Assembly: GCA_028874365.1 (NCBI GenBank)
Contig: JAPPJZ010000076.1
Span: 1 to 62,263, forward strand
Source of the DNA: Chloroflexota bacterium
Lineage (GTDB): Bacteria; Chloroflexota; Dehalococcoidia; Bin125
Reading direction: 5' to 3'
DNA length: 62,263 nt
Shown here: positions 1 to 62,263 of the stretch, one piece after another
Layout: each line of letters opens with the position of its first letter
Numbering within the stretch: position 1 is the stretch's first letter
Position numbers and translations under genes: made by a program
The notes under the pieces: model-generated
What the model saw: only the letters and a program-made list of their open reading frames with translations
Told to the model about the DNA's origin: nothing
Database searches by the model: none

Positions 1-811
1 CGGTCGAGATGGGGCCGTGCTGGAAGTGCATGTCGATGCGCGGCTTGCAGACGCGGCCGGCCACGCCGAGGATCCGTGCCGGGGTGTTCTTGTAGTCGTA
101 GGCGCGGTCGACCGAGGTGACGATGAGCGCGGTGGCGTTGTCGGTCTCGACGCAGCAGTCGAGCAGGTGCAGCGGCTTGCAGATCATGCGGGAGTTGACC
201 ACATCTTCGACCGTCACGCGCTGCTTGTAGTAGGCCTTGGGGTTGTTGGAGGCGTGCTCTGAGTGGATCACCTTGACCATGGCGACCTGCTCGGGCGTGG
301 TGCCGTAGTCATACATGTGACGCATGAAGGTCGGGGAGAAGTTCTGGCTGGCGCTGAACCAGCCATACGCGGCCGCGTGCAGGGCGTCTCCACCGACGGG
401 CACCGAGGCTCGGGCGCCGGTGCCGCCGATGCGCACCTGGGAGTAGCCGTTCATGGAGCGGAAGATGACGACGGTCTCGCACATGCCGGCCTCGATCGCG
501 CCGATGGCGAGGCCGATCAGCGCTTCGGAGGACGAGCCGCCGCCCTGGACGTCCATGTAGAAGTTGAGTCGGATGCCCAAGTCGCCGGCGAGCATCGGTG
601 ATGCCGTGGAGTCGTTGCCGGAGTAGGACATCATGCCGTCGATCTCGGAGGCCGGGATGCCGGCGTCGTCCATGGCATTCTTGATTGCCCAGGTGCCGAG
701 GGCTCGGGTTGTCATACCCGAACCGCGGGTGTAGGTCGTTTCGCCAATGCCGATGATTGCGTATTTGTCGCGGAGGTACTTGCCTGCCGTTGCGTCAATG
801 TCGGTCGTCAC
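1..811 (-). CDS. Thiolase-like / lipid-transfer protein, 3' end outside window
   Basis: The first ~270 residues of an acetyl-CoA acetyltransferase-like protein of the SCP-x (lipid-transfer) thiolase group are visible; the C-terminus lies off the left edge. The start is GTG at 811, chosen because a GAGAGGAG ribosome-binding site lies upstream. The N-terminus (AIIGIGETTYTRGSG) and the stretch ending ETDNATALIVTS fit this family, which acts in beta-oxidation-like cleavage of acyl-CoA or sterol side chains. At the place where biosynthetic and degradative thiolases carry the nucleophilic Cys, the protein reads GGGSSSEAL with no Cys. Members of this subgroup often lack that residue and work with a DUF35 partner, which could lie beyond the edge. 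The gene is divergent from the hydratase at 960. Confidence 0.8.
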   Translation of the reverse strand, partial: MTTDIDATAGKYLRDKYAIIGIGETTYTRGSGMTTRALGTWAIKNAMDDAGIPASEIDGMMSYSGNDSTASPMLAGDLGIRLNFYMDVQGGGSSSEALIGLAIGAIEAGMCETVVIFRSMNGYSQVRIGGTGARASVPVGGDALHAAAYGWFSASQNFSPTFMRHMYDYGTTPEQVAMVKVIHSEHASNNPKAYYKQRVTVEDVVNSRMICKPLHLLDCCVETDNATALIVTSVDRAYDYKNTPARILGVAGRVCKPRIDMHFQHGPIST

Positions 812-959
812 CGCCTGCTCCTCTCAAGGACGTCACACAGAACCCGCCGATGCCGTCAGCATCCTGCGGGACGTGGGCAGTCTAGGACAGGGGCGAGGAG
901 TGTCGACCTATCCTGCGGAGAGCCAAGACGAGATTCATGTCCATCGACAGGAACGACAC

Positions 960-1715
960 ATGCCCGATGCACTGACCGACGCCCAAGTCACGCAAGCCGC
1001 AGATTTCCTCGATGAGGCCACGGCTAACGGCTTGCCTTTGCCGGCGATTCCGGAGTCGTGCCGCCCCGAGACGGCAGCCGACGGCGGCCGGATCTACTGG
1101 GAGCGCTGGTCACGGAATCCGACACCGGCGATTGCCTGGAAGGCGGCGGTGATCGACGGCGACATGGTGCTGGCGCCGTTCTTCGAGGGGATGGTGCTCG
1201 ACTCACCGGCCTCGATGCCCGGTGACACCTTCGTCAACTGCATTCTCGAGGCCGAAGTGGCGTTCCGAGTGGGCCACGATTTCGCTCCGACCGATGGCGA
1301 CCACAGCGCCGATGACGTGCTCGGCGGCGTGTCCAATGCGTACATCGTGATCGAAGCGCCGAACAGCCGCTTCTCCGAGCCGCCCGGCATGCCGGGCATG
1401 GCCGCCGACGGCGTCGGCAATCAGGCGCTGATTATCGGGCCTGAGATCGATGACTGGCAGTCGAAGGAGCTCGTCGCGCTGGACTGCTCGATCATCGTCG
1501 ATGGCGAGACGATCGCTGAAGGTCGCGACGGACGCCCTAATCCCACCGAAGTGCTGGTCGCGACCGTCAACGAGATCAACAATCGCGGCATGACGGTCAA
1601 GGCGGGCGAGGTGATCACCACCGGCGCCGCTGCAGTTCAGCCATTCCCCGGCGGACGCGGCGAAGTCACGATCCGCTTCCCGGGCATCGGGGATGTGGAG
1701 TTGAGCCTGACCTAG
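960..1715 (+). CDS. 2-keto-4-pentenoate hydratase / fumarylacetoacetase-family enzyme
   Basis: A 251-residue protein of the MhpD/2-oxopent-4-enoate hydratase family, which hydrates vinylpyruvate-type products of aromatic meta-cleavage or related keto acids. The fold's metal-binding acidic motif appears as ILEAEVAFRVGHDF near residue 100, followed by YIVIEAPNSRF and a C-terminal VTIRFPGIGDVEL strand typical of the superfamily. The frame is open back to 747, but the ATG at 960 starts exactly where homology begins and has an AGGAA ribosome-binding site, so the upstream part is treated as non-coding. The exact substrate cannot be told from sequence; a decarboxylase of the same fold is the alternative. 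The neighbouring thiolase and CoA-transferases suggest a role in carboxylic-acid catabolism. Confidence 0.82.
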   Translation: MPDALTDAQVTQAADFLDEATANGLPLPAIPESCRPETAADGGRIYWERWSRNPTPAIAWKAAVIDGDMVLAPFFEGMVLDSPASMPGDTFVNCILEAEVAFRVGHDFAPTDGDHSADDVLGGVSNAYIVIEAPNSRFSEPPGMPGMAADGVGNQALIIGPEIDDWQSKELVALDCSIIVDGETIAEGRDGRPNPTEVLVATVNEINNRGMTVKAGEVITTGAAAVQPFPGGRGEVTIRFPGIGDVELSLT

Positions 1716-1718
1716 CGG

Positions 1719-2012
1719 TTACTCGACTCGGCCGATCGCGTCGACCTTCCAGAGGCCTTCGACTTCGACCCATTGCGTGTAGATGGTGCCTTCGCCGTCG
1801 TCTCCGCGGAAGGTGATGTGCAGCAGGTTGTTGCCCTGATCGGCGATCTCGTACTCGTCCGAGCCCTCGGCCGAATCCGGCTGCGCCTGGAGGGCCATGG
1901 CCTGGCCGATCCCGACCGGGGTGAACATCGGCATCAGACCGGCGATGTTGTTGGCGACCAGGTCCTGGGCGAACTGATCGGCGAGCTGCATGAGGTCGGC
2001 GGCTTCGGCCAT
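1719..2012 (-). CDS. Small hypothetical protein, possible NTF2/SnoaL-like fold
   Basis: A 97-residue soluble protein with a good ribosome-binding site (CAGGAG, 7 nt before the ATG). The N-terminal helix carries ADLMQLADQFAQDLVANN, and the C-terminal half is rich in beta-strand patterns (LLHITFRGDDGEGTIYTQWVEVEGLWKVDAIGRVE). A small helical start followed by a WxVxxIGRVE-type last strand recalls SnoaL/NTF2-like proteins, but this is only a structural impression. It converges on the hydratase gene with a 3-bp gap. No signal peptide or membrane segment is seen and no function can be assigned. Confidence 0.65.
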   Translation of the reverse strand: MAEAADLMQLADQFAQDLVANNIAGLMPMFTPVGIGQAMALQAQPDSAEGSDEYEIADQGNNLLHITFRGDDGEGTIYTQWVEVEGLWKVDAIGRVE

Positions 2013-2184
2013 CGGGGATTCTCCTGTGGCCGCGTACCGGGTAAGCGGCTGGTACGCAGTTGGATCGCGTCTTGACTCTGACGCGACAGTGGGCCCGAAT
2101 GAACGCTCAGCTTACAGCGGGGCGGGATAGGCTGAGTCGGAGCCGCGCCGCGTCTGAACCGAGCCGCCGAAGTTGGAGGCGATG

Positions 2185-2955
2185 ATGAGCAACCGTCCGA
2201 TTGGCATTGACATCGAGGCCGCGCCACAGAAGGGCGTTTCGGCTGAGGTCGGCGGTGAGGCGATCATCGCGGCCAGGGACGTACACAAGACGTATGCCGG
2301 CGCTGGCGAACCGGTGCACGCGCTGCGCGGCGTCACCCTCTCGGTGGCGCGTGGCGAGATGGTCACGATCATGGGACCGTCGGGCTGCGGCAAGACGACG
2401 TTGCTCAACTGTCTGTCGGGACTCGAGACGATCGAGCAGGGTGAGATCTTCGTGGAAGGTCGAAGCATCCACGACATGCCGGACAACGAGCGGACCGATC
2501 ACCGGGCGCGACGGATGGGCTTCGTTTTCCAGTTCTACAACCTGCTGCCGGTGCTCTCGTCGATCGAGAACGTTGAGCTGCCGCTGCTGCTCGGCGGCGT
2601 GGGACAACGCGAGTCACGCGATCGCGCAATGGCGGCGTTGCAGAACGTCGGGCTGGCCGATTGGGCCGGACACCGACCGGCGCAGCTTTCCGGCGGTCAG
2701 CGGCAGCGCGTCACGATCGCGCGCGCCCTGGTCAACGAACCGGCGATCGTCTGGGGCGATGAGCCAACCGGAGACCTCGACTCCACCAATGCCAACCAGA
2801 TCATGGAACTGCTGGAAGACCTGAACCAACGGAATCAGCAGACCTTCGTGATCGTCACGCACGATGAGAACATCGGCCGGCGCGCCAACCGCACGATCCA
2901 TATGCGCGATGGGTTGATTGAAGGCGAGACGGTCCACCGAGAGCATGGCAGCTAG
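2185..2955 (+). CDS. ABC transporter ATP-binding protein, LolD/MacB type
   Basis: A 256-residue ATPase of the family that powers FtsX-like permeases for lipoprotein, peptide or antibiotic export. All motifs are present: Walker [10 protein letters not shown] (about residues 64-72), a Q-loop in [11 protein letters not shown], signature LSGGQRQRV, Walker [14 protein letters not shown], and H-loop IVTHDEN. The Walker B run has Trp-Gly where Leu-Ala is usual. The frame also opens at a TTG at 2173 and an ATG at 2182, but the GGAGG at 2175-2179 is correctly spaced only for the ATG at 2185. The next gene, 35 bp downstream, encodes the matching permease, so the two form one exporter. Confidence 0.93.
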
Positions 2956-2990
2956 CGAGCCGGTCCTGAGGACGCGGAGGGAAGGGCACG

Positions 2991-5900
2991 ATGGAGGAAC
3001 TCTTCGGGCTGCCGACGATTCGGTTGATGTGGATCGTCGTCGTGATCGCCGGGATCGCCGCGGCGGTGATCGCGTTCATCTTCCTCAAGCGACCGATTCT
3101 CGTGCGCATGGGACTACGCAACATCCCGCGCCGCCGCGCGCAGACGGTGCTGGTGACGATGGGACTGACCCTGGCGACGATCATCGTGACGATTGCGTTT
3201 TCGACGGGTGACTCGCTGGCCGTGAGTGTTCGCAACCTGGCTCTGGACAGCCTGGAGCGGATCGACCACTTCATCACGACCGAAGAAGTTGACAGCGGCG
3301 ACGATGCGGAGGGCGGGGACGCGATCCCCAACCAGGTGCTGCTCGACCTGCAGTCGCATTTCGCCGAGGACGAGCGGATCGACGCGATCTTCGGCTCACG
3401 CTTCGATCTCGTGCCGGTCGAGCACCCTGAAGCCGGTCAGATCGAGCCGCAGTTCTACCTCGTCGGCGTGGATCCGGAAGTGACCGATCGGCTCGAGGCG
3501 GTCCGTGACGAGGATGGGGACCTGCTTCGATTGAGTGATCTCCGCGACGACGAGATCGTGATCAACGAGCTGGCTGCACGCGAGTTGGACGCCGAGCCCG
3601 GTGACCAGGTTCGGCTGTATGTCCTCGGCGCGCCACGGGAGTACACCGTCGCGGCGATCGGCCGAGACGCCGTGCTGACCGGGAATCTCGTTGCCGGCGG
3701 CGCGGGTGGACTGCTTGCCATGGCCGAGTATCAGAGATTGCTGGGTCCCAATCTGTCGCCGCCCGGGCAATGGGACAGCATCCTCGTGAGCGGTGCGGGC
3801 GGAGTCGAGGCGCCACTGGAGCTCTCCGACGCGCTTGACCGCGACATCGAGGCCGCGCTGGACCAATTGGAACGGTCCAACCCTGAGCTGTACCTGAGCA
3901 ACGGGCTGTCACGGTTCGCTAGCGAGGCGGTCAAGGCGGACAGCCTGGAGGACGCGGAGTTGATCGCCAGCGTCTTCACCACGCTCTTCCTCTTCATGGG
4001 ATCGTTCTCGGTCGCCGCCGGGATCCTGCTGATCTTCCTGATCTTCGCCATGCTGGCCGAGGAGCGGAAGCCGGAGATGGGCATCGCGCGCGCCGTGGGC
4101 ATGCAGCGCAACGACCTGATCCAGATGTTCATGTCGGAGGGCATGATCTACAACCTGGGTGGAGCCGTGGTTGGTGTCGTGCTCGGGCTCCTGTTTGCCC
4201 TGGGGCTGATCGCGGTGCTCAACTCGGGGTTCGAGAACTTCGGCTTCCAGTTCACGTGGACGGTGACGATCAAGAGCCTGGTGATATCCGCTTGCATCGG
4301 CCTGGTGATCACGTTCATCACCGTGGTCTTCTCCAGCTTCCGAGCCTCGCGGCTGAACATCGTGGCTGCGATCCGCGACATCCCCGAGGCGCAGTACGAG
4401 GAGACCTATCCGCTGACTCCGTGGCGGGTGCTGCGGAACATCCTTGGGGTGTTCACGACCGCCATTGGCCTGGTGCTCCTGTTGACGACTCCGTTGACGC
4501 TGATCCTGGGCGCGCCGATCGCGCTGATCCTGAACCTGATCGGCAGCCGATGGTCGCGGCGGCTGGTCCCGTGGGTGTTGCTGTTTGGCTGGCGCGTGCT
4601 GCGCTGGAATCCACAGTGGTGGGTGCTCTTCCTCATCGGTGGGCTGTACGTATTGGATCTGGGACTTGGGCAGGAGAGCTTCTTCCCCTACATGACCGGA
4701 ATCTCGTTGATTCCGCTGGGCATCGTGATGGGGTTGAACAAGCTCAGGCTCGGCGGTCGGCGGATCAACCAGCGCCTGCTGTACACGGCGGGCGCGGGGT
4801 TTGTGATGTTCCTCTGGTTCATTCCCAACGACTGGCATGAGAGCTTCTTCGACAACAACCTCAACGGCGGACCCGAACTCTTCGTGCTGGCGGGGACGAT
4901 GCTCACGGCGGCGGGGACGCTGTTGCTGATCTTCAATCTCGACTTGATCGTTGGTGGCATACGGGCTGCGGTGGGCGGTATCGGACGGCTGGCGCCTGTG
5001 ATTCGCACCGCTGCGGCCTATCCGGCGGCGGCGCGCTACCGCACCGGCATGACGATCGCGATGATTGCGCTGATCACGTTCGCACTGGTCAACTTCAGCA
5101 CGATCAACGCCTCGTTCAGCAAGGCCTTTACGGGCGGCGACACGGCCGGGGGCTTCGAGGTCCTGGCGTTCAACACCGACGTCAATGCGATCGCCGATAT
5201 TCGTTCAGGGCTGGCCCAGGCCGGCGCGGATGACGTACTTGACGACATTGAAGATGCAGGCCGAATCGAAGCCGGACCAGAGCGAGGCACGCGCGCGGTC
5301 ACCGTCCTGTCCGAACGCTGGGACGCGGTCGCCGAGCGCCACATCCTCGATCGGGACGGCGACATCCAGCTTGATGAGACCGACCTCTCCGAGGTTCGGC
5401 TTGAGGACCGTGACGCCGTGGTGATCGGCGGGATCAACGATGAATTCGTCGACGGTCAGGAAGTGAAGCTGCAGGCCATCTCTTATCGCTACGAGGACGA
5501 GCGCGCCGTGTGGTCGGCGCTGCGCAGCGGCGAGATGGTCGCCGTGGCGACCGTCGATGCCATCGATGGCGCGTTCGGCTTCGTTGAGAGCGGCCTCGAC
5601 CCGTGGTCCGTACCCGATTCCGTCACCGACGAGGCCACGACCTTGCCGCGCATTGTCGTTGAAGTGGGTCTCGGTGAGAACGCCCGGCAGGTCGAGGTGA
5701 TCGCGATTCTTGAACGAATCTCGGGGGCGTTCGTCGACCTTGACGGCGAGGATGGCGGCCTGCCGACGCTTCTGCTCCCTGAAGCGATCGCGGCTGAAGT
5801 CGTCGGCAGTTCGGAATCGACGCGACACTACATCTCGACCAAGGACGGCGCGGACACGCTGGAAGTGGCGCAGGGGATTGAGCGCGAGCTTCGGATCTTC

Positions 5901-6344
5901 GCGGTTGACATCCAGGGCGAGCTGAAGCGTCAGCAGCAGACACAGACGTCGATCCTCGCGCTGTTCCAGGGGTTCATCGGCATCGGGCTGGTCGCGGGGC
6001 TGGCGGCCCTCGGAGTGATCGCGTTGCGGGCCGTCGTCGAGCGGCGGCAGCAGATTGGCGTACTCCGTGCGATCGGTTTCCAGTCGCGGTTGGTCGGCTT
6101 TGAACTGCTGTTGGAGATGGGATTCATCGCGCTGCTGGGCCTCGGATTGGGCACGGCGCTGGCGCTCGGGCTCGCCTGGCGGTTGTTCGCCGAGGGCACG
6201 TTCGGGGAGATCTCGATGTACATCCCACTGGGCACGATCCTGCCGATGCTGATCGGGGCGTTCCTGGCCTCACTGGTGCTGACATACTTCCCTGCGAGAC
6301 AGGCGGCTCGTACGACGATCGCGGAGGCGTTGCGATATGAGTGA
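2991..6344 (+). CDS. FtsX-family ABC transporter permease, two-module
   Basis: An 1117-residue membrane protein with two FtsX modules in one chain. A first membrane segment lies near residues 5-28 and is followed by an extracytoplasmic MacB-like domain. The first FtsX block (about 325-470) contains GIARAVGMQRNDL, and a central group of four to six membrane segments spans about 485-710. A second extracytoplasmic domain leads to a second FtsX block (about 985-1110) containing GVLRAIGFQ. This is the single-subunit arrangement that pairs with one LolD-type ATPase, here the upstream gene. Substrate could be a lipid, lipoprotein or peptide. GGAAGGG precedes the start. The last codons overlap the following hydrolase gene by 8 bp, so those two are translationally coupled. 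Confidence 0.9.
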   Translation: MEELFGLPTIRLMWIVVVIAGIAAAVIAFIFLKRPILVRMGLRNIPRRRAQTVLVTMGLTLATIIVTIAFSTGDSLAVSVRNLALDSLERIDHFITTEEVDSGDDAEGGDAIPNQVLLDLQSHFAEDERIDAIFGSRFDLVPVEHPEAGQIEPQFYLVGVDPEVTDRLEAVRDEDGDLLRLSDLRDDEIVINELAARELDAEPGDQVRLYVLGAPREYTVAAIGRDAVLTGNLVAGGAGGLLAMAEYQRLLGPNLSPPGQWDSILVSGAGGVEAPLELSDALDRDIEAALDQLERSNPELYLSNGLSRFASEAVKADSLEDAELIASVFTTLFLFMGSFSVAAGILLIFLIFAMLAEERKPEMGIARAVGMQRNDLIQMFMSEGMIYNLGGAVVGVVLGLLFALGLIAVLNSGFENFGFQFTWTVTIKSLVISACIGLVITFITVVFSSFRASRLNIVAAIRDIPEAQYEETYPLTPWRVLRNILGVFTTAIGLVLLLTTPLTLILGAPIALILNLIGSRWSRRLVPWVLLFGWRVLRWNPQWWVLFLIGGLYVLDLGLGQESFFPYMTGISLIPLGIVMGLNKLRLGGRRINQRLLYTAGAGFVMFLWFIPNDWHESFFDNNLNGGPELFVLAGTMLTAAGTLLLIFNLDLIVGGIRAAVGGIGRLAPVIRTAAAYPAAARYRTGMTIAMIALITFALVNFSTINASFSKAFTGGDTAGGFEVLAFNTDVNAIADIRSGLAQAGADDVLDDIEDAGRIEAGPERGTRAVTVLSERWDAVAERHILDRDGDIQLDETDLSEVRLEDRDAVVIGGINDEFVDGQEVKLQAISYRYEDERAVWSALRSGEMVAVATVDAIDGAFGFVESGLDPWSVPDSVTDEATTLPRIVVEVGLGENARQVEVIAILERISGAFVDLDGEDGGLPTLLLPEAIAAEVVGSSESTRHYISTKDGADTLEVAQGIERELRIFAVDIQGELKRQQQTQTSILALFQGFIGIGLVAGLAALGVIALRAVVERRQQIGVLRAIGFQSRLVGFELLLEMGFIALLGLGLGTALALGLAWRLFAEGTFGEISMYIPLGTILPMLIGAFLASLVLTYFPARQAARTTIAEALRYE

Positions 6345-7176
6345 TGAAGCTGACTCCCTGAATCTCCTACGGGAACTGGCCTTCGGATACGACCGGGACT
6401 TCCCGTTCAAAGCGACCACCGCACCTGCGGGTGAGGGTGGTGGGATGACCGTTGAACGGTTCGAGATCACCTCCCGCTACGAAGAGCGGGTCTCGGGTTT
6501 TCTGCTCCAGTCCACGGAAGCGGAGGGACCAAGGCCGCTGGTCCTCGTCGGTCATCCGGGGACGCTGGACAAGTCCAGCGACTACGTTATGTGGCCGGCC
6601 GAGCAGTGGGTCGGCCGAGGGGCGATCTGCGCGACGATCGACCAGGCCGGACACGGCGAGCGCGCGAAGCGGCCGGTGGGGATGGAGGACTTCCAGCGTT
6701 GGCCGATGCGACGGCTGGATCAGTCGGTTCAGACTGTGGTGGATTGGATGCGGGTGCTTGATTACCTGTCGGAGCGGCCGGAGGTCGATGCCGAACGGGT
6801 CGGATTCGTCGGCTTCTCGATGGGCGGGATGCGCGGCGCGCCATTCGTGGGATTGGACGAGCGCGTGAAGGCGGCCTCGTTCTGTATATCTGGCGCCAGC
6901 ACGCTTACGGGACGAGGCGGGAGTGCGCGTGAACTGGCGAATCGGCTGACCGATCCCGGCGTCTACGCTCCGATGATGGCGGGTCGGGCGATCCAGGTGG
7001 TGGCGGGTGAGCATGACGATTTGATCACACCCGAGGCGACCCAGCGTTTCTACGACCAGCTCTCGGAGCCGCGGGAGCTAGTCTGGCTGCCCTGCGGGCA
7101 CTGGGACTTCATGCCGCAGGGGATTCAGCCGGTCGGGCCGTTCCTGGAACGGCATCTTGGCTTCGGCGACGGCTAG
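6337..7176 (+). CDS. Alpha/beta hydrolase, dienelactone-hydrolase-like
   Basis: A 279-residue alpha/beta-hydrolase. The nucleophile elbow GFSMGG puts the catalytic serine at about residue 161. The acid is within VAGEHDDLITPE (about 222-232) and the histidine is in LPCGHWDF (about 255). An early HPGTLDKSSDY loop could form the oxyanion hole. There is no signal peptide. The start codon lies inside the end of the permease gene (8-bp overlap), so it is made from the same mRNA as the exporter, perhaps to act on an exported or imported ester. The family includes esterases, acetyl-xylan esterases and peptidases, and sequence alone does not decide among them. Its stop region overlaps the end of the convergent CoA-transferase gene by 4 bp. 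Confidence 0.82.
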   Translation: MSDEADSLNLLRELAFGYDRDFPFKATTAPAGEGGGMTVERFEITSRYEERVSGFLLQSTEAEGPRPLVLVGHPGTLDKSSDYVMWPAEQWVGRGAICATIDQAGHGERAKRPVGMEDFQRWPMRRLDQSVQTVVDWMRVLDYLSERPEVDAERVGFVGFSMGGMRGAPFVGLDERVKAASFCISGASTLTGRGGSARELANRLTDPGVYAPMMAGRAIQVVAGEHDDLITPEATQRFYDQLSEPRELVWLPCGHWDFMPQGIQPVGPFLERHLGFGDG

Positions 7177-8417
7177 CTGAAGACGCCGGAGGCAGTCAGC
7201 TCGGCGACTTGATCCGGCGAGTAGTCGAGGACTTCGGTTGCGACTTCGTAGGTGTGCTCGCCGAACAATGGGGCCGGCGAGGCGAGGTAGCCCGGCGTTC
7301 GGTGCAGCTTGACGATCGGGCCGTCGTAGAGCGAGATGTCGGTTTCGGGATGGTCGAGATACTCGTAGAAGCCGCGTTCGGCCAGATGATCGTCGTGCTC
7401 GCACATGTCCTCGCCGTCGTGGACGAGCGAAGCGGCGACGCCTATCGATTGCAGGTGAATCGCCAACGAGGCTGCGTCGAACGAGGCCGTCCAGTCGGAG
7501 ATCGTTGAATTCAGCTCGTCTTCATGCCGGCGGCGGCCGAGCAGGGTCGCGAATCGGTCGTCTGCGGTGAACGGCGCGCCTTCGGCGACGGCGCACAGGG
7601 ATTCCCACCGGCCATCGTCGCCGATCGCGATGGCGATCCAGCGCTCGCGGCCGGAGGGATCGTCGGCGCAGCGGAAGATGCCGTGGGGGCACATCCAACT
7701 CGAGCGGTTGCCCTTGCGTTCCTGGGTGACGCCGTTGGCGGTGTAGTCGAGCAGCGCGGGGCCCATGGTGGCGGAGACGGACTCGATCTGAGCCAATTCG
7801 ATTCGCTGGCCCTGTCCGGTGCGACGGCGGTGTCGGAGGGCGGCCAGGATCGCGACGACGGTGTGGCCGGGATTGACGACGTAGTCGGGGAAGTTGGTGC
7901 CCACGCCAACCGGTTTGCGTTCGGGCTCGCCTGAGAGGTGCGAGATGCCGGTGATGGGCGTCAACACGGCGCCGAATCCGGCGAAGTCTCGGTATGGGCC
8001 CCAGAGGCCGAGCATTGGCTGATAGGCGGCGATGATGTCGGGCTTGACTCGGCAGAGATCTTCGTAGGTCAGACCCCAGCGCTCGAACATGCGAGGGGTG
8101 AGGTTGGAGATGAAGATGTCGGAGCGCTCGATCAGTCGGTAGGCCACGTCGCGCGAGCCTTCGACCGACATATTGAGCAGGAAAGAGCGCTTGTCGGCGT
8201 TGAAGTTGTTGAAGTAGGCGCAGACGTTGTGTCCGGTCTTGCCGGGCTTGATCGGCTCACCGTGTCGGAGTCCGTCGACACGAGCTTCCGACTCGACTCG
8301 AATGACGTCGGCGCCGAAGTCGGCGAGGGTGCGCGCGGCGATTGGGCCGACGCCGAACCAGGAGAAGTCGGCGACGCGGACGCCCTCGAGCGGGCGTGAA
8401 CCGTTTGCGGATGTCAT
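7173..8417 (-). CDS. CaiB/BaiF family III CoA-transferase (second of pair)
   Basis: A 414-residue family III CoA-transferase, which moves CoA between carboxylic acids through an acyl-enzyme anhydride. The N-terminal Rossmann-like part contains LEGVRVADFSWFGVGP and LADFGADVIRVES; a long insertion and C-terminal GEHTYEV complete the fold. The residue aligned by eye with the catalytic Asp169 of formyl-CoA transferase is Glu212 (ELAQIESV). The ATG overlaps the stop of the upstream CoA-transferase in an ATGA, so the two are co-translated and may form a heterodimer, as in some CaiB-type pairs such as BbsE/BbsF. The true acid substrate is unknown. Confidence 0.88.
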   Translation of the reverse strand: MTSANGSRPLEGVRVADFSWFGVGPIAARTLADFGADVIRVESEARVDGLRHGEPIKPGKTGHNVCAYFNNFNADKRSFLLNMSVEGSRDVAYRLIERSDIFISNLTPRMFERWGLTYEDLCRVKPDIIAAYQPMLGLWGPYRDFAGFGAVLTPITGISHLSGEPERKPVGVGTNFPDYVVNPGHTVVAILAALRHRRRTGQGQRIELAQIESVSATMGPALLDYTANGVTQERKGNRSSWMCPHGIFRCADDPSGRERWIAIAIGDDGRWESLCAVAEGAPFTADDRFATLLGRRRHEDELNSTISDWTASFDAASLAIHLQSIGVAASLVHDGEDMCEHDDHLAERGFYEYLDHPETDISLYDGPIVKLHRTPGYLASPAPLFGEHTYEVATEVLDYSPDQVAELTASGVFS

Positions 8418-9697
8418 ATCGCTCCCTCTCCGGCGAAGGCGATCAGGTCTTCGGCGGGGATGCCGACCTCGTCGACCCAGACCTCTTGGTTATGTTCTCC
8501 GATTTGCGGCGCGGGTCGGCGGACGGTGGCGGGCGTCTCTGAGAGGCGATACGGCGGGCCGGGGAAGCGCAACGTTGCGTCAGGTTGGCCGAGGGTGGTC
8601 GGTTGATTCAGCTCAAGCCACCACTCACGCGCGGCCAGATGCGGGCTTTCACCGATGTCCGCCGGCGTCGCTACCTGGCCGATGAGCAGTCTGCGCGACT
8701 GGCCTTCCTCGTACAGCTCGAGGGTGGTCTTGCTGGCGTAGAACTTGCTGATGACCTCCTGCGCGCGGTTGAGCGTCGCGGCGTGCTTGGCCTGTTCTTC
8801 CTCCACGAGAAGGATCGTGAGATCGAAGCCGGCGAAGGTGTCGAGGTACTCTGGGTTTGTCAGATCCTCAGCCATGCCGTACTCGTCCATCCACTGGATC
8901 ACCTCCGACCAGGGCGCGCCAAACCCGGGGATGCCGACCATCGAGAAGATGTAGCCGTCACTGGTCTCGTAGGTGCCGATTCCAGGCAGTCGTTGGCTCT
9001 CGCCGACACGTTCTCGTGATTTCCCCAGGAAGTCCCAGTTGAGATGGGCGGTCTCCTGGCAGATCGAGAGAGCTTCCTGCATCGAGGTTTCGACGCGCTG
9101 ACCTCCGCCGGTCGCTTCGGCCTGTAAGAGCGCCAACAGGGCGCCCTGGGCGGCAGAGATGCCGGCTACGGCGTAGGCCTGGTTGCCGGCGATTCGCATC
9201 GGTGCACCGTCCGGGTAGCCGGCGAGGGTGGCGATGCCCGCTGCCGCCTGTGCGACGATGTCGGTGACTTCCCAGCCGGCCTTGGGCCCGTCGAGACCGA
9301 AGCCGGTGATCGAGACCCAGATCAGCGCCGGTTGGGCCTCCATGTAGGCGTCGGGATCGACGCCGTGCTCGGCCAGATCCGATCGCTCCGCGGCGGTCCA
9401 GGACTCGATCACCATGTCGGCGGTGTTGACCAGTTCGCCGAACAGCCAGCGTCCGTCGTACTGGTCGAGGTCGAGCGTGACCGATCGCTTGTTGGCGTTG
9501 AAGTACCAGAAGCGGAGGGAGGTCTCGCGGCCGGGAGTGCTCTGCCAGAACGGGGCACGGCCGCGGGAAGGGTCGCCGCCGACTGGTTCGACCTTGATGA
9601 CATCGGCGCCTAGGTCGGCGAGAAGCTTGCCGCAGTACCAGCCCATCTCGGAGGTGAGGTCGAGGATGCGGACGCCGTCGAGTGCTGTTTGGGTCAT
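8414..9697 (-). CDS. CaiB/BaiF family III CoA-transferase (first of pair)
   Basis: A 427-residue family III CoA-transferase. It opens with LDGVRILDLTSEMGWYCGK and LADLGADVIKVEP, typical of the CoA-binding N-terminus, and ends with a RRPAPQIGEHNQEV motif. The catalytic carboxylate position reads TSMQEAL, giving Glu208 instead of the Asp of formyl-CoA transferase. It leads a two-gene operon with a 4-bp overlap. No Shine-Dalgarno sequence precedes the ATG; a promoter whose -10 ends 6 nt before the ATG suggests a leaderless message. The closest kin within the window is the CoA-transferase at 61089. Confidence 0.88.
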   Translation of the reverse strand: MTQTALDGVRILDLTSEMGWYCGKLLADLGADVIKVEPVGGDPSRGRAPFWQSTPGRETSLRFWYFNANKRSVTLDLDQYDGRWLFGELVNTADMVIESWTAAERSDLAEHGVDPDAYMEAQPALIWVSITGFGLDGPKAGWEVTDIVAQAAAGIATLAGYPDGAPMRIAGNQAYAVAGISAAQGALLALLQAEATGGGQRVETSMQEALSICQETAHLNWDFLGKSRERVGESQRLPGIGTYETSDGYIFSMVGIPGFGAPWSEVIQWMDEYGMAEDLTNPEYLDTFAGFDLTILLVEEEQAKHAATLNRAQEVISKFYASKTTLELYEEGQSRRLLIGQVATPADIGESPHLAAREWWLELNQPTTLGQPDATLRFPGPPYRLSETPATVRRPAPQIGEHNQEVWVDEVGIPAEDLIAFAGEGAI

Positions 9698-9731
9698 GGT
9701 CGGATTGTAGGAGGGGAATTCCAGTGGTCAG
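9698..9731 (-). promoter_or_regulatory. Putative leaderless promoter of the CoA-transferase operon
   Basis: Reading on the minus strand, CTGACC (9731-9726) is followed by a 16-nt spacer and TACAAT (9709-9704), which ends 6 nt before the ATG at 9697. This would place the transcription start at or very near the A of the start codon. No Shine-Dalgarno sequence is present between the -10 and the ATG. Confidence 0.55.
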
Positions 9732-9865
9732 GGTGGACAGCCGGAGATTTTTTCGGGGTTGGAGAAGCGAGCGTCTGGTAAGGATTTCCTTTGTTTTGCG
9801 GGGTTTCGCGACGGGTGGGGCGGTCAGGAATGGTTGGGTTTGGTCAGTCTTGGTCAGGTATGGGC

Positions 9866-9904
9866 GTTCGGTCTTGTTCGGTTTTGTTCGGTTCGGTTCG
9901 GCTC
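9866..9904. repeat. TTCGG micro-repeat in a long intergenic region
   Basis: The 387-bp gap between the CoA-transferase operon and the toxin-antitoxin-like pair has no credible gene. Within it, several TTCGG/TTGTTCGG units occur in a row, preceded by repeated GGTCAG boxes at about 9826-9860. The tract lies 160-200 bp upstream of the CoA-transferase start and could be a regulator binding site or simple slippage. Confidence 0.45.
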
Positions 9905-9922
9905 CAGGCGCACTCACCCGAG

Positions 9923-9942
9923 CCCTCTCCGCAGGGAGAGGG
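9923..9942. repeat. Short palindromic repeat (CCCTCTCC hairpin)
   Basis: CCCTCTCC, a GCAG loop and GGAGAGGG form a perfect 8-bp hairpin. Longer relatives of this dispersed element occur at 60962-61044. Such CCCTCTCCC/GGGAGAGGG palindromes are widespread in intergenic DNA of many bacteria. Confidence 0.6.
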
Positions 9943-10084
9943 GACCGGAGGGGACGAGTTGTGCTGTGTATGGGTTCTCAGGGTTCATGCGAACGGGCCT
10001 CGGTGGTGGTTCACGGTATCAGAACATGCAAGCTAAGGAGTTGACAGGACGGCGAATACGTATGCTGGTTTGCAGGAGGCGGAG

Positions 10085-10441
10085 ATGGCGATCAGGAAGA
10101 TGGACAGTGATCCCGATGCCGGTCGGCCGGCGACGCCGATGTCGGAGATTCGGCGTCGCAAGTCGATCACGCTTGATGAGTTTGATCGACGCTATCCGGA
10201 GTTTGAGTGGACGGCAGGGCGCCAGGGGATCCTGTTGCAGGATGACCATGGCGGTCTCTGGGTGCCGTTGGTCGACCCGCTGTACGGCCAGTACTACGAG
10301 TTCGACGATCCTGAGTTGACGCCAGAGATTGAAGAGGCGCTTGCCGAAGAGCTCCGTCGAGCAAGAGACACTGCGCGGGTTGGCAACTTTGTTTACTTCC
10401 ATGAGCTGGACCAGGACGAGTCGTTCTGGACCGATGAGTAG
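10085..10441 (+). CDS. Hypothetical protein, probable antitoxin partner of RelE-like toxin
   Basis: A 118-residue acidic protein. The frame opens at a TTG at 10070, but AGGAGG at 10074-10079 is well placed for the ATG at 10085. The first 30 residues are polar and basic (SEIRRRKSITLDEFDRRYPEF), the middle carries WVPLVDPLYGQYYEF, and the C-terminal half is strongly acidic (DDPELTPEIEEALAEELRR). I do not recognise a family. The role is inferred from position: its stop codon is 2 nt before the start of a RelE/ParE-type toxin, the usual antitoxin-toxin order. No standard helix-turn-helix or ribbon-helix-helix motif is evident, so it may be a new antitoxin type or a different kind of partner. Confidence 0.65.
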   Translation: MAIRKMDSDPDAGRPATPMSEIRRRKSITLDEFDRRYPEFEWTAGRQGILLQDDHGGLWVPLVDPLYGQYYEFDDPELTPEIEEALAEELRRARDTARVGNFVYFHELDQDESFWTDE

Positions 10442-10443
10442 CG

Positions 10444-10728
10444 GTGCGCTGGCTGATCCGCACGGAGAATGAGGCGCTGGCGCAGTTGCGCACTCTCGCT
10501 CCGACGCCCAGACGCGAAGTGCGTCGCGCACTACGGGAGATGGAGGACGACCCAAACGGACCGCAATCGCGTCCTTTGCGACCACCGCTTGAAGGTCTGT
10601 ATCGCGTTCGAGTTGGCGACTATCGGATCATCTTCGAGCCGGGGCCGGGGCATCGGGAGGTGACGGTGAGGAGGATTGGTCACAGGGAGTCGGTGTATGA
10701 GGGGTTGGGGCGCTCTGGCGAGGTCTAA
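10444..10728 (+). CDS. RelE/ParE-superfamily toxin-like protein
   Basis: A 94-residue protein starting with GTG, 2 nt after the preceding stop codon. The C-terminal half carries the RelE signature pattern YRVRVGDYRIIFE followed by VRRIGHRESVYEG, which in mRNA interferases forms the ribosome-bound active site. The N-terminus (ALAQLRTLAPTPRREVRRALREMEDDP) gives the two helices of the fold, and LRPPLEGLYRVRVG is the usual loop before the core strands. It is expected to cleave mRNA on the ribosome when free of its antitoxin. ParE-like gyrase inhibition is less likely given the IGHR ending. The upstream partner is not a recognised antitoxin. Confidence 0.82.
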   Translation: MRWLIRTENEALAQLRTLAPTPRREVRRALREMEDDPNGPQSRPLRPPLEGLYRVRVGDYRIIFEPGPGHREVTVRRIGHRESVYEGLGRSGEV

Positions 10729-10810
10729 CGGCACGGTGGGCGGGGACAGGTGATTGCGGACAGTTGATTGCCGACTGGAGATTCAGCGTGGGGCGGATGG
10801 TGACGCTGTA

Positions 10811-10838
10811 TGGGTTCCCGCTTTGGGGGGAATGACGG
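10811..10838. repeat. Dispersed repeat, copy 1 (degenerate)
   Basis: TGGGTTCCCGCTTT then GGGGGGAATGACGG: a degraded version of the hairpin repeat found intact at 11301. Additional half-units GGAATGACGGA occur just downstream, up to about 10882. The 220-bp gap between the toxin and the GIY-YIG gene holds this repeat family and nothing else that I can see. Confidence 0.6.
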
Positions 10839-10948
10839 AGAGGGTGCGCGGAATGACGGAAAGTTGGTGCGGGAATGACGGAGGAGAGGAGCGGGAGTAA
10901 GGGCGAGGAGGGCGCGGAAATGGCGGGGAGGACTGTAGAGCGATTCGG

Positions 10949-11248
10949 TTAGGCAAGTTCCTCGTATAGGTCGCGCCAACGGGGGTTCATCTCTCTGATG
11001 AGGTCAACCTTCCAGGCTCGATTCCATTTCTTCATTTGCTTTTCCTTCAGGATGGCGTCGTCCATGCTGTCGTGAGTCTCGTACCAGACGAGACGGTCGA
11101 GCCCGTGTCGTTTGGCAAATCCCTCCGCCAGTCTCTGCTTGTGGTTCCAGATACGAGTCGGGAGATCGGAAGTGACACCGATATAGAGGGTTCCGTGCGG
11201 CTTGTTGGTGATGAGGTAGACGCAGGGGATCTTTCGATCGATTGGCAC
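10949..11248 (-). CDS. GIY-YIG nuclease-domain protein (UPF0213/YhbQ-like)
   Basis: A 99-residue stand-alone GIY-YIG domain. The first strand pair reads VYLITNKPHGTLYIGVTSDL, the modified GIY-YIG motif, followed by RIWNHKQ with the conserved Arg and His, and a WYET motif with Glu. It starts with GTG at 11248 and has no additional DNA-binding domain. Homologues are small nucleases of unclear biological role, often found singly and in several copies. Here the gene lies between two copies of the same palindromic repeat (10811 and 11301), suggesting that the gene and repeats spread together. No neighbouring gene appears co-transcribed. Confidence 0.88.
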   Translation of the reverse strand: MPIDRKIPCVYLITNKPHGTLYIGVTSDLPTRIWNHKQRLAEGFAKRHGLDRLVWYETHDSMDDAILKEKQMKKWNRAWKVDLIREMNPRWRDLYEELA

Positions 11249-11300
11249 GCGGCGGAGGCGTCCTACTGATGACAGTTGCGGTTGGTTGCTTGCGACCGCC

Positions 11301-11332
11301 GTATGGGTTCCCGCTTTCGCGGGAATGACGGG
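11301..11332. repeat. Dispersed hairpin repeat, copy 2 (intact)
   Basis: TTCCCGC (11308-11314), a TTTC loop and GCGGGAA (11319-11325) form a perfect 7-bp hairpin followed by TGACGG. Further GGAATGA half-units follow to about 11353. It lies about 50 bp upstream of the GIY-YIG start codon and matches the degenerate copy on the other side of that gene. Confidence 0.7.
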
Positions 11333-11379
11333 AATGAGGTACGGGAATGACGGAGAGGGGAGGGCATATGCGGTTGTGG

Positions 11380-12531
11380 TTAGGCTCCGACGGCGGCTTT
11401 GACGTTGGCGGGGAGGCGGGAGGTGAAGACTTCGACGGCTTCTCGGACCATTTCTTCGAGGACTTCGGCGGCGGGGCGGAGTTCGTTGAGGAGGCCGGAG
11501 ATCTGGCCAGCGGCGTTCATGAGGAGGTCTTCTCGTTCGCCCTGCTTGGCGGCTTCGGCGATGTCAGCGATGAGCAGGCCCTGGAGGCCCATGGGCAGTG
11601 CCTGGGTTCCGGAGTCCTCCCAGGCTTCGATTAACTCGTTGGTGATGTTGCGCATGGTCTTGCCGGAGTAGAGGCGGGTGACGCGGGTGTCCTCGTCGTT
11701 GGCGGCGAGGATGCGGCGCTTGCGGAACTCGTCGAGGTTGGCCTCCTGAGTGGGGATGAAGACAGTGCCGCACCAGACGCCGACGCAGCCCATGGCGAGG
11801 GCGGCGGCGAGCCCGCGACCGTCGCCGATACCTCCGGCGGCGATGACCGGCTTGGGAGCGATGGCGTCGAGCACCTGCGGGAGCAGGGCCATGGTACCGA
11901 TGCGACCGGTGTGACCGCCGGCCTCGTGGCCTTGGGCGACGACGATGTCGGCGTTGCCCTCGTGGACGCGGCGGGCGTTCTTGACGTTGCCGACCAGTGA
12001 AATGACCTTGCCGTTGGCCTCGTGGACCTGTTCGACGAAGGGGGCGGGGTTTCCCAGGCCCGTTGCGAGCACAGGAACCTGCATGCCCGTGATGGTGTCG
12101 ACCTGATCCTGGGGCGTGAAACGCGGGGTTCGGACGTCGGCGCGCGGGGCCTGGACGTCGGGCAGTTCGAGGTTGACGCGGATTTCGCCCATGACGTCCT
12201 TGTGCTCATCAGGCAGGAGGTCGCGCGGATCCCTGGGTCGTTCGCGGCCGCTGGGTCGTCGGGCGACATTGGAGGGGACGAGGATGTCGACGCCGAAGGG
12301 TCGGTCGGTGAGGTCCTGGATGCGGCGAATCTGAGCTTCGAGGCGATCGGGCGGGAATCCGGCTGCGCCGAGCACGCCGAGTCCGCCGGCGTTGGAGATC
12401 GCGGCGACCAGTTCGGGGCCGGCGACTCCGCCCTGCCCGCCGCCAACGGTCGGACCCATGCCGGCGAGGGCGATGGGATATTCAATGTCGAGCAGGTCGC
12501 ACATCTCGGTATGGAGGATGGGTCGGGTCAT
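11380..12531 (-). CDS. Nitronate monooxygenase / 2-nitropropane dioxygenase-like flavoprotein
   Basis: A 383-residue FMN-dependent TIM-barrel protein. It starts with the family's LLDIEYPIALAGMGP strand and contains NAGGLGVLGAAG, QGHEAGGHTGR with the catalytic His region, and the FMN-phosphate loop VIAAGGIGDGRGLAAALAMG. These proteins oxidise nitronates, or in close relatives reduce enoyl or ketoacyl substrates. An insertion of ~40 residues (about 90-135, ARRPSGRERPRDPRD...) is longer than in short NMOs and resembles long actinobacterial forms. No clear Shine-Dalgarno or -10 is seen before the ATG. It is transcribed alone, divergent from the ferredoxin cluster. Confidence 0.85.
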   Translation of the reverse strand: MTRPILHTEMCDLLDIEYPIALAGMGPTVGGGQGGVAGPELVAAISNAGGLGVLGAAGFPPDRLEAQIRRIQDLTDRPFGVDILVPSNVARRPSGRERPRDPRDLLPDEHKDVMGEIRVNLELPDVQAPRADVRTPRFTPQDQVDTITGMQVPVLATGLGNPAPFVEQVHEANGKVISLVGNVKNARRVHEGNADIVVAQGHEAGGHTGRIGTMALLPQVLDAIAPKPVIAAGGIGDGRGLAAALAMGCVGVWCGTVFIPTQEANLDEFRKRRILAANDEDTRVTRLYSGKTMRNITNELIEAWEDSGTQALPMGLQGLLIADIAEAAKQGEREDLLMNAAGQISGLLNELRPAAEVLEEMVREAVEVFTSRLPANVKAAVGA

Positions 12532-12653
12532 GATTCACCAGCCGTTCGAAGGAGTGGAATGAGGTCGTCTTCAGCTCTGTTCCCGCATTGTTCCTGTGTT
12601 GACGCACGCGGTCAATGTCGGGCGACTCGCTCCTGAGGGCTGGGGTGCGTGGG

Positions 12654-12665
12654 TAAGATGAAGGC
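12654..12665 (+). promoter_or_regulatory. Putative leaderless -10 element
   Basis: TAAGAT ends 6 nt before the ATG at 12666, with no Shine-Dalgarno sequence between. No convincing -35 is seen 16-18 nt upstream. Confidence 0.45.
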
Positions 12666-12866
12666 ATGGTGATTCGCGCTGCGCTAGACACGGCGACCGC
12701 GCTGGCGTCGCGATTGTGGGCGCGGATTCGCAAGCCGCTCCTGATCATCCTGGGCAGCCTGATTCTGTTGGTCCTGGTGATCGTGGTATTGCAATCCGGA
12801 TTGGGCGTGGACAGCGAGGACACCATCACGGACAGTCATCGGCCGGAGATCGTGGGAGGGGAATGA
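12666..12866 (+). CDS. Small single-pass membrane protein
   Basis: A 66-residue protein with one strong membrane segment, LLIILGSLILLVLVIVVLQ (about residues 25-43), a basic N-terminus (RLWARIRK) and an acidic C-terminal tail. The charge pattern predicts the tail outside. It is followed by the next gene with a 1-bp gap (TGA G ATG), and the four genes to 14550 run in the same direction. No family is recognised. Its position suggests it may anchor or assist the ferredoxin-linked protein encoded downstream. Confidence 0.6.
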   Translation: MVIRAALDTATALASRLWARIRKPLLIILGSLILLVLVIVVLQSGLGVDSEDTITDSHRPEIVGGE

Positions 12867-12867
12867 G

Positions 12868-13224
12868 ATGCCCAGACCATCCGAGGCGTTGATGAACGAG
12901 GCGGGAGAGTGGATCGCCGAGCAGCTCTCGGAAGAGGGACTGATGGTGACGAGCGGTTTCGTCGACCTGGTGCTGGACATGGAGTGGACCGCGATCGAGG
13001 AAGGCGTTGACCCCGATGCGCGGGGGGCGGTGGTTGATGCGGTGATGGCGAAGATGGCGGAGGAGAACGTTCACGTGGGGCCTCCGCCCGACACGTTGTC
13101 GACCGATGGCATCGATACGTCGCAGATTCGACCGGTTCCGCGGCAGTTCGTGGAGCAGGTGCTGAGCTGGGAGGACGATTTCCTGGGGTTCGCCGGTATT
13201 CGGCGCGCCGACGTCGCCGGCTGA
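12868..13224 (+). CDS. Hypothetical protein upstream of ferredoxin
   Basis: A 118-residue acidic soluble protein. GGAGGGG precedes the ATG by 6 nt. Residues 1-65 form predicted amphipathic helices (ALMNEAGEWIAEQLSEEG, DARGAVVDAVMAKMAEENV); the C-terminal part contains VPRQFVEQVLSWEDDFLGF. No Cys or metal motif is present. The tight spacing with the small membrane protein upstream and the 2Fe-2S protein 15 bp downstream suggests one operon and a functional link to electron transfer, but the function is unknown. Confidence 0.65.
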   Translation: MPRPSEALMNEAGEWIAEQLSEEGLMVTSGFVDLVLDMEWTAIEEGVDPDARGAVVDAVMAKMAEENVHVGPPPDTLSTDGIDTSQIRPVPRQFVEQVLSWEDDFLGFAGIRRADVAG

Positions 13225-13239
13225 GGACGGACAACGAGC

Positions 13240-13560
13240 ATGTTTGGGACGCGACACACGGTCACGATTGAACCGTCGGGACTGACCGTCGACGTTCCCG
13301 ATGGAGAACGGCTGATGCAGGCGGCACGTGACGCGGGGTACTGGTGGCCCAACCAGTGCGACATGCAGTGCCGCTGTACGGGGTGCTTCGTGACGATCGT
13401 TTCGGGGGCGGAGCACCTGTCGGAGATGGGCCGAGCCGAGGCGGAGGCGCTGGTCAACCAGCGGGGACGGAACGCTCTTGATCATCCGGTGCGCCTGGCG
13501 TGTCAGCTCGGCGTGTACGGCGATGTCACAGTGCGCAAGACCGGCGTCCGTTCCGGTTAG
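13240..13560 (+). CDS. 2Fe-2S ferredoxin (plant/adrenodoxin type)
   Basis: A 106-residue beta-grasp ferredoxin. The cluster ligands are Cys40, Cys46, Cys49 (C-x5-C-x2-C in CDMQCRCTGC) and Cys88 (RLACQL); Cys44 is an additional cysteine inside the loop. The family carries one electron between a reductase and an oxygenase or a similar enzyme. Neither a ferredoxin reductase nor a Rieske or P450 partner lies next to it, so the partner is elsewhere or is one of the unknown genes just upstream. A weak AGGACGG precedes the start. Confidence 0.85.
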   Translation: MFGTRHTVTIEPSGLTVDVPDGERLMQAARDAGYWWPNQCDMQCRCTGCFVTIVSGAEHLSEMGRAEAEALVNQRGRNALDHPVRLACQLGVYGDVTVRKTGVRSG

Positions 13561-13581
13561 TCGGTGGTGGGAGTCTGGATC

Positions 13582-14550
13582 ATGCAGGGCATTCACGGAA
13601 TCGATCTGGCCCGGCTGGAAGCGTTCGTCGAAGTGGCGGCGGCGCGTTCGTTTTCGCGGGCCGCCGAACGCCTGAATCTGACGCAACCGACGGTGTCCGC
13701 GCGCATTGCACAGATGGAATCGCAGCTTGGCGTTGGGCTGTTTGAACGTCTGGGTCGGCGGGTGCGTTTGACCGACGCCGGTCGCGTGCTGTTGCCGCAC
13801 GCTCAGCGCACGCTCCAGGCTGCGCGGGATGCGGCCGAGGCCGTGCATGCACTACGCGCAGGCGGTGGCGGGAGCCTCGTGATCGGCACCGCGCCGACGG
13901 TCGGCACCTACGTTCTGCCTGGACTGCTGCAACGCTACGCGGCGGCTCAGCCGAACGTGGAGATCTCGATCCGGACCGGGCGTAGCCAGGAGGTTTCGCA
14001 AATGGTGCTGGACGACGAGGTACAGATTGGCTTCGAGCGTGAGCTCGGTCATGCGGAGATTGAATCGGTGCCGCTGTACGAGGACGACATCGTGCTGCTG
14101 GCGAGCCGCAATCATCCGCTTGCGGCGCAGGGACCGATCTCGCCGGCTGAGATTGCCAATGAGGCCGTGATTTTCTTCGACACTGGCAGCAGCTATCACG
14201 CGATCAGCCAGGCGGTGTTTCACAACTCGGGCGTCGCGCCGCGACACTCAATCGATGTCGACAGCCTGGAAATGGCGAAACGACTCGTCCTGCGCGCGCT
14301 TGGGTTGGCGTTCCTGCCCAAGGTGGCTGTCGAGGAGGAGCTGCGGCGCGGCGAGCTCGCTCCGATCGAGATTGAGTCGGCGATGCCGATTCGACGCAGC
14401 ATTGCGGTGATACGCAGGCGCCGACGGTCCTTGAGCGACGCGGCACTGTCGTTCCTCAGCCTGGTCGGTCATGTCTTCGGAGTTGAAGTGATGCCGGAGA
14501 TTCGTCAACCGGGCCGCGGCTCGCGGGGTCGCGTGCCGGCTGCGCCCTAG
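13582..14550 (+). CDS. LysR-family transcriptional regulator
   Basis: A 322-residue LysR-type regulator. The winged helix-turn-helix occupies residues ~5-65 (RLEAFVEVAAARSFSRAAERL, then LTQPTVSARIAQME), followed by the linker helix and a two-lobed periplasmic-binding-like effector domain beginning at SLVIGTAPTVGTYVLP. The GTG at 13564 is an alternative start in the same frame; the ATG at 13582 sits closer to the conserved domain. It follows the ferredoxin gene after 21 bp and may control that cluster, which is unusual because LysR genes are more often divergent from their targets. Its stop codon is shared with that of the convergent endonuclease IV gene in a CTAG. Confidence 0.9.
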   Translation: MQGIHGIDLARLEAFVEVAAARSFSRAAERLNLTQPTVSARIAQMESQLGVGLFERLGRRVRLTDAGRVLLPHAQRTLQAARDAAEAVHALRAGGGGSLVIGTAPTVGTYVLPGLLQRYAAAQPNVEISIRTGRSQEVSQMVLDDEVQIGFERELGHAEIESVPLYEDDIVLLASRNHPLAAQGPISPAEIANEAVIFFDTGSSYHAISQAVFHNSGVAPRHSIDVDSLEMAKRLVLRALGLAFLPKVAVEEELRRGELAPIEIESAMPIRRSIAVIRRRRRSLSDAALSFLSLVGHVFGVEVMPEIRQPGRGSRGRVPAAP

Positions 14551-15434
14551 TCCTTCGCGGCGGGCAGGGCCGGCAGGTCGGGGTCGTCGCGGAGGGATTT
14601 GAGGATGTCGACGTCGGCTTTGCCGGGTCCGCCGCCTTCGAAGCCCGGTACCTCGAGCAACCAGGCGGCCTTGCGCAGCAGTCGGTTTCGCACCATGCGG
14701 CGGAACGCCTTGAGGCCGATCGTGCCCTGCCCGATGTTCTCGTGACGGTCCTTGCCGGAGCCCAGTTCGGTCTTGGAGTCGTTGGCGTGAATGGCGGAGA
14801 GGCTATCGGCGCCGAGTTCGCGCTGGAACTCGTCGACGGTTTGCTTCAGGCCGGCGATGGTGGCGACGTTGTATCCGGCGGCGTGGGCGTGACAGGTGTC
14901 GAGACAGATGCGGACGCGGGGGTTGTCGACGGCGTTCATGATTGCGGAGAGCTCGGGGAAGGTGGAACCGACCGAGCGGCCGGCGCCGGCGTTGTTCTCG
15001 AGCAGCAAGAGCGCGTCGTCGGGCGTGCGGTCGAGTGCCTCGGACATCCCGGCGGCAATCCGGGGGAGGGCGTGATCGAAGCCTGAGCCCATGTGCGATC
15101 CGACGTGGAAGATGACTCCGTCGGCTCCGATCCGGGAGGCGAGGTCGAGTTCGGCGGTCAGGGTGTCAGTCGACTTGCGCAGGAGTTCGTCGTCGGGCGA
15201 GGCGAGGTTGATCAGGTAGACGGCGTGGATGAAGGATGACTTGAGCCTGGCTTCGCGGAACTTCTGCCGGTACGCCTCGGTGTCCTCGTCGGGGTGGTGC
15301 TTGCGGCGCCACATCTGCGGGGCGGCGCCGAAGATCTGGAAGGACTCCGCGCCGACATCGACGGCGCGCTCGACGGCCTTGTCGATTCGTCCCGCCGACG
15401 AGACATGCGCGCCGAGGCTTGGGGTACGCGCCAT
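14547..15434 (-). CDS. nfo: Endonuclease IV (AP endonuclease)
   Basis: A 295-residue endonuclease IV, which cuts DNA at abasic sites in base excision repair. Signatures seen are LGAHVSSAGR at the N-terminus, CLDTCHAHAAGYN, the HANDSKTELGSGKDRHENIG block carrying several zinc ligands, and LEVPG near the end. Length is normal for the family. The ATG overlaps in sense with the end of the small metal-binding gene (TGATCATG), so it is probably translated by coupling. It is the last gene of a three-gene operon that begins with an acyl-CoA synthetase subunit. The combination is probably fortuitous. Confidence 0.95.
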   Translation of the reverse strand: MARTPSLGAHVSSAGRIDKAVERAVDVGAESFQIFGAAPQMWRRKHHPDEDTEAYRQKFREARLKSSFIHAVYLINLASPDDELLRKSTDTLTAELDLASRIGADGVIFHVGSHMGSGFDHALPRIAAGMSEALDRTPDDALLLLENNAGAGRSVGSTFPELSAIMNAVDNPRVRICLDTCHAHAAGYNVATIAGLKQTVDEFQRELGADSLSAIHANDSKTELGSGKDRHENIGQGTIGLKAFRRMVRNRLLRKAAWLLEVPGFEGGGPGKADVDILKSLRDDPDLPALPAAKD

Positions 15435-15436
15435 GA

Positions 15437-15745
15437 TCAGAGGCCGACGGCCCGGGCTGCACGCTCCGCGGTGCGTCGCAGGGGTTTGGCCCAGGCCGCG
15501 TCGAACACCGCCTGTCTCAACTCATCCTCGTCAACGGGGCGGCTCAGGCGGACGGTGGCTGTGGCGGTCTCGAGGTCGCAAGACGCGGCCTCCACCGCAT
15601 CCAGTTGATTGAGGGAGTTGGTCACGCGGTTCGCGCAGACGCCGCAGAACAACCCTTCGATTTGGAGCGTGGCTGCCTGCTCGTCTATCGCGGTTACGCG
15701 GGAGTCAGGCGCTCTGAGCATCCGGCGGGGCTTGATCCAGGCCAT
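15437..15745 (-). CDS. HMA-domain (heavy-metal-associated) protein
   Basis: A 102-residue protein with one ferredoxin-like HMA domain. The metal site is GLFCGVCANRV (Cys34 and Cys37), preceded by the strand ATLQIE and followed by ATATVRLSRPVDEDELRQAV, the usual beta-alpha-beta ending. Such proteins bind Cu(I), Zn or Hg and pass it to a P-type ATPase or reductase, but no such partner is nearby. The 15-residue basic N-terminal extension and the arginine-rich C-terminus are not part of the HMA fold. Its likely promoter -10 overlaps the stop codon of the preceding gene. Confidence 0.78.
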   Translation of the reverse strand: MAWIKPRRMLRAPDSRVTAIDEQAATLQIEGLFCGVCANRVTNSLNQLDAVEAASCDLETATATVRLSRPVDEDELRQAVFDAAWAKPLRRTAERAARAVGL

Positions 15746-15757
15746 GTCGGTAGCTTA
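15746..15757 (-). promoter_or_regulatory. Putative leaderless -10 element of the HMA gene
   Basis: On the minus strand TAAGCT (15757-15752) ends 6 nt before the ATG at 15745, and its TAA is the stop codon of the preceding gene. No Shine-Dalgarno sequence is present. Confidence 0.4.
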
Positions 15758-17206
15758 TCGATTCTGCCAGTCGAGGTAGCGGCGTACGGCTCGGGCGCAG
15801 GCTTCGATGCTCTGGTAGCAGGCGATGCCGTGCTCGTTGAGCCGGCGCTGCAGGTCCAGTCCTCGTTCGAAGCCCCGGTTCGTGCGCGGCTGGCGAATGA
15901 CGACCGCCAACGGCTTGCTCAGTTTGGGCGCGACATTGGCGAGGTCGTTTGCCATCCGCTCGGGGAAGTTGTCGCGGCGGGAGCTCGGTCCGCCGCTGTC
16001 GGCGCCGGTATGGACCATCAGCCAGTCGATGCTGGGGTCGTCGGCGACGGCGGTCAGGGCGGTTTCGATCTTGTCGCCTTCGAACATGAAGCCGGCATCG
16101 AGCGGATTGCGGATCGACGTACCGGCGACCGGCGTGAATTCGCGCAGGACCTGCTGGGTTGCTTCGTTGAACCAAGGCACGGGGATCCTGTTGCGATCAC
16201 AGATGTCGGCGGCCAGCACGGAGACGCCACCGCCGCCGCCGAGCACCGCGCAGCGCGGGCCTGAGACGCCCGGCATTCGCTCGATCGTGACCGCCAGGTC
16301 GAGCAGCTCTTCGATGCTGTTGGCGGAGATGAAGCGTCCCTGGCGTTGGACGGCATTCCAGATCTGGGCAGAACCGGCGAGCGAACCGGTGTGGGACGAG
16401 GCGGCTCTGGAACCGGCCTCTGTCAGACCGCCTTTGAGCACGACCAACGGTTTGTCCGACTGCGACATCTGCTTCGCGACCTCGAGGAAGCGGCGGCCAT
16501 TGCGGATGCCCTCGAGATAGGCGAGGACGATGTCGGTGTCGCTGTCGTTGGCAAGGAACTCGAGGAAGTCCGCCTCGTTCAGGTCGGAGGCGTTGCCGAA
16601 GGAGGCGATGTTCGAGAAGGTGATACCTCGGCGGACGCCTTCACCGACGACCTCGGAGGCGTTCATGCCGGACTGCGAGAGCATGCCGACGCGGCCGGGG
16701 GTCGTCGAACCATCTTCCATCCAGGAGACGCCGCCGCGGGTGGAGTGAACGCCCATGCAGTTGGGGCCGATGAGGCGGATGCCGGCGTCGCGCAGCTTGC
16801 GCAGCACCTCTGTTTCGAGTTCGGCGCGGTCGGCGCTGCCGGTCTCGCCGAAACCGGCGGTGAACAGGTGGATCACCTTGACGCCCTTGGCGATCGCGTC
16901 GTCGATCAGGGCGAGGATTGCGGAAGCCGGGACCGCTGAGATCAGCGAGTCGACCGGTCCGGGAACTTCTGAGAGTGACTTGTACAGCGGGGTGCCATCG
17001 GCGAGCTCGCCGCCGCGGGGATTGAGGCAATAGACGTCGGGGACGCGGTTGAGGTTGCGAATGCCGCGCAGGAACATCTGGCCGCCGCCCCAGCCGGTCG
17101 TTCGGGGCGAGACGCCGGCGATCGCGATGGATTGCGGCGCGAAGGCGGTGGCCAGCGCGACCTGGGCGTCGGCTTCATTGGCTGCGGAGCTGGCGATCAA
17201 GGTCAT
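15755..17206 (-). CDS. Acyl-CoA synthetase (ADP-forming) alpha subunit
   Basis: A 483-residue CoA-binding protein homologous to the alpha subunit of ADP-forming acetate-CoA ligase. It has an N-terminal CoA-binding Rossmann domain (SIAIAGVSPRTTGWGG to AGFGETGSADRAELE), a ligase-CoA domain with IGPNCMGVHS and GMLSQSGMNASE, and the phosphohistidine loop ASSHTGSLAGS. The ATP-grasp beta domain is absent, so a separate partner is needed. The frame extends to an ATG at 17293, but the ATG at 17206 has a GGAGAG ribosome-binding site and starts near the conserved domain. The enzyme would convert acyl-CoA plus ADP to acid plus ATP, or the reverse. It is divergent from a hydrolase gene. Confidence 0.85.
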   Translation of the reverse strand: MTLIASSAANEADAQVALATAFAPQSIAIAGVSPRTTGWGGGQMFLRGIRNLNRVPDVYCLNPRGGELADGTPLYKSLSEVPGPVDSLISAVPASAILALIDDAIAKGVKVIHLFTAGFGETGSADRAELETEVLRKLRDAGIRLIGPNCMGVHSTRGGVSWMEDGSTTPGRVGMLSQSGMNASEVVGEGVRRGITFSNIASFGNASDLNEADFLEFLANDSDTDIVLAYLEGIRNGRRFLEVAKQMSQSDKPLVVLKGGLTEAGSRAASSHTGSLAGSAQIWNAVQRQGRFISANSIEELLDLAVTIERMPGVSGPRCAVLGGGGGVSVLAADICDRNRIPVPWFNEATQQVLREFTPVAGTSIRNPLDAGFMFEGDKIETALTAVADDPSIDWLMVHTGADSGGPSSRRDNFPERMANDLANVAPKLSKPLAVVIRQPRTNRGFERGLDLQRRLNEHGIACYQSIEACARAVRRYLDWQNR

Positions 17207-17250
17207 GTAGGCACTCTCCAGATGGGCGCGGGAGTAGCGTACCAAGCGAT

Positions 17251-17877
17251 ATGGATTCTTCAGAACGGGCGATCTCGTCGGAGCGCGGGCCAATCGCGGT
17301 GCGCTGGCATCCAGCGGTGGCCGGGGCGCGGGGCGCGGTCGTGTGCGTTGGCGGCTTCGATGGCGGCTTCGCGGGTCCTGCCGAGGGAATCTACGCGGAT
17401 TTTGCCCAAGAACTGCCGAAGCGGGGGATTGGCGTGCTTCGCCTCGACTTCCGGATTAGGACCTCGCCCGGGCCGATCGAAGACGGCACATTCGACCTGC
17501 TGGCCGGCGTCGGCTGGCTGGAGCAGCTGGGCATTGAGCGGGTCGCTCTGATTGGCCATTCCTACGGCGGCGCGATCGTGATTCGGGCGGCGGCTCGTTC
17601 GGGAATGATCGTCGGGACGTGCGCACTTTCCACGCAGACGATGGGCATTGAGCCGGACGAGGTTCAGTCGCTTGCGCCAAGACCGCTGCTCTTGGTTCAC
17701 GGCGGGGCCGATTGGCGGTTGCCGCCGCGGCTGTCGGAATGGGTCTACTCGATCGCGGGCGAGGGTAGTGAGCTGCACATCCTTGACGGCGCGACGCATT
17801 CGTTGCGCCAGCGGCGGGATGAACTCTGGCTGCTGGCGGTCGACTGGCTCGACCGCGTGCTGCCTCGCGATGACTGA
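17251..17877 (+). CDS. Alpha/beta hydrolase (dienelactone-hydrolase-like fold)
   Basis: A 208-residue alpha/beta-hydrolase without signal peptide. The nucleophile is in LIGHSYGGAIV (Ser at about residue 103), the acid in LLVHGGADWRLPP, and the histidine in LDGATHSLRQRRDE near the C-terminus. Upstream, FDGGFAGPAEGIYADFAQEL replaces the usual HG oxyanion segment. Short members of this family act on small esters or peptides; no substrate can be inferred. It is divergent from the acyl-CoA synthetase gene (45-bp gap), so the two may share a control region. No clear Shine-Dalgarno sequence is present. Confidence 0.78.
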   Translation: MDSSERAISSERGPIAVRWHPAVAGARGAVVCVGGFDGGFAGPAEGIYADFAQELPKRGIGVLRLDFRIRTSPGPIEDGTFDLLAGVGWLEQLGIERVALIGHSYGGAIVIRAAARSGMIVGTCALSTQTMGIEPDEVQSLAPRPLLLVHGGADWRLPPRLSEWVYSIAGEGSELHILDGATHSLRQRRDELWLLAVDWLDRVLPRDD

Positions 17878-17881
17878 GCGA

Positions 17882-19270
17882 TCAGAGGGGCGGCTTCTGC
17901 CAACCGCCGAGGTCCGTCTCGAGCGCGGCGGCCAGCGCCAGAGTGACGTCCTCGCGCCAGGGATGCGCCAACACCTGGATTCCGATTGGCAGGCCGTCGC
18001 TCGAGGCGCCACAGCGCAGGGCCGTCCCCGGCCAACCGGCGATGTTGTAGGGACCGGTGTAGAACATGGTTCGTAGCTCTTCGCTGTAGGTCTGGCCGTG
18101 TTCGGGAGCCGGGCGGGCGGCCACCGGGGCGACGATGGCGTCGTAGGGCTGGATGAACTGCAGCATCTCGCTGCGGAACCGGTCCTGGTATTCGAGCGAC
18201 TCGGTGAAGACATCGGTGTCGGTTGGTTCGATCTGGTCGAAACCCTTCTTGAGGAACTCGGACTCCTCGGTTGTGCCCCATTTGTCGAGCATTCGCTGCA
18301 CCCAGGCGCGGCCATCGCCGCCGCCGACGCGCGGCCACATGTCGACGTACTCGGCCAGCGGAGGGGGAGTGTCGTACTCGACCGAGCTCACGCGCTCCGC
18401 CAGAGCGGTTACGGCGGCGTCGAGCACGGCGCGCGTGTCGTCGTCAGGCTCGAGGTAGCCGTCAACGTCCGAGTACCAGGCGATGTTGAGGCTGCTCAGA
18501 TCGACGTCGGCCGAGTGGCGCAGCGGGACGGGGTGGATGAAGGGGTCGACGCCGTCGGGGCCGGAGATGATCGGCAGGGCCAACTCGAGGTCTTCGACGT
18601 AGCGGCACATCGGTCCGATCGTGGTCCAGGCGTCGAGCGCGCCCATGCCCCAGGGCACGATGTGTCCGGTGCGCGGCACGCGACCGGCCGTGGGCTTGAT
18701 TCCGCAGATGCCGCTGAAGTGCGAGGGCAGGCGGATGCTGCCGCCGGTGTCGCTGCCCATGTCGAGCGGGGAACCGCCAGAACTGACGATGGCTGCCGCG
18801 CCGCCGCTTGAACCGCCTGGGGTTCGCTCGGCATTGAACGGATTTCGTGTCTGGCCGTAGATCAGGTTGTCGGTCTCGCCCGAGAGGGTTAGCTCGGGTG
18901 TGTTGGTCTTGCCCATCAGGATGGCACCGGCTGCGCGGAGGCGGGCAGTGACGGTGGAGTCGGCATCGGGTATGAACTCCTTGCGACCCAGGGTGCCGCC
19001 CGTGGTGATGACGCCCTCGGTGTCGTGGGAGTCTTTCAGCGTGATTGGCGCGCCGTGCAGCGGTCCGAGCTCATCGCCGCGGGCGATGGCGGCATCGGCC
19101 TCCGCGGCCTCGGCTCGAGCACGCTCGGCGCAGAGGGCGACTACGGCGTTGAGGGTGGGGTTGACCTCTTCGATCCGCGCGAGATGGGCTTCGAGAACCT
19201 CGGAGGCAGAGACCTCGCGATCCCGGATTGCTCGGGTGATGTCGGTGAGGGAGGAAAAGGTGTCGACCAT
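17882..19270 (-). CDS. Amidase-signature family enzyme
   Basis: A 462-residue amidase of the GatA/AS family. The Ser-cisSer-Lys triad is visible: Lys79 in APITLKDSHDTEG, Ser154 in TPGGSSGGAAA and Ser178 in MGSDTGGSIRLPS. A GGGAP or Asn-tRNA partner set (GatB/GatC) is not adjacent and the C-terminus lacks GatA features, so hydrolysis of a small amide or nylon-like oligomer is more likely than tRNA amidation. CAGGAG precedes the ATG. It is the last gene of an operon with enoyl-CoA hydratase and a MoaD-like protein. Convergent spacing to the hydrolase at 17877 is 4 bp. Confidence 0.88.
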   Translation of the reverse strand: MVDTFSSLTDITRAIRDREVSASEVLEAHLARIEEVNPTLNAVVALCAERARAEAAEADAAIARGDELGPLHGAPITLKDSHDTEGVITTGGTLGRKEFIPDADSTVTARLRAAGAILMGKTNTPELTLSGETDNLIYGQTRNPFNAERTPGGSSGGAAAIVSSGGSPLDMGSDTGGSIRLPSHFSGICGIKPTAGRVPRTGHIVPWGMGALDAWTTIGPMCRYVEDLELALPIISGPDGVDPFIHPVPLRHSADVDLSSLNIAWYSDVDGYLEPDDDTRAVLDAAVTALAERVSSVEYDTPPPLAEYVDMWPRVGGGDGRAWVQRMLDKWGTTEESEFLKKGFDQIEPTDTDVFTESLEYQDRFRSEMLQFIQPYDAIVAPVAARPAPEHGQTYSEELRTMFYTGPYNIAGWPGTALRCGASSDGLPIGIQVLAHPWREDVTLALAAALETDLGGWQKPPL

Positions 19271-19313
19271 CGGGGCGTGCTCCTGCCGTTCGGCGGAAGA
19301 CGCCCGGGCTGTA

Positions 19314-20120
19314 TCAGCGCCCTTTGAACTCGGCGGGGCGCTTTTCGGCGAAGGCGGTTGTGCCTTCGCGCGCGTCTTCCGTGACCATGATTTCAGAATA
19401 GAGTTGCGACTCGAGGCTCATGCCCTCGGCGAAGCCCGATTGCAAGAGGACGCCTTCATAGGCGGCTCGCTTTGAGGCGCGCACGGCGAGCGGCGCGTTG
19501 GATGCTATCTCCTCTGCCCACTCGTGTGCCGTGGGCAGCAAGTCCTCCGGGGTCGTGACGGCGTTGGCCAATCCGATCCGATGGGCCTCGTGTGCGTCGA
19601 GGTGATTTGCCCGGAGCAGCAACTCGAGCGCCTTGCCGAACGGTACGTAGCGAGCCAGGCGCTGGACCTGACCGCCACCGGGGAGCAGACCGCGCCTGGG
19701 GGCCATCGAGCCGATTCGTGCGGTGTCACTCATGATGCGCAGGTCGCAGGAGAGCGCGAGGGCAAATCCGCCGGCCAGACACCAGCCGTTGACGGCGGCG
19801 ATGACCGGCTTCCAGGTGTTGTCCGGGCCCCAACTCGACAGACCGGCGGAGTTGGATGTTTCGGCCTCGGCACGTGATGCCGATCTGGCGGCGCGATCGA
19901 TCTCATCGTTGTGGGCGTCGGGACGGACCAGATCGCGGCCGGCGCAGAAGGCTCGACCGGCGCCCGTGATGATTGCTACGTGCAGGTCGTCGTTGCGGTC
20001 GAACTCGAACCAGAACTCGCCGAGTTGCTGCGACATTTCGGGGTTGATCGCGTTCATTCGCTCGGGTCGATCGAGCGTGACGGTGGCGATCTTGCCTTCG
20101 GTCTCGATGCGAACGGACAT
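19314..20120 (-). CDS. Enoyl-CoA hydratase/isomerase
   Basis: A 268-residue crotonase-family protein. The N-terminal strand IATVTLDRPERMNAIN, the first oxyanion-hole segment AFCAGRDL, and the second NGWCLAGGFALALSCDLRI are clear. Normal hydratases have Glu residues at two positions after these segments; the first, in the region after the GG, is replaced by other residues, so isomerase, hydrolase or lyase activity is possible. It acts on acyl-CoA in fatty- or aromatic-acid breakdown. The start follows the stop of the MoaD-like gene by 6 bp, and an amidase gene lies 43 bp downstream. Confidence 0.85.
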   Translation of the reverse strand: MSVRIETEGKIATVTLDRPERMNAINPEMSQQLGEFWFEFDRNDDLHVAIITGAGRAFCAGRDLVRPDAHNDEIDRAARSASRAEAETSNSAGLSSWGPDNTWKPVIAAVNGWCLAGGFALALSCDLRIMSDTARIGSMAPRRGLLPGGGQVQRLARYVPFGKALELLLRANHLDAHEAHRIGLANAVTTPEDLLPTAHEWAEEIASNAPLAVRASKRAAYEGVLLQSGFAEGMSLESQLYSEIMVTEDAREGTTAFAEKRPAEFKGR

Positions 20121-20126
20121 GGTCTG

Positions 20127-20402
20127 TCAGCCGCCGGCTACGGCCGGGACGATCGATACCTCGTCACCCTGGTTCAACGCGGTGTGCAGACCCTCGAGGA
20201 AGCGGACATCTTCTCCGTTGACGAAGAGGTTGACAAAGCGGCGGATCTCGCCGTCCTCGTCGACGATTCGGTCGCCGATGCCGGGGAACTGGCGCTCAAG
20301 GTCGAGGACCAGATGCTGCAACGTCTCTCCCGCCGCTTCAACGACATCGCGTTCGGACGTGAGGGCGCGCAGTGGGGTGGGAATACGCACGGAAACGCTC
20401 AT
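20127..20402 (-). CDS. MoaD/ThiS-like sulfur carrier protein
   Basis: A 91-residue ubiquitin-fold protein ending in the double glycine AVAGG, the C-terminal tail that is adenylated and thiocarboxylated. VNLFVNGEDVRFLEGLHTALNQGDEVSIVPAV is the conserved second half of MoaD-type carriers. Such proteins donate sulfur to molybdopterin, thiamine, cysteine or tungsten-cofactor synthesis. No MoeB/ThiF-type activating enzyme or MoaE is close, so the pathway is not settled. It shares an operon with enoyl-CoA hydratase and amidase genes. Confidence 0.83.
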   Translation of the reverse strand: MSVSVRIPTPLRALTSERDVVEAAGETLQHLVLDLERQFPGIGDRIVDEDGEIRRFVNLFVNGEDVRFLEGLHTALNQGDEVSIVPAVAGG

Positions 20403-20496
20403 CTACTGAGCTCGATTCAGTCTGACAGGCTTCATTGGGATAGAGGTTAGCGCGGGTTGCGGGAGGCGTCTGCGCAGGCGGATGCAGTGTGAGCGC

Positions 20497-20823
20497 CTAT
20501 TCGTCGGGCTGTTCGGGTTCCCAGAGGATCTGGCACGAGCCGCAGACGAGGGCGGAGATCACTTCTCGCCCTCCGTCAGCCTCAAGCTCGAGCGTTTCGT
20601 ATTCGATCTCGGCCTCGGCTCCGCAATCGGGGCAGAGGGGCCGCAGCACATAGTCGAAGTCGCCCGAGGTCACCGAGCTGCGGTGGACGAGGGTATCGAT
20701 GTCAACCCATTCGTCGAAGGGAACCGCACGGACAGCGAAACTGGCGAGGTCGGCCGAGAAATCGGCCGCGGCTCCGGCGTCCCGGGGATCTCCAGGCGTT
20801 CGCCCGCCGCTGCGTGTGCTCAT
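20497..20823 (-). CDS. Small zinc-ribbon protein, function unknown
   Basis: A 108-residue protein with two Cys pairs in its second half, LCPDCGAE and VCGSCQILW, spaced ~30 residues apart, typical of a zinc ribbon. The first ~35 residues are low complexity and may be disordered. The acidic end (WEPEQPDE) is not a known targeting signal. No family is recognised. A -10-like TACACT ends 6 nt before the ATG and there is no Shine-Dalgarno sequence, so it is likely a single leaderless gene. Confidence 0.6.
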   Translation of the reverse strand: MSTRSGGRTPGDPRDAGAAADFSADLASFAVRAVPFDEWVDIDTLVHRSSVTSGDFDYVLRPLCPDCGAEAEIEYETLELEADGGREVISALVCGSCQILWEPEQPDE

Positions 20824-20835
20824 ATGCGCAGTGTA
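20824..20835 (-). promoter_or_regulatory. Putative leaderless -10 element
   Basis: On the minus strand TACACT (20835-20830) ends 6 nt before the ATG at 20823; there is no Shine-Dalgarno sequence in the gap. Confidence 0.4.
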
Positions 20836-20870
20836 GGTTTGCTACGTGTGTGCGGGGGGGTGTGCGCGAA

Positions 20871-21128
20871 CTAGCGGCGGGCGTACATCGAGCGGAGCGC
20901 GTTGTCGGCGTCGTCGTCGCTCCAACTGTCTCTTGCGCTGCCACGGCGTCCGGTGAAGATGTCGGAATTGTTGACGCGCTTGTCCTCGGGGATTGAATTG
21001 TAGAACTCACGTCGTGAGTTACAACGCGGACAGAATCCAACTGAGGATGCGCCGTCGGGTGAATCGATCAACCAGTCATGCACACACTCGCGAGGGGCGG
21101 CGACGCCCTGGGCTACAGCGGTAACCAT
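20871..21128 (-). CDS. Small zinc-ribbon protein with SPDG-CPRC motif
   Basis: An 85-residue protein. CVHDWLIDSPDGASSVGFC and PRCNSRREF give Cys and His residues positioned for one zinc site. This kind of short protein, with a His/Trp motif, a PDG turn, a C-x-x-C and a REF/YNS stretch, is common in Chloroflexota genomes as I recall it, with no known function. The frame continues upstream to a TTG at 21194, but a TACAAT box at about 21182-21177 would make the message start downstream of that codon, so the ATG at 21128 is preferred. The upstream region carries repeats described at 21195. Confidence 0.6.
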   Translation of the reverse strand: MVTAVAQGVAAPRECVHDWLIDSPDGASSVGFCPRCNSRREFYNSIPEDKRVNNSDIFTGRRGSARDSWSDDDADNALRSMYARR

Positions 21129-21194
21129 GTGGAAGCTTCCCAGGAGCAGCACCGCCGCCAGCGGTCTGTGCGCAGATTGTACTTGACGTAGCAA

Positions 21195-21339
21195 TTGCGA
21201 CTGGAGTTACGGTGACGGGTTTCGTTAACTTTGTCAACGCTGTATAAATGTTCGTCTTATGTCTAGTGACCGTACAATTGTACTAAATGTTCGTTCGGTG
21301 TTGATCGTATTGTTCAAATGTCTACGCGATTAACTTGTT
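21195..21339. promoter_or_regulatory. AT-rich control region with direct repeats and a palindrome
   Basis: This 145-bp AT-rich island lies between the peroxiredoxin stop and the zinc-ribbon gene. It contains two exact copies of TAAATGTTCGT (21245-21255 and 21284-21294), 39 bp apart, a weaker CAAATGTCT copy near 21315, and a perfect 12-bp palindrome GTACAATTGTAC at 21272-21283 touching the second repeat. A TTGACA-like box is present on the minus strand near 21237. It probably controls the minus-strand gene at 21128. Confidence 0.5.
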
Positions 21340-21804
21340 TCACCCCGAAGCGTCCATGGTTTTGATGAACTCGAGGGCGCCTTCGGGATGGGCGTTGAAA
21401 TCTCGAGGGGCGTCGATGACGTGTCGGACAATGCCCTGGGGGTCGATGACGTAGGTGGTTCGCGAGGTGATGCCGCGCTCCTGATTAAGGATGCCCCAGG
21501 CCTGGCCGGTCTTGCCCCACGGGAAGTCGCCCAGCAGCGGGAACTCGAGGCCGAGTTCGATGGCGTAGGCGCCGGCAGCGAAGGGGGAATCGACCGAGAT
21601 GCCCAGAACCTGGGCGCCCGCCTCCTGGAACTCGCCGTGGAGTTCCTGGAAGCGGCTGAGTTCGTTTGTTCAACCGCCGGTGAAGGCGAGGACGTACCAG
21701 GCTACGACGACGGTCTGGCCGCGGTAGTCGGAGAGGGTGTGCTCCTTGCGGTCGCCGTCCATCAAGGTGAAGTCCGGTGCGGGCTGTCCGATCTCGACTG
21801 CCAT
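21340..21804 (-). CDS. Peroxiredoxin (AhpE-like), selenoprotein candidate with UGA at codon 45
   Basis: A 154-residue 1-Cys/AhpE-type peroxiredoxin, if UGA is read as selenocysteine. It starts at the ATG at 21804 after TAGGAG. Residues 1-44 (IGQPAPDFTLMDGDRK, then WYVLAFTGG) match the family. Codon 45 is TGA (21672-21670), exactly the peroxidatic Cys position, and the frame continues as TNELSRFQELHGEF through GISVDSPFAAGAY and SRTTYVIDPQGIVRHVI to TGA at 21342-21340. Thr42 and the later Arg of the active site are kept; the usual Pro of the PxxxTxxC motif is Val. A strong hairpin follows the UGA. The enzyme would reduce peroxides with a selenolate, needing SelB and tRNA-Sec. A nonsense mutation is the alternative, made unlikely by the intact downstream frame. 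Confidence 0.88.
21627..21672 (-). promoter_or_regulatory. Putative bacterial SECIS hairpin of the peroxiredoxin
   Basis: Reading the minus strand, 23 nt after the UGA comes GGAACTC (21646-21640), a 6-nt loop (CACGGC) and GAGTTCC (21633-21627): a perfect 7-bp stem, extended by three pairs below an A-A mismatch. Distance and size fit bacterial SECIS elements, although the loop lacks a G in its first two positions. Confidence 0.6.
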
Positions 21805-21899
21805 GGGAGCGCTCCTAGTCTGCCGGCGGTTTCGCGATGCGTTCGCGGCGCGGCGGTGCGCGTGCGTTGTCGCCACTGCTGCAAATGGTAGTGGCTGGG

Positions 21900-21911
21900 T
21901 ATACTTCGCCC
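21900..21911 (+). promoter_or_regulatory. Putative leaderless -10 element
   Basis: TATACT ends 6 nt before the ATG at 21912, with no Shine-Dalgarno sequence between. The 107-bp gap to the divergent peroxiredoxin start probably carries both promoters. Confidence 0.5.
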
Positions 21912-22457
21912 ATGGCTAACGGCGCCGAGTACGACCTGGGCGTGGCGGAGGTGCTGGAGGCGGAGGCGATTGGCCCGCCCGGCCAGCGCCGCTTCCGTCT
22001 GCGCGTCACTGCGGGCGAGACGACCGCTTCGATCTGGTGCGAGAAGACGCAGGTCAGCGCGCTCTCTGAGGCGATCCAACAGGTGCTCTCGCGACACCGG
22101 CGTTCGAGCGATGGGCGGCGCCCGTCGTCGCGGCCGTTGGAACCGTTTCCCGATCGCGCGACTCATGACTTTCTGGCCGGCCGGATCGCGTTGGGGTACG
22201 ACGAGGACGCGGACACGATCACGCTGTTCGCCACGGACGTCGAAAGTGGCGGTTCTGATCCGTTGCCGACCCTGCGCGTCGACCTGGACCGGCGGGTGGC
22301 GCGGCTGTTTACCGTGCAGGCCGAGGAGACGGTCGCCGGCGGACGTCCGAGTTGTCCGCTGTGCAAGCAGCCGCTGGAGGGAGCGGAGCATCTCTGCCCG
22401 CGGACGAATGGTCACGCGGAGGACGCGCTGGCCGAGATCGGGCCACCGGACTTCTAG
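21912..22457 (+). CDS. DUF3090 family protein
   Basis: A 181-residue soluble protein of the DUF3090 family. Diagnostic stretches are VAEVLEAEAIGPPGQRRFRL, DFLAGRIALGYDEDADTIT and the C-terminal zinc-ribbon-like CPLCKQPLEGAEHLCPRTNGH. In Actinobacteria the gene usually follows a phosphoglycerate-mutase-like gene and precedes a PAC2 or SCO1664-like gene; neither is here, so its setting is different. The function is unknown. The frame is open from 21837, but the ATG at 21912 starts the conserved domain and has a -10 6 nt upstream. The MFS gene begins 15 bp downstream. Confidence 0.88.
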   Translation: MANGAEYDLGVAEVLEAEAIGPPGQRRFRLRVTAGETTASIWCEKTQVSALSEAIQQVLSRHRRSSDGRRPSSRPLEPFPDRATHDFLAGRIALGYDEDADTITLFATDVESGGSDPLPTLRVDLDRRVARLFTVQAEETVAGGRPSCPLCKQPLEGAEHLCPRTNGHAEDALAEIGPPDF

Positions 22458-22472
22458 GCCCGGAGGCGCGCG

Positions 22473-23789
22473 TTGTCGGTCTACGAGGGTGCAGGATCGC
22501 GTGACTGGCTGACGGCGCGTCCGGCACCGCAACACTCCGCGTTGCTGCGGACGGTGGCTCGGGTGGCCTCGAGCATTCCGCCGGGGCGCCCGCCGCTGTG
22601 GACGCTGCAGTTCCTGTTCTCGCTGTTCGGCACGGCGTCGTTCTTCGCGTGTTTCTTCTATCTGACAACGACGTTGCCGCGCGAAATGACCGATCTCGGA
22701 TTCAACCTGTTCGAGATTGGTCTCGTGGTGGGCGGTTACGCGGCGATCCCGATTTTCCTGCGGCCGTTTGTCGGACGCTGGAGCGACGGGGGCCATCGGA
22801 TCAGGCAGATGCGCCTGGCGCTGCTGGCATTCGTCGGATCGTTCATCCTCATGATCTTCACCGACAACCTGTGGGCGCTGTTCGCGCTGCGCTGCGTGCA
22901 GGGAGTCGGGATGGCCTGCTATCCGACCTCTGCCGGCTCGTTGGTGGCTGAGATCGTGCCTCCGATGCGGCGGGGAGAGGGATTGGGATTCTTCGGCCTG
23001 TCGACCAGCTTCTCGCAGACCCTGGCCCCGGTCGGCGGCGGAGCCATCGCGATCTTCGCTGGATTCGAGGGCGTGTTGATCCTTGGTGCGGCGACCGCTG
23101 TGGTGTCTCTGGCGATCACGTTCTTCCAGCGCGAGCCCCCGGCGCACCCCGGCGGTCACCGGCCGGTTTCAATCAAGTCGCTGATTCCGGCGCGCGCCGT
23201 CTTCCCGATGCTGGTGTTTCTCAGCGTCACGCTGGGATTCTCGGTGGCGGCGGCATTCCTCGAGCCGCTGGCCGATCAGTCGCACCGTGATCTGGGCTTT
23301 GTCGCACTGTTTTTCATGTTCAGCGGCGTCGGGGCGATGCTGTCGAGACCGTTGGCGGGGCGGATCTCCGACCGGATTGGGCGGGTGCCGGTGATCATCC
23401 CCGGGTTGATTGCGACCTGCGCGGGCATGGCATTAGTGGCACAATCGGAGACAGCGGTGATGTTATGGGTCGCCGGCTTACTGACGGGGATCGGCATGGG
23501 CGGCGCACATACTGGATTGTTGGCTCTGGCTGTGGACCGGGTGTCGTCCACGCAGCGAGGCGGCGCCACGGCCACGTTCCAGTTGGCCTGGGACGTGGGC
23601 GGGTTCGCTTCGTTCCTGATCGGGATCGTCGGCGCGTTCTTCAATGTGGAGATGATCTTCTGGGTTGCGGCGCTCGGAGCGTTGGTGGCGTTGGGCGGGC
23701 TACTGCTGGGGCGAGTGATGGGTTGGACGCGCGCGGCTCCGCCGCCGCTCGAACCGCTCGGAGCCGGCGCTCCTGCGGGAGGCGGGTGA
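22473..23789 (+). CDS. MFS transporter
   Basis: A 438-residue major facilitator protein with about 12 hydrophobic segments, starting with TTG after GGAGG. The conserved loop between helices 2 and 3 reads RPFVGRWSDGGHR, and a second copy between helices 8 and 9 reads RPLAGRISDRIGR, as expected from the internal duplication. The first membrane segment is LQFLFSLFGTASFFACFFYL (residues ~45-64). The family member resembles drug or sugar efflux pumps; the substrate is unknown. The two genes after it encode membrane-anchored repeat proteins in the same operon. Confidence 0.9.
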   Translation: MSVYEGAGSRDWLTARPAPQHSALLRTVARVASSIPPGRPPLWTLQFLFSLFGTASFFACFFYLTTTLPREMTDLGFNLFEIGLVVGGYAAIPIFLRPFVGRWSDGGHRIRQMRLALLAFVGSFILMIFTDNLWALFALRCVQGVGMACYPTSAGSLVAEIVPPMRRGEGLGFFGLSTSFSQTLAPVGGGAIAIFAGFEGVLILGAATAVVSLAITFFQREPPAHPGGHRPVSIKSLIPARAVFPMLVFLSVTLGFSVAAAFLEPLADQSHRDLGFVALFFMFSGVGAMLSRPLAGRISDRIGRVPVIIPGLIATCAGMALVAQSETAVMLWVAGLLTGIGMGGAHTGLLALAVDRVSSTQRGGATATFQLAWDVGGFASFLIGIVGAFFNVEMIFWVAALGALVALGGLLLGRVMGWTRAAPPPLEPLGAGAPAGGG

Positions 23790-23795
23790 TGCTCG

Positions 23796-24338
23796 GTGGC
23801 GTACTGGAATCGTCCCCAGGAAGGAACCGAGCTCCGCGAACTGGAGCGTGAGAGCCGGGATCCAGGCGCGCCGAGTCGCGGCTGGTACGCGGCGGCGTTC
23901 GCGGCGGGTCTCTTGTTGATCTGTGCGCTCGGGTTTTCGACCGACCTGTTCGACTCCGGACCGACCAGTGGCGACGTTAGCAGGGCGTACCGGGAGGGAT
24001 TCGACGAGGGTGCGGCGGCGGCAGAGACGTATTGGGAGGATGAGATCGACGATCGTTGGTGGGAGGGTTACAAGAAAGGCCAGGCATCGGAGACGAGCAT
24101 GGCTCCGGTGATTGTCAACGCGGTGCGCGAGGGGTTCAGCTGGCAGGCGGGTTACGAGGCAGGCCTGGAATCGGCGGACATCGATATCGACGAGCGGTAT
24201 CGGGACGGGTGGATGCAGGGATACCGAAACGGGTGGGCCCGGGTGACGGGCGAAGCGACCGGCGCTCGTTTTGTCCCCCATCCTCCGGGGCCGGGATACG
24301 CAAGCCGTGTGAGGTGGAGCGAAGGAGGTGGGCCTTGA
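23796..24338 (+). CDS. Membrane-anchored Gly/aromatic-repeat protein A
   Basis: A 180-residue protein starting with GTG. One membrane segment (WYAAAFAAGLLLICALGFS, about 30-48) is followed by an extracellular part made of repeats in which Gly alternates with aromatic residues: YREGFDEG, WWEGYKKG, REGFSWQAGYEAG, YRDGWMQGYRNGW. The spacing G-x3-G suggests glycine-zipper helices or helical hairpins able to oligomerise or bind membranes. The end is proline-rich. The gene downstream has the same plan and overlaps by 3 bp, so the pair arose by duplication and is co-translated. No known family is recognised. Confidence 0.7.
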   Translation: MAYWNRPQEGTELRELERESRDPGAPSRGWYAAAFAAGLLLICALGFSTDLFDSGPTSGDVSRAYREGFDEGAAAAETYWEDEIDDRWWEGYKKGQASETSMAPVIVNAVREGFSWQAGYEAGLESADIDIDERYRDGWMQGYRNGWARVTGEATGARFVPHPPGPGYASRVRWSEGGGP

Positions 24339-24784
24339 AGCGGAGGTTCGCACTCACACTGGTCGTGTCTTTCGCCGGGGGCATTCTGCTGACGGCGGGC
24401 ATCGGCGGCGCACTGGGCATCTTCGACCGCGGGCCGACGGAGGTCGACGTGAGCGATGCGCGCGAGCGCGGCTGGGCTGAAGCGGAGGCGGAAGTCGGCC
24501 TGGGCAAGGATGCGGCAGCGGCGGAACGTGAAGAGGAAGGCTTCCAGCGAGGTCGCGAGGCAGCGGAATGGCTCTCGCTGGATCGACTGCCCAATCCGGA
24601 CGGTTGGTTTGCCGGTGTCGAGGCCGGGCGCAAGCAGCTTGAGGCTCTTGCCCAGGAGGCGTTTCAGGCCGGGATCGAAGATGGTGAGCGGATGGGCCGA
24701 GAAGAGGCGCTGCTGCTGATTCGCATGTCAGGCGAGGAAGCGCCGGGCCAGCATGAGGGCGATGCGCCCGCCGGCAACCAATAA
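24335..24784 (+). CDS. Membrane-anchored Gly/aromatic-repeat protein B
   Basis: A 149-residue paralogue of the preceding protein. It starts with TTG at 24335, overlapping the upstream stop in TTGA, with GGAGG at the right distance. The membrane segment is ALTLVVSFAGGILLTAGIGGALG (6-28, shown in the first 19 residues as ALTLVVSFAGGILLTAGIG). A short GPTEVDVSDARERGW segment matches GPTSGDVSRAYREGF of protein A. Repeats follow with GFQRGREAAEW, WFAGVEAGRKQ, AFQAGIEDGERMG. It is more charged and has fewer aromatics than A. The function is unknown. Confidence 0.7.
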   Translation: MKRRFALTLVVSFAGGILLTAGIGGALGIFDRGPTEVDVSDARERGWAEAEAEVGLGKDAAAAEREEEGFQRGREAAEWLSLDRLPNPDGWFAGVEAGRKQLEALAQEAFQAGIEDGERMGREEALLLIRMSGEEAPGQHEGDAPAGNQ

Positions 24785-24786
24785 CC

Positions 24787-25452
24787 TCACGCGTCCGGCA
24801 TGCGCTGGCCCCAGTGATTCCAATGGATGATCTGGTCGAGGGGAACTCGCGGAGCGGGCTTGAACGTTTCGCCAGTGAAGTAGGCCATTGGAAGCAGCAC
24901 CGCCTGCGTGACGTCCTGGGGAATGCCGAGCAACTCCTGAGAGAGTGACTCGTCGCGCAGATGCAGGGTCGTCCACGCCATGCCGATCCCGCGCGAGCGG
25001 GCGGCCAGCATGAACGACCAGGCGCCGGGAATGATTGAGCCGTAGGTCGCGGCCTGGGCCATGTGTCCGGCGTTCTCGACACGGCCGCTGATGCAGGCGA
25101 TGAGCAAGGCCGGACATCGATGCATCTCATTGGCGAGGTAGGTGGCGGATCTGGTCACGCCGTCGGCTGCGGCTGCTCTTGAGTCGCCGTCGGGCCAGCG
25201 CGGTCCCTCGTCCTCGCGTGCCGCAGCAAGTTCCATGAAACTGTCGCGGTAGATTTTGGCGATGCCGGCGATCTTTTCCGGATCGGTGACGACGACCCAC
25301 TGCCACTGCTGCGAGTTGGATGCGGTCGGGGCCTGCAGGGCGATTTCGAGGCACTCGGTAATCACCTCTGGTTCGATTGGCCGGTCAAAGTTGAGCCGCA
25401 GTCGGACCGAGCGGGTCGTGGTCAGGATGTAGTCAGAGTCAAGACTGGTCAC
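24787..25452 (-). CDS. Nitroreductase-family protein
   Basis: A 221-residue FMN-dependent nitroreductase-like protein starting with GTG after AGGAAG. The FMN-binding N-terminus TTRSVRLRLNFDRPIEPEV contains the RSVR motif, and APTASNSQQWQWVVVTDP is the conserved second contact. GSIIPGAWSFMLAARSRGIGMAWTTLHL is the central helix region (quoted in part). The family reduces nitro compounds, quinones, enones or flavins with NAD(P)H. It is the last of three minus-strand genes with no tight coupling (38-bp gap to the FabD-like gene). Confidence 0.85.
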   Translation of the reverse strand: MTSLDSDYILTTTRSVRLRLNFDRPIEPEVITECLEIALQAPTASNSQQWQWVVVTDPEKIAGIAKIYRDSFMELAAAREDEGPRWPDGDSRAAAADGVTRSATYLANEMHRCPALLIACISGRVENAGHMAQAATYGSIIPGAWSFMLAARSRGIGMAWTTLHLRDESLSQELLGIPQDVTQAVLLPMAYFTGETFKPAPRVPLDQIIHWNHWGQRMPDA

Positions 25453-25489
25453 GGTGTGCTTCTTCCTGCGTGTCGTTGGCGAGCGTGAT

Positions 25490-26422
25490 TCAGACAGTCA
25501 ACTGGCTGATGCGACGGATTTGGATTCGTTCGGAGACGGTCTTGCCGTAGCGTCGGACCAGGCCCGCCATGACGTTGCCCGGGCCCAGTGTGATGTAGCG
25601 TCTCACACCCTTCGCGTAGAGGGTTTCGAGCGCCGAAAGCCACTCGACCGGGCGGACGTACTGAGCGCAGAGCTCGTCGCGGAGCTGTTGTGGTGAGTTG
25701 ATGAGCTGGCCGCAGTGGTTGCCAACGATCGGGGTGAAATCTTCTGCGATCGGTAGCGCGGCGATCAGCTCCCGATTCTGTCTGTCCGAGCGTTCAAACG
25801 ACGGTGTATGGAATGCGCCGGCGACGCGCAACTGCACTGCCTGACCGCCATGTTGGGGAGCCAACGCCGAGGCGCGTTCCAGGGCCTGGAACGTGCCGCC
25901 TACCACGGTCTGGTCGGGCGCGTTGTGATTGGCCAGGGAGGCTCCGGATTCCGAAGCAATCGCTTCGGCAGCCTGACGTCCGGCGCCTACGAGCGCCAGC
26001 AGACCGCCGGGCATTTCCGTGCAGTCACGGTCCATGCTCAAGCCGCACTGCCAGGCAAAGTTCAGGGTCGTTTCGAGGTCAACTGCGCCGGAGAGGGCGA
26101 TCGCAGAGTTCATTCCGCTGGAGTGTCCGGTGATGAATCCAAGCGGTCCGATTCGTTCGGCCACACGTGCGTGCTCAGCGACTGCCCAGGCGATCAGATA
26201 CGGCTGCAGCAGCGACGGTTGCCGCAGGGCCAGCTCGTCCGACGGATCATCGCTGAGTCCCAGGCGCCAAAGATCGCAGCCCGTGATCGACGAAGCGAGG
26301 GCAAATGCGCGCTGGCCTGTGTTTGGGAGTTCGGTGACCGCGTCGGCGAGATCGGTCACACCTCCCGCGCGCTGCGCGCCTTGTCCCGGACAGATCAGGA
26401 CGGTGCTCGCCTCTTGGCTCAC
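25490..26422 (-). CDS. Malonyl-CoA-ACP transacylase-like protein (FabD family)
   Basis: A 310-residue acyltransferase of the FabD fold, starting with GTG. It opens with LICPGQGAQ, has the nucleophile motif GHSSGMNSA (Ser at about 101) and the histidine in AGAFHTPSF. The usual GHSLGE has SSGM here, and the Arg that selects malonyl is not obvious in the LSMDRDCTEMPGG region, so the substrate may differ from malonyl-CoA. The C-terminal VRPVEWLSALETLYAKGVRRYI matches FabD. There is no other fatty-acid or polyketide gene beside it, which makes it a stand-alone acyltransferase. Confidence 0.8.
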   Translation of the reverse strand: MSQEASTVLICPGQGAQRAGGVTDLADAVTELPNTGQRAFALASSITGCDLWRLGLSDDPSDELALRQPSLLQPYLIAWAVAEHARVAERIGPLGFITGHSSGMNSAIALSGAVDLETTLNFAWQCGLSMDRDCTEMPGGLLALVGAGRQAAEAIASESGASLANHNAPDQTVVGGTFQALERASALAPQHGGQAVQLRVAGAFHTPSFERSDRQNRELIAALPIAEDFTPIVGNHCGQLINSPQQLRDELCAQYVRPVEWLSALETLYAKGVRRYITLGPGNVMAGLVRRYGKTVSERIQIRRISQLTV

Positions 26423-26473
26423 GGTGGGAGCGTGCGAGTTATGCGAATCGCGCCGGCTGAACCAGTCGACCGG

Positions 26474-26863
26474 CTATATGCGATGATCGGGGCCCATGTC
26501 GGTCAGCTCGATGATGTTGCCGTCGGGGTCTGTGCAGAACGCGGCCCAGATGCCATCAAGGTCGCGCTGATTCGGCTCCATCATGATGCTCACGCCGTCG
26601 CCACGGAGGCGCTCGACCTCGGAGTGGAAGTCCTCGGTCGGGATGTAGAGCGCGAAGTGGGGACCGATTCCCTCGACGTCCTGGTCCATCTCGCGCTGCA
26701 TCAGGTGCAACTGCAAGGAGCCGACTTCGTACCAGGCTCCAGGGAAGCCGAAGTCGGGGCGGTCGATCTCACCAAGCCCGAGTTGCTCTCCGTAGAACTG
26801 CTTGGATGCATCGACATCGGAAACGCAAATGGCGACGTGGCTGTATCCGGCGACTGCGGGCAT
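26474..26863 (-). CDS. VOC-family (glyoxalase/dioxygenase) protein
   Basis: A 129-residue single-module VOC protein with GAAGGAGG before the ATG. It begins SHVAICVSDVDASKQFYGEQLG, the typical first beta-alpha-beta unit (quoted in part), and contains HLMQREMD with a possible metal His and FCTDPDGNIIELTD with the Glu ligand near the end. The FYIPTEDFHSEVERLRGDG-like second helix is also recognisable. The family includes glyoxalase I, methylmalonyl-CoA epimerase, extradiol dioxygenases and antibiotic-binding proteins; none can be picked from the sequence. Confidence 0.82.
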   Translation of the reverse strand: MPAVAGYSHVAICVSDVDASKQFYGEQLGLGEIDRPDFGFPGAWYEVGSLQLHLMQREMDQDVEGIGPHFALYIPTEDFHSEVERLRGDGVSIMMEPNQRDLDGIWAAFCTDPDGNIIELTDMGPDHRI

Positions 26864-26982
26864 GATGGCCTCCTTCGACTTCCCGTGGATTGGGCTGATC
26901 GCTGTAATTTGAGTGCGATGATACAGGTCAAGAATAACGTTGACAGCAGGACAGGGCCGTCGGCGCGGAGAGGTTGGGGCTG

Positions 26983-28458
26983 ATGTCAGAACTCAGATGG
27001 GAACCGCCATCGAGCGGCGATTCGGACCAGCGCGCCTTTGTGCCGGAACCGGGGGGCGCAGGCGGCGGTCCGAGTCGCTGGTCCATTCTGTTGTTGGTCT
27101 TCGTCATGATCGGCGCGGCCTTCGCGCTGGGCGTTGGTGCGATGCGGGTGATCAATGCCGAAGACGATTACGGTCGACTCCTGAGGAGCTCCCGGGACGG
27201 GTCGTCGCCAGGCGCGATTCCGGCGGTCGTGCAGCCGTCGGACGATGGTGATGAGGACGATGACGCGGTGGCGGTTCCGGACGGTCGGCTGTCCCGGTTC
27301 GCGCTGCTGGACGAGATCGTGGAGGTGCTGGACAAGGACTTCGTCGAGCCGGCCAGATTCGAAGCGCTTGACGCCCGTCAGGCCGCGATTGACGGGATCC
27401 TGACTGCGCTGGACGACCCGCACACCGTCTTCATCGACGCGGAACGCTATCGGCTGGCGAGCGAGGACATCGGCGGATCGTTTGAGGGAATCGGCGCGAC
27501 CGTGAACTCGGTGGACGGCGCGATCGTGATCGTTCGACCGTTCCGCAACTCGCCGGCGCAGCAGGCCGGGATCCGACCTGGCGACATCATTCTGGAAGTG
27601 GACGGCGAGTCGACGGAGGGTTGGAGCCTGGAGCAAGCGGTTGCGGTGATCCGGGGACCGAAGGGGACCGATGTCGAGCTGCTTGTCCGGCACTCGGACG
27701 GCGAGGAGGAGCTGATCGTCGTCACACGTGATCGGATCGTGGTACCCAGCGTCGAGTCGCTGCCGATCTCTGATCGTTCAGGGAATCCGGTTGCCGACAT
27801 TGGCTACATCCTGATTGCCCAGTTCACGGAGGAGACGCGAGGCGAGTTGCTGGAGTTGCTTGATGCGGCTCGCAACGCCGGCCTGGAGAAGCTGATCGTC
27901 GACGTGCGTGGCAACCCGGGTGGCCTGCTTCGGGCGACGGTGGAGACGACCGGCGAGTTCATGGACGAAGGCGTCGTCTTGCGCCAGATCAATCGCGACG
28001 GCGAGGAAGAGGTGTTCAACGACCGCGCCGGCGGCGCTGGGCTTGACCTTGAGCTGGTGATCCTGATCAATGAACACAGCGCGTCGGGCGCGGAGGTGAT
28101 GGCGGCTGCGCTGCGCGACCACGGGCGGGCCGTGCTGATCGGCGTGACCACGACGGGCAAGGGAACGGTCAACGTGCCGCGTCGGCTGTCGGACGGCAGC
28201 GTGCTGTATGTCAGTATCGCGCGCTACCTGACGCCCAATAATGCGCAGGTCGAGGGGGTTGGGATCGCGCCCGACATCGAGATCGCGATCCCGGACACCG
28301 GCTTCGAGGCCGGACAGGACATCCAACTGTACGTCGCGATCGAGTATCTGAGGGGCGAGTACAACCCGTCGGGGTCGAGCGGCACGAGCGAATCTGAACC
28401 ACAGGAAGTCACGAGCGACGACCAGGGATCGCAGCCACAGGCGGACTCGGAAGAGTAG
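26983..28458 (+). CDS. C-terminal processing protease (S41, CtpA-like)
   Basis: A 491-residue secreted S41 serine protease. An N-terminal anchor (WSILLLVFVMIGAAFALGV, about 34-52) is followed by a short helical region, a PDZ domain (FEGIGATVNSVDGAIVIVRP to GIRPGDIILEVDGESTEGW; quoted in parts) and the catalytic core. The serine is in EHSASGAEVMAAAL and the lysine in TTTGKGTVNVP. Conserved YILIAQFTEETRGE and DVRGNPGGLL are also present. CtpA-type proteases trim the C-termini of periplasmic or exported proteins. GGAGAGG supports the ATG at 26983 over a TTG at 26974. The selenoprotein rhodanese follows 61 bp downstream and may be in the same operon. Confidence 0.93.
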   Translation: MSELRWEPPSSGDSDQRAFVPEPGGAGGGPSRWSILLLVFVMIGAAFALGVGAMRVINAEDDYGRLLRSSRDGSSPGAIPAVVQPSDDGDEDDDAVAVPDGRLSRFALLDEIVEVLDKDFVEPARFEALDARQAAIDGILTALDDPHTVFIDAERYRLASEDIGGSFEGIGATVNSVDGAIVIVRPFRNSPAQQAGIRPGDIILEVDGESTEGWSLEQAVAVIRGPKGTDVELLVRHSDGEEELIVVTRDRIVVPSVESLPISDRSGNPVADIGYILIAQFTEETRGELLELLDAARNAGLEKLIVDVRGNPGGLLRATVETTGEFMDEGVVLRQINRDGEEEVFNDRAGGAGLDLELVILINEHSASGAEVMAAALRDHGRAVLIGVTTTGKGTVNVPRRLSDGSVLYVSIARYLTPNNAQVEGVGIAPDIEIAIPDTGFEAGQDIQLYVAIEYLRGEYNPSGSSGTSESEPQEVTSDDQGSQPQADSEE

Positions 28459-28519
28459 TCTGCGAGCCAGTCGACTCGATTGGCGATGGCGCACCAGCAT
28501 CCTGCGAGGGGAACGCGTT

Positions 28520-29374
28520 ATGACGACAACTGAAGACGGTTGGGCCCGCCCTGAGCTGATCTGCGAGACGGAGTGGCTCGCGGAGCACATCGACGATGAG
28601 GACCTGGTCGTGTTGGACTGCGACCGGATCGACGCGTACCTCCGCCTGCACATCCCCGGCGCGGTCTGGTCGCTGTCGCGTTACTGGAAGACTGAGCCGC
28701 GCGACGACTCTCAGATCTACGGGATGTCGGACCCGGAGCAGTGGGCCCAGCTCGTCGGGCGCTTGGGCATCACCCCGGATACGACGGTCGTGGGTTACGA
28801 CGGGTCCGGTTCGCTTTACGCCGCGCGGGTCTGGTGGACGTTCGATCGGTTCGGTCATACCAACTTCAAGGTCCTCCACGGCGGGTTGGACAAGTGGTAC
28901 GCGGAGGGGCGTCCGCTGTCGCGTGAGAACTTCCGTCCGCAGGCTGTGGAGTATCCGACGCCGCCGGCTCCGCATGACGACTCGATCTGCCGGCTGGACG
29001 ACATTCCCGGCGCGCTTCAGGACGACGATCACGTGTTCTGGGACGTGCGCTCGGACGGCGAGTGGACCGGCGCGAACAAGCGTGGCACTCAGCGCGGCGG
29101 CCGCATACCCGGAGCCGTGCATCTGGAGTGGCTAGAGACCCTGGACAGCCCGGTGCGGACGCTGAAGCCGCCGGCCGAGTTACGAGGGATGCTGGCGGAT
29201 CTGGGGATCACTCCAGACAAGACGGTGACGACCTATTGACAGGGCGGCATCCGTGCGGCGCACGGATACTGGCTCCTGCAACTGCTCGGCTACAACCAGA
29301 GCCGCAACTACGATGCGTCGTGGCACGAGTACGGCAACGCGCTGGAGCACCCGATCGAGACTCCGGGCGACTAG
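28520..29374 (+). CDS. Two-domain rhodanese, selenoprotein candidate with UGA at codon 240
   Basis: A 284-residue thiosulfate or 3-mercaptopyruvate sulfurtransferase, if UGA is read as selenocysteine. The start is the ATG at 28520 with GAGGGGA upstream. The inactive N-terminal rhodanese domain (VVLDCDRIDAYLRLHIPGAV) and the active C-terminal domain (HVFWDVRSDGEWTG) are complete. In the active-site loop TTY-UGA-QGGIRA the UGA at 29237-29239 replaces the catalytic Cys. The frame then continues with AHGYWLLQLLGYNQSRNYD to TAG at 29372-29374. Total length is normal for the family only with the readthrough. A perfect hairpin starts 10 nt after the UGA. It would transfer sulfur to cyanide or thiols through a selenol. 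It ends in a CTAG shared with the convergent gene. Confidence 0.92.
29237..29267 (+). promoter_or_regulatory. Putative bacterial SECIS hairpin of the rhodanese
   Basis: After the UGA, ATCCGTGC (29249-29256), a GGC loop (29257-29259) and GCACGGAT (29260-29267) form a perfect 8-bp stem. The loop starts 18 nt after the UGA with G in the first position, as in known bacterial SECIS elements such as fdhF. The hairpin codes for GIRAAHGY, part of the conserved active-site helix. Confidence 0.75.
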
Positions 29375-30615
29375 CCCTCGAGGACGGCAGCCAGCGCCGC
29401 TTCGACCTCGGCCAGTGGCGCGAAGGCTTCGAAGCGCGCGACGACGATGCCCTCGGCGTTGACGACGAAGGTCCACTCGTCGGTGTGGAGGCCCCACTCT
29501 TCGAGGATCGGGGTCTCGATCGGCTCCTCGCCGAAGCGCACCTGCTCCGGGTTTTCGTAGAGGTCGACGTGGATGTAGTTGGCCTGGTCACCGAAGATGG
29601 TGCGCACCTCCGATAGCACCTCGGCCTGGGGCCCGCAGAAGGCGTTGGTGCAGAAGCCGGGCGACGCGAAGACCACGACGAACGGCTTGTCCGCTTCGAG
29701 TGCGTCGGCCAGCGAGATGATGTAGAGGCCGGGATCGGGCTCCTCGCCGGTTGAGAGGTCGGAGATGTTGGGCACGTCAAGCAGCGTGCGGCTGGCCGAT
29801 GGCGGCGCCGCGTCGCCGATCGACGGCGCCAAGGTGTCGACCGGGATGTCGACGGCGACGCCGATGTCGGTGAAGCCATCCGCGGTGGGGATATGCAGGA
29901 TCAGATTCCAACGGCCCACGGCGGCGAAGTCGACTGCAGTGACATGGAAGCCGCGAATGCCATCGGGGAAGCGTGAGAACCGAGCCACGACCTCCTGCAT
30001 CTCGCCCGGCGCGTCGGCCGGCACGACGGTGATTCTCATGGCCGGCGACTCGACCAAGCCGTCCGGGCCTTCAATCACGAAGGAGATGCGGTGGATACCG
30101 GGTGAGAGGTCGGGCGTGCCCAGCGAGATGGTGTAGCCCTGCTCGGAGACATAGACGGGATAGCCGGAGTCGCGCAGCAGCTGCAGCCGCGGGCTGAGGT
30201 CGTCGTAGTTGGCCTCAGTGAGGATGCCGACCGACATGCCCGGCGACATGCCGCCCATGCCATCGTCATCCTGCGGTTGTTCCTGCATGGTGTCGGCCTG
30301 GGACTGCTGCTCCTGAGCAGTCTCGGCGGCCATCTGTTGTTGCTGTTGTTGTTCGGCGGGTTCGGCTGCCGCTGTGGTGCTGCGCTGCGGCGATGTGGCC
30401 GTCGTCGAACCGGAAGCGGTGGTCCCAGCCGAGGACGATTCGGCGGTCGCCGTCTGTTCCTGCTGGACCGCTTGCTGCTGTTCCTGGTCCTGCTGTTGGT
30501 CGTCCGAGGTTGCGGCGCATCCAGACAACATCAGGGCTGCCGCCGCCGCAAGCGCGATCAGCACCAACGGCCGCCGCCCGAAGCTCAGCAACGGGTTGTT
30601 ACTTCGTGAAGCCAT
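29371..30615 (-). CDS. Lipoprotein with Gln-rich linker and thioredoxin-like domain
   Basis: A 414-residue exported lipoprotein. A signal peptide (VLIALAAAAALMLSG) ends in the lipobox LSGC, with the lipid anchor at about Cys33. A ~90-residue tract very rich in Gln, Ser and Thr follows, then a beta-rich domain (about 125-265, containing YPVYVSEQGYTISLG and MRITVVP). The C-terminal thioredoxin-like domain has the redox motif GFCTNAFCGPQ, a C-x4-C pair of the Sco/AhpC-like group seen in Chloroflexota lipoproteins. It may reduce or oxidise thiols on the outer face of the membrane. Its stop overlaps that of the rhodanese. GAGGGA precedes the ATG. Confidence 0.85.
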   Translation of the reverse strand: MASRSNNPLLSFGRRPLVLIALAAAAALMLSGCAATSDDQQQDQEQQQAVQQEQTATAESSSAGTTASGSTTATSPQRSTTAAAEPAEQQQQQQMAAETAQEQQSQADTMQEQPQDDDGMGGMSPGMSVGILTEANYDDLSPRLQLLRDSGYPVYVSEQGYTISLGTPDLSPGIHRISFVIEGPDGLVESPAMRITVVPADAPGEMQEVVARFSRFPDGIRGFHVTAVDFAAVGRWNLILHIPTADGFTDIGVAVDIPVDTLAPSIGDAAPPSASRTLLDVPNISDLSTGEEPDPGLYIISLADALEADKPFVVVFASPGFCTNAFCGPQAEVLSEVRTIFGDQANYIHVDLYENPEQVRFGEEPIETPILEEWGLHTDEWTFVVNAEGIVVARFEAFAPLAEVEAALAAVLEG

Positions 30616-30669
30616 GGAATCCCTCGCTCGATCGGTTGTCTCTGCTGTGCCGGTGCGTTCAGGTCAACG

Positions 30670-32304
30670 CTACTCACCACCTACGTAAGAGCCGAACGTG
30701 AACGCAAAGATGCGGAACTGGTCTGAGTCGGAACGCAGTTTCAGCTCATGTTCCGACCATTCGGGCAGGAACACCAGGCGGTACAGGTCATTCTCGGTCA
30801 CGCGGATGTAGGAGCGCCCGTCGTCGTCCCACTGGATGTGGGAGCCGGCCTCGTCGGGCTGTAGCCAGCGTCCGTCCAGTTCGACGTAGACGTTGAACGG
30901 CTCGCCGTCCTCGGCGACGGTCAGGACGACGTTGGCAGTGCGTCCGCGGATCAGGAGGGCGATGTAGTCCTCAAGATCGTCGGTCTCGCGGGCGTGGACG
31001 ATTGATTCGCGATCGGTCTCCCACAGGCCCTGCAAGTACCAGAGGTTGTGTTTTCGGTCAGAGGTCGGGATATCCGAGTAGAACGTGGGCACGAGCGGTC
31101 CGGCGAGGAAGTAGGCTTCCTGACCGGCGTAGGGACCGCCACTGCCGTTGTTGCGACTCCAGCCGGCGTACAGTTCGCGGGTCTGTCGACCCGGGGTGAC
31201 GCCTCGGGTGGGCACGGCGACATCAACGCCGAAAGGGACGTCAGACAGGTCCTTGCCGACCGCCTCGAGCGCCGCGCGGATCGCGACCTCGGTCTCCTCG
31301 TAGTCACCTTCGCCGATGTGGTCGTAGCGGACGCCCATGGGCGATCCGTCGGGCGTCGGGCCGATCAGGAACTTTCGAGGCCACCATCCCGAGCGTCCCT
31401 GCAGGGCGCGCCAGGTTCGCCAGTCGTTGTCGACGGCGACGAGATATTCGATGTCGTGCTCGGCGATGGCGGCGCGGACGTTCTCGATGCGTTCCTCGAA
31501 TTCGAACTCGGGCGTATGCACGCCGATGATGACGAGACCGTGGTCGCGGTACTTCTGGTCCCAGGACGTCAAGAATGGCAAGGTCCGCACGCAGTTGATG
31601 CAGGTGTAGGTCCAGAAGTCGATCAGGACAACGTTGCCCTTGGCGAGTTCGAGCGCGACCGATGTCTCGGCGCCGTTGAGCCAGGCATTGATCCCGACGA
31701 GGTCACTGACTGTTGCCAGGGCGCTAATCTCTTCGGCGCGCAAGCGCAGGCGGTCTGTTTCGCTGGGCTGGCTTTGCTCTTGCTGTTGAGCGGGTTCGTC
31801 CTGCTGGTCGGCCTGTTCGGCCTCCGGCTGAGGCTGTTGTTCCTGTTGCTCGGCCGAGTCGTCGGCCTGCGCTTGCTGCTGATCCTGTTGCTGATCCTGC
31901 TGCTGGGCGGGTTGGTCTTGCGCCTGTTGCGGCTGAGCTTGCTCCGCGGGCTCAGCCTGGGCCTCGTCTCGCTGTTGATCGGCAGCCGCGACGGTCGCCT
32001 CTTCGTCTTGCTCCTGCGCGCCGCTCTGCGTTCCGCGAGCGTCGTTCGACTGGCGTGACTGTGCGTCTTGGGGTCCCTGATCTTCTTCGTCGTCGGAGAC
32101 TGCGGCTGACTGCTGGTCCTGCGGCTCGGTTCGCTGCGGTTGAGTCTGAGATTGGTCGTCTGACTGCGCCGTCTGGCTTGCGCTGCTGGACTCCTGAGTC
32201 TGATCCGGTTGCGACTGTTGGTCGCTCGAGGTGCAAGCCACGAGGAGTGCCGTCGCCAGCAGGAGTGCCGCGATGCCCGAACGGGCGATTTTGAGGTGTT
32301 TCAT
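30670..32304 (-). CDS. Lipoprotein with Gln/Asp-rich linker and DipZ-like thioredoxin domain
   Basis: A 544-residue lipoprotein. The signal (GIAALLLATALLVAC) gives the lipobox LVAC, then about 150 residues of almost only Gln, Ala, Glu, Asp and Ser. A thioredoxin domain begins near 195 with the CxxC motif DFWTYTCINCVRTLPF, and is followed by a beta-sandwich (about 380-540). The FWTYTCINC motif and the extra C-terminal domain match the periplasmic part of mycobacterial DipZ. The CcdA-like membrane part of DipZ is absent, so electrons must come from another protein. It is a divergent neighbour of the nudix gene side and lies upstream of the other thioredoxin-like lipoprotein in the same direction. 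Confidence 0.87.
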   Translation of the reverse strand: MKHLKIARSGIAALLLATALLVACTSSDQQSQPDQTQESSSASQTAQSDDQSQTQPQRTEPQDQQSAAVSDDEEDQGPQDAQSRQSNDARGTQSGAQEQDEEATVAAADQQRDEAQAEPAEQAQPQQAQDQPAQQQDQQQDQQQAQADDSAEQQEQQPQPEAEQADQQDEPAQQQEQSQPSETDRLRLRAEEISALATVSDLVGINAWLNGAETSVALELAKGNVVLIDFWTYTCINCVRTLPFLTSWDQKYRDHGLVIIGVHTPEFEFEERIENVRAAIAEHDIEYLVAVDNDWRTWRALQGRSGWWPRKFLIGPTPDGSPMGVRYDHIGEGDYEETEVAIRAALEAVGKDLSDVPFGVDVAVPTRGVTPGRQTRELYAGWSRNNGSGGPYAGQEAYFLAGPLVPTFYSDIPTSDRKHNLWYLQGLWETDRESIVHARETDDLEDYIALLIRGRTANVVLTVAEDGEPFNVYVELDGRWLQPDEAGSHIQWDDDGRSYIRVTENDLYRLVFLPEWSEHELKLRSDSDQFRIFAFTFGSYVGGE

Positions 32305-32317
32305 AAGGCCGAGCGTA
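32305..32317 (-). promoter_or_regulatory. Putative leaderless -10 element
   Basis: On the minus strand TACGCT (32317-32312) ends 7 nt before the ATG at 32304; the gap holds no Shine-Dalgarno sequence. Confidence 0.4.
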
Positions 32318-32338
32318 CAACGCGGATTGGCGGAGGGA

Positions 32339-33283
32339 TCAGACGTGACCGTCCGCCCACGCGGAGATCAAGGTATGCGCGATGGCCATTGGCCCCGGCA
32401 ATGAGAGCGCACCGTCGGGCAAACCCGGTTCGCCCAGCTGGGCGGCGGGGAGTGAGAGGGCGTGCCGGATTTCCTGGCGTGTAAACCAGCGCACATCGTC
32501 CATTTCCCAGTCGTCGAAGTTGATCTCGGCGTTGCCGGCGTCGGCGTGGCAGCCGATCATCAGCGAGGACGGGAAGGGCCAGGGCTGGGACGAGTGATAA
32601 CGCACGTTGACGGCGTCGATACCTGACTCTTCCGCGACCTCGCGTCGGACCGCGTCCTCGATCGACTCGCCGTGATCGATGAACCCTGCCAGCGCGGAGA
32701 ACATGCCGGCCGGCCATGACGCCTGGCGGCCGAGCAGGCACCGATCACGTTCGCTGTCGATGACGACGGTGATCACGACCGGGTCGGTCCGGGGAAAGTG
32801 CTCGGCCGGACAGGTGGTGCATTTGCGGAAGATGCCGCCCTGGGCGGCGGCTGTCTGCGCGCCGCAGACGGCGCAGAATCGGTGCCGTTCATGCCAGTCG
32901 AGGAAGGCGCGCGCCTGCGCCGCGATGCCGGCGTCATCGGCGTTGAGGACGGGTGCGGCGGCGCGCAGGTCCATGTAGGTGGCGTCATCGGGGAGCGCAA
33001 ACTGTCCCGGCGCGGCAGCTGCGCTGATCGCGAATCGGGCGGCGCCGTCAGATGTGCCCAGGAGCAACGGCGGGTGACGTTCGGTGTCGGCGCCCGCGGG
33101 CAGCGTTGACCAGGCCAGACGCATTGCTCCGTCGACTTGACGCATGGGAAAGGTGAGATTGTGGAGGGGGAGGAATGCGGTCTCGGGCTCGCCCTGCTTG
33201 CCGGAGACCCATGCCTCGTCGCGACGCCTGGCTGCCTCACGGTCGAGTGGATTGCCGGAGAAGGTGTTGCGAAACTCGGGCAT
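32339..33283 (-). CDS. nudC: NADH pyrophosphatase
   Basis: A 314-residue NudC-type Nudix hydrolase that cleaves NADH to NMNH and AMP and can remove NAD caps from RNA. A zinc ribbon (FCAVCG and KCTTC) sits in the middle, then the Nudix box GFIDHGESIEDAVRREVAEE, followed by the NudC-specific SQPWPFPSSLMIG. The N-terminal NudC-like domain (about 1-120) is also present. The ATG at 33283 is chosen; a GTG at 33310 is an in-frame alternative only 5 bp after the stop of fhs. Co-transcription with fhs is likely. Confidence 0.93.
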   Translation of the reverse strand: MPEFRNTFSGNPLDREAARRRDEAWVSGKQGEPETAFLPLHNLTFPMRQVDGAMRLAWSTLPAGADTERHPPLLLGTSDGAARFAISAAAAPGQFALPDDATYMDLRAAAPVLNADDAGIAAQARAFLDWHERHRFCAVCGAQTAAAQGGIFRKCTTCPAEHFPRTDPVVITVVIDSERDRCLLGRQASWPAGMFSALAGFIDHGESIEDAVRREVAEESGIDAVNVRYHSSQPWPFPSSLMIGCHADAGNAEINFDDWEMDDVRWFTRQEIRHALSLPAAQLGEPGLPDGALSLPGPMAIAHTLISAWADGHV

Positions 33284-33314
33284 CGTCCCTGCCGCCTTGA
33301 CTGTCTCCACCGGC

Positions 33315-34946
33315 TCAGCCGGTGTGCGACTCCGCGGTGTGATCGAACTGGGTTGCCGCCGGCGATCTGGGCAGACCGGGCATGGTCATGATGTCGCCGG
33401 AAATGACCACGACGAATCCCGCCCCGGCCGACGGTCGCACGTCGCGGACGGTGAACTCATGCTCGGCTGGCCGGCCGAGGAGCGCGGGATCGTCGGAGAG
33501 TGAATACTGGGTCTTGGCGATGCAGACCGGCCAGTCTTGCTGCCCAAGCCGGCGGGCCCGGCGCAGGGTCAGTTCGGCGCGGCGAAGATAGCTCACTGAA
33601 CCGGCTCCGTAGACCTTGCGGGCGACGGTCTCGATCTTGTCCTTCAGAGGAGTGTCCAAGTCGTAGAGACGGCCGAAGCTCGGGCGATCGCCGGCCAGCG
33701 CCTCTCGCACCTGGACCGCCAGGTTGAGACAGGCTTCGCCGCCGCCGCCGTACGGATCCGCCACTGCGGCGCGAACACCTCTCTGTTTGCAGTGCGCCAG
33801 GACCGCGTCCAGCTCGGCCTGCGTATCCGAAGGGAAGCGGTTGACCGCCACCACGGGGATCACCCCGTGGTTTTGCACGTTGTCGATATGCGCGTCGAGG
33901 TTCGGGAGGCCGGTCTCGAGCGCCTCGAGGTCTTCGGTTTCGAGTTCTCGCGCCGGCCGTCCGCCGTGACGCTTGATCGCACGGCCCGTGGCCACGATCA
34001 CTGCGGCCTGCGGCTCGAATCCGCCAATGCGCGAGACGACGTTGAAGAACTTCTCTGCACCGAGGTCGGAGCCGAAGCCGGCTTCCGTGACGGTGATGTC
34101 GGCGCAAGCCATCGCCGCCCTGGTGGCGGCAATGGAGTTGCAGCCCAATGCGATGTTGGCGAACGGACCGCCATGGACGAAGGCGGGGCCGCCCTCGCCC
34201 ATTTGCACGAGGTTGGGCCTGATCGCGTCCTTGAGCAGTACCGTCATCGCGCCGTCGACCTGCAGATCGCGGCAGGTGACCGGCTGGATTGGGGTAGCCG
34301 ACGTGTATCCGACGATGACATCGCCGAGCCGGCGGTGCAGATCGTCGAGGTCGCTGGCCACAGAGAGGATGGCCATCACCTCCGATGCGGGGGTGATGTC
34401 GAAGCCTTCCTCTCGAGGGATGCCGTCGGTTGTGCCGCCCATGCCGATGACCGCGCCGCGCAGCGCGCGATCGTTCATGTCGATGCAGCGCCGCCAGGTG
34501 ACGCGCCGCGGGTCGAGCCCAAGTGCGTTGCCGTGGAACAGGGAGTTATCGATTGCCGCGGCCAGCAGGTTGTTGGCGGCGGTGACGGCATGCAGGTCGC
34601 CGGTGAAGTGCAGGTTGATGTCGTCTGCCGGGAGCACCTGTGAGTTGCCGCCGCCGGTACCGCCTCCCTTGATCCCGAACACCGGTCCCATCGAAGGTTC
34701 GCGCAGCGCCACGGCCGCGTTGGCGCCGGTCTGTCGGAGGGCCTGAGTCAGACCGATTGCCGTGGTCGTCTTCCCCTCACCGGCGGTGGTAGGAGTCATC
34801 CCAGTGACGAGCACCAGGTCTCCGAGCGGTCGGCTGGCCAGTCGCTGGAGCGCCTCAGAGGTCAGCTTCGCTTTGTGGCGTCCGTAGAGATCCAGATCGT
34901 CTTCACTCAGACCCAGGTCGGCTGCCACGTCGGCGATCGGCCGCAT
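33315..34946 (-). CDS. fhs: Formate-tetrahydrofolate ligase
   Basis: A 543-residue enzyme that joins formate, THF and ATP into 10-formyl-THF for purine synthesis or the Wood-Ljungdahl methyl branch. The P-loop-like TPTTAGEGKTTTAIGL and the GIKGGGTGGGNSQVLP segment (quoted in part) are diagnostic, with KFFNVVSRIGGFEPQAAV and VAVNRFPSDTQAELDAV further on. Length is normal. The ATG at 34946 has AGGGG 8 nt upstream; a GTG at 34961 in frame is less well placed. The neighbouring nudC gene shares the operon. No folD or metF lies nearby. Confidence 0.95.
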   Translation of the reverse strand: MRPIADVAADLGLSEDDLDLYGRHKAKLTSEALQRLASRPLGDLVLVTGMTPTTAGEGKTTTAIGLTQALRQTGANAAVALREPSMGPVFGIKGGGTGGGNSQVLPADDINLHFTGDLHAVTAANNLLAAAIDNSLFHGNALGLDPRRVTWRRCIDMNDRALRGAVIGMGGTTDGIPREEGFDITPASEVMAILSVASDLDDLHRRLGDVIVGYTSATPIQPVTCRDLQVDGAMTVLLKDAIRPNLVQMGEGGPAFVHGGPFANIALGCNSIAATRAAMACADITVTEAGFGSDLGAEKFFNVVSRIGGFEPQAAVIVATGRAIKRHGGRPARELETEDLEALETGLPNLDAHIDNVQNHGVIPVVAVNRFPSDTQAELDAVLAHCKQRGVRAAVADPYGGGGEACLNLAVQVREALAGDRPSFGRLYDLDTPLKDKIETVARKVYGAGSVSYLRRAELTLRRARRLGQQDWPVCIAKTQYSLSDDPALLGRPAEHEFTVRDVRPSAGAGFVVVISGDIMTMPGLPRSPAATQFDHTAESHTG

Positions 34947-34995
34947 TGCGCTACCCCTCACTCCAGTCGGCAGAGTAGCGCAGGGCCGGGCCGGT

Positions 34996-35445
34996 TCAGT
35001 TCTCGACCGTGACCTTGACGTCGGTCACTTTTCGCGAGTTCACGATCAATGCAATGTTGAAGTCGCCGTCGTCAGTTAGCGCGAGTGGAATCGCGGCGAC
35101 TTGCCAAGGTGGTTCGACACCTTCAAAGCGGAGGTCTCTCAACTCGAAGAACTCCCGCGCTCCGGCGTCGTATTCGACTCGCACCACGATGTGGTCGGCG
35201 TCGACGGGCTCGTTCATCTCGAGCCGCAACCAGAACCGTTCCTCGAGCTTGAGCGGGCGATTGAGCGGGGTCAGGATGGCCTTGTCCTGAGCCTGTTCGT
35301 CGATGTGCAGCGCCGCCTCAGCGGAGCCACCGACGCCCGAGAAGATGCCGCCGCGTGACGCGTTGCAGCCGACCGCGACGGCGAGCACCGCCGCCAACAC
35401 GACGACTCCGGCCAGCCACTGCACACGCGTCGAAACAGGAGGCAT
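34996..35445 (-). CDS. Small lipoprotein, function unknown
   Basis: A 149-residue exported protein. The signal (WLAGVVVLAAVLAVAVG) ends in a lipobox VAVGC, giving a lipid anchor near Cys27. The mature part is beta-rich (LKLEERFWLRLEMNEPVDAD, EFFELRDLRFEGVEPPWQV, FNIALIVNSRKVTDVKVTV; each quoted in part) and looks like an immunoglobulin-like or DUF4352-type fold. It is divergent from proV, 47 bp away, so it may share control with the betaine importer. A TACTCT box ends 8 nt before the ATG. No function can be given. Confidence 0.65.
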   Translation of the reverse strand: MPPVSTRVQWLAGVVVLAAVLAVAVGCNASRGGIFSGVGGSAEAALHIDEQAQDKAILTPLNRPLKLEERFWLRLEMNEPVDADHIVVRVEYDAGAREFFELRDLRFEGVEPPWQVAAIPLALTDDGDFNIALIVNSRKVTDVKVTVEN

Positions 35446-35491
35446 TGCACCAAAGAGTAGTCTGCGTCCCAGACTCGAAGGAGGCGGCGCG

Positions 35492-36574
35492 GTGTCGGGC
35501 TACGAAGGAACGGCGCTCTCAATCCGAGGGCTGTACAAGGTGTTTGCCGACGATCACGGCGACGGTTTGCGATTGGCCGAGGGCGGTGCGTCGAAGGAGG
35601 CGGTTCAGGAGCAGACCGGCGCCGTGGTCGGTCTGCGCGACATCAACATCGAGATCGCCACTGGCGAACTGTTCGTGGTCATGGGGCTATCCGGTTGCGG
35701 CAAATCGACGCTGGTGCGGTGTATCAACCGGCTGATCGAGCCGTCGGTGGGGCAAGTCTGGCTGAACGGTCGCGAGATCACGGCGATGAATGAGGACGAG
35801 TTGCGCGAAGTGCGCCGTCACGACCTGGCGATGGTGTTTCAACACTTCGGCCTGATGCCGCACCGATCGGTACTCGACAATGTTGCGCTGCCGTTGGAAG
35901 TGGGCGGGGTCGCGAAGACCGAGCGCCGAGAACGCGCCGGCGAGGCGCTGGAGCTCGTTGGACTCGCTGACTGGCTCGATTCCATGCCGAACCAGCTCTC
36001 CGGCGGGATGAAACAGCGGGTCGGACTGGCCCGGGGGCTGGCGATGGAGACGCCGGTCCTGCTGATGGACGAGCCGTTCTCGGCGCTTGACCCGGTGATC
36101 CGACGCGACTTGCAGGACGAACTGCTGGCTCTGCAGGAGTCGGTGCAGAAGACCATCGTCTTCATCACTCATGACCTCAACGAGGCAGTGAGGGTGGGGG
36201 ATCGAATCGCGATCATGCGCGACGGCGCGGTCGTGCAACTCGGCGCGCCCAACGAGGTGGTGCTGAATCCGGCCGACAGCTTCGTCCGCGAGTTCACGCA
36301 GGACGTGCGACTGCACGGCATGGTCACGGCGGCGTCGATCATGGATTCGAGCGCTGAGGCGCTGGCGGTCGAGACTGAGGATCGCTATGTGGTCCTGGAG
36401 GACGCGGTACTCGACGAGTTGGTGCCGGCCGGACTCTCCGCTACTCAGCCGCTGCAGGTGGTGAATCGGGCGGGCGCGCTGGTGGGCGTGATTCCGCTGG
36501 AGCGCCTGGCCCGGGCGATGGTCTCGGACGAGGCAGCGGTCGCTGCGACCAGCGAAGGCGAGGAGGTCGCTTGA
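35492..36574 (+). CDS. proV: Glycine betaine/proline ABC transporter ATP-binding protein
   Basis: A 360-residue ATPase of the ProV/OpuAA type. The start is GTG at 35492 with GAAGGAGG upstream; the frame is open further upstream but not conserved. Walker A GLSGCGKST, Q-loop MVFQHFGLMPH, signature LSGGMKQRV and Walker B VLLMDEPFSALDP are intact. The ~70-residue C-terminal region after HGMVTAASIMD corresponds to the CBS part that in OpuA senses ionic strength, but it is shorter and diverged. A ~25-residue insertion (HGDGLRLAEGGASKEAVQEQ) sits before the Walker A segment, as in other ProV proteins. proW overlaps in TTGA. Confidence 0.92.
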   Translation: MSGYEGTALSIRGLYKVFADDHGDGLRLAEGGASKEAVQEQTGAVVGLRDINIEIATGELFVVMGLSGCGKSTLVRCINRLIEPSVGQVWLNGREITAMNEDELREVRRHDLAMVFQHFGLMPHRSVLDNVALPLEVGGVAKTERRERAGEALELVGLADWLDSMPNQLSGGMKQRVGLARGLAMETPVLLMDEPFSALDPVIRRDLQDELLALQESVQKTIVFITHDLNEAVRVGDRIAIMRDGAVVQLGAPNEVVLNPADSFVREFTQDVRLHGMVTAASIMDSSAEALAVETEDRYVVLEDAVLDELVPAGLSATQPLQVVNRAGALVGVIPLERLARAMVSDEAAVAATSEGEEVA

Positions 36575-37584
36575 CTACTCGACCGCTGCCCCGATCAGCC
36601 AGCCGACAGTTGTTGACCGAGATCATGTCGGGCAGGATCCAACTGCCGGCGAGCGCCTGGTGGATGGCCCCGCTGGCGATCCTGGTGGTGGGACTGCTCT
36701 TTGTACTGGCTTACTTCCTCGTGGCCGACGAGTTCCCGTTCGATGTTGGCAGGGACGTTGGACATCGGATCGATGTCTGGTTGGATTGGCTCGAGGACAA
36801 CCTCTCGCCGCTCTTCCAGGCAATCAAGGACGTGATCGTCTGGTTCCTGATCTCACTCGAAGACATGATGCTCTGGTTGACCTGGCCGGCGATGATCGGG
36901 GCGATCGCGCTGACGTCCTGGTTGCTGGTCTCGTTTCGGATGGCGCTGTTCTCTGCTTGCTCGCTGCTGTTGCTGGCCACCTTCGGCCTCTGGGAATCGA
37001 CAGTGGAGACGCTGGCGTTGATCATTGTCACGGTCACGTTGTCCATCATGATCGCGGTACCGATGGGTGTCTGGGCGTCGCAGAGCGATCGGCTGGACGC
37101 CATCCTGCGGCCGATTCTGGACGGCATGCAGACGATGCCATCGTTTGTTTACCTGGTTCCGGCGATCGCATTTTTCTCGCTGGGCAATACGCCGGCAGTG
37201 CTGGCCACATTGATCTACGCCGTGCCGCCGGCTGTCCGGCTCACGAATCTTGGAATCCGACAGCTGCCCGCCGAGACCCTCGAAGCAGCGGACTCATTCG
37301 GCATGACTCGTAGTCAGATGCTGCTGAAGGTGAAGATTCCGCTGGCGATTCCGACGATCATGGCGGGCGTCAATCAGACCACGCTGATGGCGCTGTCGAT
37401 GGTCGTGATCGCGTCGCTGGTGGGCGCCGGCGGGCTCGGGCTTGACGTCAACCGTGCGCTCGGTCGGATCGAGCCAGGCAATGGATTCCTGGCAGGACTC
37501 GGCATCGTCTTCGTCGCGATCATCATCGATCGGGTCACGCAAGCGCTGACCAAACGTCAGCAGACGGCGCTGGGATCCGATTAG
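36571..37584 (+). CDS. proW: Glycine betaine/proline ABC transporter permease
   Basis: A 337-residue permease starting with TTG that overlaps the proV stop. About seven membrane segments are visible, with the N-terminal helix WWMAPLAILVVGLLFVLAY and the BPD_transp_1 domain from about residue 140. The EAA loop region reads QLPAETLEAADSFGMTRSQM, and the binding-protein-dependent motif MPSFVYLVPAIAFFSLG is typical of ProW. It forms the channel for betaine or proline uptake under osmotic stress with ProV and ProX. AGGAGG lies just before the start. Confidence 0.92.
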   Translation: MTTRPLPRSASRQLLTEIMSGRIQLPASAWWMAPLAILVVGLLFVLAYFLVADEFPFDVGRDVGHRIDVWLDWLEDNLSPLFQAIKDVIVWFLISLEDMMLWLTWPAMIGAIALTSWLLVSFRMALFSACSLLLLATFGLWESTVETLALIIVTVTLSIMIAVPMGVWASQSDRLDAILRPILDGMQTMPSFVYLVPAIAFFSLGNTPAVLATLIYAVPPAVRLTNLGIRQLPAETLEAADSFGMTRSQMLLKVKIPLAIPTIMAGVNQTTLMALSMVVIASLVGAGGLGLDVNRALGRIEPGNGFLAGLGIVFVAIIIDRVTQALTKRQQTALGSD

Positions 37585-37702
37585 GCCGGGCGAGGCTTCG
37601 ACGGCTGCCCCTTCGTATCCGGAACAGTGCTAGTACGTCGGGTTACCAGTTAACTCGCACTTGCAACAACTCGTGCTGCGAGCGATGTGCGACACTACCG
37701 CA

Positions 37703-37918
37703 ATGAGCGGACTGATCAGACGCATCGCCCAGATTCCCGGTCTGACTGTCGGCTGTCTGTCGGTACTGTGCTGGGTTCTGGCAGGCTTTGCCCTGGCCGA
37801 TCCTGATCTTTCGGCCAAAGCGGCGCTGGGCGGGGCAAAGGCCCTGTTCATCGTGCTGGCTGTCTTGATGACGCTGCTGACGATCTACAAGTCCAAGATC
37901 TTCGCCGGTCGTGACTGA
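37703..37918 (+). CDS. Small membrane protein in the proVWX cluster
   Basis: A 71-residue protein with two hydrophobic segments, LTVGCLSVLCWVLAGFAL (about 12-29) and LFIVLAVLMTLLTIY (about 48-62). The ATG at 37703 is preferred because the basic start MSGLIRRIAQ precedes the first segment; an upstream in-frame start at 37661 is possible. No clear Shine-Dalgarno sequence. It lies between proW and proX in the same direction and could be an accessory subunit of the transporter, but no family is recognised. Confidence 0.5.
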   Translation: MSGLIRRIAQIPGLTVGCLSVLCWVLAGFALADPDLSAKAALGGAKALFIVLAVLMTLLTIYKSKIFAGRD

Positions 37919-37984
37919 ACGCTCTGATAGGCTGCCTCGACCTTCGATGTCAATGCCGTAAGTCGTTTGTACAGGGAGATGAAC

Positions 37985-38986
37985 ATGAAACTTGCCCGTG
38001 GATTGCTACGCAACGGCAAACTGACGACCGTACTGGGGGTCGCGATCATCGCACTGTCGGTGTTGGCCTCGGCGTGCGGCGGCGAGGAGGAGAAGACGAC
38101 CGTTGTCTTCTCGGACCTCAACTGGACCTCCTCGGAGATCCAGGTGCGGGCGGCCGCTTACATCGTGGAGCACGGTCTTGGATACCCAACCGAGCTAGTC
38201 GCTGGCGACACGACCTCGCTGTTCCAGGGCCTGATCAACGGCGATACGCAGGTGACGATGGAGATCTGGCCTGCTCAGCAGCCATGGATCGACGAGCTCG
38301 ACGATCCGGACATCATCGCCCTGCTCGGCGACTCGCTGGACGAGAACTGGGAAGGCTGGGTCATTCCGCAGTACGTCAAGGACGCCAACCCGGGCCTCGT
38401 GTCGGTTTCCGATATTCCCGAGTACATGGAACTGTTCGTGACTGCCGACTCGCGCGGCAAGGCGCGGTTCATCGACTGCGTGCCGGGCTGGGCCTGCGAA
38501 CAGGTGAACGGCAACAAGGTCGTCGCTTACGGACTCGAGGACGTGCTGGAGCTGGTCAAACCGGGATCGGGCGCCGCGCTGTTCGAGGACCTTGAGTCGA
38601 CCTACGCGCGCGGCGAGGCGTGGCTGGGCTACATGTGGGGTCCGACCAAGCCGACCGCGACGCTCGACCTGTACCGGCTGGAAGAGCCCGCGTGGTCCGA
38701 GGAGTGCTGGAACGGCGACCAGGGCTGCGCCTACCCGACCTCCGAGGTACGAATCGCCGTGTTCCACACGCTGCTCGAGGATGCGCCCGACGTCGTCGAG
38801 TTCCTGCGGGCCTGGGACTTCGCGGCGGAGGTGCAGGTCCAGTCGGAGATCTGGATGGCCGACAACAACGCCTCGCCGGATGAAGCGGCGATCTGGTACC
38901 TGAAGACGTATCCCGAAGTTTGGTCGGCCTTCGTGTCCGATGATGTCGCGGAGGCCGTCCAGGAGGCACTGGCCGAGGAGAGCTAA
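37985..38986 (+). CDS. proX: Glycine betaine-binding lipoprotein (ABC substrate-binding)
   Basis: A 333-residue OpuAC/ProX-type binding protein. The signal peptide ends in LASAC with the lipid-anchored Cys at about 31. The mature part has SSEIQVRAAAYIVEHGLGYP, VTMEIWPAQQPW and WAFVSDDVAE-like ending; Trp-rich stretches (ENWEGWVIPQY, GEAWLGYMWGPTK) supply the aromatic cage that binds quaternary ammonium. The ATG at 37985 fits AGGGAG 6 nt upstream better than the ATG at 37979. It is 67 bp after the small membrane protein and completes proVWX. Confidence 0.9.
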   Translation: MKLARGLLRNGKLTTVLGVAIIALSVLASACGGEEEKTTVVFSDLNWTSSEIQVRAAAYIVEHGLGYPTELVAGDTTSLFQGLINGDTQVTMEIWPAQQPWIDELDDPDIIALLGDSLDENWEGWVIPQYVKDANPGLVSVSDIPEYMELFVTADSRGKARFIDCVPGWACEQVNGNKVVAYGLEDVLELVKPGSGAALFEDLESTYARGEAWLGYMWGPTKPTATLDLYRLEEPAWSEECWNGDQGCAYPTSEVRIAVFHTLLEDAPDVVEFLRAWDFAAEVQVQSEIWMADNNASPDEAAIWYLKTYPEVWSAFVSDDVAEAVQEALAEES

Positions 38987-39213
38987 CGGCCGCGTCCCCA
39001 GAGCAGCCAATAGCCGGCGGCAGTCGAGAGCAAACCGATCGCGGCCAGGGGCGGCCACCAGGGCCGGAGGTCGGAAAAGAGCGGCGGGTGTACCAGGACG
39101 GCCGCGCCGACCCCGAGAGCGGCCGACAGCCCGGCGAGTGACAGCAGGCCGAGCGCCCAGAGCGCCATTGCGGTGCGGCGTTCACGCGAGAACTGTTGCG
39201 ACATGCTCGCCAT
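38983..39213 (-). CDS. Small two-segment membrane protein
   Basis: A 76-residue protein with two hydrophobic segments, ALWALGLLSLAGLSAALGVG and WWPPLAAIGLLSTAAGYWLL, separated by a short loop. The basic N-terminus (RERR) predicts both ends inside. The stop codon overlaps the proX stop by 4 bp on the opposite strand. An in-frame ATG at 39204 is a second possible start. No family is recognised; it may be a minor membrane protein with no link to its neighbours. Confidence 0.5.
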   Translation of the reverse strand: MASMSQQFSRERRTAMALWALGLLSLAGLSAALGVGAAVLVHPPLFSDLRPWWPPLAAIGLLSTAAGYWLLWGRGR

Positions 39214-39270
39214 GTTATGCCCGTCGCGCCCGGCAGCCTTGGCTCCGCGCCGGACGCGGCGCAAGCAACC

Positions 39271-39282
39271 TAAGCTCAGGAC
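39271..39282 (+). promoter_or_regulatory. Putative leaderless -10 element of smpB
   Basis: TAAGCT ends 6 nt before the ATG at 39283. The only purine stretch, CAGGA, lies too close to the ATG to act as a normal Shine-Dalgarno site. Confidence 0.4.
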
Positions 39283-39795
39283 ATGGCGAAGCGATCGAAG
39301 TCGAGGGCCAAGTCCGCGGCGGGGCGGGCGGAACGCAACGGCGCGAGCGAGAACGAACGCGTCGTGGCGCGCAATCGTCGTGCGCTGTACCAGTACGAGA
39401 TCCTGCGTCGCTACGAGGGGGGGCTAAGCCTGAGCGGCTCCGAGATCAAGAGCATTCGTGCCGGTCGTGTCTCGATCCAGGAGGCGTACTGCCGTCCGCG
39501 CGACGGTGAGCTGTATCTCGTGGGGGCACACATCGCTCGCTACGAACCGTCCGGACAGGCCAATCACGAGCCGACCCGCGACCGCCGCTTGCTACTACAC
39601 CGTCGTGAGATCGCCCAGCTGGAGCAGGCCTTCAAGCAGCGCGGGCTCACGCTCGTCCCGCTCAGGCTCTATCTCACACGCGGGCTGGCGAAGCTGGAGA
39701 TCGGCATCGGCCGCGGACGCCGGCAGCACGAGAAGCGCGACCGCCTGGCGGAGCGGGATGCTCGCCGACAGATCGAACGGGCCCTGCGTCGCTGA
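39283..39795 (+). CDS. smpB: SsrA-binding protein SmpB
   Basis: A 170-residue SmpB, the partner of tmRNA in ribosome rescue. Conserved NRRALYQYEI, GGLSLSGSEIKSIRAGRVSI, IARYEPSGQANHEPTRDRRLLLH (both quoted in part) and LVPLRLYLTRGLAKLEI are clear, followed by the basic tail that enters the mRNA channel. The ~25-residue basic N-terminal extension is longer than in most SmpB proteins. The ssrA gene begins 181 bp downstream on the same strand. Confidence 0.95.
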   Translation: MAKRSKSRAKSAAGRAERNGASENERVVARNRRALYQYEILRRYEGGLSLSGSEIKSIRAGRVSIQEAYCRPRDGELYLVGAHIARYEPSGQANHEPTRDRRLLLHRREIAQLEQAFKQRGLTLVPLRLYLTRGLAKLEIGIGRGRRQHEKRDRLAERDARRQIERALRR

Positions 39796-39976
39796 TGCGA
39801 AGGGCATCAATGTGGATCGGTTGTGAATGGGGCCCGGTCACCGATGATGTCCGGCAGCACACATGTCGCTCACACACATGCATGACTGTCATATGTGGAA
39901 CACATCCGAGCGCCGGCGAATCGCCGAATTGCTACGATAGCTATGCCATCGGCACCTGCCGGTGGGATCTCATCCT

Positions 39977-40334
39977 GGGGACGAAAGGGTTCGACAGCGG
40001 TTGATTTCGAGTTGCTGCGTGCCGAGCTGGCGTCACTCGTTAAACGTCGCCACCACTCCCTAATTGGCGAATCCAGGGAACTCGCCCTCGCCGCCTAACC
40101 GCGGTGACGTCGCTCCTCAGCCGTAACCGAGTCGGAGAGGACGCGGCGCCGACACACTCGGTTGCTCGTCGCGGGCGGTCGGGACCGCGACGCTAAGACC
40201 AACTCCACTCACCCAGCTGTAACGGTCGGCCGACGCGCCGGCGGCCGGGGACAACACAAGCGACGGCTACGCACGTAGACGCGGCCCGCGACGATCGTCT
40301 GGACGGGGAGTTCGATTCTCCCCCGTCTCCACCA
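39977..40334 (+). ncRNA. ssrA: tmRNA (transfer-messenger RNA)
   Basis: The 5' end GGGGACG pairs with CGTCTCC of the 3' end, followed by discriminator A and encoded CCA (40332-40334). The T arm reads GGGGAGTTCGATTCTCCCC and the 5' part has the conserved AAAGGGTTCGACAGCGG. The coding part runs from the probable resume codon GGC at 40066, 89 nt from the 5' end as in other tmRNAs, to TAA at 40096-40098, giving the tag GESRELALAA. The LAA end is the normal protease signal. A short GC palindrome follows at 40346. The 181-bp gap after smpB carries no gene; it contains an imperfect CACACATG/CATATGTG dyad at 39873-39897. Confidence 0.97.
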
Positions 40335-40345
40335 ATTGCCCGCTT

Positions 40346-40359
40346 CGCCCGCGCGGGCG
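40346..40359 (+). terminator. GC palindrome after tmRNA, possible terminator
   Basis: CGCCCGC and GCGGGCG are adjacent, forming a perfect 14-bp palindrome 12 bp after the tmRNA end. There is no T-run, so its role as a terminator is uncertain. Confidence 0.35.
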
Positions 40360-40410
40360 CGAACTGGGGTCGCCGGCGTCGGAAGACGCGGCGGACGAAC
40401 AGAGGGCCAG

Positions 40411-40926
40411 ATGAGCGAGCCGGCAGGCGGCGATCGGCGTGAAGATCGGGGCGACGTCTCGACCGCGCGCGACGCAGCAGCACGAAACCGCCGGACGGTG
40501 GCATCGTTCGGTCGACGGCTGCGCTCCCTGCGCGTCCACCAGAAGCTGACGTTGAGCGAGTTGGCGAGGCTTTCCGGAGTCTCCAAGGGCTATCTGTCGC
40601 AGGTGGAACGGTCGGACACGTCGCGGCCCTCGGCGGCCACGCTGTTCGCGTTGGCCGACGCGCTTGGCGCGTCCGCAGTCGATCTCTACGAGGGCAACGA
40701 ATCGCCGATTCCGGTGATCGAGATACCGCAGAGTCTGCGTGAGTTCGGCGAAGAAGCGGAGCTGCCGCCGACTGATCTAGAAATGCTGGCCGGCATTCAC
40801 TACCGCGGCGCGTCGCCTGAAACCAAGCAAGACTGGCATTTCATATACGAGTCGATACGGCGCAGCGTGGGATCGACGCGTGAACCGAGCGATACGCATA
40901 GCGGGACGGAATATACGAGTTCGTGA
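40411..40926 (+). CDS. XRE-family helix-turn-helix regulator
   Basis: A 171-residue regulator. After a ~30-residue polar lead, residues ~33-90 form an XRE helix-turn-helix (FGRRLRSLRVHQKLTLSELA, then LSGVSKGYLSQVERSD). The C-terminal part, GIHYRGASPETKQDWHFIYE, is short and resembles the end of small SinR-like regulators. The ATG at 40411 is chosen, since the earlier open part lies over the tmRNA 3' region. The binding-protein and permease genes start 123 bp downstream in the same direction and may be its targets. Confidence 0.82.
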   Translation: MSEPAGGDRREDRGDVSTARDAAARNRRTVASFGRRLRSLRVHQKLTLSELARLSGVSKGYLSQVERSDTSRPSAATLFALADALGASAVDLYEGNESPIPVIEIPQSLREFGEEAELPPTDLEMLAGIHYRGASPETKQDWHFIYESIRRSVGSTREPSDTHSGTEYTSS

Positions 40927-41049
40927 ACTAATGCGTGCGGGGCCTCCGTTGGCTACGGAAGTGTGTTGTAGGCTGCAACGAACTGACCCGGCAGGCTCAG
41001 TGTCGGGCACACAGTATCCGGCGGGACGGACCCGTCGCAGGAGGTACGC

Positions 41050-43170
41050 ATGAGCGAGCGAAACTATTGGCAGAGGATGCGCCGTCGGCGAATGTCGCGA
41101 CGCGCGCTGCTCGGAGCATCGGCCCGCGCCGGCGTCGGCGCCGCCGGGCTGGCTCTGGTCGGCTGCGGCGACGATGACGACGACGGCCAGGCCGCCGCGC
41201 AAGTCCAGCAGCAGCAACAGGCCATGCAGCAGCAGGCGCAACAGCAGGCCATGCAGCAGCAACAGCAGCAGGCCGCCGAGCAGCAGGCGCAGCAGGCCGA
41301 CCAGCAGCAAGCGATGCAGCAGGAGGCGGATCAGCAGCAGCAGGCCGCCGTTGCGGCAGCCAGCGACATCGTTCGCGGCGGCACCCGCACAGCCCCCTTC
41401 GTGGGCCCCTACTCGGGTAACCCGCCGACCCTGGACCCGTACGAGAACCTGACCTACCGGGCTCAGATTCCCTCGGGCTTCCACTATTCGAAGCTGATCC
41501 AGGCGATCACCGGTCGCGAAGGCGTCAACCCGATCAACCTGGCCGAGTACGAGCCGGACCTGTCCGCCTCGATGCCTGAGATCCCCGACGACACGACCTT
41601 CGTGTTTCAGATTCGCGACGACGCCACCTGGCACGACGTCGAGCCGCTCAACGGCCGACAGGTCACGCTGGACGACATCGTCATGACGCACGACCGCTTC
41701 CAGGAGATTTCGCCCAATGCGGCGGGCTGGAACGACGTCGTCTCCGCGTTTGAGCCCGGCGAAGACAACAGCCTGACCTTCAAGCTGCACCGGCCGCACG
41801 CGCCGTTCCTGACGCTGGCCGGTTCCTCCCAGCACCTCTGGGTGATTCCCCAGGAGATCGTCGACGACGGCACCGTGGCCCAACGCCCGGTCGGTTCCGG
41901 GGCCTGGATCTTCGACAGCTACGAGCCCGACGTGGCGCTCAATTGGCGTCGCAACCCCAACTGGCACCGATCGAACGACTACGGTCACGACCTGCCTCTG
42001 ATGGACGGCATCGTCGCCACCATGAACGGCGACACCAACGTCCTGATCCCGGCTCTGGGCGAGGGCTCGCTGGACTTCTCGCAGCTCTCCCCGGCGATCT
42101 ACAAGCAGGCCCTCGAGGCCGCGCCGCAGATCGAGGAAGACGGCTACGTCTTCACGCCGAACACCGTGCCCGGCGGGTTCTACTTCAACTTCTCGATCCC
42201 GCCCTGGAACGATGTCCGCGTGCGCCAGGCGCTGTCGCTGGCGATGAACCGCAACGATATCCTTTCGGCGACCGATGACACCGGCCGCGGCGGCTGGATG
42301 ACCGGTATCTCGCAGCTCCCGCCGTACTGGATGGACCCGCAGGACCTGGACAAGTTCGGCGAGACCTTCGAGGGTGAGGACTCGGGCATTCTGTTCCACC
42401 GCGGCGTGGCCTTGAGCAACGACGAAGCGCTGCAGAAGGCGCGCGAGCTGCTTTCTGCCGCCGGCTACCCGGAGGGCATCTCCGCGACGGTGCATCACAC
42501 CCCGGACTACGGGGCCACCGTGGTCAACTTCTACGAGGCCTGCACGCTTTCCGCCTCGGAAGGCGGCTTCCAGTTCGAGTACTTCGGCAAGGAGTACGCG
42601 GCCTACATCGCCTCGATCTTCCGCGGCAACTTCCCCGACGACTGGGACGGCGAGTCCACCCACCTCGCGATCGGTCCGCTGTACGGCGGCGCGACCGACC
42701 CCGAGGACCTGTTCGCCGCCTGCTACGCCCGCACCTCCGGACGCCACAACTGGGGCTCGGCGGCGCGTACGCCGGACAACATCGAGAACGTGCTCGCCCT
42801 CGACACGGGCGGCAACGCCGGTCCCGAGAACTGGACACCGCACCCCAACGCGGCGGTCGGCGGCGGTCCGGAGACGGACGAGCGCCTGCACGAGATGTTC
42901 GATGTGCAGAAGGGCATCCTCGACCTCGAGGAACGCATTGAGTACATCAACGACATCCAGCGCTACATGGCGACCAAGATGTACATCGTGCCGTACACCG
43001 CGGCACCGGGCGTCTACGCCTTCAACCCGTGGATGAAGCAGATTGACGTCTCCACCGGTCAGGCGATCAGCGCCACCCCGCGCATCTGGCCGAAGGCCAC
43101 CTACGGTTGGGGCCAGGAGTCGGAGCACACCTTCATGCTCGACCAGAGCATCAAGGACGAGTACGTCTAG
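41050..43170 (+). CDS. Peptide/nickel-type ABC substrate-binding lipoprotein with Gln-rich linker
   Basis: A 706-residue solute-binding protein of the SBP_bac_5 (DppA/OppA) family. A twin-Arg signal (MSRRALLGASARAGVG) ends in LVGC, implying Tat export and lipid attachment. The next ~55 residues are a Gln/Ala/Met linker coded by imperfect CAG repeats (41207-41345). The binding domain starts about residue 110 and includes VRQALSLAMNRNDI, the family motif for the second lobe. AGGAGG precedes the ATG. Two permease genes follow. The likely ligand is an oligopeptide, but opines, heme or sugars are possible. Confidence 0.92.
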   Translation: MSERNYWQRMRRRRMSRRALLGASARAGVGAAGLALVGCGDDDDDGQAAAQVQQQQQAMQQQAQQQAMQQQQQQAAEQQAQQADQQQAMQQEADQQQQAAVAAASDIVRGGTRTAPFVGPYSGNPPTLDPYENLTYRAQIPSGFHYSKLIQAITGREGVNPINLAEYEPDLSASMPEIPDDTTFVFQIRDDATWHDVEPLNGRQVTLDDIVMTHDRFQEISPNAAGWNDVVSAFEPGEDNSLTFKLHRPHAPFLTLAGSSQHLWVIPQEIVDDGTVAQRPVGSGAWIFDSYEPDVALNWRRNPNWHRSNDYGHDLPLMDGIVATMNGDTNVLIPALGEGSLDFSQLSPAIYKQALEAAPQIEEDGYVFTPNTVPGGFYFNFSIPPWNDVRVRQALSLAMNRNDILSATDDTGRGGWMTGISQLPPYWMDPQDLDKFGETFEGEDSGILFHRGVALSNDEALQKARELLSAAGYPEGISATVHHTPDYGATVVNFYEACTLSASEGGFQFEYFGKEYAAYIASIFRGNFPDDWDGESTHLAIGPLYGGATDPEDLFAACYARTSGRHNWGSAARTPDNIENVLALDTGGNAGPENWTPHPNAAVGGGPETDERLHEMFDVQKGILDLEERIEYINDIQRYMATKMYIVPYTAAPGVYAFNPWMKQIDVSTGQAISATPRIWPKATYGWGQESEHTFMLDQSIKDEYV

Positions 43171-43193
43171 GAACCTGGTTCCGATAGCACTCC

Positions 43194-43232
43194 CCAGCGG
43201 GAGAGTCCGGCCCCGGCCGGCTCTCCCGCTGG
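43194..43232 (+). promoter_or_regulatory. Strong intercistronic hairpin
   Basis: CCAGCGGGAGAG (43194-43205) pairs with CTCTCCCGCTGG (43221-43232), and inside it CCGGCC pairs with GGCCGG around a CC loop, giving an 18-bp stem with a single bulged T. It lies between the binding-protein and permease genes. Such hairpins stabilise the upstream mRNA and limit permease expression. Confidence 0.7.
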
Positions 43233-43271
43233 TGATCATCGGCAGCGCAGACCCAGCGAAGGCGCGTCCCC

Positions 43272-44237
43272 ATGCGGCAGTACATCTTCCGGCGCATCCT
43301 GCTGATCATCCCCACGATGATCGGCGTGACCATGTTGGTCTCGCTGCTGACCCAGCTGCTGCCCGGCGATTTTATTGACGTCATGCTCGCCGACCATGTC
43401 GGCGGGGGCGAGGACAAAGAGAAGATCCGCGCCGCCTGGGAAGAGCAGCTTGGCTGGAACGATCCGTGGATCGTGCAGTACGGCAACTGGCTCTGGCGTG
43501 CGCTGCAGGGCGACCTGGGCACGTCGTTCATCGGTTCTTTCCAGACCGTGGTCGAGGAGATCCAGCACCGGATACCGGTGACGCTCCAGCTGGGGGTGCT
43601 GTCCTTGATTGTCGGGGTGGCGATCGCCCTGCCGGTCGGCATCGTATCGGCGATCAAACAGGACTCGGCGCTCGACTACGTGATTCGCGGCGGCGCGATT
43701 CTCGCGCTCTCCGTGCCCGGCTTCTGGCTCGCAGTGCTCACGATTCGCATCATCTTCCCCGAGTTGGGCGTGCCGCCCTTACCGCTGATTTATCAGACGC
43801 CGGGTGAGAACCTGGCCGAGAACATGCGCCAGCTCTATGTGCCGGCGATCATCCTCGGCATCGGTCTGGCCGGACCGGTGATGCGCCTCACGCGCGGCGA
43901 AATGCTCGAGGTGCTGCGCCAGGACTACGTGCGCACCGCGCGCGCCAAGGGTCTGCAGGAGAACGCGGTGATCGTGCGCCATGCGATGCGCAACGCGCTG
44001 ATCCCGGTGCTCACCCTGATCGGCCTGTCCGCCTCAATCCTGGTCGGCGGTTCGGTGATCATGGAGAGCATCTTCACGCTGCCCGGGATGGGCCTGCGCA
44101 TGATTACCGCGCTCAAGGACCGCGACATACCGGTCGTGATGGGCATCATGGTGGTCATTGCGCTGGTCGTCATCGTCGCCAATCTGGTGATTGACATCGC
44201 CTACTCGCTGGTCGATCCGCGCATTCGCTACAACTGA
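43272..44237 (+). CDS. ABC transporter permease, DppB/OppB type
   Basis: A 321-residue permease with six predicted membrane segments. The first 100 residues, including YIFRRILLIIPTMIGVTMLV, are characteristic of DppB. The EAA loop is VLRQDYVRTARAKGLQENAV, and RHAMRNALIPVLTLIG is the conserved following helix. With the next permease it makes the channel for the ligand of the upstream binding protein. GAAGG lies ahead of the start. Confidence 0.93.
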   Translation: MRQYIFRRILLIIPTMIGVTMLVSLLTQLLPGDFIDVMLADHVGGGEDKEKIRAAWEEQLGWNDPWIVQYGNWLWRALQGDLGTSFIGSFQTVVEEIQHRIPVTLQLGVLSLIVGVAIALPVGIVSAIKQDSALDYVIRGGAILALSVPGFWLAVLTIRIIFPELGVPPLPLIYQTPGENLAENMRQLYVPAIILGIGLAGPVMRLTRGEMLEVLRQDYVRTARAKGLQENAVIVRHAMRNALIPVLTLIGLSASILVGGSVIMESIFTLPGMGLRMITALKDRDIPVVMGIMVVIALVVIVANLVIDIAYSLVDPRIRYN

Positions 44238-44283
44238 TGCGACCGATCGGCCCCAATGGGCAGATGACTGAGGGAGCAAGCTG

Positions 44284-45708
44284 ATGTCAGACGCGCAGGA
44301 GACCGCTTCCGTCTTCGTGGTCCGCGACGACGGCGGGATCGCGAACTGGATCCGCGACCAGATGCAGTTGCTGATCGACCGTTCCGTCTCCAGCCCGCTC
44401 GGTTTCGCCACTGCGCTCGTGATGCTGATCTTCGCCGGATCGATTGGCTTCCTGATCGGCGTCTTTCTGATGCCCTGGTGGATGTTCAAGCGTAAGAAGT
44501 ACTTCGGCGCCTTCGGCGCGCTGATCCTGCTCGTCTGTGTGATCGTCGCTGCTACTGCGCCGATCATCCAGACCGTCGAGCAAGACCCGAACGCAATCCA
44601 GGTCGCGCCGTACGGCAAGGGCACTCTGGGTGATCGCTTCATTGCACCCAACGCGGACCACGTGATGGGCACCGACAACCTCGGTCGCGACATGGTCACG
44701 CGAATCGCCTATGGCACCGAGATCACCGTGCTGGTCGGGCTGGGTTCTGTCATCCTCACCGCCGTGCTCTCCACTGCGATTGGCCTGGTCTCGGGCTACT
44801 TCGCCGGCTCCGGCGCGAGTTGGAGGATGCATGCGCCGGGGTTCATCCTCGGCCTGCGCATCCCCATACCCGCCGGTCTCACCGGGCCCGGACTGCTCTA
44901 CGCCCTGCCGCGCGCGATCGCCGGGCTGCCGCTCTGGTGGCTGTTCGCCTTACCGTTCGCGCTGGCCGTACTGGCCCTGCAGCTGGTTTTGAAAATCATC
45001 GACATTGGCACGTTCGGCCTGCTGACCGAACCGATTGAGCAAGTTCAGTCCGGCGTCGCCGGCGCGCTGCCCTCGCGTGGCGGTCCTGTGCCCGATGTCG
45101 ACATCGTGATCCAGCGGGTGGTCGACATCTGGAACGCCTTCCCGGCGATCTTCCTGATCCTCGCCGTGCTGGCCGTGCTGGGCACCGGCGGAGACGGCTT
45201 CTTCGGGCTCGGCTTCGGCCCCAACATCGGCCCCCAGGCGCAGATCGGCGACGAGTGGTTCTGGCAGGTCTTCCCGCGCACGACGACCGTGATCCTCACG
45301 ATTGCGCTGGTGCTGGCCGCCGGCAACTCGCGGATCGTGCGCGGCGCCGTGTTTGCGACCCGCGCCGCCCAGTACGTCGAAGCGGCCCGGACCCTGGGCG
45401 CCTCGAACGTGCGCATCATGGTCGCCCACATCATGCCCAACATCATGGCCACGATCATCATTTTGGCCTCGCTGAACCTCGGCGCGGCGGTGTTGATTGA
45501 GGCGGCGATCTCCTTCCTCGGCTTCGGCATCCCGCCGCCCTTCCCCACCTGGGGCCAGGACACGGGCGGCGTCTCGCTGTTCTACGCCACGGAAGCCTGG
45601 TGGCTGGGCGTCTTCCCGGGCCTGTCGATCGCGATCGCCGTGTTCGGCTTCAACATGATGGGCGACGCACTGCGCGACATCCTCGACCCGCGGCTGCGCG
45701 GCACCTAA
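44284..45708 (+). CDS. ABC transporter permease, DppC/OppC type, extended
   Basis: A 474-residue permease, ~170 residues longer than normal DppC. A ~100-residue N-terminal extension with hydrophobic helices precedes the typical HVMGTDNLGRDMVTRIAYGT. Between that motif and the second half is an insertion of about 120 residues (MHAPGFILGLRIPIPAGL to GPVPDVDIVIQ) with two more hydrophobic segments. The second half has VRGAVFATRAAQYVEAARTL, the EAA loop, and HIMPNIMATIIILASLNLG. No ATPase gene follows; those subunits must be encoded elsewhere. A GGGAG ribosome-binding site is present. Confidence 0.9.
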   Translation: MSDAQETASVFVVRDDGGIANWIRDQMQLLIDRSVSSPLGFATALVMLIFAGSIGFLIGVFLMPWWMFKRKKYFGAFGALILLVCVIVAATAPIIQTVEQDPNAIQVAPYGKGTLGDRFIAPNADHVMGTDNLGRDMVTRIAYGTEITVLVGLGSVILTAVLSTAIGLVSGYFAGSGASWRMHAPGFILGLRIPIPAGLTGPGLLYALPRAIAGLPLWWLFALPFALAVLALQLVLKIIDIGTFGLLTEPIEQVQSGVAGALPSRGGPVPDVDIVIQRVVDIWNAFPAIFLILAVLAVLGTGGDGFFGLGFGPNIGPQAQIGDEWFWQVFPRTTTVILTIALVLAAGNSRIVRGAVFATRAAQYVEAARTLGASNVRIMVAHIMPNIMATIIILASLNLGAAVLIEAAISFLGFGIPPPFPTWGQDTGGVSLFYATEAWWLGVFPGLSIAIAVFGFNMMGDALRDILDPRLRGT

Positions 45709-45734
45709 TCCCGTTCAAGCGCCAGACGATCAAC

Positions 45735-45766
45735 GAGGCCGCTTGCCTTCGCGAGCTAGCGGCCTC
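45735..45766. terminator. Hairpin between convergent permease and mutL genes
   Basis: GAGGCCGCT (45735-45743) and AGCGGCCTC (45758-45766) form a 9-bp stem with a 14-nt loop. It lies between two convergent stop codons and could terminate both transcripts; there is no T-run. Confidence 0.45.
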
Positions 45767-45795
45767 ATACGTGTTGCGGGGGCGCTCGGGGCCCG

Positions 45796-47664
45796 TTACT
45801 TGCGGCGGAACTCCTTGAGCACGTCGTCGGCCGAGATTTCGACCAGCGTCGGCCGGCCGTGCGGACAGGAGTGTGGATTGGCGCAACGCTCGAGATCGCG
45901 CAGGAGCGCCGTCATGGCCTGCGCATCGAGCACCGCGCCGCGCCGGACCGAACTGTGGCAGGCAGCCGAAGCGGCCGCCCGGTCAAACCGCTCAGGCTCG
46001 TCCGGTTGCGGTCCGAGATCATCCAGGACGCCGCGGATCAGGCGCTCCGCTCCGCCGGCGCTCATGCCCGCGCCCGACCGGTCGAGGCTCGCGGGCACGG
46101 CACGCAGGCGCAGCGTTCGCTCGCCGAACAGGTCGGCATCGAAACCCAGCTCGCCCAGCCGCTCGCACGCCGCCAGCCAGTTGGCCGATTCGGTCGCGTC
46201 GAGCGGCAGCAGCAGCGGCTCGAGCAGCGCTTGACGTTCGAGCCCGCCCTCGACCGCCTCGAGCAGCCGCTCGTAGATCACCCGTTCGTGGGCCCCGTGC
46301 TGGTCGACCAGGACCAGTCCGGACGGCCCCTCGGCGATGATGAAGGTGCGGTGCAGTTGGCCGACCATCCGCAGGGGTGGCAGTTGCACGAGCGCCGAAT
46401 CGGAGTTCAACCGCGGCCCCAGCGTTGACTGTCGCGCGCGTTCAGCGACCGCCCGGCGGCCCGGGGCTTCCGCCGGCGCCGCCATGCGCGGCATCGGCCT
46501 GAGCGACGCACCCGCGGCGGGCGCGGCGGTGGACGATTGGCCGTCGGACGGCGCGAAGCGAGGCGCCTGCGTCGCGTCCTCCGCGTACTCGAGGTGCGCG
46601 CCGACCCGTCGCGGCTGGGCATAGCGGTCGCGCGACAACGCCTCGCGTATGGTGCGCCCGAGCAGCGAGAAGGCGGCGTCCGCGTCGCGCGGCTTAACCT
46701 CGGTCTTGGCCGGATGGATGTTCACGTCGACCGCCTCGGCCGGCACCTCGAGTCGGGCCACGACGAGGGGGAACGAGCCGGACGGCAGCCAGTCGCGGTA
46801 GGCCTCCTGTACGGCATAGGACAACCGGCGGTCGTGCACCGGCCGTCCGTTGACGAACAACCGGATCGCATCGCGCCTGCGGCGGGCATCGTCGGGCGAA
46901 CCGGCCAGACCGTCCAGCGCCAGGCCGAGCGCGGCAGACGCGCCTGCCAGCCGGGCCGAGCGTTCGGCCGCCTCGGAGTGGAAGACGGAGGCGGCCGCCG
47001 CCCGCAGCGAGGATTCGGCGTCGAGCCCGGCTACGGCCTCGTGCGCGAGCGGCGTGCGTCCGTCGACGACCAGTCGCAGGGAGACCTCGGGGTGGGCCAG
47101 GACGGCGTCGGTTGCGGCCCGCAGGATGGCGGATCGCTCGGCCCGCGCGCCGGCCAGGAAGGCGCGGCGCGCGGGTTGGCCGGCGAACAGGTCGTCCAGC
47201 TCGACCGAGGTGCCCAGCGCCCTGGCCGCCGCGCGCGGCGCCCGAGCGGCGCCCGCCTCGAACTCGATCGTGGTCGCCCGCTCGGCCTGTCTCGCTCGGG
47301 TCGTCAGCCGCAGCCGACCGGCCGCCGCCGCGATCGCGGGTAGTGCCTCGCCGCGAAAGCCGTAGCTCTCGAGCCGCGTCAGATCGTCCACCGCCGACAG
47401 CTTCGAGGTAGCGTGGCGGTGGAATGCGAGCGCCACCTCGGTCTCGGCAATCCCGCAGCCGTCGTCGTGCACCGCGATCCGCTCGCGCCCCGCGCCGGAG
47501 ATCTCGACCGTGATCCGGCCGGCGCCGGCGTCGACCGCGTTCTCCAGCAGTTCCTTGACCACCGCCGCCGGCCGCTCGATCACCTCGCCCGCCGCGATCT
47601 GCGCCGCCACCCGCTCGGGCAGCTCGCGGATCGCGCTCTGTCGCGGCGCGGATGCGGTCGTCAC
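45796..47664 (-). CDS. mutL: DNA mismatch repair protein MutL (endonuclease type)
   Basis: A 622-residue MutL. The GHKL ATPase motifs are intact: ELLENAVDAGA, DDGCGI, ATSKL and GFRGEAL. The C-terminal domain carries the nuclease metal motif DQHGAHERVIYERL (a variant of DQHAx2Ex4E), plus ACHSSVRRG and CPHGRPT. MutL itself therefore nicks the strand, which fits the absence of mutH. A ~110-residue low-complexity linker joins the two halves. The start is GTG at 47664, overlapping the mutS stop by 4 bp. MutL and MutS are co-translated. Confidence 0.95.
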   Translation of the reverse strand: MTTASAPRQSAIRELPERVAAQIAAGEVIERPAAVVKELLENAVDAGAGRITVEISGAGRERIAVHDDGCGIAETEVALAFHRHATSKLSAVDDLTRLESYGFRGEALPAIAAAAGRLRLTTRARQAERATTIEFEAGAARAPRAAARALGTSVELDDLFAGQPARRAFLAGARAERSAILRAATDAVLAHPEVSLRLVVDGRTPLAHEAVAGLDAESSLRAAAASVFHSEAAERSARLAGASAALGLALDGLAGSPDDARRRRDAIRLFVNGRPVHDRRLSYAVQEAYRDWLPSGSFPLVVARLEVPAEAVDVNIHPAKTEVKPRDADAAFSLLGRTIREALSRDRYAQPRRVGAHLEYAEDATQAPRFAPSDGQSSTAAPAAGASLRPMPRMAAPAEAPGRRAVAERARQSTLGPRLNSDSALVQLPPLRMVGQLHRTFIIAEGPSGLVLVDQHGAHERVIYERLLEAVEGGLERQALLEPLLLPLDATESANWLAACERLGELGFDADLFGERTLRLRAVPASLDRSGAGMSAGGAERLIRGVLDDLGPQPDEPERFDRAAASAACHSSVRRGAVLDAQAMTALLRDLERCANPHSCPHGRPTLVEISADDVLKEFRRK

Positions 47665-50423
47665 GATCCCGCCCCCGCGCTGCGCTCGGCATCGCTGCCG
47701 CGCAGCTCCACGCGCGCCTGGTCGCGCAGCGCATAGAGCGCCGAGATCGCCTCGAGCGGGGTGATGCCGTCGATATCCAGGTCGGCCAGATCGTGCAGGA
47801 TTGGATGAGCCGGCGGGGGCATCAGCATGAGCTGCGGCGTGGGGCTCGGCGCACGCAGCGGCGCGCGCGCAGCGGCGCCGTCGGACTCGAGCTGTTCGAG
47901 CAGGGCCCGCGCGCGGCTGAGCACGGATGCCGGCAGCCCCGCCTGGGCGGCAACCTGCACACCGTATGAGCGGTCGGCCGCACCCGGCTCGACTCGGTAG
48001 AGGAACTCGATCGAGCCCTCGGCGGTTTCCTGCACCTGGACCGAGGCGTTCGCCACACGCGCCAGCGCGCCCGAGAGCGCGGTCAGCTCGTGGAAGTGGG
48101 TCGCGAACAGGGTCCGCGGTCCACGCTCGGGACGCCCCGCCGCCCGGCCCTCAGGCCCACCGCCAGCCAGATCTTCCGCCACCGCCTGGGCGATCGCCAG
48201 ACCGTCCCAGGTCGAGGTGCCGCGCCCGATCTCATCGAGCAGGACAAGCGAGCGATCGGTGGCGCCGTGCAGCAGGCGCGCGGTCTCGAGCATCTCGACC
48301 ATGAAGGTGGAGCGTCCGCGGGTCAGATCGTCGTGCGCGCCGACGCGTGCGAAGATGCGGTCCACGAGGCCGATCCGGGCCCGTTCGGCCGGAACGAACG
48401 AACCCGTCTGCGCGAGGATCACGATCAACGCCGCCTGGCGCAGGTAGGTCGACTTGCCGGCCATGTTGGGGCCGGTCACCAGCAGCAGTTGGGGCGCGCG
48501 CAGGCCGTCGTCCGCGAGCCGCAGATCGTTGGGCACGAATCCGCCCTGGGCCGCGGCCGCCTCAACCAGGGGGTGGCGGCCGCCCTCGATCTCGAGTTCA
48601 CCCGAATGCTCCACGACGGGACGCGTCCAGGCACGTTCGGCCGCCACGCCGGCCAGGGCGCAGGCCGCATCCAGCCGCGCCAGCGCCGAGGCGATCCGGC
48701 GCACGGCTTCCGCCTCGGCCACCAACTCCTCGCGCAGGCGCTCGGTGCAACTGCGCTCCGCCTCGGCCAGCCGTTCCTCCGCATCCTCCAGCTCGCGCTC
48801 AATGGCGCGCAGGCGGGGCTCGGTGAAGCGTTCGCGGTCGCGCAGCGACTGGCGCCGTTCCCAGCTCTCGGGCGCTCCCGACGATTGCGAGCGCGGGAGC
48901 TCGATCTGATAGCCGAACGTGCGGTGAAAGGCCACGCGCAGTTGTTCGATCCCCGATTCGCGGCGCAGCTCCGCTTCGAGCGCGGCCAGACGCGCCCGGG
49001 CCCGTTCGGCCGCCGCGCGCCAGCGGTCGCTCTCCGCGTCCGCACCCGCCCGCAGCACGCCGCGACCGAACTCGGACGGCGGCTGTTCGACCAGAGACGC
49101 AAGCAACTGCGCAGCGGCCTCGGGCGCCGGACCCAGTCGCTCGGCCAGGCCAGCCAGCGCCCCGGACTCCTCGGTGACCAGGCCCTCGCGCAGCATGCCG
49201 CCCAACTCGCCGGCCTCGATCAGGCCGCGCGCGAGCGCGACCAGTTCCGCGGGCAGCGCCAGGCCCGCCGCGGCACGGGCGAAGAGCCGCTCCGGATCGC
49301 CGGAGCCGCGCAGCCGTGCGGCCAGAGCGCGTCGCAGCGCCGGCCGCCGGTGCAGTCCATCAACCCGATCCAGCCGCTCCTCGATCTGCTGGATATCGAG
49401 CAGCGGCGCTGCGAGCGACGCCCGCAGCCAGCGCCGGCCCGGCGCCGAGCCGCAGCGGTCGACGACCTCGAGCAGTGTCCGCGGACCCGAGCCCGCCTCG
49501 TCGGCCGGGCCCGCGTCGTGGACCGCCAGGGCTCGCTGCGTGGCCGCATCCCAGCCCAAGCGCGAGTCGCTGTCCAACCAGAGCGGCGGAGCGAGGTGGC
49601 GCAGGGCGCCGCCCTCCGGCCGCTCGTTCGCACCGGCCTCGCGTTCCTCGTCGGGCAGGGCCGCCCGCAAGTACGTGATCAGGGCGCCGGCCGCGCCCAA
49701 GGCCGCCGGGCGCGCCTCGAATCCGAAGGCAGCCGGCGGCGCAGCAAACTGGGACTCGATCGAGCGCGCCGCGCGGTCGCGTCGAAACTCATGCGCCGGC
49801 CTCCGCGTCGCCGCGACCTCGGAGACCGCCTCGAACGGCGCGCCCAGGGGCTGGTCATCATCATCGTCGCGCAGCAGGACCTCCCGCGCCCCGAGTCGCT
49901 CGAGCAAGTCAGCTGCCGCCTCCCAGAGCCCCGGCTCCGCCTCGACCTGCCCGCTCAGTTCCGCCACATGGAAGGCGCCGGTCGTCACGTCGGCGGCTGC
50001 GACGCCCAGGCGCAGGCGGCGTCGGTCGCGCTGCAGGAGCACCGCGGCGCAGGCCGATGCCTGGCCCGATTCGAGCAGTGCCGGCTCCAGCGCCGTGCCG
50101 GGCGAGACCACGCGTACCACGCCGCGCCGCACCAGCCCGCGCGCCGCACGCGGGTGCTCCAACTGCTCGCAGATCGCCACCCGGTGGCCCCGGCCCACCA
50201 ACCTGGCCAGATGCTGCTCGACCGAGCGCACCGGTACCCCGGCCAACGGGCAGCGCAGACCACCGCCCATCGGCTTGGATGTCAGGGCGATATCCAGCTC
50301 CCGGGCGACCAGCTTCGCGTCCTCGTCGAAGGTCTCGTAGAAATCGCCCAGGCGGAAGAGCAGGATCGCGTCGGGATGGCGGGCCTTCAGATCGAGGTAC
50401 TGCCGACGAACTGGTGTGACCAT
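47661..50423 (-). CDS. mutS: DNA mismatch repair protein MutS
   Basis: A 920-residue MutS. The mismatch-binding Phe-x-Glu is in LGDFYETFDED near the N-terminus, the ATPase domain has TGPNMAGKSTYLRQA, the VLLDEIGRGTSTWDG Walker B region and FATHFHEL. All domains (mismatch, connector, lever, clamp, ATPase, helix-turn-helix) appear in order and the length is typical. The start is put at the ATG at 50423; an ATG at 50429 in frame lies directly after AGGAT. A 6-4-6 bp inverted repeat lies just upstream. Confidence 0.95.
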   Translation of the reverse strand: MVTPVRRQYLDLKARHPDAILLFRLGDFYETFDEDAKLVARELDIALTSKPMGGGLRCPLAGVPVRSVEQHLARLVGRGHRVAICEQLEHPRAARGLVRRGVVRVVSPGTALEPALLESGQASACAAVLLQRDRRRLRLGVAAADVTTGAFHVAELSGQVEAEPGLWEAAADLLERLGAREVLLRDDDDDQPLGAPFEAVSEVAATRRPAHEFRRDRAARSIESQFAAPPAAFGFEARPAALGAAGALITYLRAALPDEEREAGANERPEGGALRHLAPPLWLDSDSRLGWDAATQRALAVHDAGPADEAGSGPRTLLEVVDRCGSAPGRRWLRASLAAPLLDIQQIEERLDRVDGLHRRPALRRALAARLRGSGDPERLFARAAAGLALPAELVALARGLIEAGELGGMLREGLVTEESGALAGLAERLGPAPEAAAQLLASLVEQPPSEFGRGVLRAGADAESDRWRAAAERARARLAALEAELRRESGIEQLRVAFHRTFGYQIELPRSQSSGAPESWERRQSLRDRERFTEPRLRAIERELEDAEERLAEAERSCTERLREELVAEAEAVRRIASALARLDAACALAGVAAERAWTRPVVEHSGELEIEGGRHPLVEAAAAQGGFVPNDLRLADDGLRAPQLLLVTGPNMAGKSTYLRQAALIVILAQTGSFVPAERARIGLVDRIFARVGAHDDLTRGRSTFMVEMLETARLLHGATDRSLVLLDEIGRGTSTWDGLAIAQAVAEDLAGGGPEGRAAGRPERGPRTLFATHFHELTALSGALARVANASVQVQETAEGSIEFLYRVEPGAADRSYGVQVAAQAGLPASVLSRARALLEQLESDGAAARAPLRAPSPTPQLMLMPPPAHPILHDLADLDIDGITPLEAISALYALRDQARVELRGSDAERSAGAGS

Positions 50424-50429
50424 GCGCAT

Positions 50430-50449
50430 ATCCTACACGTTACCGTGTA
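50430..50449 (-). promoter_or_regulatory. Inverted repeat and -10-like box before mutS
   Basis: TACACG and CGTGTA (50434-50449) flank 4 nt, giving a 16-bp dyad. On the minus strand TAGGAT (50435-50430) ends 6 nt before the ATG at 50423; the same AGGA could be a Shine-Dalgarno site. The dyad is placed for a repressor to block mutS transcription. Confidence 0.4.
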
Positions 50450-50571
50450 ACCCTGCAGGCTGTTCTTGTGTATCTGCTCAGACAGGTTATCAATAACCAC
50501 CCGTACGCTGAGCGCGGGTGCGCGGCTCCCGACGCGCTCGTGGATAACTGCGGGATAAGGCGGAGCGGGTC

Positions 50572-52488
50572 TCAGATCACCGAGAGCAGCTGCAGGAAGC
50601 GGTCCTCGACCCGGATCGCGTCGGGCGCGATCTCGCGGCAGACATCGCAATGGATGCATCGCGCTTCGTCGATCCGCCAGTCGCCCAGGCGCTCCGAGGC
50701 TGGCGCGTCGTCTTCCTCGTCGGCCTCGGCGGGCGCTCGCTCGATGCATGCGGTGGGGCAGAGCGCGGCCGCTTCGTCCAGCCGAGGATCGGCCGGGTCC
50801 GTGATCAGGTAGCGGGTCAGGCCCGGCGCGACCCGCGCGGGGTCTCGCTTCTCCGCGATGTGCGTGTCCAGTTCGTCGCGGAAGTAGTTGACCAGACCGC
50901 GCACCGCATACGGCGTGAACTGGCCGTGCAGGCAGTTGGCGTTCTGCAGCGTCCGGTCAATCGCCCCGATCCGTTCGAGGTCCTCCTCGCGTCCGTCGCC
51001 GTGCATGATCCGCTCGAGCACCTCGACCAGGCGCTGCGAGCCGCCGTGACAAGTGGTGCAGCGGCCGCAGGATTCGTCCTCGCAGAACTCGGAGAAGTAC
51101 TTGGTCAGGTCGACGGCCGAGGCGCGCTCGTCGAACAGGATCAGCCCGCCTGAGCCGAGCAGCACGCCGCGCTCGGTGAAGGGGGGGCGTTCGAGCCTGA
51201 GTCCCAGGTCCGAGGCCGGCAGGAGACCACCCAGGGGGCCGCCGGGCTGGATGCCCTTGGGCTCGTGGCCGTCGGGCGGACCGCCGCCGCAGCCCAACAA
51301 GAGCTCGTCCATGCCCATACCGAAGGGCACCTCGAGGATGCCGGGACGCTCGAGCGCGCCGGAGATCGAGAACATCTTGGTGCCCGGATCCGATTCCGTC
51401 CCGAACTGCCGGTACCAGGCGTCGCCGTGCTGCACGATCAGGGGCACGTTGGCGTAGGTCTCGGTGTTGTTGACGTTGGAGGGTTGGTCGAAGACGCCGC
51501 GCTGGGCGGGGAAGGGCGGGCGAATCTTGGGCATCCCGCGAATCCCCTCGACCGAGGCGATCAGGCCGGTTTCCTCGCCGCAGACGTAGGAACCCGCGCC
51601 GCGTGTGATCTCGAGGTCGAAGTCAAAGCCCGAACCGAAGATGTCCCGGCCCAGGACGCCGCGCTCGCGCGCTTGCTCGAGCGCCAGCTGCATCCGCTCG
51701 ATCGAGAGCGGATACTCGTCGCGGATGTAGATGAAGCCGTAGTCGGAGCCGGTCGCCTTGCCCGCGATCGCCATGCCCTCGATCACCAGATGCGGGTCGG
51801 ACTCCATCAGCACCCGGTTGACGAACGCGCCCGGGTCGCCCTCGTCGGCGTTGCAGACCAGGTACTTGGTCGGGCCGGGCGCGCCCAACAGGAACTTCCA
51901 CTTCTGGCCGGCGGGGAAGCCGCCGCCGCCGCGGCCGCCGACCCCGGCCGAAAGCACGAGGTCGCAGATCGCCATCGGCTCCATGGTCACGGCGCGGTCC
52001 AGCGCCTCGTAGGCGCCCTCGGCGATCGCCTCATCGATCGATTCCGGGTCGATCAGGCCCATCACGCGCATCAGCCGCCGCTCCTGCGGTCCCCAGAACG
52101 GGTGATCCGACAGCGGCGCGATGCCCGCCGACGGGGTGCGCGCGCCGATCAGCCAGGGGGCTGCCGCTTCGCCCGGATTGTCGCTCAACGCCGCCTGGAG
52201 AAACTCGGCCGCATCTTCGGGCGGCACTGGTCCGTAGACCACCGCTCCCATCTCCGGCCGTTCAACTTCGACCACCGGCTCGAGCCAGGAGAGCCCGAGC
52301 GTGCCGACCCGCATCAGTTCAATGTCGTGCTCGGCGGCCAGCGGCTCGAGCGCTTCCCAGAGCCGGTCGGCCTCGGCGGCGATCGAAGAGGTCGACAGAT
52401 CGACCCGGACCACGGGGCGGGCGGGCGAGCGCCGCGGCGCCGCGGCCAGTTCAGCTGCCTCGCGCAGTTCCTCGTAGGCGACGCTCAT
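50572..52488 (-). CDS. NADH-binding flavoprotein subunit, NuoF-like with C-terminal 4Fe-4S domain
   Basis: A 638-residue NuoF/HydB/FdsB-type protein. After a thioredoxin-like N-terminal domain (about 20-110), the FMN site GRGGGGFPAGQKWKF and the NADH-binding CNADEGDPGAFVNR are clear. The 4Fe-4S ligands are in ESCGRCTTC, with a later Cys in LQNANC. A C-terminal ferredoxin-like domain has CIHCDVC and an upstream LCPTAC, probably one additional cluster. NADH dehydrogenase, formate dehydrogenase and bifurcating hydrogenase use such subunits; none of their other subunits is here. Its ATG overlaps the NuoE-like stop by 4 bp. Confidence 0.9.
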   Translation of the reverse strand: MSVAYEELREAAELAAAPRRSPARPVVRVDLSTSSIAAEADRLWEALEPLAAEHDIELMRVGTLGLSWLEPVVEVERPEMGAVVYGPVPPEDAAEFLQAALSDNPGEAAAPWLIGARTPSAGIAPLSDHPFWGPQERRLMRVMGLIDPESIDEAIAEGAYEALDRAVTMEPMAICDLVLSAGVGGRGGGGFPAGQKWKFLLGAPGPTKYLVCNADEGDPGAFVNRVLMESDPHLVIEGMAIAGKATGSDYGFIYIRDEYPLSIERMQLALEQARERGVLGRDIFGSGFDFDLEITRGAGSYVCGEETGLIASVEGIRGMPKIRPPFPAQRGVFDQPSNVNNTETYANVPLIVQHGDAWYRQFGTESDPGTKMFSISGALERPGILEVPFGMGMDELLLGCGGGPPDGHEPKGIQPGGPLGGLLPASDLGLRLERPPFTERGVLLGSGGLILFDERASAVDLTKYFSEFCEDESCGRCTTCHGGSQRLVEVLERIMHGDGREEDLERIGAIDRTLQNANCLHGQFTPYAVRGLVNYFRDELDTHIAEKRDPARVAPGLTRYLITDPADPRLDEAAALCPTACIERAPAEADEEDDAPASERLGDWRIDEARCIHCDVCREIAPDAIRVEDRFLQLLSVI

Positions 52489-53063
52489 CCGGCCGTCCCC
52501 TCCACTGTCCCGTTGGACGCATCTCCATACTCAACGCCGTAGGTTCGCTCGGCGTCGACGAACGTGGCCGGCGCGATCTTGATCGGCCGCTCGGGCCAGT
52601 CGATCGGGTCCTCGCCCGCCTTCAGCCCGCGGGCCAGCTTGACCGTGTCGACCATCGAGAGCGGGCCGACCACGCGGCCGTTGACCCAGACCATCGGCGC
52701 CCGCTCGCAGGTGCCGTTGCACTGGCCCAGCCAGAGCCCCAGTTCGTCGTCCGGCGTGTTTTCGCCCAGGTGACAGCCGAACTCGGCCTCGAAAATGCGG
52801 CGCACCCGGTCGCCGCCGACCACGCGGCAGGAGGGGCCGGAACACCAGGTCACGAGCGTGGTCGGGGGCGGTGAATGGCGGAACTCGGCGTAGAAGGTGG
52901 CTGGGCCGTAGACCTGCGCCTCCGTCACGCGCAGGTGCCGCGCGATCAGGCGGATCGCGTCTCGGGAGATCCAGCCCAGTTCCTCCTGGGCCAGGTGCAG
53001 CGCGCGCAGCAGTTCACCCTGTTGGCGCGGCAACTGCTGGAGTAATCCGGCGAACCGTTCCAT
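52485..53063 (-). CDS. NuoE-like 2Fe-2S subunit
   Basis: A 192-residue thioredoxin-like 2Fe-2S subunit. The cluster Cys are in CSGPSC (C-x4-C) and, ~40 residues later, CNGTC (C-x3-C), typical of NuoE. QEELGWISRDAIRLIARHL is the conserved N-terminal part. A ~30-residue tail (PERPIKIAPATFVDAERTYG) is not usual and may contact the partner subunit. GGGAG precedes the ATG. With the NuoF-like protein it forms a diaphorase module that accepts electrons from NADH or gives them to NAD. Confidence 0.9.
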   Translation of the reverse strand: MERFAGLLQQLPRQQGELLRALHLAQEELGWISRDAIRLIARHLRVTEAQVYGPATFYAEFRHSPPPTTLVTWCSGPSCRVVGGDRVRRIFEAEFGCHLGENTPDDELGLWLGQCNGTCERAPMVWVNGRVVGPLSMVDTVKLARGLKAGEDPIDWPERPIKIAPATFVDAERTYGVEYGDASNGTVEGTAG

Positions 53064-53149
53064 CGCTGCTCCCGTCCCCGCTCAGCTGACACGCGCACTC
53101 CCCGCATGCTATCCGCGCCCCCGATAGCGAACAAGACGCCGGGAGATTG

Positions 53150-53208
53150 GCGACCGGGTCGCCGGGCGTTCAGCGACCGGGTCGCCAAGTGTTCAGCGAC
53201 CGGGTCGC
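53150..53208. repeat. Three tandem copies of a 23-bp unit with palindromic core
   Basis: The core GCGACCGGGTCGC occurs at 53150-53162, 53173-53185 and 53196-53208, exactly 23 bp apart; the 10-bp spacers are nearly identical (CGGGCGTTCA, CAAGTGTTCA). Each core is a 6-1-6 inverted repeat. The third copy contains the stop codon of the SMP-30-like gene. Function could be transcript termination or protein binding. Confidence 0.75.
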
Positions 53209-54128
53209 TAGGCGTTGAAGCTGAGCCTGAGGCCGGGTCGCGGCCACTGGCACGAGATCAGCCGGCCCGTGGTCGAGAGCGTGATGTAGGCGGTTTGCAT
53301 GTCGGCGCCGCCGAAGCAGATGTTGGTCGTCAACGGGTCGTCGCCGACCGCGACGTGCTCGACCTCGCCTGTGCCCGGATCGATCACGGTCACGCCGCCG
53401 GGGCCGATCGTGGCCACGCAGACGTTGCCCGATTCCTCGACCGCGAGCGAATCGAACAGCGTGTAGCCGCCGGCGTTGGCGATGAAGGCGTGGAAGCCGG
53501 CCGCTGGGTTGTCCTGGGCCAGCACGCCGGGCTCGGCGATCTGCCAGCCGAAGAGCCGGCCGGTGGGCGTCTCGGCGATGTAGACATGCGTGTCGTTGGG
53601 CGCGAGGCCGACGCCGTTGGCGCCGCCGGGGATCGGGAAGACGGCGCGCGAGATGTGGCTGCCGTCGGTCGTGGCGTAGTAGAGCGCGCCCAGGTCGCGG
53701 TCGTACTCGCGGTTCTTGCCCAGGTCCGAGAACCAGAAGCCACCGGTCGCATCGAAGACGATATCGTTCGGGCCTTTGAGCGGCACGCCGTCGCACTCGG
53801 TGTAGACCGTCTCGACCGCGCCGGTCTCGATGTTGACCCGCTGGATTGAGCCCGAGGTGTAGTCGTTGGCCTGACCGCCGGGCAACAGGCGTCCGCCCGA
53901 GCGGTTCCACTCGAAGCCGCCGTTGTTGGTGATCCAGACGTGCCCGTCCGGCCCGATCGCGGCCCCATTGGGTCCGCCGCCGGTTTCGGCGACCACGTCG
54001 ACCCGGCCGTCCGGCGTCACTCGCGAGAGCGTCTGCCGGGCGATCTCGGTCAGCAGCACCGAGCCGTCGTCCATCGCGATCGGCCCCTCGGGGAACTCCA
54101 GCCCCGAAGCCAACTCCACGAATTCCAT
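53208..54128 (-). CDS. SMP-30/gluconolactonase-like beta-propeller protein
   Basis: A 306-residue six-bladed beta-propeller of the SMP-30/LRE family. Repeated blade motifs are EFPEGPIAMDDGSVLLTEI, GPNGAAIGPDGHVWITNNGG, GPNDIVFDATGGFWFSDLGK and NGVGLAPNDTHVYIAET, which supply the Glu, Asn and Asp metal ligands. The enzymes open lactones of sugars or related compounds using Ca or Zn. GGAAAGAAG is upstream of the ATG. Nothing nearby suggests a sugar pathway. Confidence 0.88.
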   Translation of the reverse strand: MEFVELASGLEFPEGPIAMDDGSVLLTEIARQTLSRVTPDGRVDVVAETGGGPNGAAIGPDGHVWITNNGGFEWNRSGGRLLPGGQANDYTSGSIQRVNIETGAVETVYTECDGVPLKGPNDIVFDATGGFWFSDLGKNREYDRDLGALYYATTDGSHISRAVFPIPGGANGVGLAPNDTHVYIAETPTGRLFGWQIAEPGVLAQDNPAAGFHAFIANAGGYTLFDSLAVEESGNVCVATIGPGGVTVIDPGTGEVEHVAVGDDPLTTNICFGGADMQTAYITLSTTGRLISCQWPRPGLRLSFNA

Positions 54129-54167
54129 CGACGTCTTCTTTCCAGAAGTCCTGTGTCTGCTGCAATC

Positions 54168-54536
54168 CTAGTCGGTGTCGAGCGCCTGCAGATAGTAGGT
54201 GCGCCGCTCGCGCGGGCCGATGATGTGGTCGATCCGCAGCGCCAACTGCGCCTCGTGCGGCATGCGCAGCACGACCTGCGGATTGGAGCGCAAGAGCGGC
54301 TCGAGCGCACCCGGCGGTTCGACGTTACTGACCTCGACGGCGTACGTATCGGCCGGCAGCGAGGCCGGACGCGGCTTGACCATCGCCCGCGCCAGCAGCG
54401 CCCCCGACGGTGTCAGGATCGAGCAGGCCATCGGTCTCACCCGAGTCGGTTGATTCTGTGTCCGGGCCGCCGCAACGTCGTGGTCAACCAGCAGCGAAGG
54501 CGCCGCCGCCGGCGACGCCACAGATGAACTCACCAT
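54168..54536 (-). CDS. Hypothetical protein
   Basis: A 122-residue protein with GCGAGGG ahead of the ATG at 54536; the frame opens 11 codons earlier. The first ~30 residues are Ala/Ser-rich and possibly disordered. The second half (VVLRMPHEAQLALRIDHIIG, RTYYLQALDTD) is beta-rich. No family, signal peptide or metal motif is seen. It is divergent from the SDR gene at 54720 with a 183-bp gap that contains a TAGTAT box at 54671-54676. Confidence 0.5.
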   Translation of the reverse strand: MVSSSVASPAAAPSLLVDHDVAAARTQNQPTRVRPMACSILTPSGALLARAMVKPRPASLPADTYAVEVSNVEPPGALEPLLRSNPQVVLRMPHEAQLALRIDHIIGPRERRTYYLQALDTD

Positions 54537-54719
54537 CGAACCCTCGCTCCGAGAGACCCGCCCGTCCAACCGCCACTACCGCTTTAGCAAGAGTTTCTGC
54601 GTTCCGTCAAGTAGTCCTGCCTCGCCAGACCTGCTCAACGGACCGCACGGAACAGCGCTGCGGGGGCGCCTAGTATCCTGCCTGCGCAACCGACTGCTCC
54701 CAGAAAGGACCCCAGTCTC

Positions 54720-55667
54720 ATGGGTGATCGACTTGATGGCCGTGTCGCGATCGTGACCGGCGCCGGACGCGGGATCGGCCGCGGACACGCTCTACTGCTC
54801 GCCTCCGAGGGCGCGCGGGTCGTGGTCAACGACTACGGCGGCTCGCAGGGCGGCGAGTTGGACGGCGAGGCGGGGCCGGCCGATGAAGTCGTGTCCGCGA
54901 TCAAGGACGCCGGCGGCGACGCCGTCGCCAACTACGACTCCGTCGCTGACATGGCGGCCGGCGAGCGCATGGTTCAGCAGGCGCTGGACGCCTTCGGGCG
55001 GCTCGACATCCTGGTCAACAACGCCGGCATCCTGCGCGACCGGATGGTCTTCAACATGACCGAGGACGAGTGGGATGTCGTCGTTGACGTGCATCTCAAG
55101 GGCCACTTCACCGTGACCAAGTACGCCTCGCAGGTCTTTCGCCAGCAGCGCTCGGGACGGATCGTCAACACGTCCTCCGAGTCCGGTCTGGGCAACATGG
55201 GCCAGGCCAACTACGCCGCTGCCAAGGAAGGCATCGTCGGGCTGACCCGCACCCTGGCTCGCGACCTTGGCCGTTACGGCGTGACCGCGAACGCGATCCG
55301 GCCGCGGGCCGGCACGCGGCTGACTCTGACCGAGGAACTGGCCGAGGCTCAGCGCCGAGCCCGTGAGGCCGGTCTGGCCTCAGGCGACGCCGGCGACATC
55401 GATTTCGGCGCCGATCGCGAGGCGATGATGGCGCCTGAGAACGTCTCGCCCTTCGTCGTCTGGCTCTGCACCGACGCCGCGGCCAACATTAACGGCCGCG
55501 ACTTCCTCGTCTGGGGCAACGAGGTGGGCATGTACACGCTGCCCACGGTCGAGGCGGCCGTCTACGCGTCCGGCCTGAGTTTCACACTGGATGAACTCGA
55601 CCGGGTCGCGGCGCAGTCCTACCTCGGCTCGCAGAAGAATCCCTGGCCTGCACAGGCGCCGCGTTAG
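54720..55667 (+). CDS. Short-chain dehydrogenase/reductase, MFE-2-like
   Basis: A 315-residue SDR. The cofactor motif TGAGRGIG spans 13-20, NNAG 100-103, and the catalytic Ser/Tyr/Lys region reads TSSESGLGNMGQANYAAAK with Tyr165 and Lys169. The longer C-terminus (about 230-315) and the NDYGGS after the second strand recall the dehydrogenase domain of peroxisomal multifunctional enzyme 2, which oxidises 3-hydroxyacyl-CoA. AGAAAGGA precedes the ATG. The dienelactone hydrolase gene follows 35 bp downstream. Confidence 0.9.
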   Translation: MGDRLDGRVAIVTGAGRGIGRGHALLLASEGARVVVNDYGGSQGGELDGEAGPADEVVSAIKDAGGDAVANYDSVADMAAGERMVQQALDAFGRLDILVNNAGILRDRMVFNMTEDEWDVVVDVHLKGHFTVTKYASQVFRQQRSGRIVNTSSESGLGNMGQANYAAAKEGIVGLTRTLARDLGRYGVTANAIRPRAGTRLTLTEELAEAQRRAREAGLASGDAGDIDFGADREAMMAPENVSPFVVWLCTDAAANINGRDFLVWGNEVGMYTLPTVEAAVYASGLSFTLDELDRVAAQSYLGSQKNPWPAQAPR

Positions 55668-55702
55668 GCCTGCACAGGCCCCGTTCCGGAAGGAGACTCC
55701 CA

Positions 55703-56398
55703 ATGGCCATCCTCGCCCATGAAACCGTCGAGTTCACCGCCAACGGCGGCACTGCGTCCGGCTACCTAGCCAAGCCCGTTGACGGCGGACCGTACCCCGG
55801 CGTCGTCGTGATCCAGGAGTGGTGGGGTCTCAACCCCAACATTTGCGACATCGCCAACCGGATTGCGGCTGAAGGTTATGTCGCGCTCGCGCCCGACCTC
55901 TTCCATGGGTCCGTCACGGCGGAGCCCGATGAGGCGCAGAAGCTGATGATGACTCTGCAGGAACCCAACGCGCTGGTCGACATGTCCGGCGCGGTGGCGG
56001 CGCTGCAAGCGCGCGACGACGTCCGCTCGGACCGGATCGGCGTGACCGGTTTCTGCCTCGGCGGCGGGATGTCGCTCCTGCTGGCGATGAACAACCCGGC
56101 CGTGACGGCCGCGGCGCCCTTCTACGGCGTGCCCGGCGCCGGCATGGGCGACGCCGGCAAGATCCAGGGCGCGGTGATGGGCTTCTTCGCCGGCCGGGAC
56201 GAGTGGATCAACGCCGAGGTCGTTGAGGGCATCCAGTCGGCGCTCGACGGCGCCGGCGTGCGCAACGAGATCCACATGTACCCGGACTCGGACCACGGTT
56301 TCTTCAACGACACCTCTCCGGACGTCCATGATCCGGAAGCCGCCGCAGATGCCTGGGACCGGCTCAAGGCGTTCTTCGCCGCGGAGTTGCAGAGCTAG
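55703..56398 (+). CDS. Dienelactone hydrolase family protein
   Basis: A 231-residue dienelactone hydrolase with the complete triad: Cys118 in VTGFCLGGGMS, Asp166 in FFAGRDEWIN and His198 in PDSDHGFFND. The conserved Glu of IQEWWGLNPNI (about 39) is also present, as in carboxymethylenebutenolidase, which opens dienelactone in chlorocatechol breakdown. Function on other lactones or esters is possible. GGAAGGAG precedes the ATG. It forms an operon with the SDR gene. Confidence 0.92.
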   Translation: MAILAHETVEFTANGGTASGYLAKPVDGGPYPGVVVIQEWWGLNPNICDIANRIAAEGYVALAPDLFHGSVTAEPDEAQKLMMTLQEPNALVDMSGAVAALQARDDVRSDRIGVTGFCLGGGMSLLLAMNNPAVTAAAPFYGVPGAGMGDAGKIQGAVMGFFAGRDEWINAEVVEGIQSALDGAGVRNEIHMYPDSDHGFFNDTSPDVHDPEAAADAWDRLKAFFAAELQS

Positions 56399-56474
56399 TC
56401 CCGGCACGAACCGGGGAGCTTGTCACCGCGAGATTGCCGCGCCGGTGCGCGGCGATGACGAACGAGATGTAGAA

Positions 56475-56500
56475 AGCGCCCCCTCGATCGAGGGGGCGCT
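56475..56500. terminator. 26-bp perfect palindrome between convergent genes
   Basis: AGCGCCCCCTCGA followed directly by TCGAGGGGGCGCT. It lies between the dienelactone hydrolase stop (56398) and the stop of the convergent membrane gene (56528) and probably terminates both transcripts. No T-run on either side. Confidence 0.7.
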
Positions 56501-56527
56501 ATCGATGTCAGCGTTGCGGTGCGAGCG

Positions 56528-56863
56528 TTAGAGCTCCAGCATGCCGCTCTCGGCTTCACCCTCTTCGGCTTCCTCGGACTCTTTGTCCGCGCCCAGGCCG
56601 ACCCCGATGTAGACGAAGCCGCCTGCGGCCAGGCCGATGAAGAGGCCAGCGCCGATGATGATCCACAGGAGCCAGGCGTCGAAACCGCCGTCGGCCGAGG
56701 AGAGGTGCTGGTTACCCGCTCCCAGATTGATCATGATTGCGTGCACAGCGATTGCGATGATGTTGCCGACGATCAGGCCGGGCAGCAAGAGCGCCATCTG
56801 GATCGGGATCGGCGCATCCTTGAGCCACTGCGGCATCATGAAGGAAGGAACCAGAGGCGGCAT
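56528..56863 (-). CDS. Small membrane protein with acidic tail
   Basis: A 111-residue protein with two hydrophobic segments, IQMALLLPGLIVGNIIAIAV and WLLWIIIGAGLFIGLAAGGF, and a C-terminal tail rich in Glu (ADKESEEAEEGEAESG). The ATG at 56863 is preferred with AAGGG upstream; the frame opens earlier without conserved features. The family is not recognised. It is divergent from the second peptide-binding protein gene. Confidence 0.6.
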   Translation of the reverse strand: MPPLVPSFMMPQWLKDAPIPIQMALLLPGLIVGNIIAIAVHAIMINLGAGNQHLSSADGGFDAWLLWIIIGAGLFIGLAAGGFVYIGVGLGADKESEEAEEGEAESGMLEL

Positions 56864-57005
56864 CGCAACAACCCTTCGCTCGCCGCACATGGCTATCTGT
56901 GGCGACCTGTCTGGCGGCTGCCACAAGTATCGCCCTGTTGCGCGCTTTCGTCTAGTTGCCTGATCAAATTGACATTGAGCGATGCGCCAATAGAACAATC
57001 GCGGA

Positions 57006-57018
57006 TACGATAACGCGT
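57006..57018 (+). promoter_or_regulatory. Putative leaderless -10 element of the second binding protein
   Basis: TACGAT ends 7 nt before the ATG at 57019, with no Shine-Dalgarno sequence. A perfect TTGACA lies at 56969-56974; paired with TAGAAC at 56991-56996 it would start transcription slightly earlier, near 57003, giving a very short leader instead. Confidence 0.45.
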
Positions 57019-58944
57019 ATGTCAACGAGAGATTCCGCTGCTCACTCGGCGTCGCTGCGCCTGGCGCGCCTGTCCCGCCGGTCCTTACTGAGCGCCTCGG
57101 CGCGCGCCGGTGTGGGCGCGGCCGGTATCGCGCTGGTCGGCTGCTCGGAGGACGAGGAGCCGGAGGCAGCGGAGCTGCAGCAGCAACAGGCGATGCAGGA
57201 GCAAGACTCGCCGCCGGAGCCGCCAGAGGTCCAGCAGCAGTCGATGCAGCAGGAGCAATCTGAGCAACCTGCGCAACAGGCTGCCGAGCCGGAGCCGCCC
57301 AGCGGGCCGACGGCAGGCGGGATCATGCGGATCTGGCTGGCGGTCGAGCGGCACGACCGCTGGGACCCGCACCGCTCGCGTTACCGCTACACCCAGGCCG
57401 CGCTCAGCCTGATGTACAACCGATTGATTCGTCCGGCCTCGGTGTCGACCGGCGAACTCGAGGCCGATCTTTGCGCGCTGCCGGAGATGCCGGATGAGAC
57501 GACGTACGTCTTCAGCGTCGACCCGGAAGCCCGCTTCTGGGCGCTCGGACCGACCGAGGGGCGTGCGTTCACGGCTCAGGACATCGCCTGGAATGTGGAG
57601 CGGCAGCAGGCCGCCGTCGATGTCGACGGGCTGCCCGATCCGCATTTCTTCCGGCGCGCCGCCTACGATCGTTCCGCCTCGCACGATGCGACCTCGGACA
57701 CGTCGATCACGTTCACCACGGCGAAACCCGATGCGGCCTACCTGGCGGGTGTGCACGCCTCGCCCTATGCCAGGATGACCAGTCCCGAGGCAGCCGAACT
57801 CTACGGCGACGACTGGCGCGACGACCCGTCGGACGTGATGCGCAGCAGCGGCACCGGTCCGTATGCGCCGCGCCAGTTCAACGGCTTCGAACTGACCCTG
57901 GTTCGCTCGGAGAACTGGTGGCGCGACGAATCCGCCTGGCCGGATGCGATCACGTTCACGACGGGCGACACGAACAACATCGTCAGCCTCTATGACGCCG
58001 CCGCCTTTGATCGAGCCGACTTCCCGCTGACCAACGAAGCGGTCGAAGCGATGCGCGAGCAGCATCCCGAGCATCCGACCTTCGAGGTGCCGCTCGATGC
58101 CGCGGTCGAGCTGCTCACGCCGCTGGCCTCGGATCCGGAGTCGGCGTTATCCGATCCGCGGGTTGTTCGAGCGATCGGCATCGCGATCGACCGCAGACAA
58201 CTCATTGATCGGCTGTACAACGGCCACGGTCACGTTTCGGGTCCGCTGCCCTGGTATCTCGACGGCTGGAGTCTGAGCGAGCAACACCTGAGCAGTTTCG
58301 CGGGCTACGGCGACGAGCGCGAAACCGATCTCGCCGAGGTCTCACAGCTCATCTCCGCTGCCGGCGGGGCGGGCGCCGTGGGCGTCGTCCCGCTGGTCGT
58401 GGCCGACCTGTTCGAAGGATTTTTCGCCGGCTCGGGCGAGGCAGTGCGCAGCATAATCGCCGACGCCACGGGGCTTGAGGTCGAGTTGGAGAACCGACCA
58501 TTCGCCGAAGCGATCGACCAACTGCGCGACGGGGAGCGCTTCTGTTTCCTTGGTTGGGGCGCGGTGCCTCAGCAGGCCGACCCGACCGACGACTGGCTGG
58601 CCTCGTTGCATTCGCAGGGTGACCTGCATTGGAGCGACGGATCGAACGCGGAGATGGACGCGCTGATCGATCAGATGCGGATGACCTTCAATCGGGGCGC
58701 GCGGCAGGACCTGGGCCACCAGGTGCAGGAGATGCTGCTGCGCGGCGACGCACCGCAGTGGCAGGTCCCGCTGGTCAACGGCATTCAGCTCGGCCTGCAT
58801 CAACCGTGGCTGCATCCCGACCCGCGCCTGTTCGAATACGCCTGGTCGACGGATCGGCTGAGCACGAGCTGGCTCGACACGAGCCTGGATACCTTCCCGG
58901 TGGGTCGAGAACTGCCGCCGCTCGAGGACGAAGCAGGCGGCTAG
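57019..58944 (+). CDS. Peptide-type ABC substrate-binding lipoprotein with Gln-rich linker (second)
   Basis: A 641-residue SBP_bac_5 protein. The Tat/lipoprotein signal (LSRRSLLSASARAGVG, then ALVGC) is almost the same as in the binding protein at 41050, and a ~40-residue Gln/Glu/Pro linker follows. The ligand domain begins about 100 and includes MYNRLIRP, GRAFTAQDIAWNVERQ and VVRAIGIAIDRRQLID. No permease or ATPase genes are adjacent, so it may feed the transporter at 43272-45708 or another one. The frame is open from 56956, but the ATG at 57019 starts the signal peptide. Confidence 0.9.
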   Translation: MSTRDSAAHSASLRLARLSRRSLLSASARAGVGAAGIALVGCSEDEEPEAAELQQQQAMQEQDSPPEPPEVQQQSMQQEQSEQPAQQAAEPEPPSGPTAGGIMRIWLAVERHDRWDPHRSRYRYTQAALSLMYNRLIRPASVSTGELEADLCALPEMPDETTYVFSVDPEARFWALGPTEGRAFTAQDIAWNVERQQAAVDVDGLPDPHFFRRAAYDRSASHDATSDTSITFTTAKPDAAYLAGVHASPYARMTSPEAAELYGDDWRDDPSDVMRSSGTGPYAPRQFNGFELTLVRSENWWRDESAWPDAITFTTGDTNNIVSLYDAAAFDRADFPLTNEAVEAMREQHPEHPTFEVPLDAAVELLTPLASDPESALSDPRVVRAIGIAIDRRQLIDRLYNGHGHVSGPLPWYLDGWSLSEQHLSSFAGYGDERETDLAEVSQLISAAGGAGAVGVVPLVVADLFEGFFAGSGEAVRSIIADATGLEVELENRPFAEAIDQLRDGERFCFLGWGAVPQQADPTDDWLASLHSQGDLHWSDGSNAEMDALIDQMRMTFNRGARQDLGHQVQEMLLRGDAPQWQVPLVNGIQLGLHQPWLHPDPRLFEYAWSTDRLSTSWLDTSLDTFPVGRELPPLEDEAGG

Positions 58945-58948
58945 GTCG

Positions 58949-59356
58949 CTAGGCCCAGCGGCGGCGGTGCTCGCGCTCGTACTCGAGGATGCGCCGGTAG
59001 ACGCGGACCATCTCGCGGTCCCTGGCCAACGGCTCGCGCGGCGGCTTGATCACGGCGCCGCCCAGCGCGTCGACAATCTCGCGGTGGTCGTCGATGATGA
59101 AGTCGGGCACGATGTCGGTGAACAGGTGCAACCGTTGCCGGTACTGGAAGATCGGCTTGCCCATGATCCCGGCGAGCAGCGGCCAGAGGTCGTGCTTGTC
59201 AGCGACCTCGCGCCGCGCTCCGTAGCCCGACCACATGTAGACGTGATGCCCGCGCTCCTGCAGCCGCTCCAGCACCTCGCGCGCGTAGGGTCGGAGGTGG
59301 AGATTCCAGGAGACCAGGCACCCATCGACGTCGAAGAAGATATTCAGCGGCCGCAC
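58949..59356 (-). CDS. Small HAD-superfamily hydrolase
   Basis: A 135-residue HAD protein starting with GTG at 59356. Motif I is FFDVDGCLVSW with the nucleophilic Asp, motif II the Ser in MWSGYGARREVAD, and motif IV DFIIDDHREIVD with two Asp for Mg. It has no cap domain, as in the small capless HAD proteins acting on large substrates or phosphoproteins. A TAGGCT box ends 7 nt before the GTG and there is no Shine-Dalgarno site, so it is likely leaderless. Confidence 0.8.
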   Translation of the reverse strand: MRPLNIFFDVDGCLVSWNLHLRPYAREVLERLQERGHHVYMWSGYGARREVADKHDLWPLLAGIMGKPIFQYRQRLHLFTDIVPDFIIDDHREIVDALGGAVIKPPREPLARDREMVRVYRRILEYEREHRRRWA

Positions 59357-59369
59357 GAACGTTAGCCTA
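59357..59369 (-). promoter_or_regulatory. Putative leaderless -10 element, possibly shared with divergent gene
   Basis: On the minus strand TAGGCT (59369-59364) ends 7 nt before the GTG at 59356. The same bases read on the plus strand as TAGCCT (59363-59368), 8 nt before the ATG at 59377. Both divergent genes lack a Shine-Dalgarno sequence. Confidence 0.4.
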
Positions 59370-59376
59370 CCGCCAA

Positions 59377-59691
59377 ATGTCGAACGCAGCCCAAACGGTC
59401 CAGTCGTGGTGCCGGCACCTCAGCGCGGCCAATCCCGGTCGCCACTTCCAGATGAAGTCAGGTCGTGAGTGCTGGCGCTGCGCGTTCCGCAACCGGGGCA
59501 TGCTTCGCCGCTCGATTCTGACGAGCGCAGTCGTGGGGACGATCCTGGTGGCGATCAATCAGGGGACGGTGATTGTTGGTGGAGACGGATCGGCCGAGTT
59601 GGCGTGGAAGATTCCGCTGACGTACTGCGTGCCGTTTCTGGTGGCCTCGTGGGGCGCATTAGGGAATGCGTACGTCCGCGCGGCGTCCTGA
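59377..59691 (+). CDS. NrtS-like small membrane protein
   Basis: A 104-residue protein. After a polar lead with CWRCAFRNRG, two hydrophobic segments form a unit like NrtS: ILTSAVVGTILVAINQGTVI and TYCVPFLVASWGALGNAYV. In cyanobacteria NrtS1 and NrtS2 form a nitrate/nitrite transporter; single NrtS-like proteins occur in other phyla with unproven function. The INQG and LTYCVPFLV parts match the family best. The N-terminal extension with a C-x-x-C is not typical. Alternative start ATG at 59452. Confidence 0.65.
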   Translation: MSNAAQTVQSWCRHLSAANPGRHFQMKSGRECWRCAFRNRGMLRRSILTSAVVGTILVAINQGTVIVGGDGSAELAWKIPLTYCVPFLVASWGALGNAYVRAAS

Positions 59692-59717
59692 TCGGACCTT
59701 GTTCCGAGGCAGCATCG

Positions 59718-60902
59718 CTAGCGCGGCAGGCCGAGGCCTCGGGTGGCGATGATGTTGCGCATGATCTCTGAGGTTCCGGCGGCGATGGTGAGGGGGACGG
59801 AATTGAGGTATTCGTCCGGCATCCGGCCGTGGAGGGGGGCGTGGGCCTGCTCACCTGAGAGTGCGCCGGAGAGGCCGAACATGTTGATCATGCCGGCCAG
59901 GCGCTGATTGATCATCGTGCCGTAGAGCTTTGACATCGAGGCCTCGTGGTTGGGGACCAGGCCCTGTGACTGCATCCAGGCGACGCGGTAGGCGAGCCAG
60001 CGGCCAACGGTGAACTCGATATTGAGATCGGCCAGCTTGTGTCGGACGCGTGGGTCCTCGTCCGGGCGCGTGCCGTCTGGACCGGGCTGGCTGGCCAGGT
60101 TGGTCAGCTCGCCCAGCAGGCGGACGCCGGAGACGACGCGCGAGATGCCGGAGCGCTCGAAGTCGAGCGTGGTTGTGGCCACGTACCAGCCTCGGTTTTC
60201 CTCGCCGACCATGTTCCGGGCCGGCACTCGGACGTCCTCGAAGAAGACCTCGTTGAAGTGGTGGCGGTTGGCCATGTTGACCAGCGGGCGCACGGTGATG
60301 CCGGGCGTCTTCATGTCGACGAGGAAGAAGGAGATGCCGCGGTGCTTCGGCGCGTCGGGCTCGGTGCGCGCGAGCATGAAGATCCAGTCGGCGTGCTGCG
60401 CGCCCGAGGTCCAGATCTTCTGGCCGTTGATGATGTAGTCGTCGCCGTCGCGCTGGGCCCGCGTCTGCAACGAGGCGAGGTCGGAGCCTGAGCCCGGTTC
60501 GGAGAAGCCCTGGCACCAGGAGATGTCAGCGTTGCGGATGCGGGGGAGGAAGTAGTCCTTTTGCTCGTCAGAGCCGTACATGATCACGGTGGGTCCGACG
60601 CGGTCGACGCCCTGGTTGTAGACCGGGGCTCGCTGGTGCGCCATGGTCTCGTTGAACATCGCCTGGCGGATCGGCCCCGCGCCGGCGCCGCCGTGTTCCT
60701 GGGGCCACCCGAGCGTCAACCAGCCGCGCTCGGCGAGGGCGCGATGAAAGCCGCGGGTGAACTCCCAGCGCTCGCGGTTCGCGGCGCCATCCTCGGCCGG
60801 TCCCTCGGACAGATCGGCCCAACCCGGGGGCAACTGCTCGCCGAGGAAGTCGAGCACCTCTTCTCGAAACGCCACGTCCTCGGCCGAGAATTTGAAGTCC
60901 AT
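59718..60902 (-). CDS. Acyl-CoA dehydrogenase
   Basis: A 394-residue flavoprotein oxidising acyl-CoA to enoyl-CoA. The N-terminal helical domain begins DFKFSAEDVAFREEVLDF. The middle domain has CQGFSEPGSGSDLASLQTRA and IINGQKIWTSGAQHADW, the classic FAD and substrate contacts. The C-terminal domain ends with GTSEIMRNIIATRGLGLPR, with the FAD-binding GTSEI motif. Substrate chain length is unknown. GGGAG precedes the ATG. It is one of several acyl-CoA enzymes in the window and is divergent from a CoA-transferase. Confidence 0.93.
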   Translation of the reverse strand: MDFKFSAEDVAFREEVLDFLGEQLPPGWADLSEGPAEDGAANRERWEFTRGFHRALAERGWLTLGWPQEHGGAGAGPIRQAMFNETMAHQRAPVYNQGVDRVGPTVIMYGSDEQKDYFLPRIRNADISWCQGFSEPGSGSDLASLQTRAQRDGDDYIINGQKIWTSGAQHADWIFMLARTEPDAPKHRGISFFLVDMKTPGITVRPLVNMANRHHFNEVFFEDVRVPARNMVGEENRGWYVATTTLDFERSGISRVVSGVRLLGELTNLASQPGPDGTRPDEDPRVRHKLADLNIEFTVGRWLAYRVAWMQSQGLVPNHEASMSKLYGTMINQRLAGMINMFGLSGALSGEQAHAPLHGRMPDEYLNSVPLTIAAGTSEIMRNIIATRGLGLPR

Positions 60903-60961
60903 CTGATCGCTCCCGCCACGATTCGCTCGTGCCGCCAGATTAACAGAGGCTTCTCAGGGAA

Positions 60962-61044
60962 CCCTCACCCCGAGGGAGAGGGTGAGGGCCCTGCGGCTAG
61001 CGGAAGAGGGACCCTCACCCCTGCCCTCTCCCAGAGGGAGAGGG
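60962..61044. repeat. Two palindromic repeats (CCCTCACCC and CCCTCTCCC hairpins)
   Basis: CCCTCACCC (60962-60970) pairs with GGGTGAGGG (60980-60988). Then CCCTCTCCC (61024-61032) pairs with GGGAGAGGG (61036-61044) around AGA. The element fills most of the 186-bp gap between the acyl-CoA dehydrogenase and CoA-transferase genes and is related to the hairpin at 9923. Confidence 0.7.
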
Positions 61045-61075
61045 GGCCGGAAGCGGAACCGCCGAAACTGCCCAC

Positions 61076-61088
61076 TACAATCTCAGCC
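61076..61088 (+). promoter_or_regulatory. Putative leaderless -10 element
   Basis: TACAAT ends 7 nt before the ATG at 61089; no Shine-Dalgarno sequence is present. Confidence 0.5.
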
Positions 61089-62183
61089 ATGCCCGACAGC
61101 CGACCCGGTCCTCTCGCCAACCTTCGAGTCATCGACCTGACCGACGACCGCGCGATCTATGCGGGGAAGCTGCTTGCCGACCTTGGCGCGCAGGTCACGC
61201 GCGTTGAGTCGCCGGGTGGCGACCCGCTCAGGCAGCGGGGGCCGTTCCACGAGAGCGGCGCTTCGCTCTGGCATGCCTACTTCGCCAGTTCGCGCGAGTT
61301 CGTGAGCGGCGAGGCCGAATCCGTCGCCCAACTCGCGCACGACGCCGACGTCTTCCTCGACTGCGAGCGACTGGCGGACTCTGAAGCCCTGCTTGCGGCC
61401 AATCCCGCTCTGGTGATTGTCGACGTGACTTCGTTTGGACGCTTGGGTCCCTGGAAGGATCACCAGGCGCCGGGACTGGTGGCCGAGGCGCTTGGCGGGA
61501 TTGCCGCCACGTCTGGCGATGTCGATACGCCGCCGCTCAAGCTGTATGGCGACCAGTATGCGTTTGTCGGCGGGGTCTATGCCGCCGTTGGCGCGCTGGC
61601 GGCGCTCAATCATGCCCGCAAGACCGGCGAGGGTCAGATCGTCCGACTGAGCACCCATGAGGCGCTCGGCTCGATCCTGGAGCACGTGCTGATGTGGGCC
61701 TGGTACCACGAGATGCTGCCGTTTGGGGACGGTCCGGTATTGCGGCGACAGGGTTCGTTGCACTGGTCGAGTGCCTATGTGGTGATGCAGGCGATCGGCG
61801 GATCGATCATGATCACGCCGACGCCCGACTTCTCGCGGCAGGCTGCGTGGCTCATTGAGGAGGGCCGCGGGCTCGAACTGCTGGACGAGCGATTCAGCGA
61901 TCCGGCCAACGTGGCGGAGATGATCGAGTTGACCATGTCGACCCTGCGCGAGTGGGTTGCGACGAAGGAGGTTGAGCCGTTCTTCCACGAAGCGCAGGCT
62001 CGGCATCATCCCTACGGCTGGGTGATGACGACGCCGGAGGTGGCGGGCAATCCGCAGCTCGCGGCTCGGGACTGGTGGGCGGAGTATCCCGTCGGCGATG
62101 CCATCGTGAGTGGTCCAGGAGCGCCCTACCACTTCTCGGAGACTCCGTGGCGGATTGGCGGGGTGCAGAGCCCCCCTCTGTAG
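61089..62183 (+). CDS. CaiB/BaiF family III CoA-transferase, damaged C-terminus at contig end
   Basis: At least 364 residues of a family III CoA-transferase. The N-terminus NLRVIDLTDDRAIYAGKLLA and LGAQVTRVESPGGDP is close to the protein at 8414, and the catalytic carboxylate is Glu191 in RLSTHEALGSI. The frame ends at TAG in 62181-62183 right after PWRIGGVQSPPL, just before the GEH motif expected at this place. The following bases contain A- and C-runs and a distorted match to that motif (GGCAAAAACACC), so the stop is probably a sequence error. The frame is open back to 60561, but the ATG at 61089 has a -10 box 7 nt upstream and starts the conserved domain. Confidence 0.82.
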   Translation: MPDSRPGPLANLRVIDLTDDRAIYAGKLLADLGAQVTRVESPGGDPLRQRGPFHESGASLWHAYFASSREFVSGEAESVAQLAHDADVFLDCERLADSEALLAANPALVIVDVTSFGRLGPWKDHQAPGLVAEALGGIAATSGDVDTPPLKLYGDQYAFVGGVYAAVGALAALNHARKTGEGQIVRLSTHEALGSILEHVLMWAWYHEMLPFGDGPVLRRQGSLHWSSAYVVMQAIGGSIMITPTPDFSRQAAWLIEEGRGLELLDERFSDPANVAEMIELTMSTLREWVATKEVEPFFHEAQARHHPYGWVMTTPEVAGNPQLAARDWWAEYPVGDAIVSGPGAPYHFSETPWRIGGVQSPPL

Positions 62184-62263
62184 AAAAAGGGCAAAAACAC
62201 CCCCCACGACGCCGGGGGGGGGATATACAGCCGCACCAAAACCACCCCCCCACCCGCGGGGGG
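62184..62263. other. Low-quality contig end
   Basis: Runs of C, G and A, with GGGG palindromes, unlike the rest of the window. It probably represents error-rich reads at the end of an assembly; nothing in it should be annotated. Confidence 0.6.

Follow-up and report, generated by a model that had tools for sequence, protein, structure and literature searches.

The locus at positions 28520-29374 of the window, the whole stretch of 62,263 nucleotides analysed here, from an uncultured Chloroflexota bacterium, raises the question of whether a TGA triplet that occupies the catalytic codon of a rhodanese-type sulfurtransferase terminates the protein or is decoded as selenocysteine (Sec). The gene very probably encodes a selenoprotein, a two-domain sulfurtransferase of the COG2897/SseA type in which the active-site UGA would be read as Sec. 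We regard it as a genuine selenoprotein gene because the UGA falls on the catalytic codon, the genome contains the Sec machinery, Cys and UGA codons alternate among homologues, and a hairpin is tied to the UGA forms. The relevant features of the window are as follows.

28520-29374, plus strand: predicted Sec-containing two-domain rhodanese, 284 residues with Sec at 240, translated with TGA as U
28568-28903, plus strand: N-terminal rhodanese domain, residues ~17-128, from the Pfam stretch and structure elements
28994-29335, plus strand: predicted C-terminal catalytic rhodanese domain, residues ~159-272, with the active-site loop U-QGGIR, from alignment to 1uar and 1e0c
29237-29239, plus strand: in-frame TGA, codon 240, probably read as Sec; TGA in 69 distinct relatives, TGC/TGT in 39, no other codon
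29240-29371, plus strand: coding part behind the UGA, 44 codons, under selection as protein
29249-29267, plus strand: putative bacterial SECIS core, ATCCGTGC / loop GGC / GCACGGAT, from its fold and its conservation in Sec forms
29371-30615, minus strand: convergent neighbour of 414 aa, a predicted lipoprotein with a thioredoxin-like end, adjoining in the genus by tblastn synteny; its character is read from the sequence
30670-32304, minus strand: TlpA/ResA-like thioredoxin-fold lipoprotein with a CINC motif (PF17991), from Pfam, NCBIfam and synteny

The reading frame starts with ATG at 28520 and ends with TAG at 29372-29374, which shares bases with the stop of the convergent ORF 29371-30615, read as CTA on the plus strand and as TAG on the minus strand. 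The sole in-frame TGA coincides exactly with the catalytic-cysteine codon, within the peptide ...DKTVTTY-U-QGGIRAAHGYW... An ORF call with table 11 and without readthrough ends at 29239 and yields 239 residues, and gene callers that treat UGA as a stop truncate these proteins to that length. The codons 3' of the UGA evolve as a coding sequence under purifying selection; within the genus, 763 synonymous and 229 non-synonymous codon differences were counted behind the UGA, compared with 7382 and 1843 before it, with minus-strand loci left out of the counts. The earlier note was right that the frame continues for 44 codons to a shared CTAG stop and gives 284 residues, as indicated by the frame itself and the overlap with the convergent ORF; its claim that UGA replaces the catalytic Cys of the QGGIRA loop is likewise borne out by the alignment of 29237-29239 with the loop Cys of 1uar and 1e0c.

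The product is predicted to be a two-domain rhodanese of the COG2897/SseA type, with the catalytic residue in the loop of the C-terminal domain. PF00581 was matched twice in the 284-residue protein (E 8.6e-33), and the best PDB matches were bacterial two-domain rhodaneses, 1uar (E 4.8e-42) and 1e0c (E 1.6e-41), in which residue 240 aligns with the catalytic loop Cys (YCRIAERS and HCQTHHRS, respectively). The N-terminal domain carries Asp94, in the loop VGYDGSGS, at the position of the nucleophile of the active domain. The best NCBIfam match, the SseA model NF008557 (E 2.6e-29), fell under its equivalog cut-off. An AlphaFold2 model (pLDDT 94.1) is closest in fold to the rhodanese 1uar (TM 0.88), and TM-scores of 0.70-0.88 were obtained against the Cys-containing two-domain thiosulfate/3-mercaptopyruvate sulfurtransferases of T. 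thermophilus (1uar), A. vinelandii (RhdA, 1e0c), M. tuberculosis (CysA2, CysA3 and SseA) and E. coli (SseA, 1urh). These enzymes share both domains and the position of the catalytic loop with the window protein, but have Cys where it would have Sec. The subfamily is also distinguished by its loop, U/C-QGGIRA, as opposed to loops of the CRIGERS and CGGGIAA types, such as occur in Cys paralogues in the genus.

Among the 19 further genomes examined from the order, 18 have an orthologue, with 60-91% identity and one TGA in each; the Cys paralogues share ~31-36% identity and contain no TGA. Across 108 distinct relatives, codon 240 is TGA in 69, at identities down to 37%, and TGC or TGT in the remaining 39. 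Counts of internal stops in the tabulated relatives were set aside, since in L120, L121 and L125 the single TGA or TAG is the terminal stop and the site itself is TGC. The Sec forms from another class of the phylum (G493 and G570) have an identical hairpin core; Sec forms and Cys-type relatives occur in the same genomes there (L165, L188 and L174).

Directly behind the UGA lies a hairpin with arms at 29249-29256 (ATCCGTGC) and 29260-29267 (GCACGGAT) and the loop GGC at 29257-29259, comprising eight Watson-Crick pairs with 17 nt between the UGA and the loop. Its minimum free energy is -21.6 to -27.3 kcal/mol, with z-scores of -1.6 to -2.7 under dinucleotide shuffling. When the same peptide was recoded at random with synonymous codons, a stem of this length arose in 0.63% of draws and in the exact register in 0.58%. 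When the window was scanned blindly for a coding-like TGA followed by a bSECIS-like stem, only the codon-240 site had more than 5 bp. The published bSECIS model specifies a loop of 3-9 nt with G in the first two loop positions, a stem of 4-16 bp, a spacing of 16-37 nt and a minimum free energy of at most -7.5 (PMC13188914, Fig. 2), and the hairpin, with 8 bp, a GGC loop, 17 nt and -21.6 kcal/mol, lies within all of these limits. The Rfam model SECIS_1 gave no match on the genome or at the site, and none in 14 control genomes either. The hairpin core GTGCGGCGCAC has eight matches in the genome, none of which, apart from the codon-240 site, is combined with a correctly spaced TGA and a plausible frame.

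The strongest evidence against a chance hairpin is its conservation across genomes. Of the 69 Sec forms, 58 retain all of the inner six pairs; none of the 39 Cys forms does (Fisher 9.8e-20). Pairs are compensated in the Sec forms, position 15-29 being CG in 55, GC in five and AT in three, and both arms have changed together in several lineages (GCGTGC/GCACGC, TACGTGC/GCACGTA, CGCGGGC/GCTCGCG). In Sec forms, the five in-stem codons correspond to the consensus codon 305 times where codon use predicts 142; in Cys forms, the observed and expected figures are 73 and 69. Since both the stem and the codon constraint are kept in Sec forms and absent in Cys forms, the hairpin follows the UGA rather than the protein sequence. 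Eleven Sec forms lack a perfect hairpin in the +17 register; in five of these, 7-8 bp are paired at +20 around a loop of four bases. The sequences with this alternative layout (L111, L113, L116, L117 and L126) are mutually related. The perfect 8-bp stem with its GGC loop and its likeness to a SECIS element, both put forward in the earlier note, are upheld.

The assembly to which the window belongs, as a single contig, spans 3.12 Mb and is 96% complete, and all of the genes that the earlier note proposed to look for (selA, selB, selC and selD) are present in it: SelA (E 1.5e-126), SelB and SelD, both above the cut-off, and tRNA-Sec with the anticodon TCA (70 bits). The selD gene (L020 about 1532-1534; G000:C18:83058-83999) also contains an in-frame TGA (RCGG-U-GSK), and its product is likely a second selenoprotein of this organism. 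Within the class, tRNA-Sec was detected in 60 of 68 genomes with a Sec form and in 209 of 325 others (Fisher p 5e-5); the eight Sec-form genomes where it is missing are all MAGs, 72-90% complete. Judging from these genes, the hairpin and its conservation, SelB carrying Sec-tRNA(Sec) would recognise the hairpin 3' of the UGA and direct the insertion of Sec.

Two readings without selenium have to be weighed against this one. The UGA could be a real stop or an artefact, produced by a nonsense mutation or a sequencing error, with the rest of the frame dead, and a plain table-11 ORF caller does stop the gene at 29239. However, a TGA common to 69 distinct sequences of such divergence, purifying selection on the codons behind it and the linkage of the hairpin to TGA forms make this explanation extremely improbable. 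Given these relatives, resequencing is very unlikely to turn the codon into TGC or TGT, and the earlier opinion that a chance nonsense mutation was very unlikely agrees with the 69 TGA relatives and with hairpin frequencies of 58/69 versus 0/39. Reading of UGA as another amino acid, either under a reassigned code (UGA = Trp) or by a nonsense suppressor, would also leave the frame open, yet the only alternative residue at the site is Cys, never Trp and never the random residue that a homologue comparison might have revealed. Moreover, TGA serves as the terminal stop in orthologues from the same genus, the genome has tRNA-Sec, and the hairpin is specific to TGA forms, so we give this reading practically no credence and retain Sec insertion.

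Sec-containing rhodaneses of COG2897 are not a new kind; they constitute a predicted selenoprotein family known since 2005, when they were listed, with three sequences, among 15 new families in a survey of the Sargasso Sea, in which the SECIS element of AACY01016424 was drawn (PMC1088965). They were reported again from GOS in 2008 (PMC2398784), and later reviews give the members MQG53192.1 (PMC9312934) and MCY3690685.1, the latter as 'form 4' with the motif UxxG (PMC13188914). Because its U-Q-G-G fits this motif, the window gene is assigned to the same family; it shares the two-domain SseA-type organisation, a single Sec at the position of the active-site Cys and a SECIS stem with G in the loop right behind the UGA, and it differs in nothing of kind, the likeness to AACY01016424, MQG53192.1 and MCY3690685.1 being one of description and motif. 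The statement in the earlier note that Sec rhodaneses had appeared in selenoproteome surveys was thus correct (PMC1088965, PMC2398784, PMC9312934, PMC13188914). Its view that a full-length two-domain Sec form would be notable needs a correction, as such COG2897 proteins have been on record since 2005. Other Sec-containing rhodaneses, namely the PspE forms of COG0607, form 3 with CxU and the rhodanese/DsbD fusion TsoB, also combine a rhodanese domain with Sec but differ in the family, fusion or Sec motif to which they are assigned (PMC9312934, PMC13188914). What is new here is the occurrence of the Sec form in some 20 groups of family rank within the class and in a second class of the phylum, together with a rooted tree that favours repeated replacement of Sec by Cys.

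Rhodaneses with a catalytic Cys operate through a known persulfide cycle. By analogy, the Sec selenolate of the window protein would attack a sulfane donor, such as thiosulfate, 3-mercaptopyruvate or a persulfide, and the sulfur would be held as an enzyme selenosulfide (E-Se-S-) before being handed to a thiol acceptor. Alternatively, Sec may be inserted and serve mainly in something other than sulfane-sulfur transfer, such as selenium or perselenide carriage or peroxidase-like redox chemistry with the thioredoxin-like neighbours. Selenoproteins are for the most part considered redox enzymes (PMC9312934), and thioredoxin-like genes do adjoin the Sec form in two families: both lipoprotein genes are syntenic beside it in the genus, and the gene of the 30670-32304 type also adjoins the Sec forms of a second family (L086, L093, L102, L103, L109, L110 and L114). 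However, these neighbours resemble exported lipoproteins, the rhodanese itself has no evident export signal, and a direct partnership between them is therefore uncertain. The neighbours also vary across clades, the protein retains both rhodanese domains and its active-site loop in intact form, and the closest folds are those of rhodaneses and thiosulfate sulfurtransferases. We therefore consider another main role unlikely, though far less so than the readings without selenium, and prefer sulfane-sulfur transfer by a Sec-containing enzyme.

The convergent neighbour at 29371-30615 has no Pfam match at 1e-3. Among the neighbour proteins of the relatives (n = 102), GlutR was found 11 times, Thioredoxin_10 seven times and every other domain at most three times; genomic context was rejected as a guide to function, as the neighbours are not conserved past the family level. 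Further along the window, a tmRNA gene is located at 39977-40334 on the plus strand, with the tag peptide GESRELALAA.

The history of the site was examined on a tree of 112 sequences, from which the site itself was excluded. Because the tree search was short and the Cys forms are only a sample, the rates are rough. The Sec and Cys states require 11 changes, at least eight of which are forced by well-supported branches, and the grouping of all Sec forms in one clade is rejected (p-AU 1e-72). Forbidding Sec-to-Cys change in a two-state model gives a far poorer fit than the free model (lnL -59.3 versus -40.5), while forbidding Cys-to-Sec change gives a fit about equal to it (-41.0 versus -40.5). 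Sampled histories contain 8-17 Sec-to-Cys and 0-5 Cys-to-Sec branches under a model without gene transfer, and the root state has P(Cys) 0.77. SECIS relics gave no overall signal of direction in the Cys forms, in which the in-stem codons show no excess over expectation. Individual Cys forms (L146 and L147) are suggestive of such relics. L118 and L147 are sisters on short branches, one a Sec form with an intact hairpin and the other a Cys form with a decayed 3' arm, and both have an unusually long C-terminal tail of 97-105 residues past the site.

On balance, we lean slightly towards a scenario in which Sec is old in this Chloroflexota subfamily, perhaps ancestral, and was replaced by Cys some 8-17 times, with loss of the SECIS element each time. 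A 2026 review describes the change from Sec to Cys as a rare event, confined for the most part to FdhA and SelD (PMC13188914); if the scenario is true, the subfamily would be a clear counter-example. A family sparsely documented from metagenomes gains genome context, with about 70 Sec and about 40 Cys members, all from a single phylum. These represent natural Sec/Cys pairs in one enzyme, in which strong constraint on the SECIS element is confined to the forms that use Sec, and offer a testable case of frequent Sec-to-Cys replacement.
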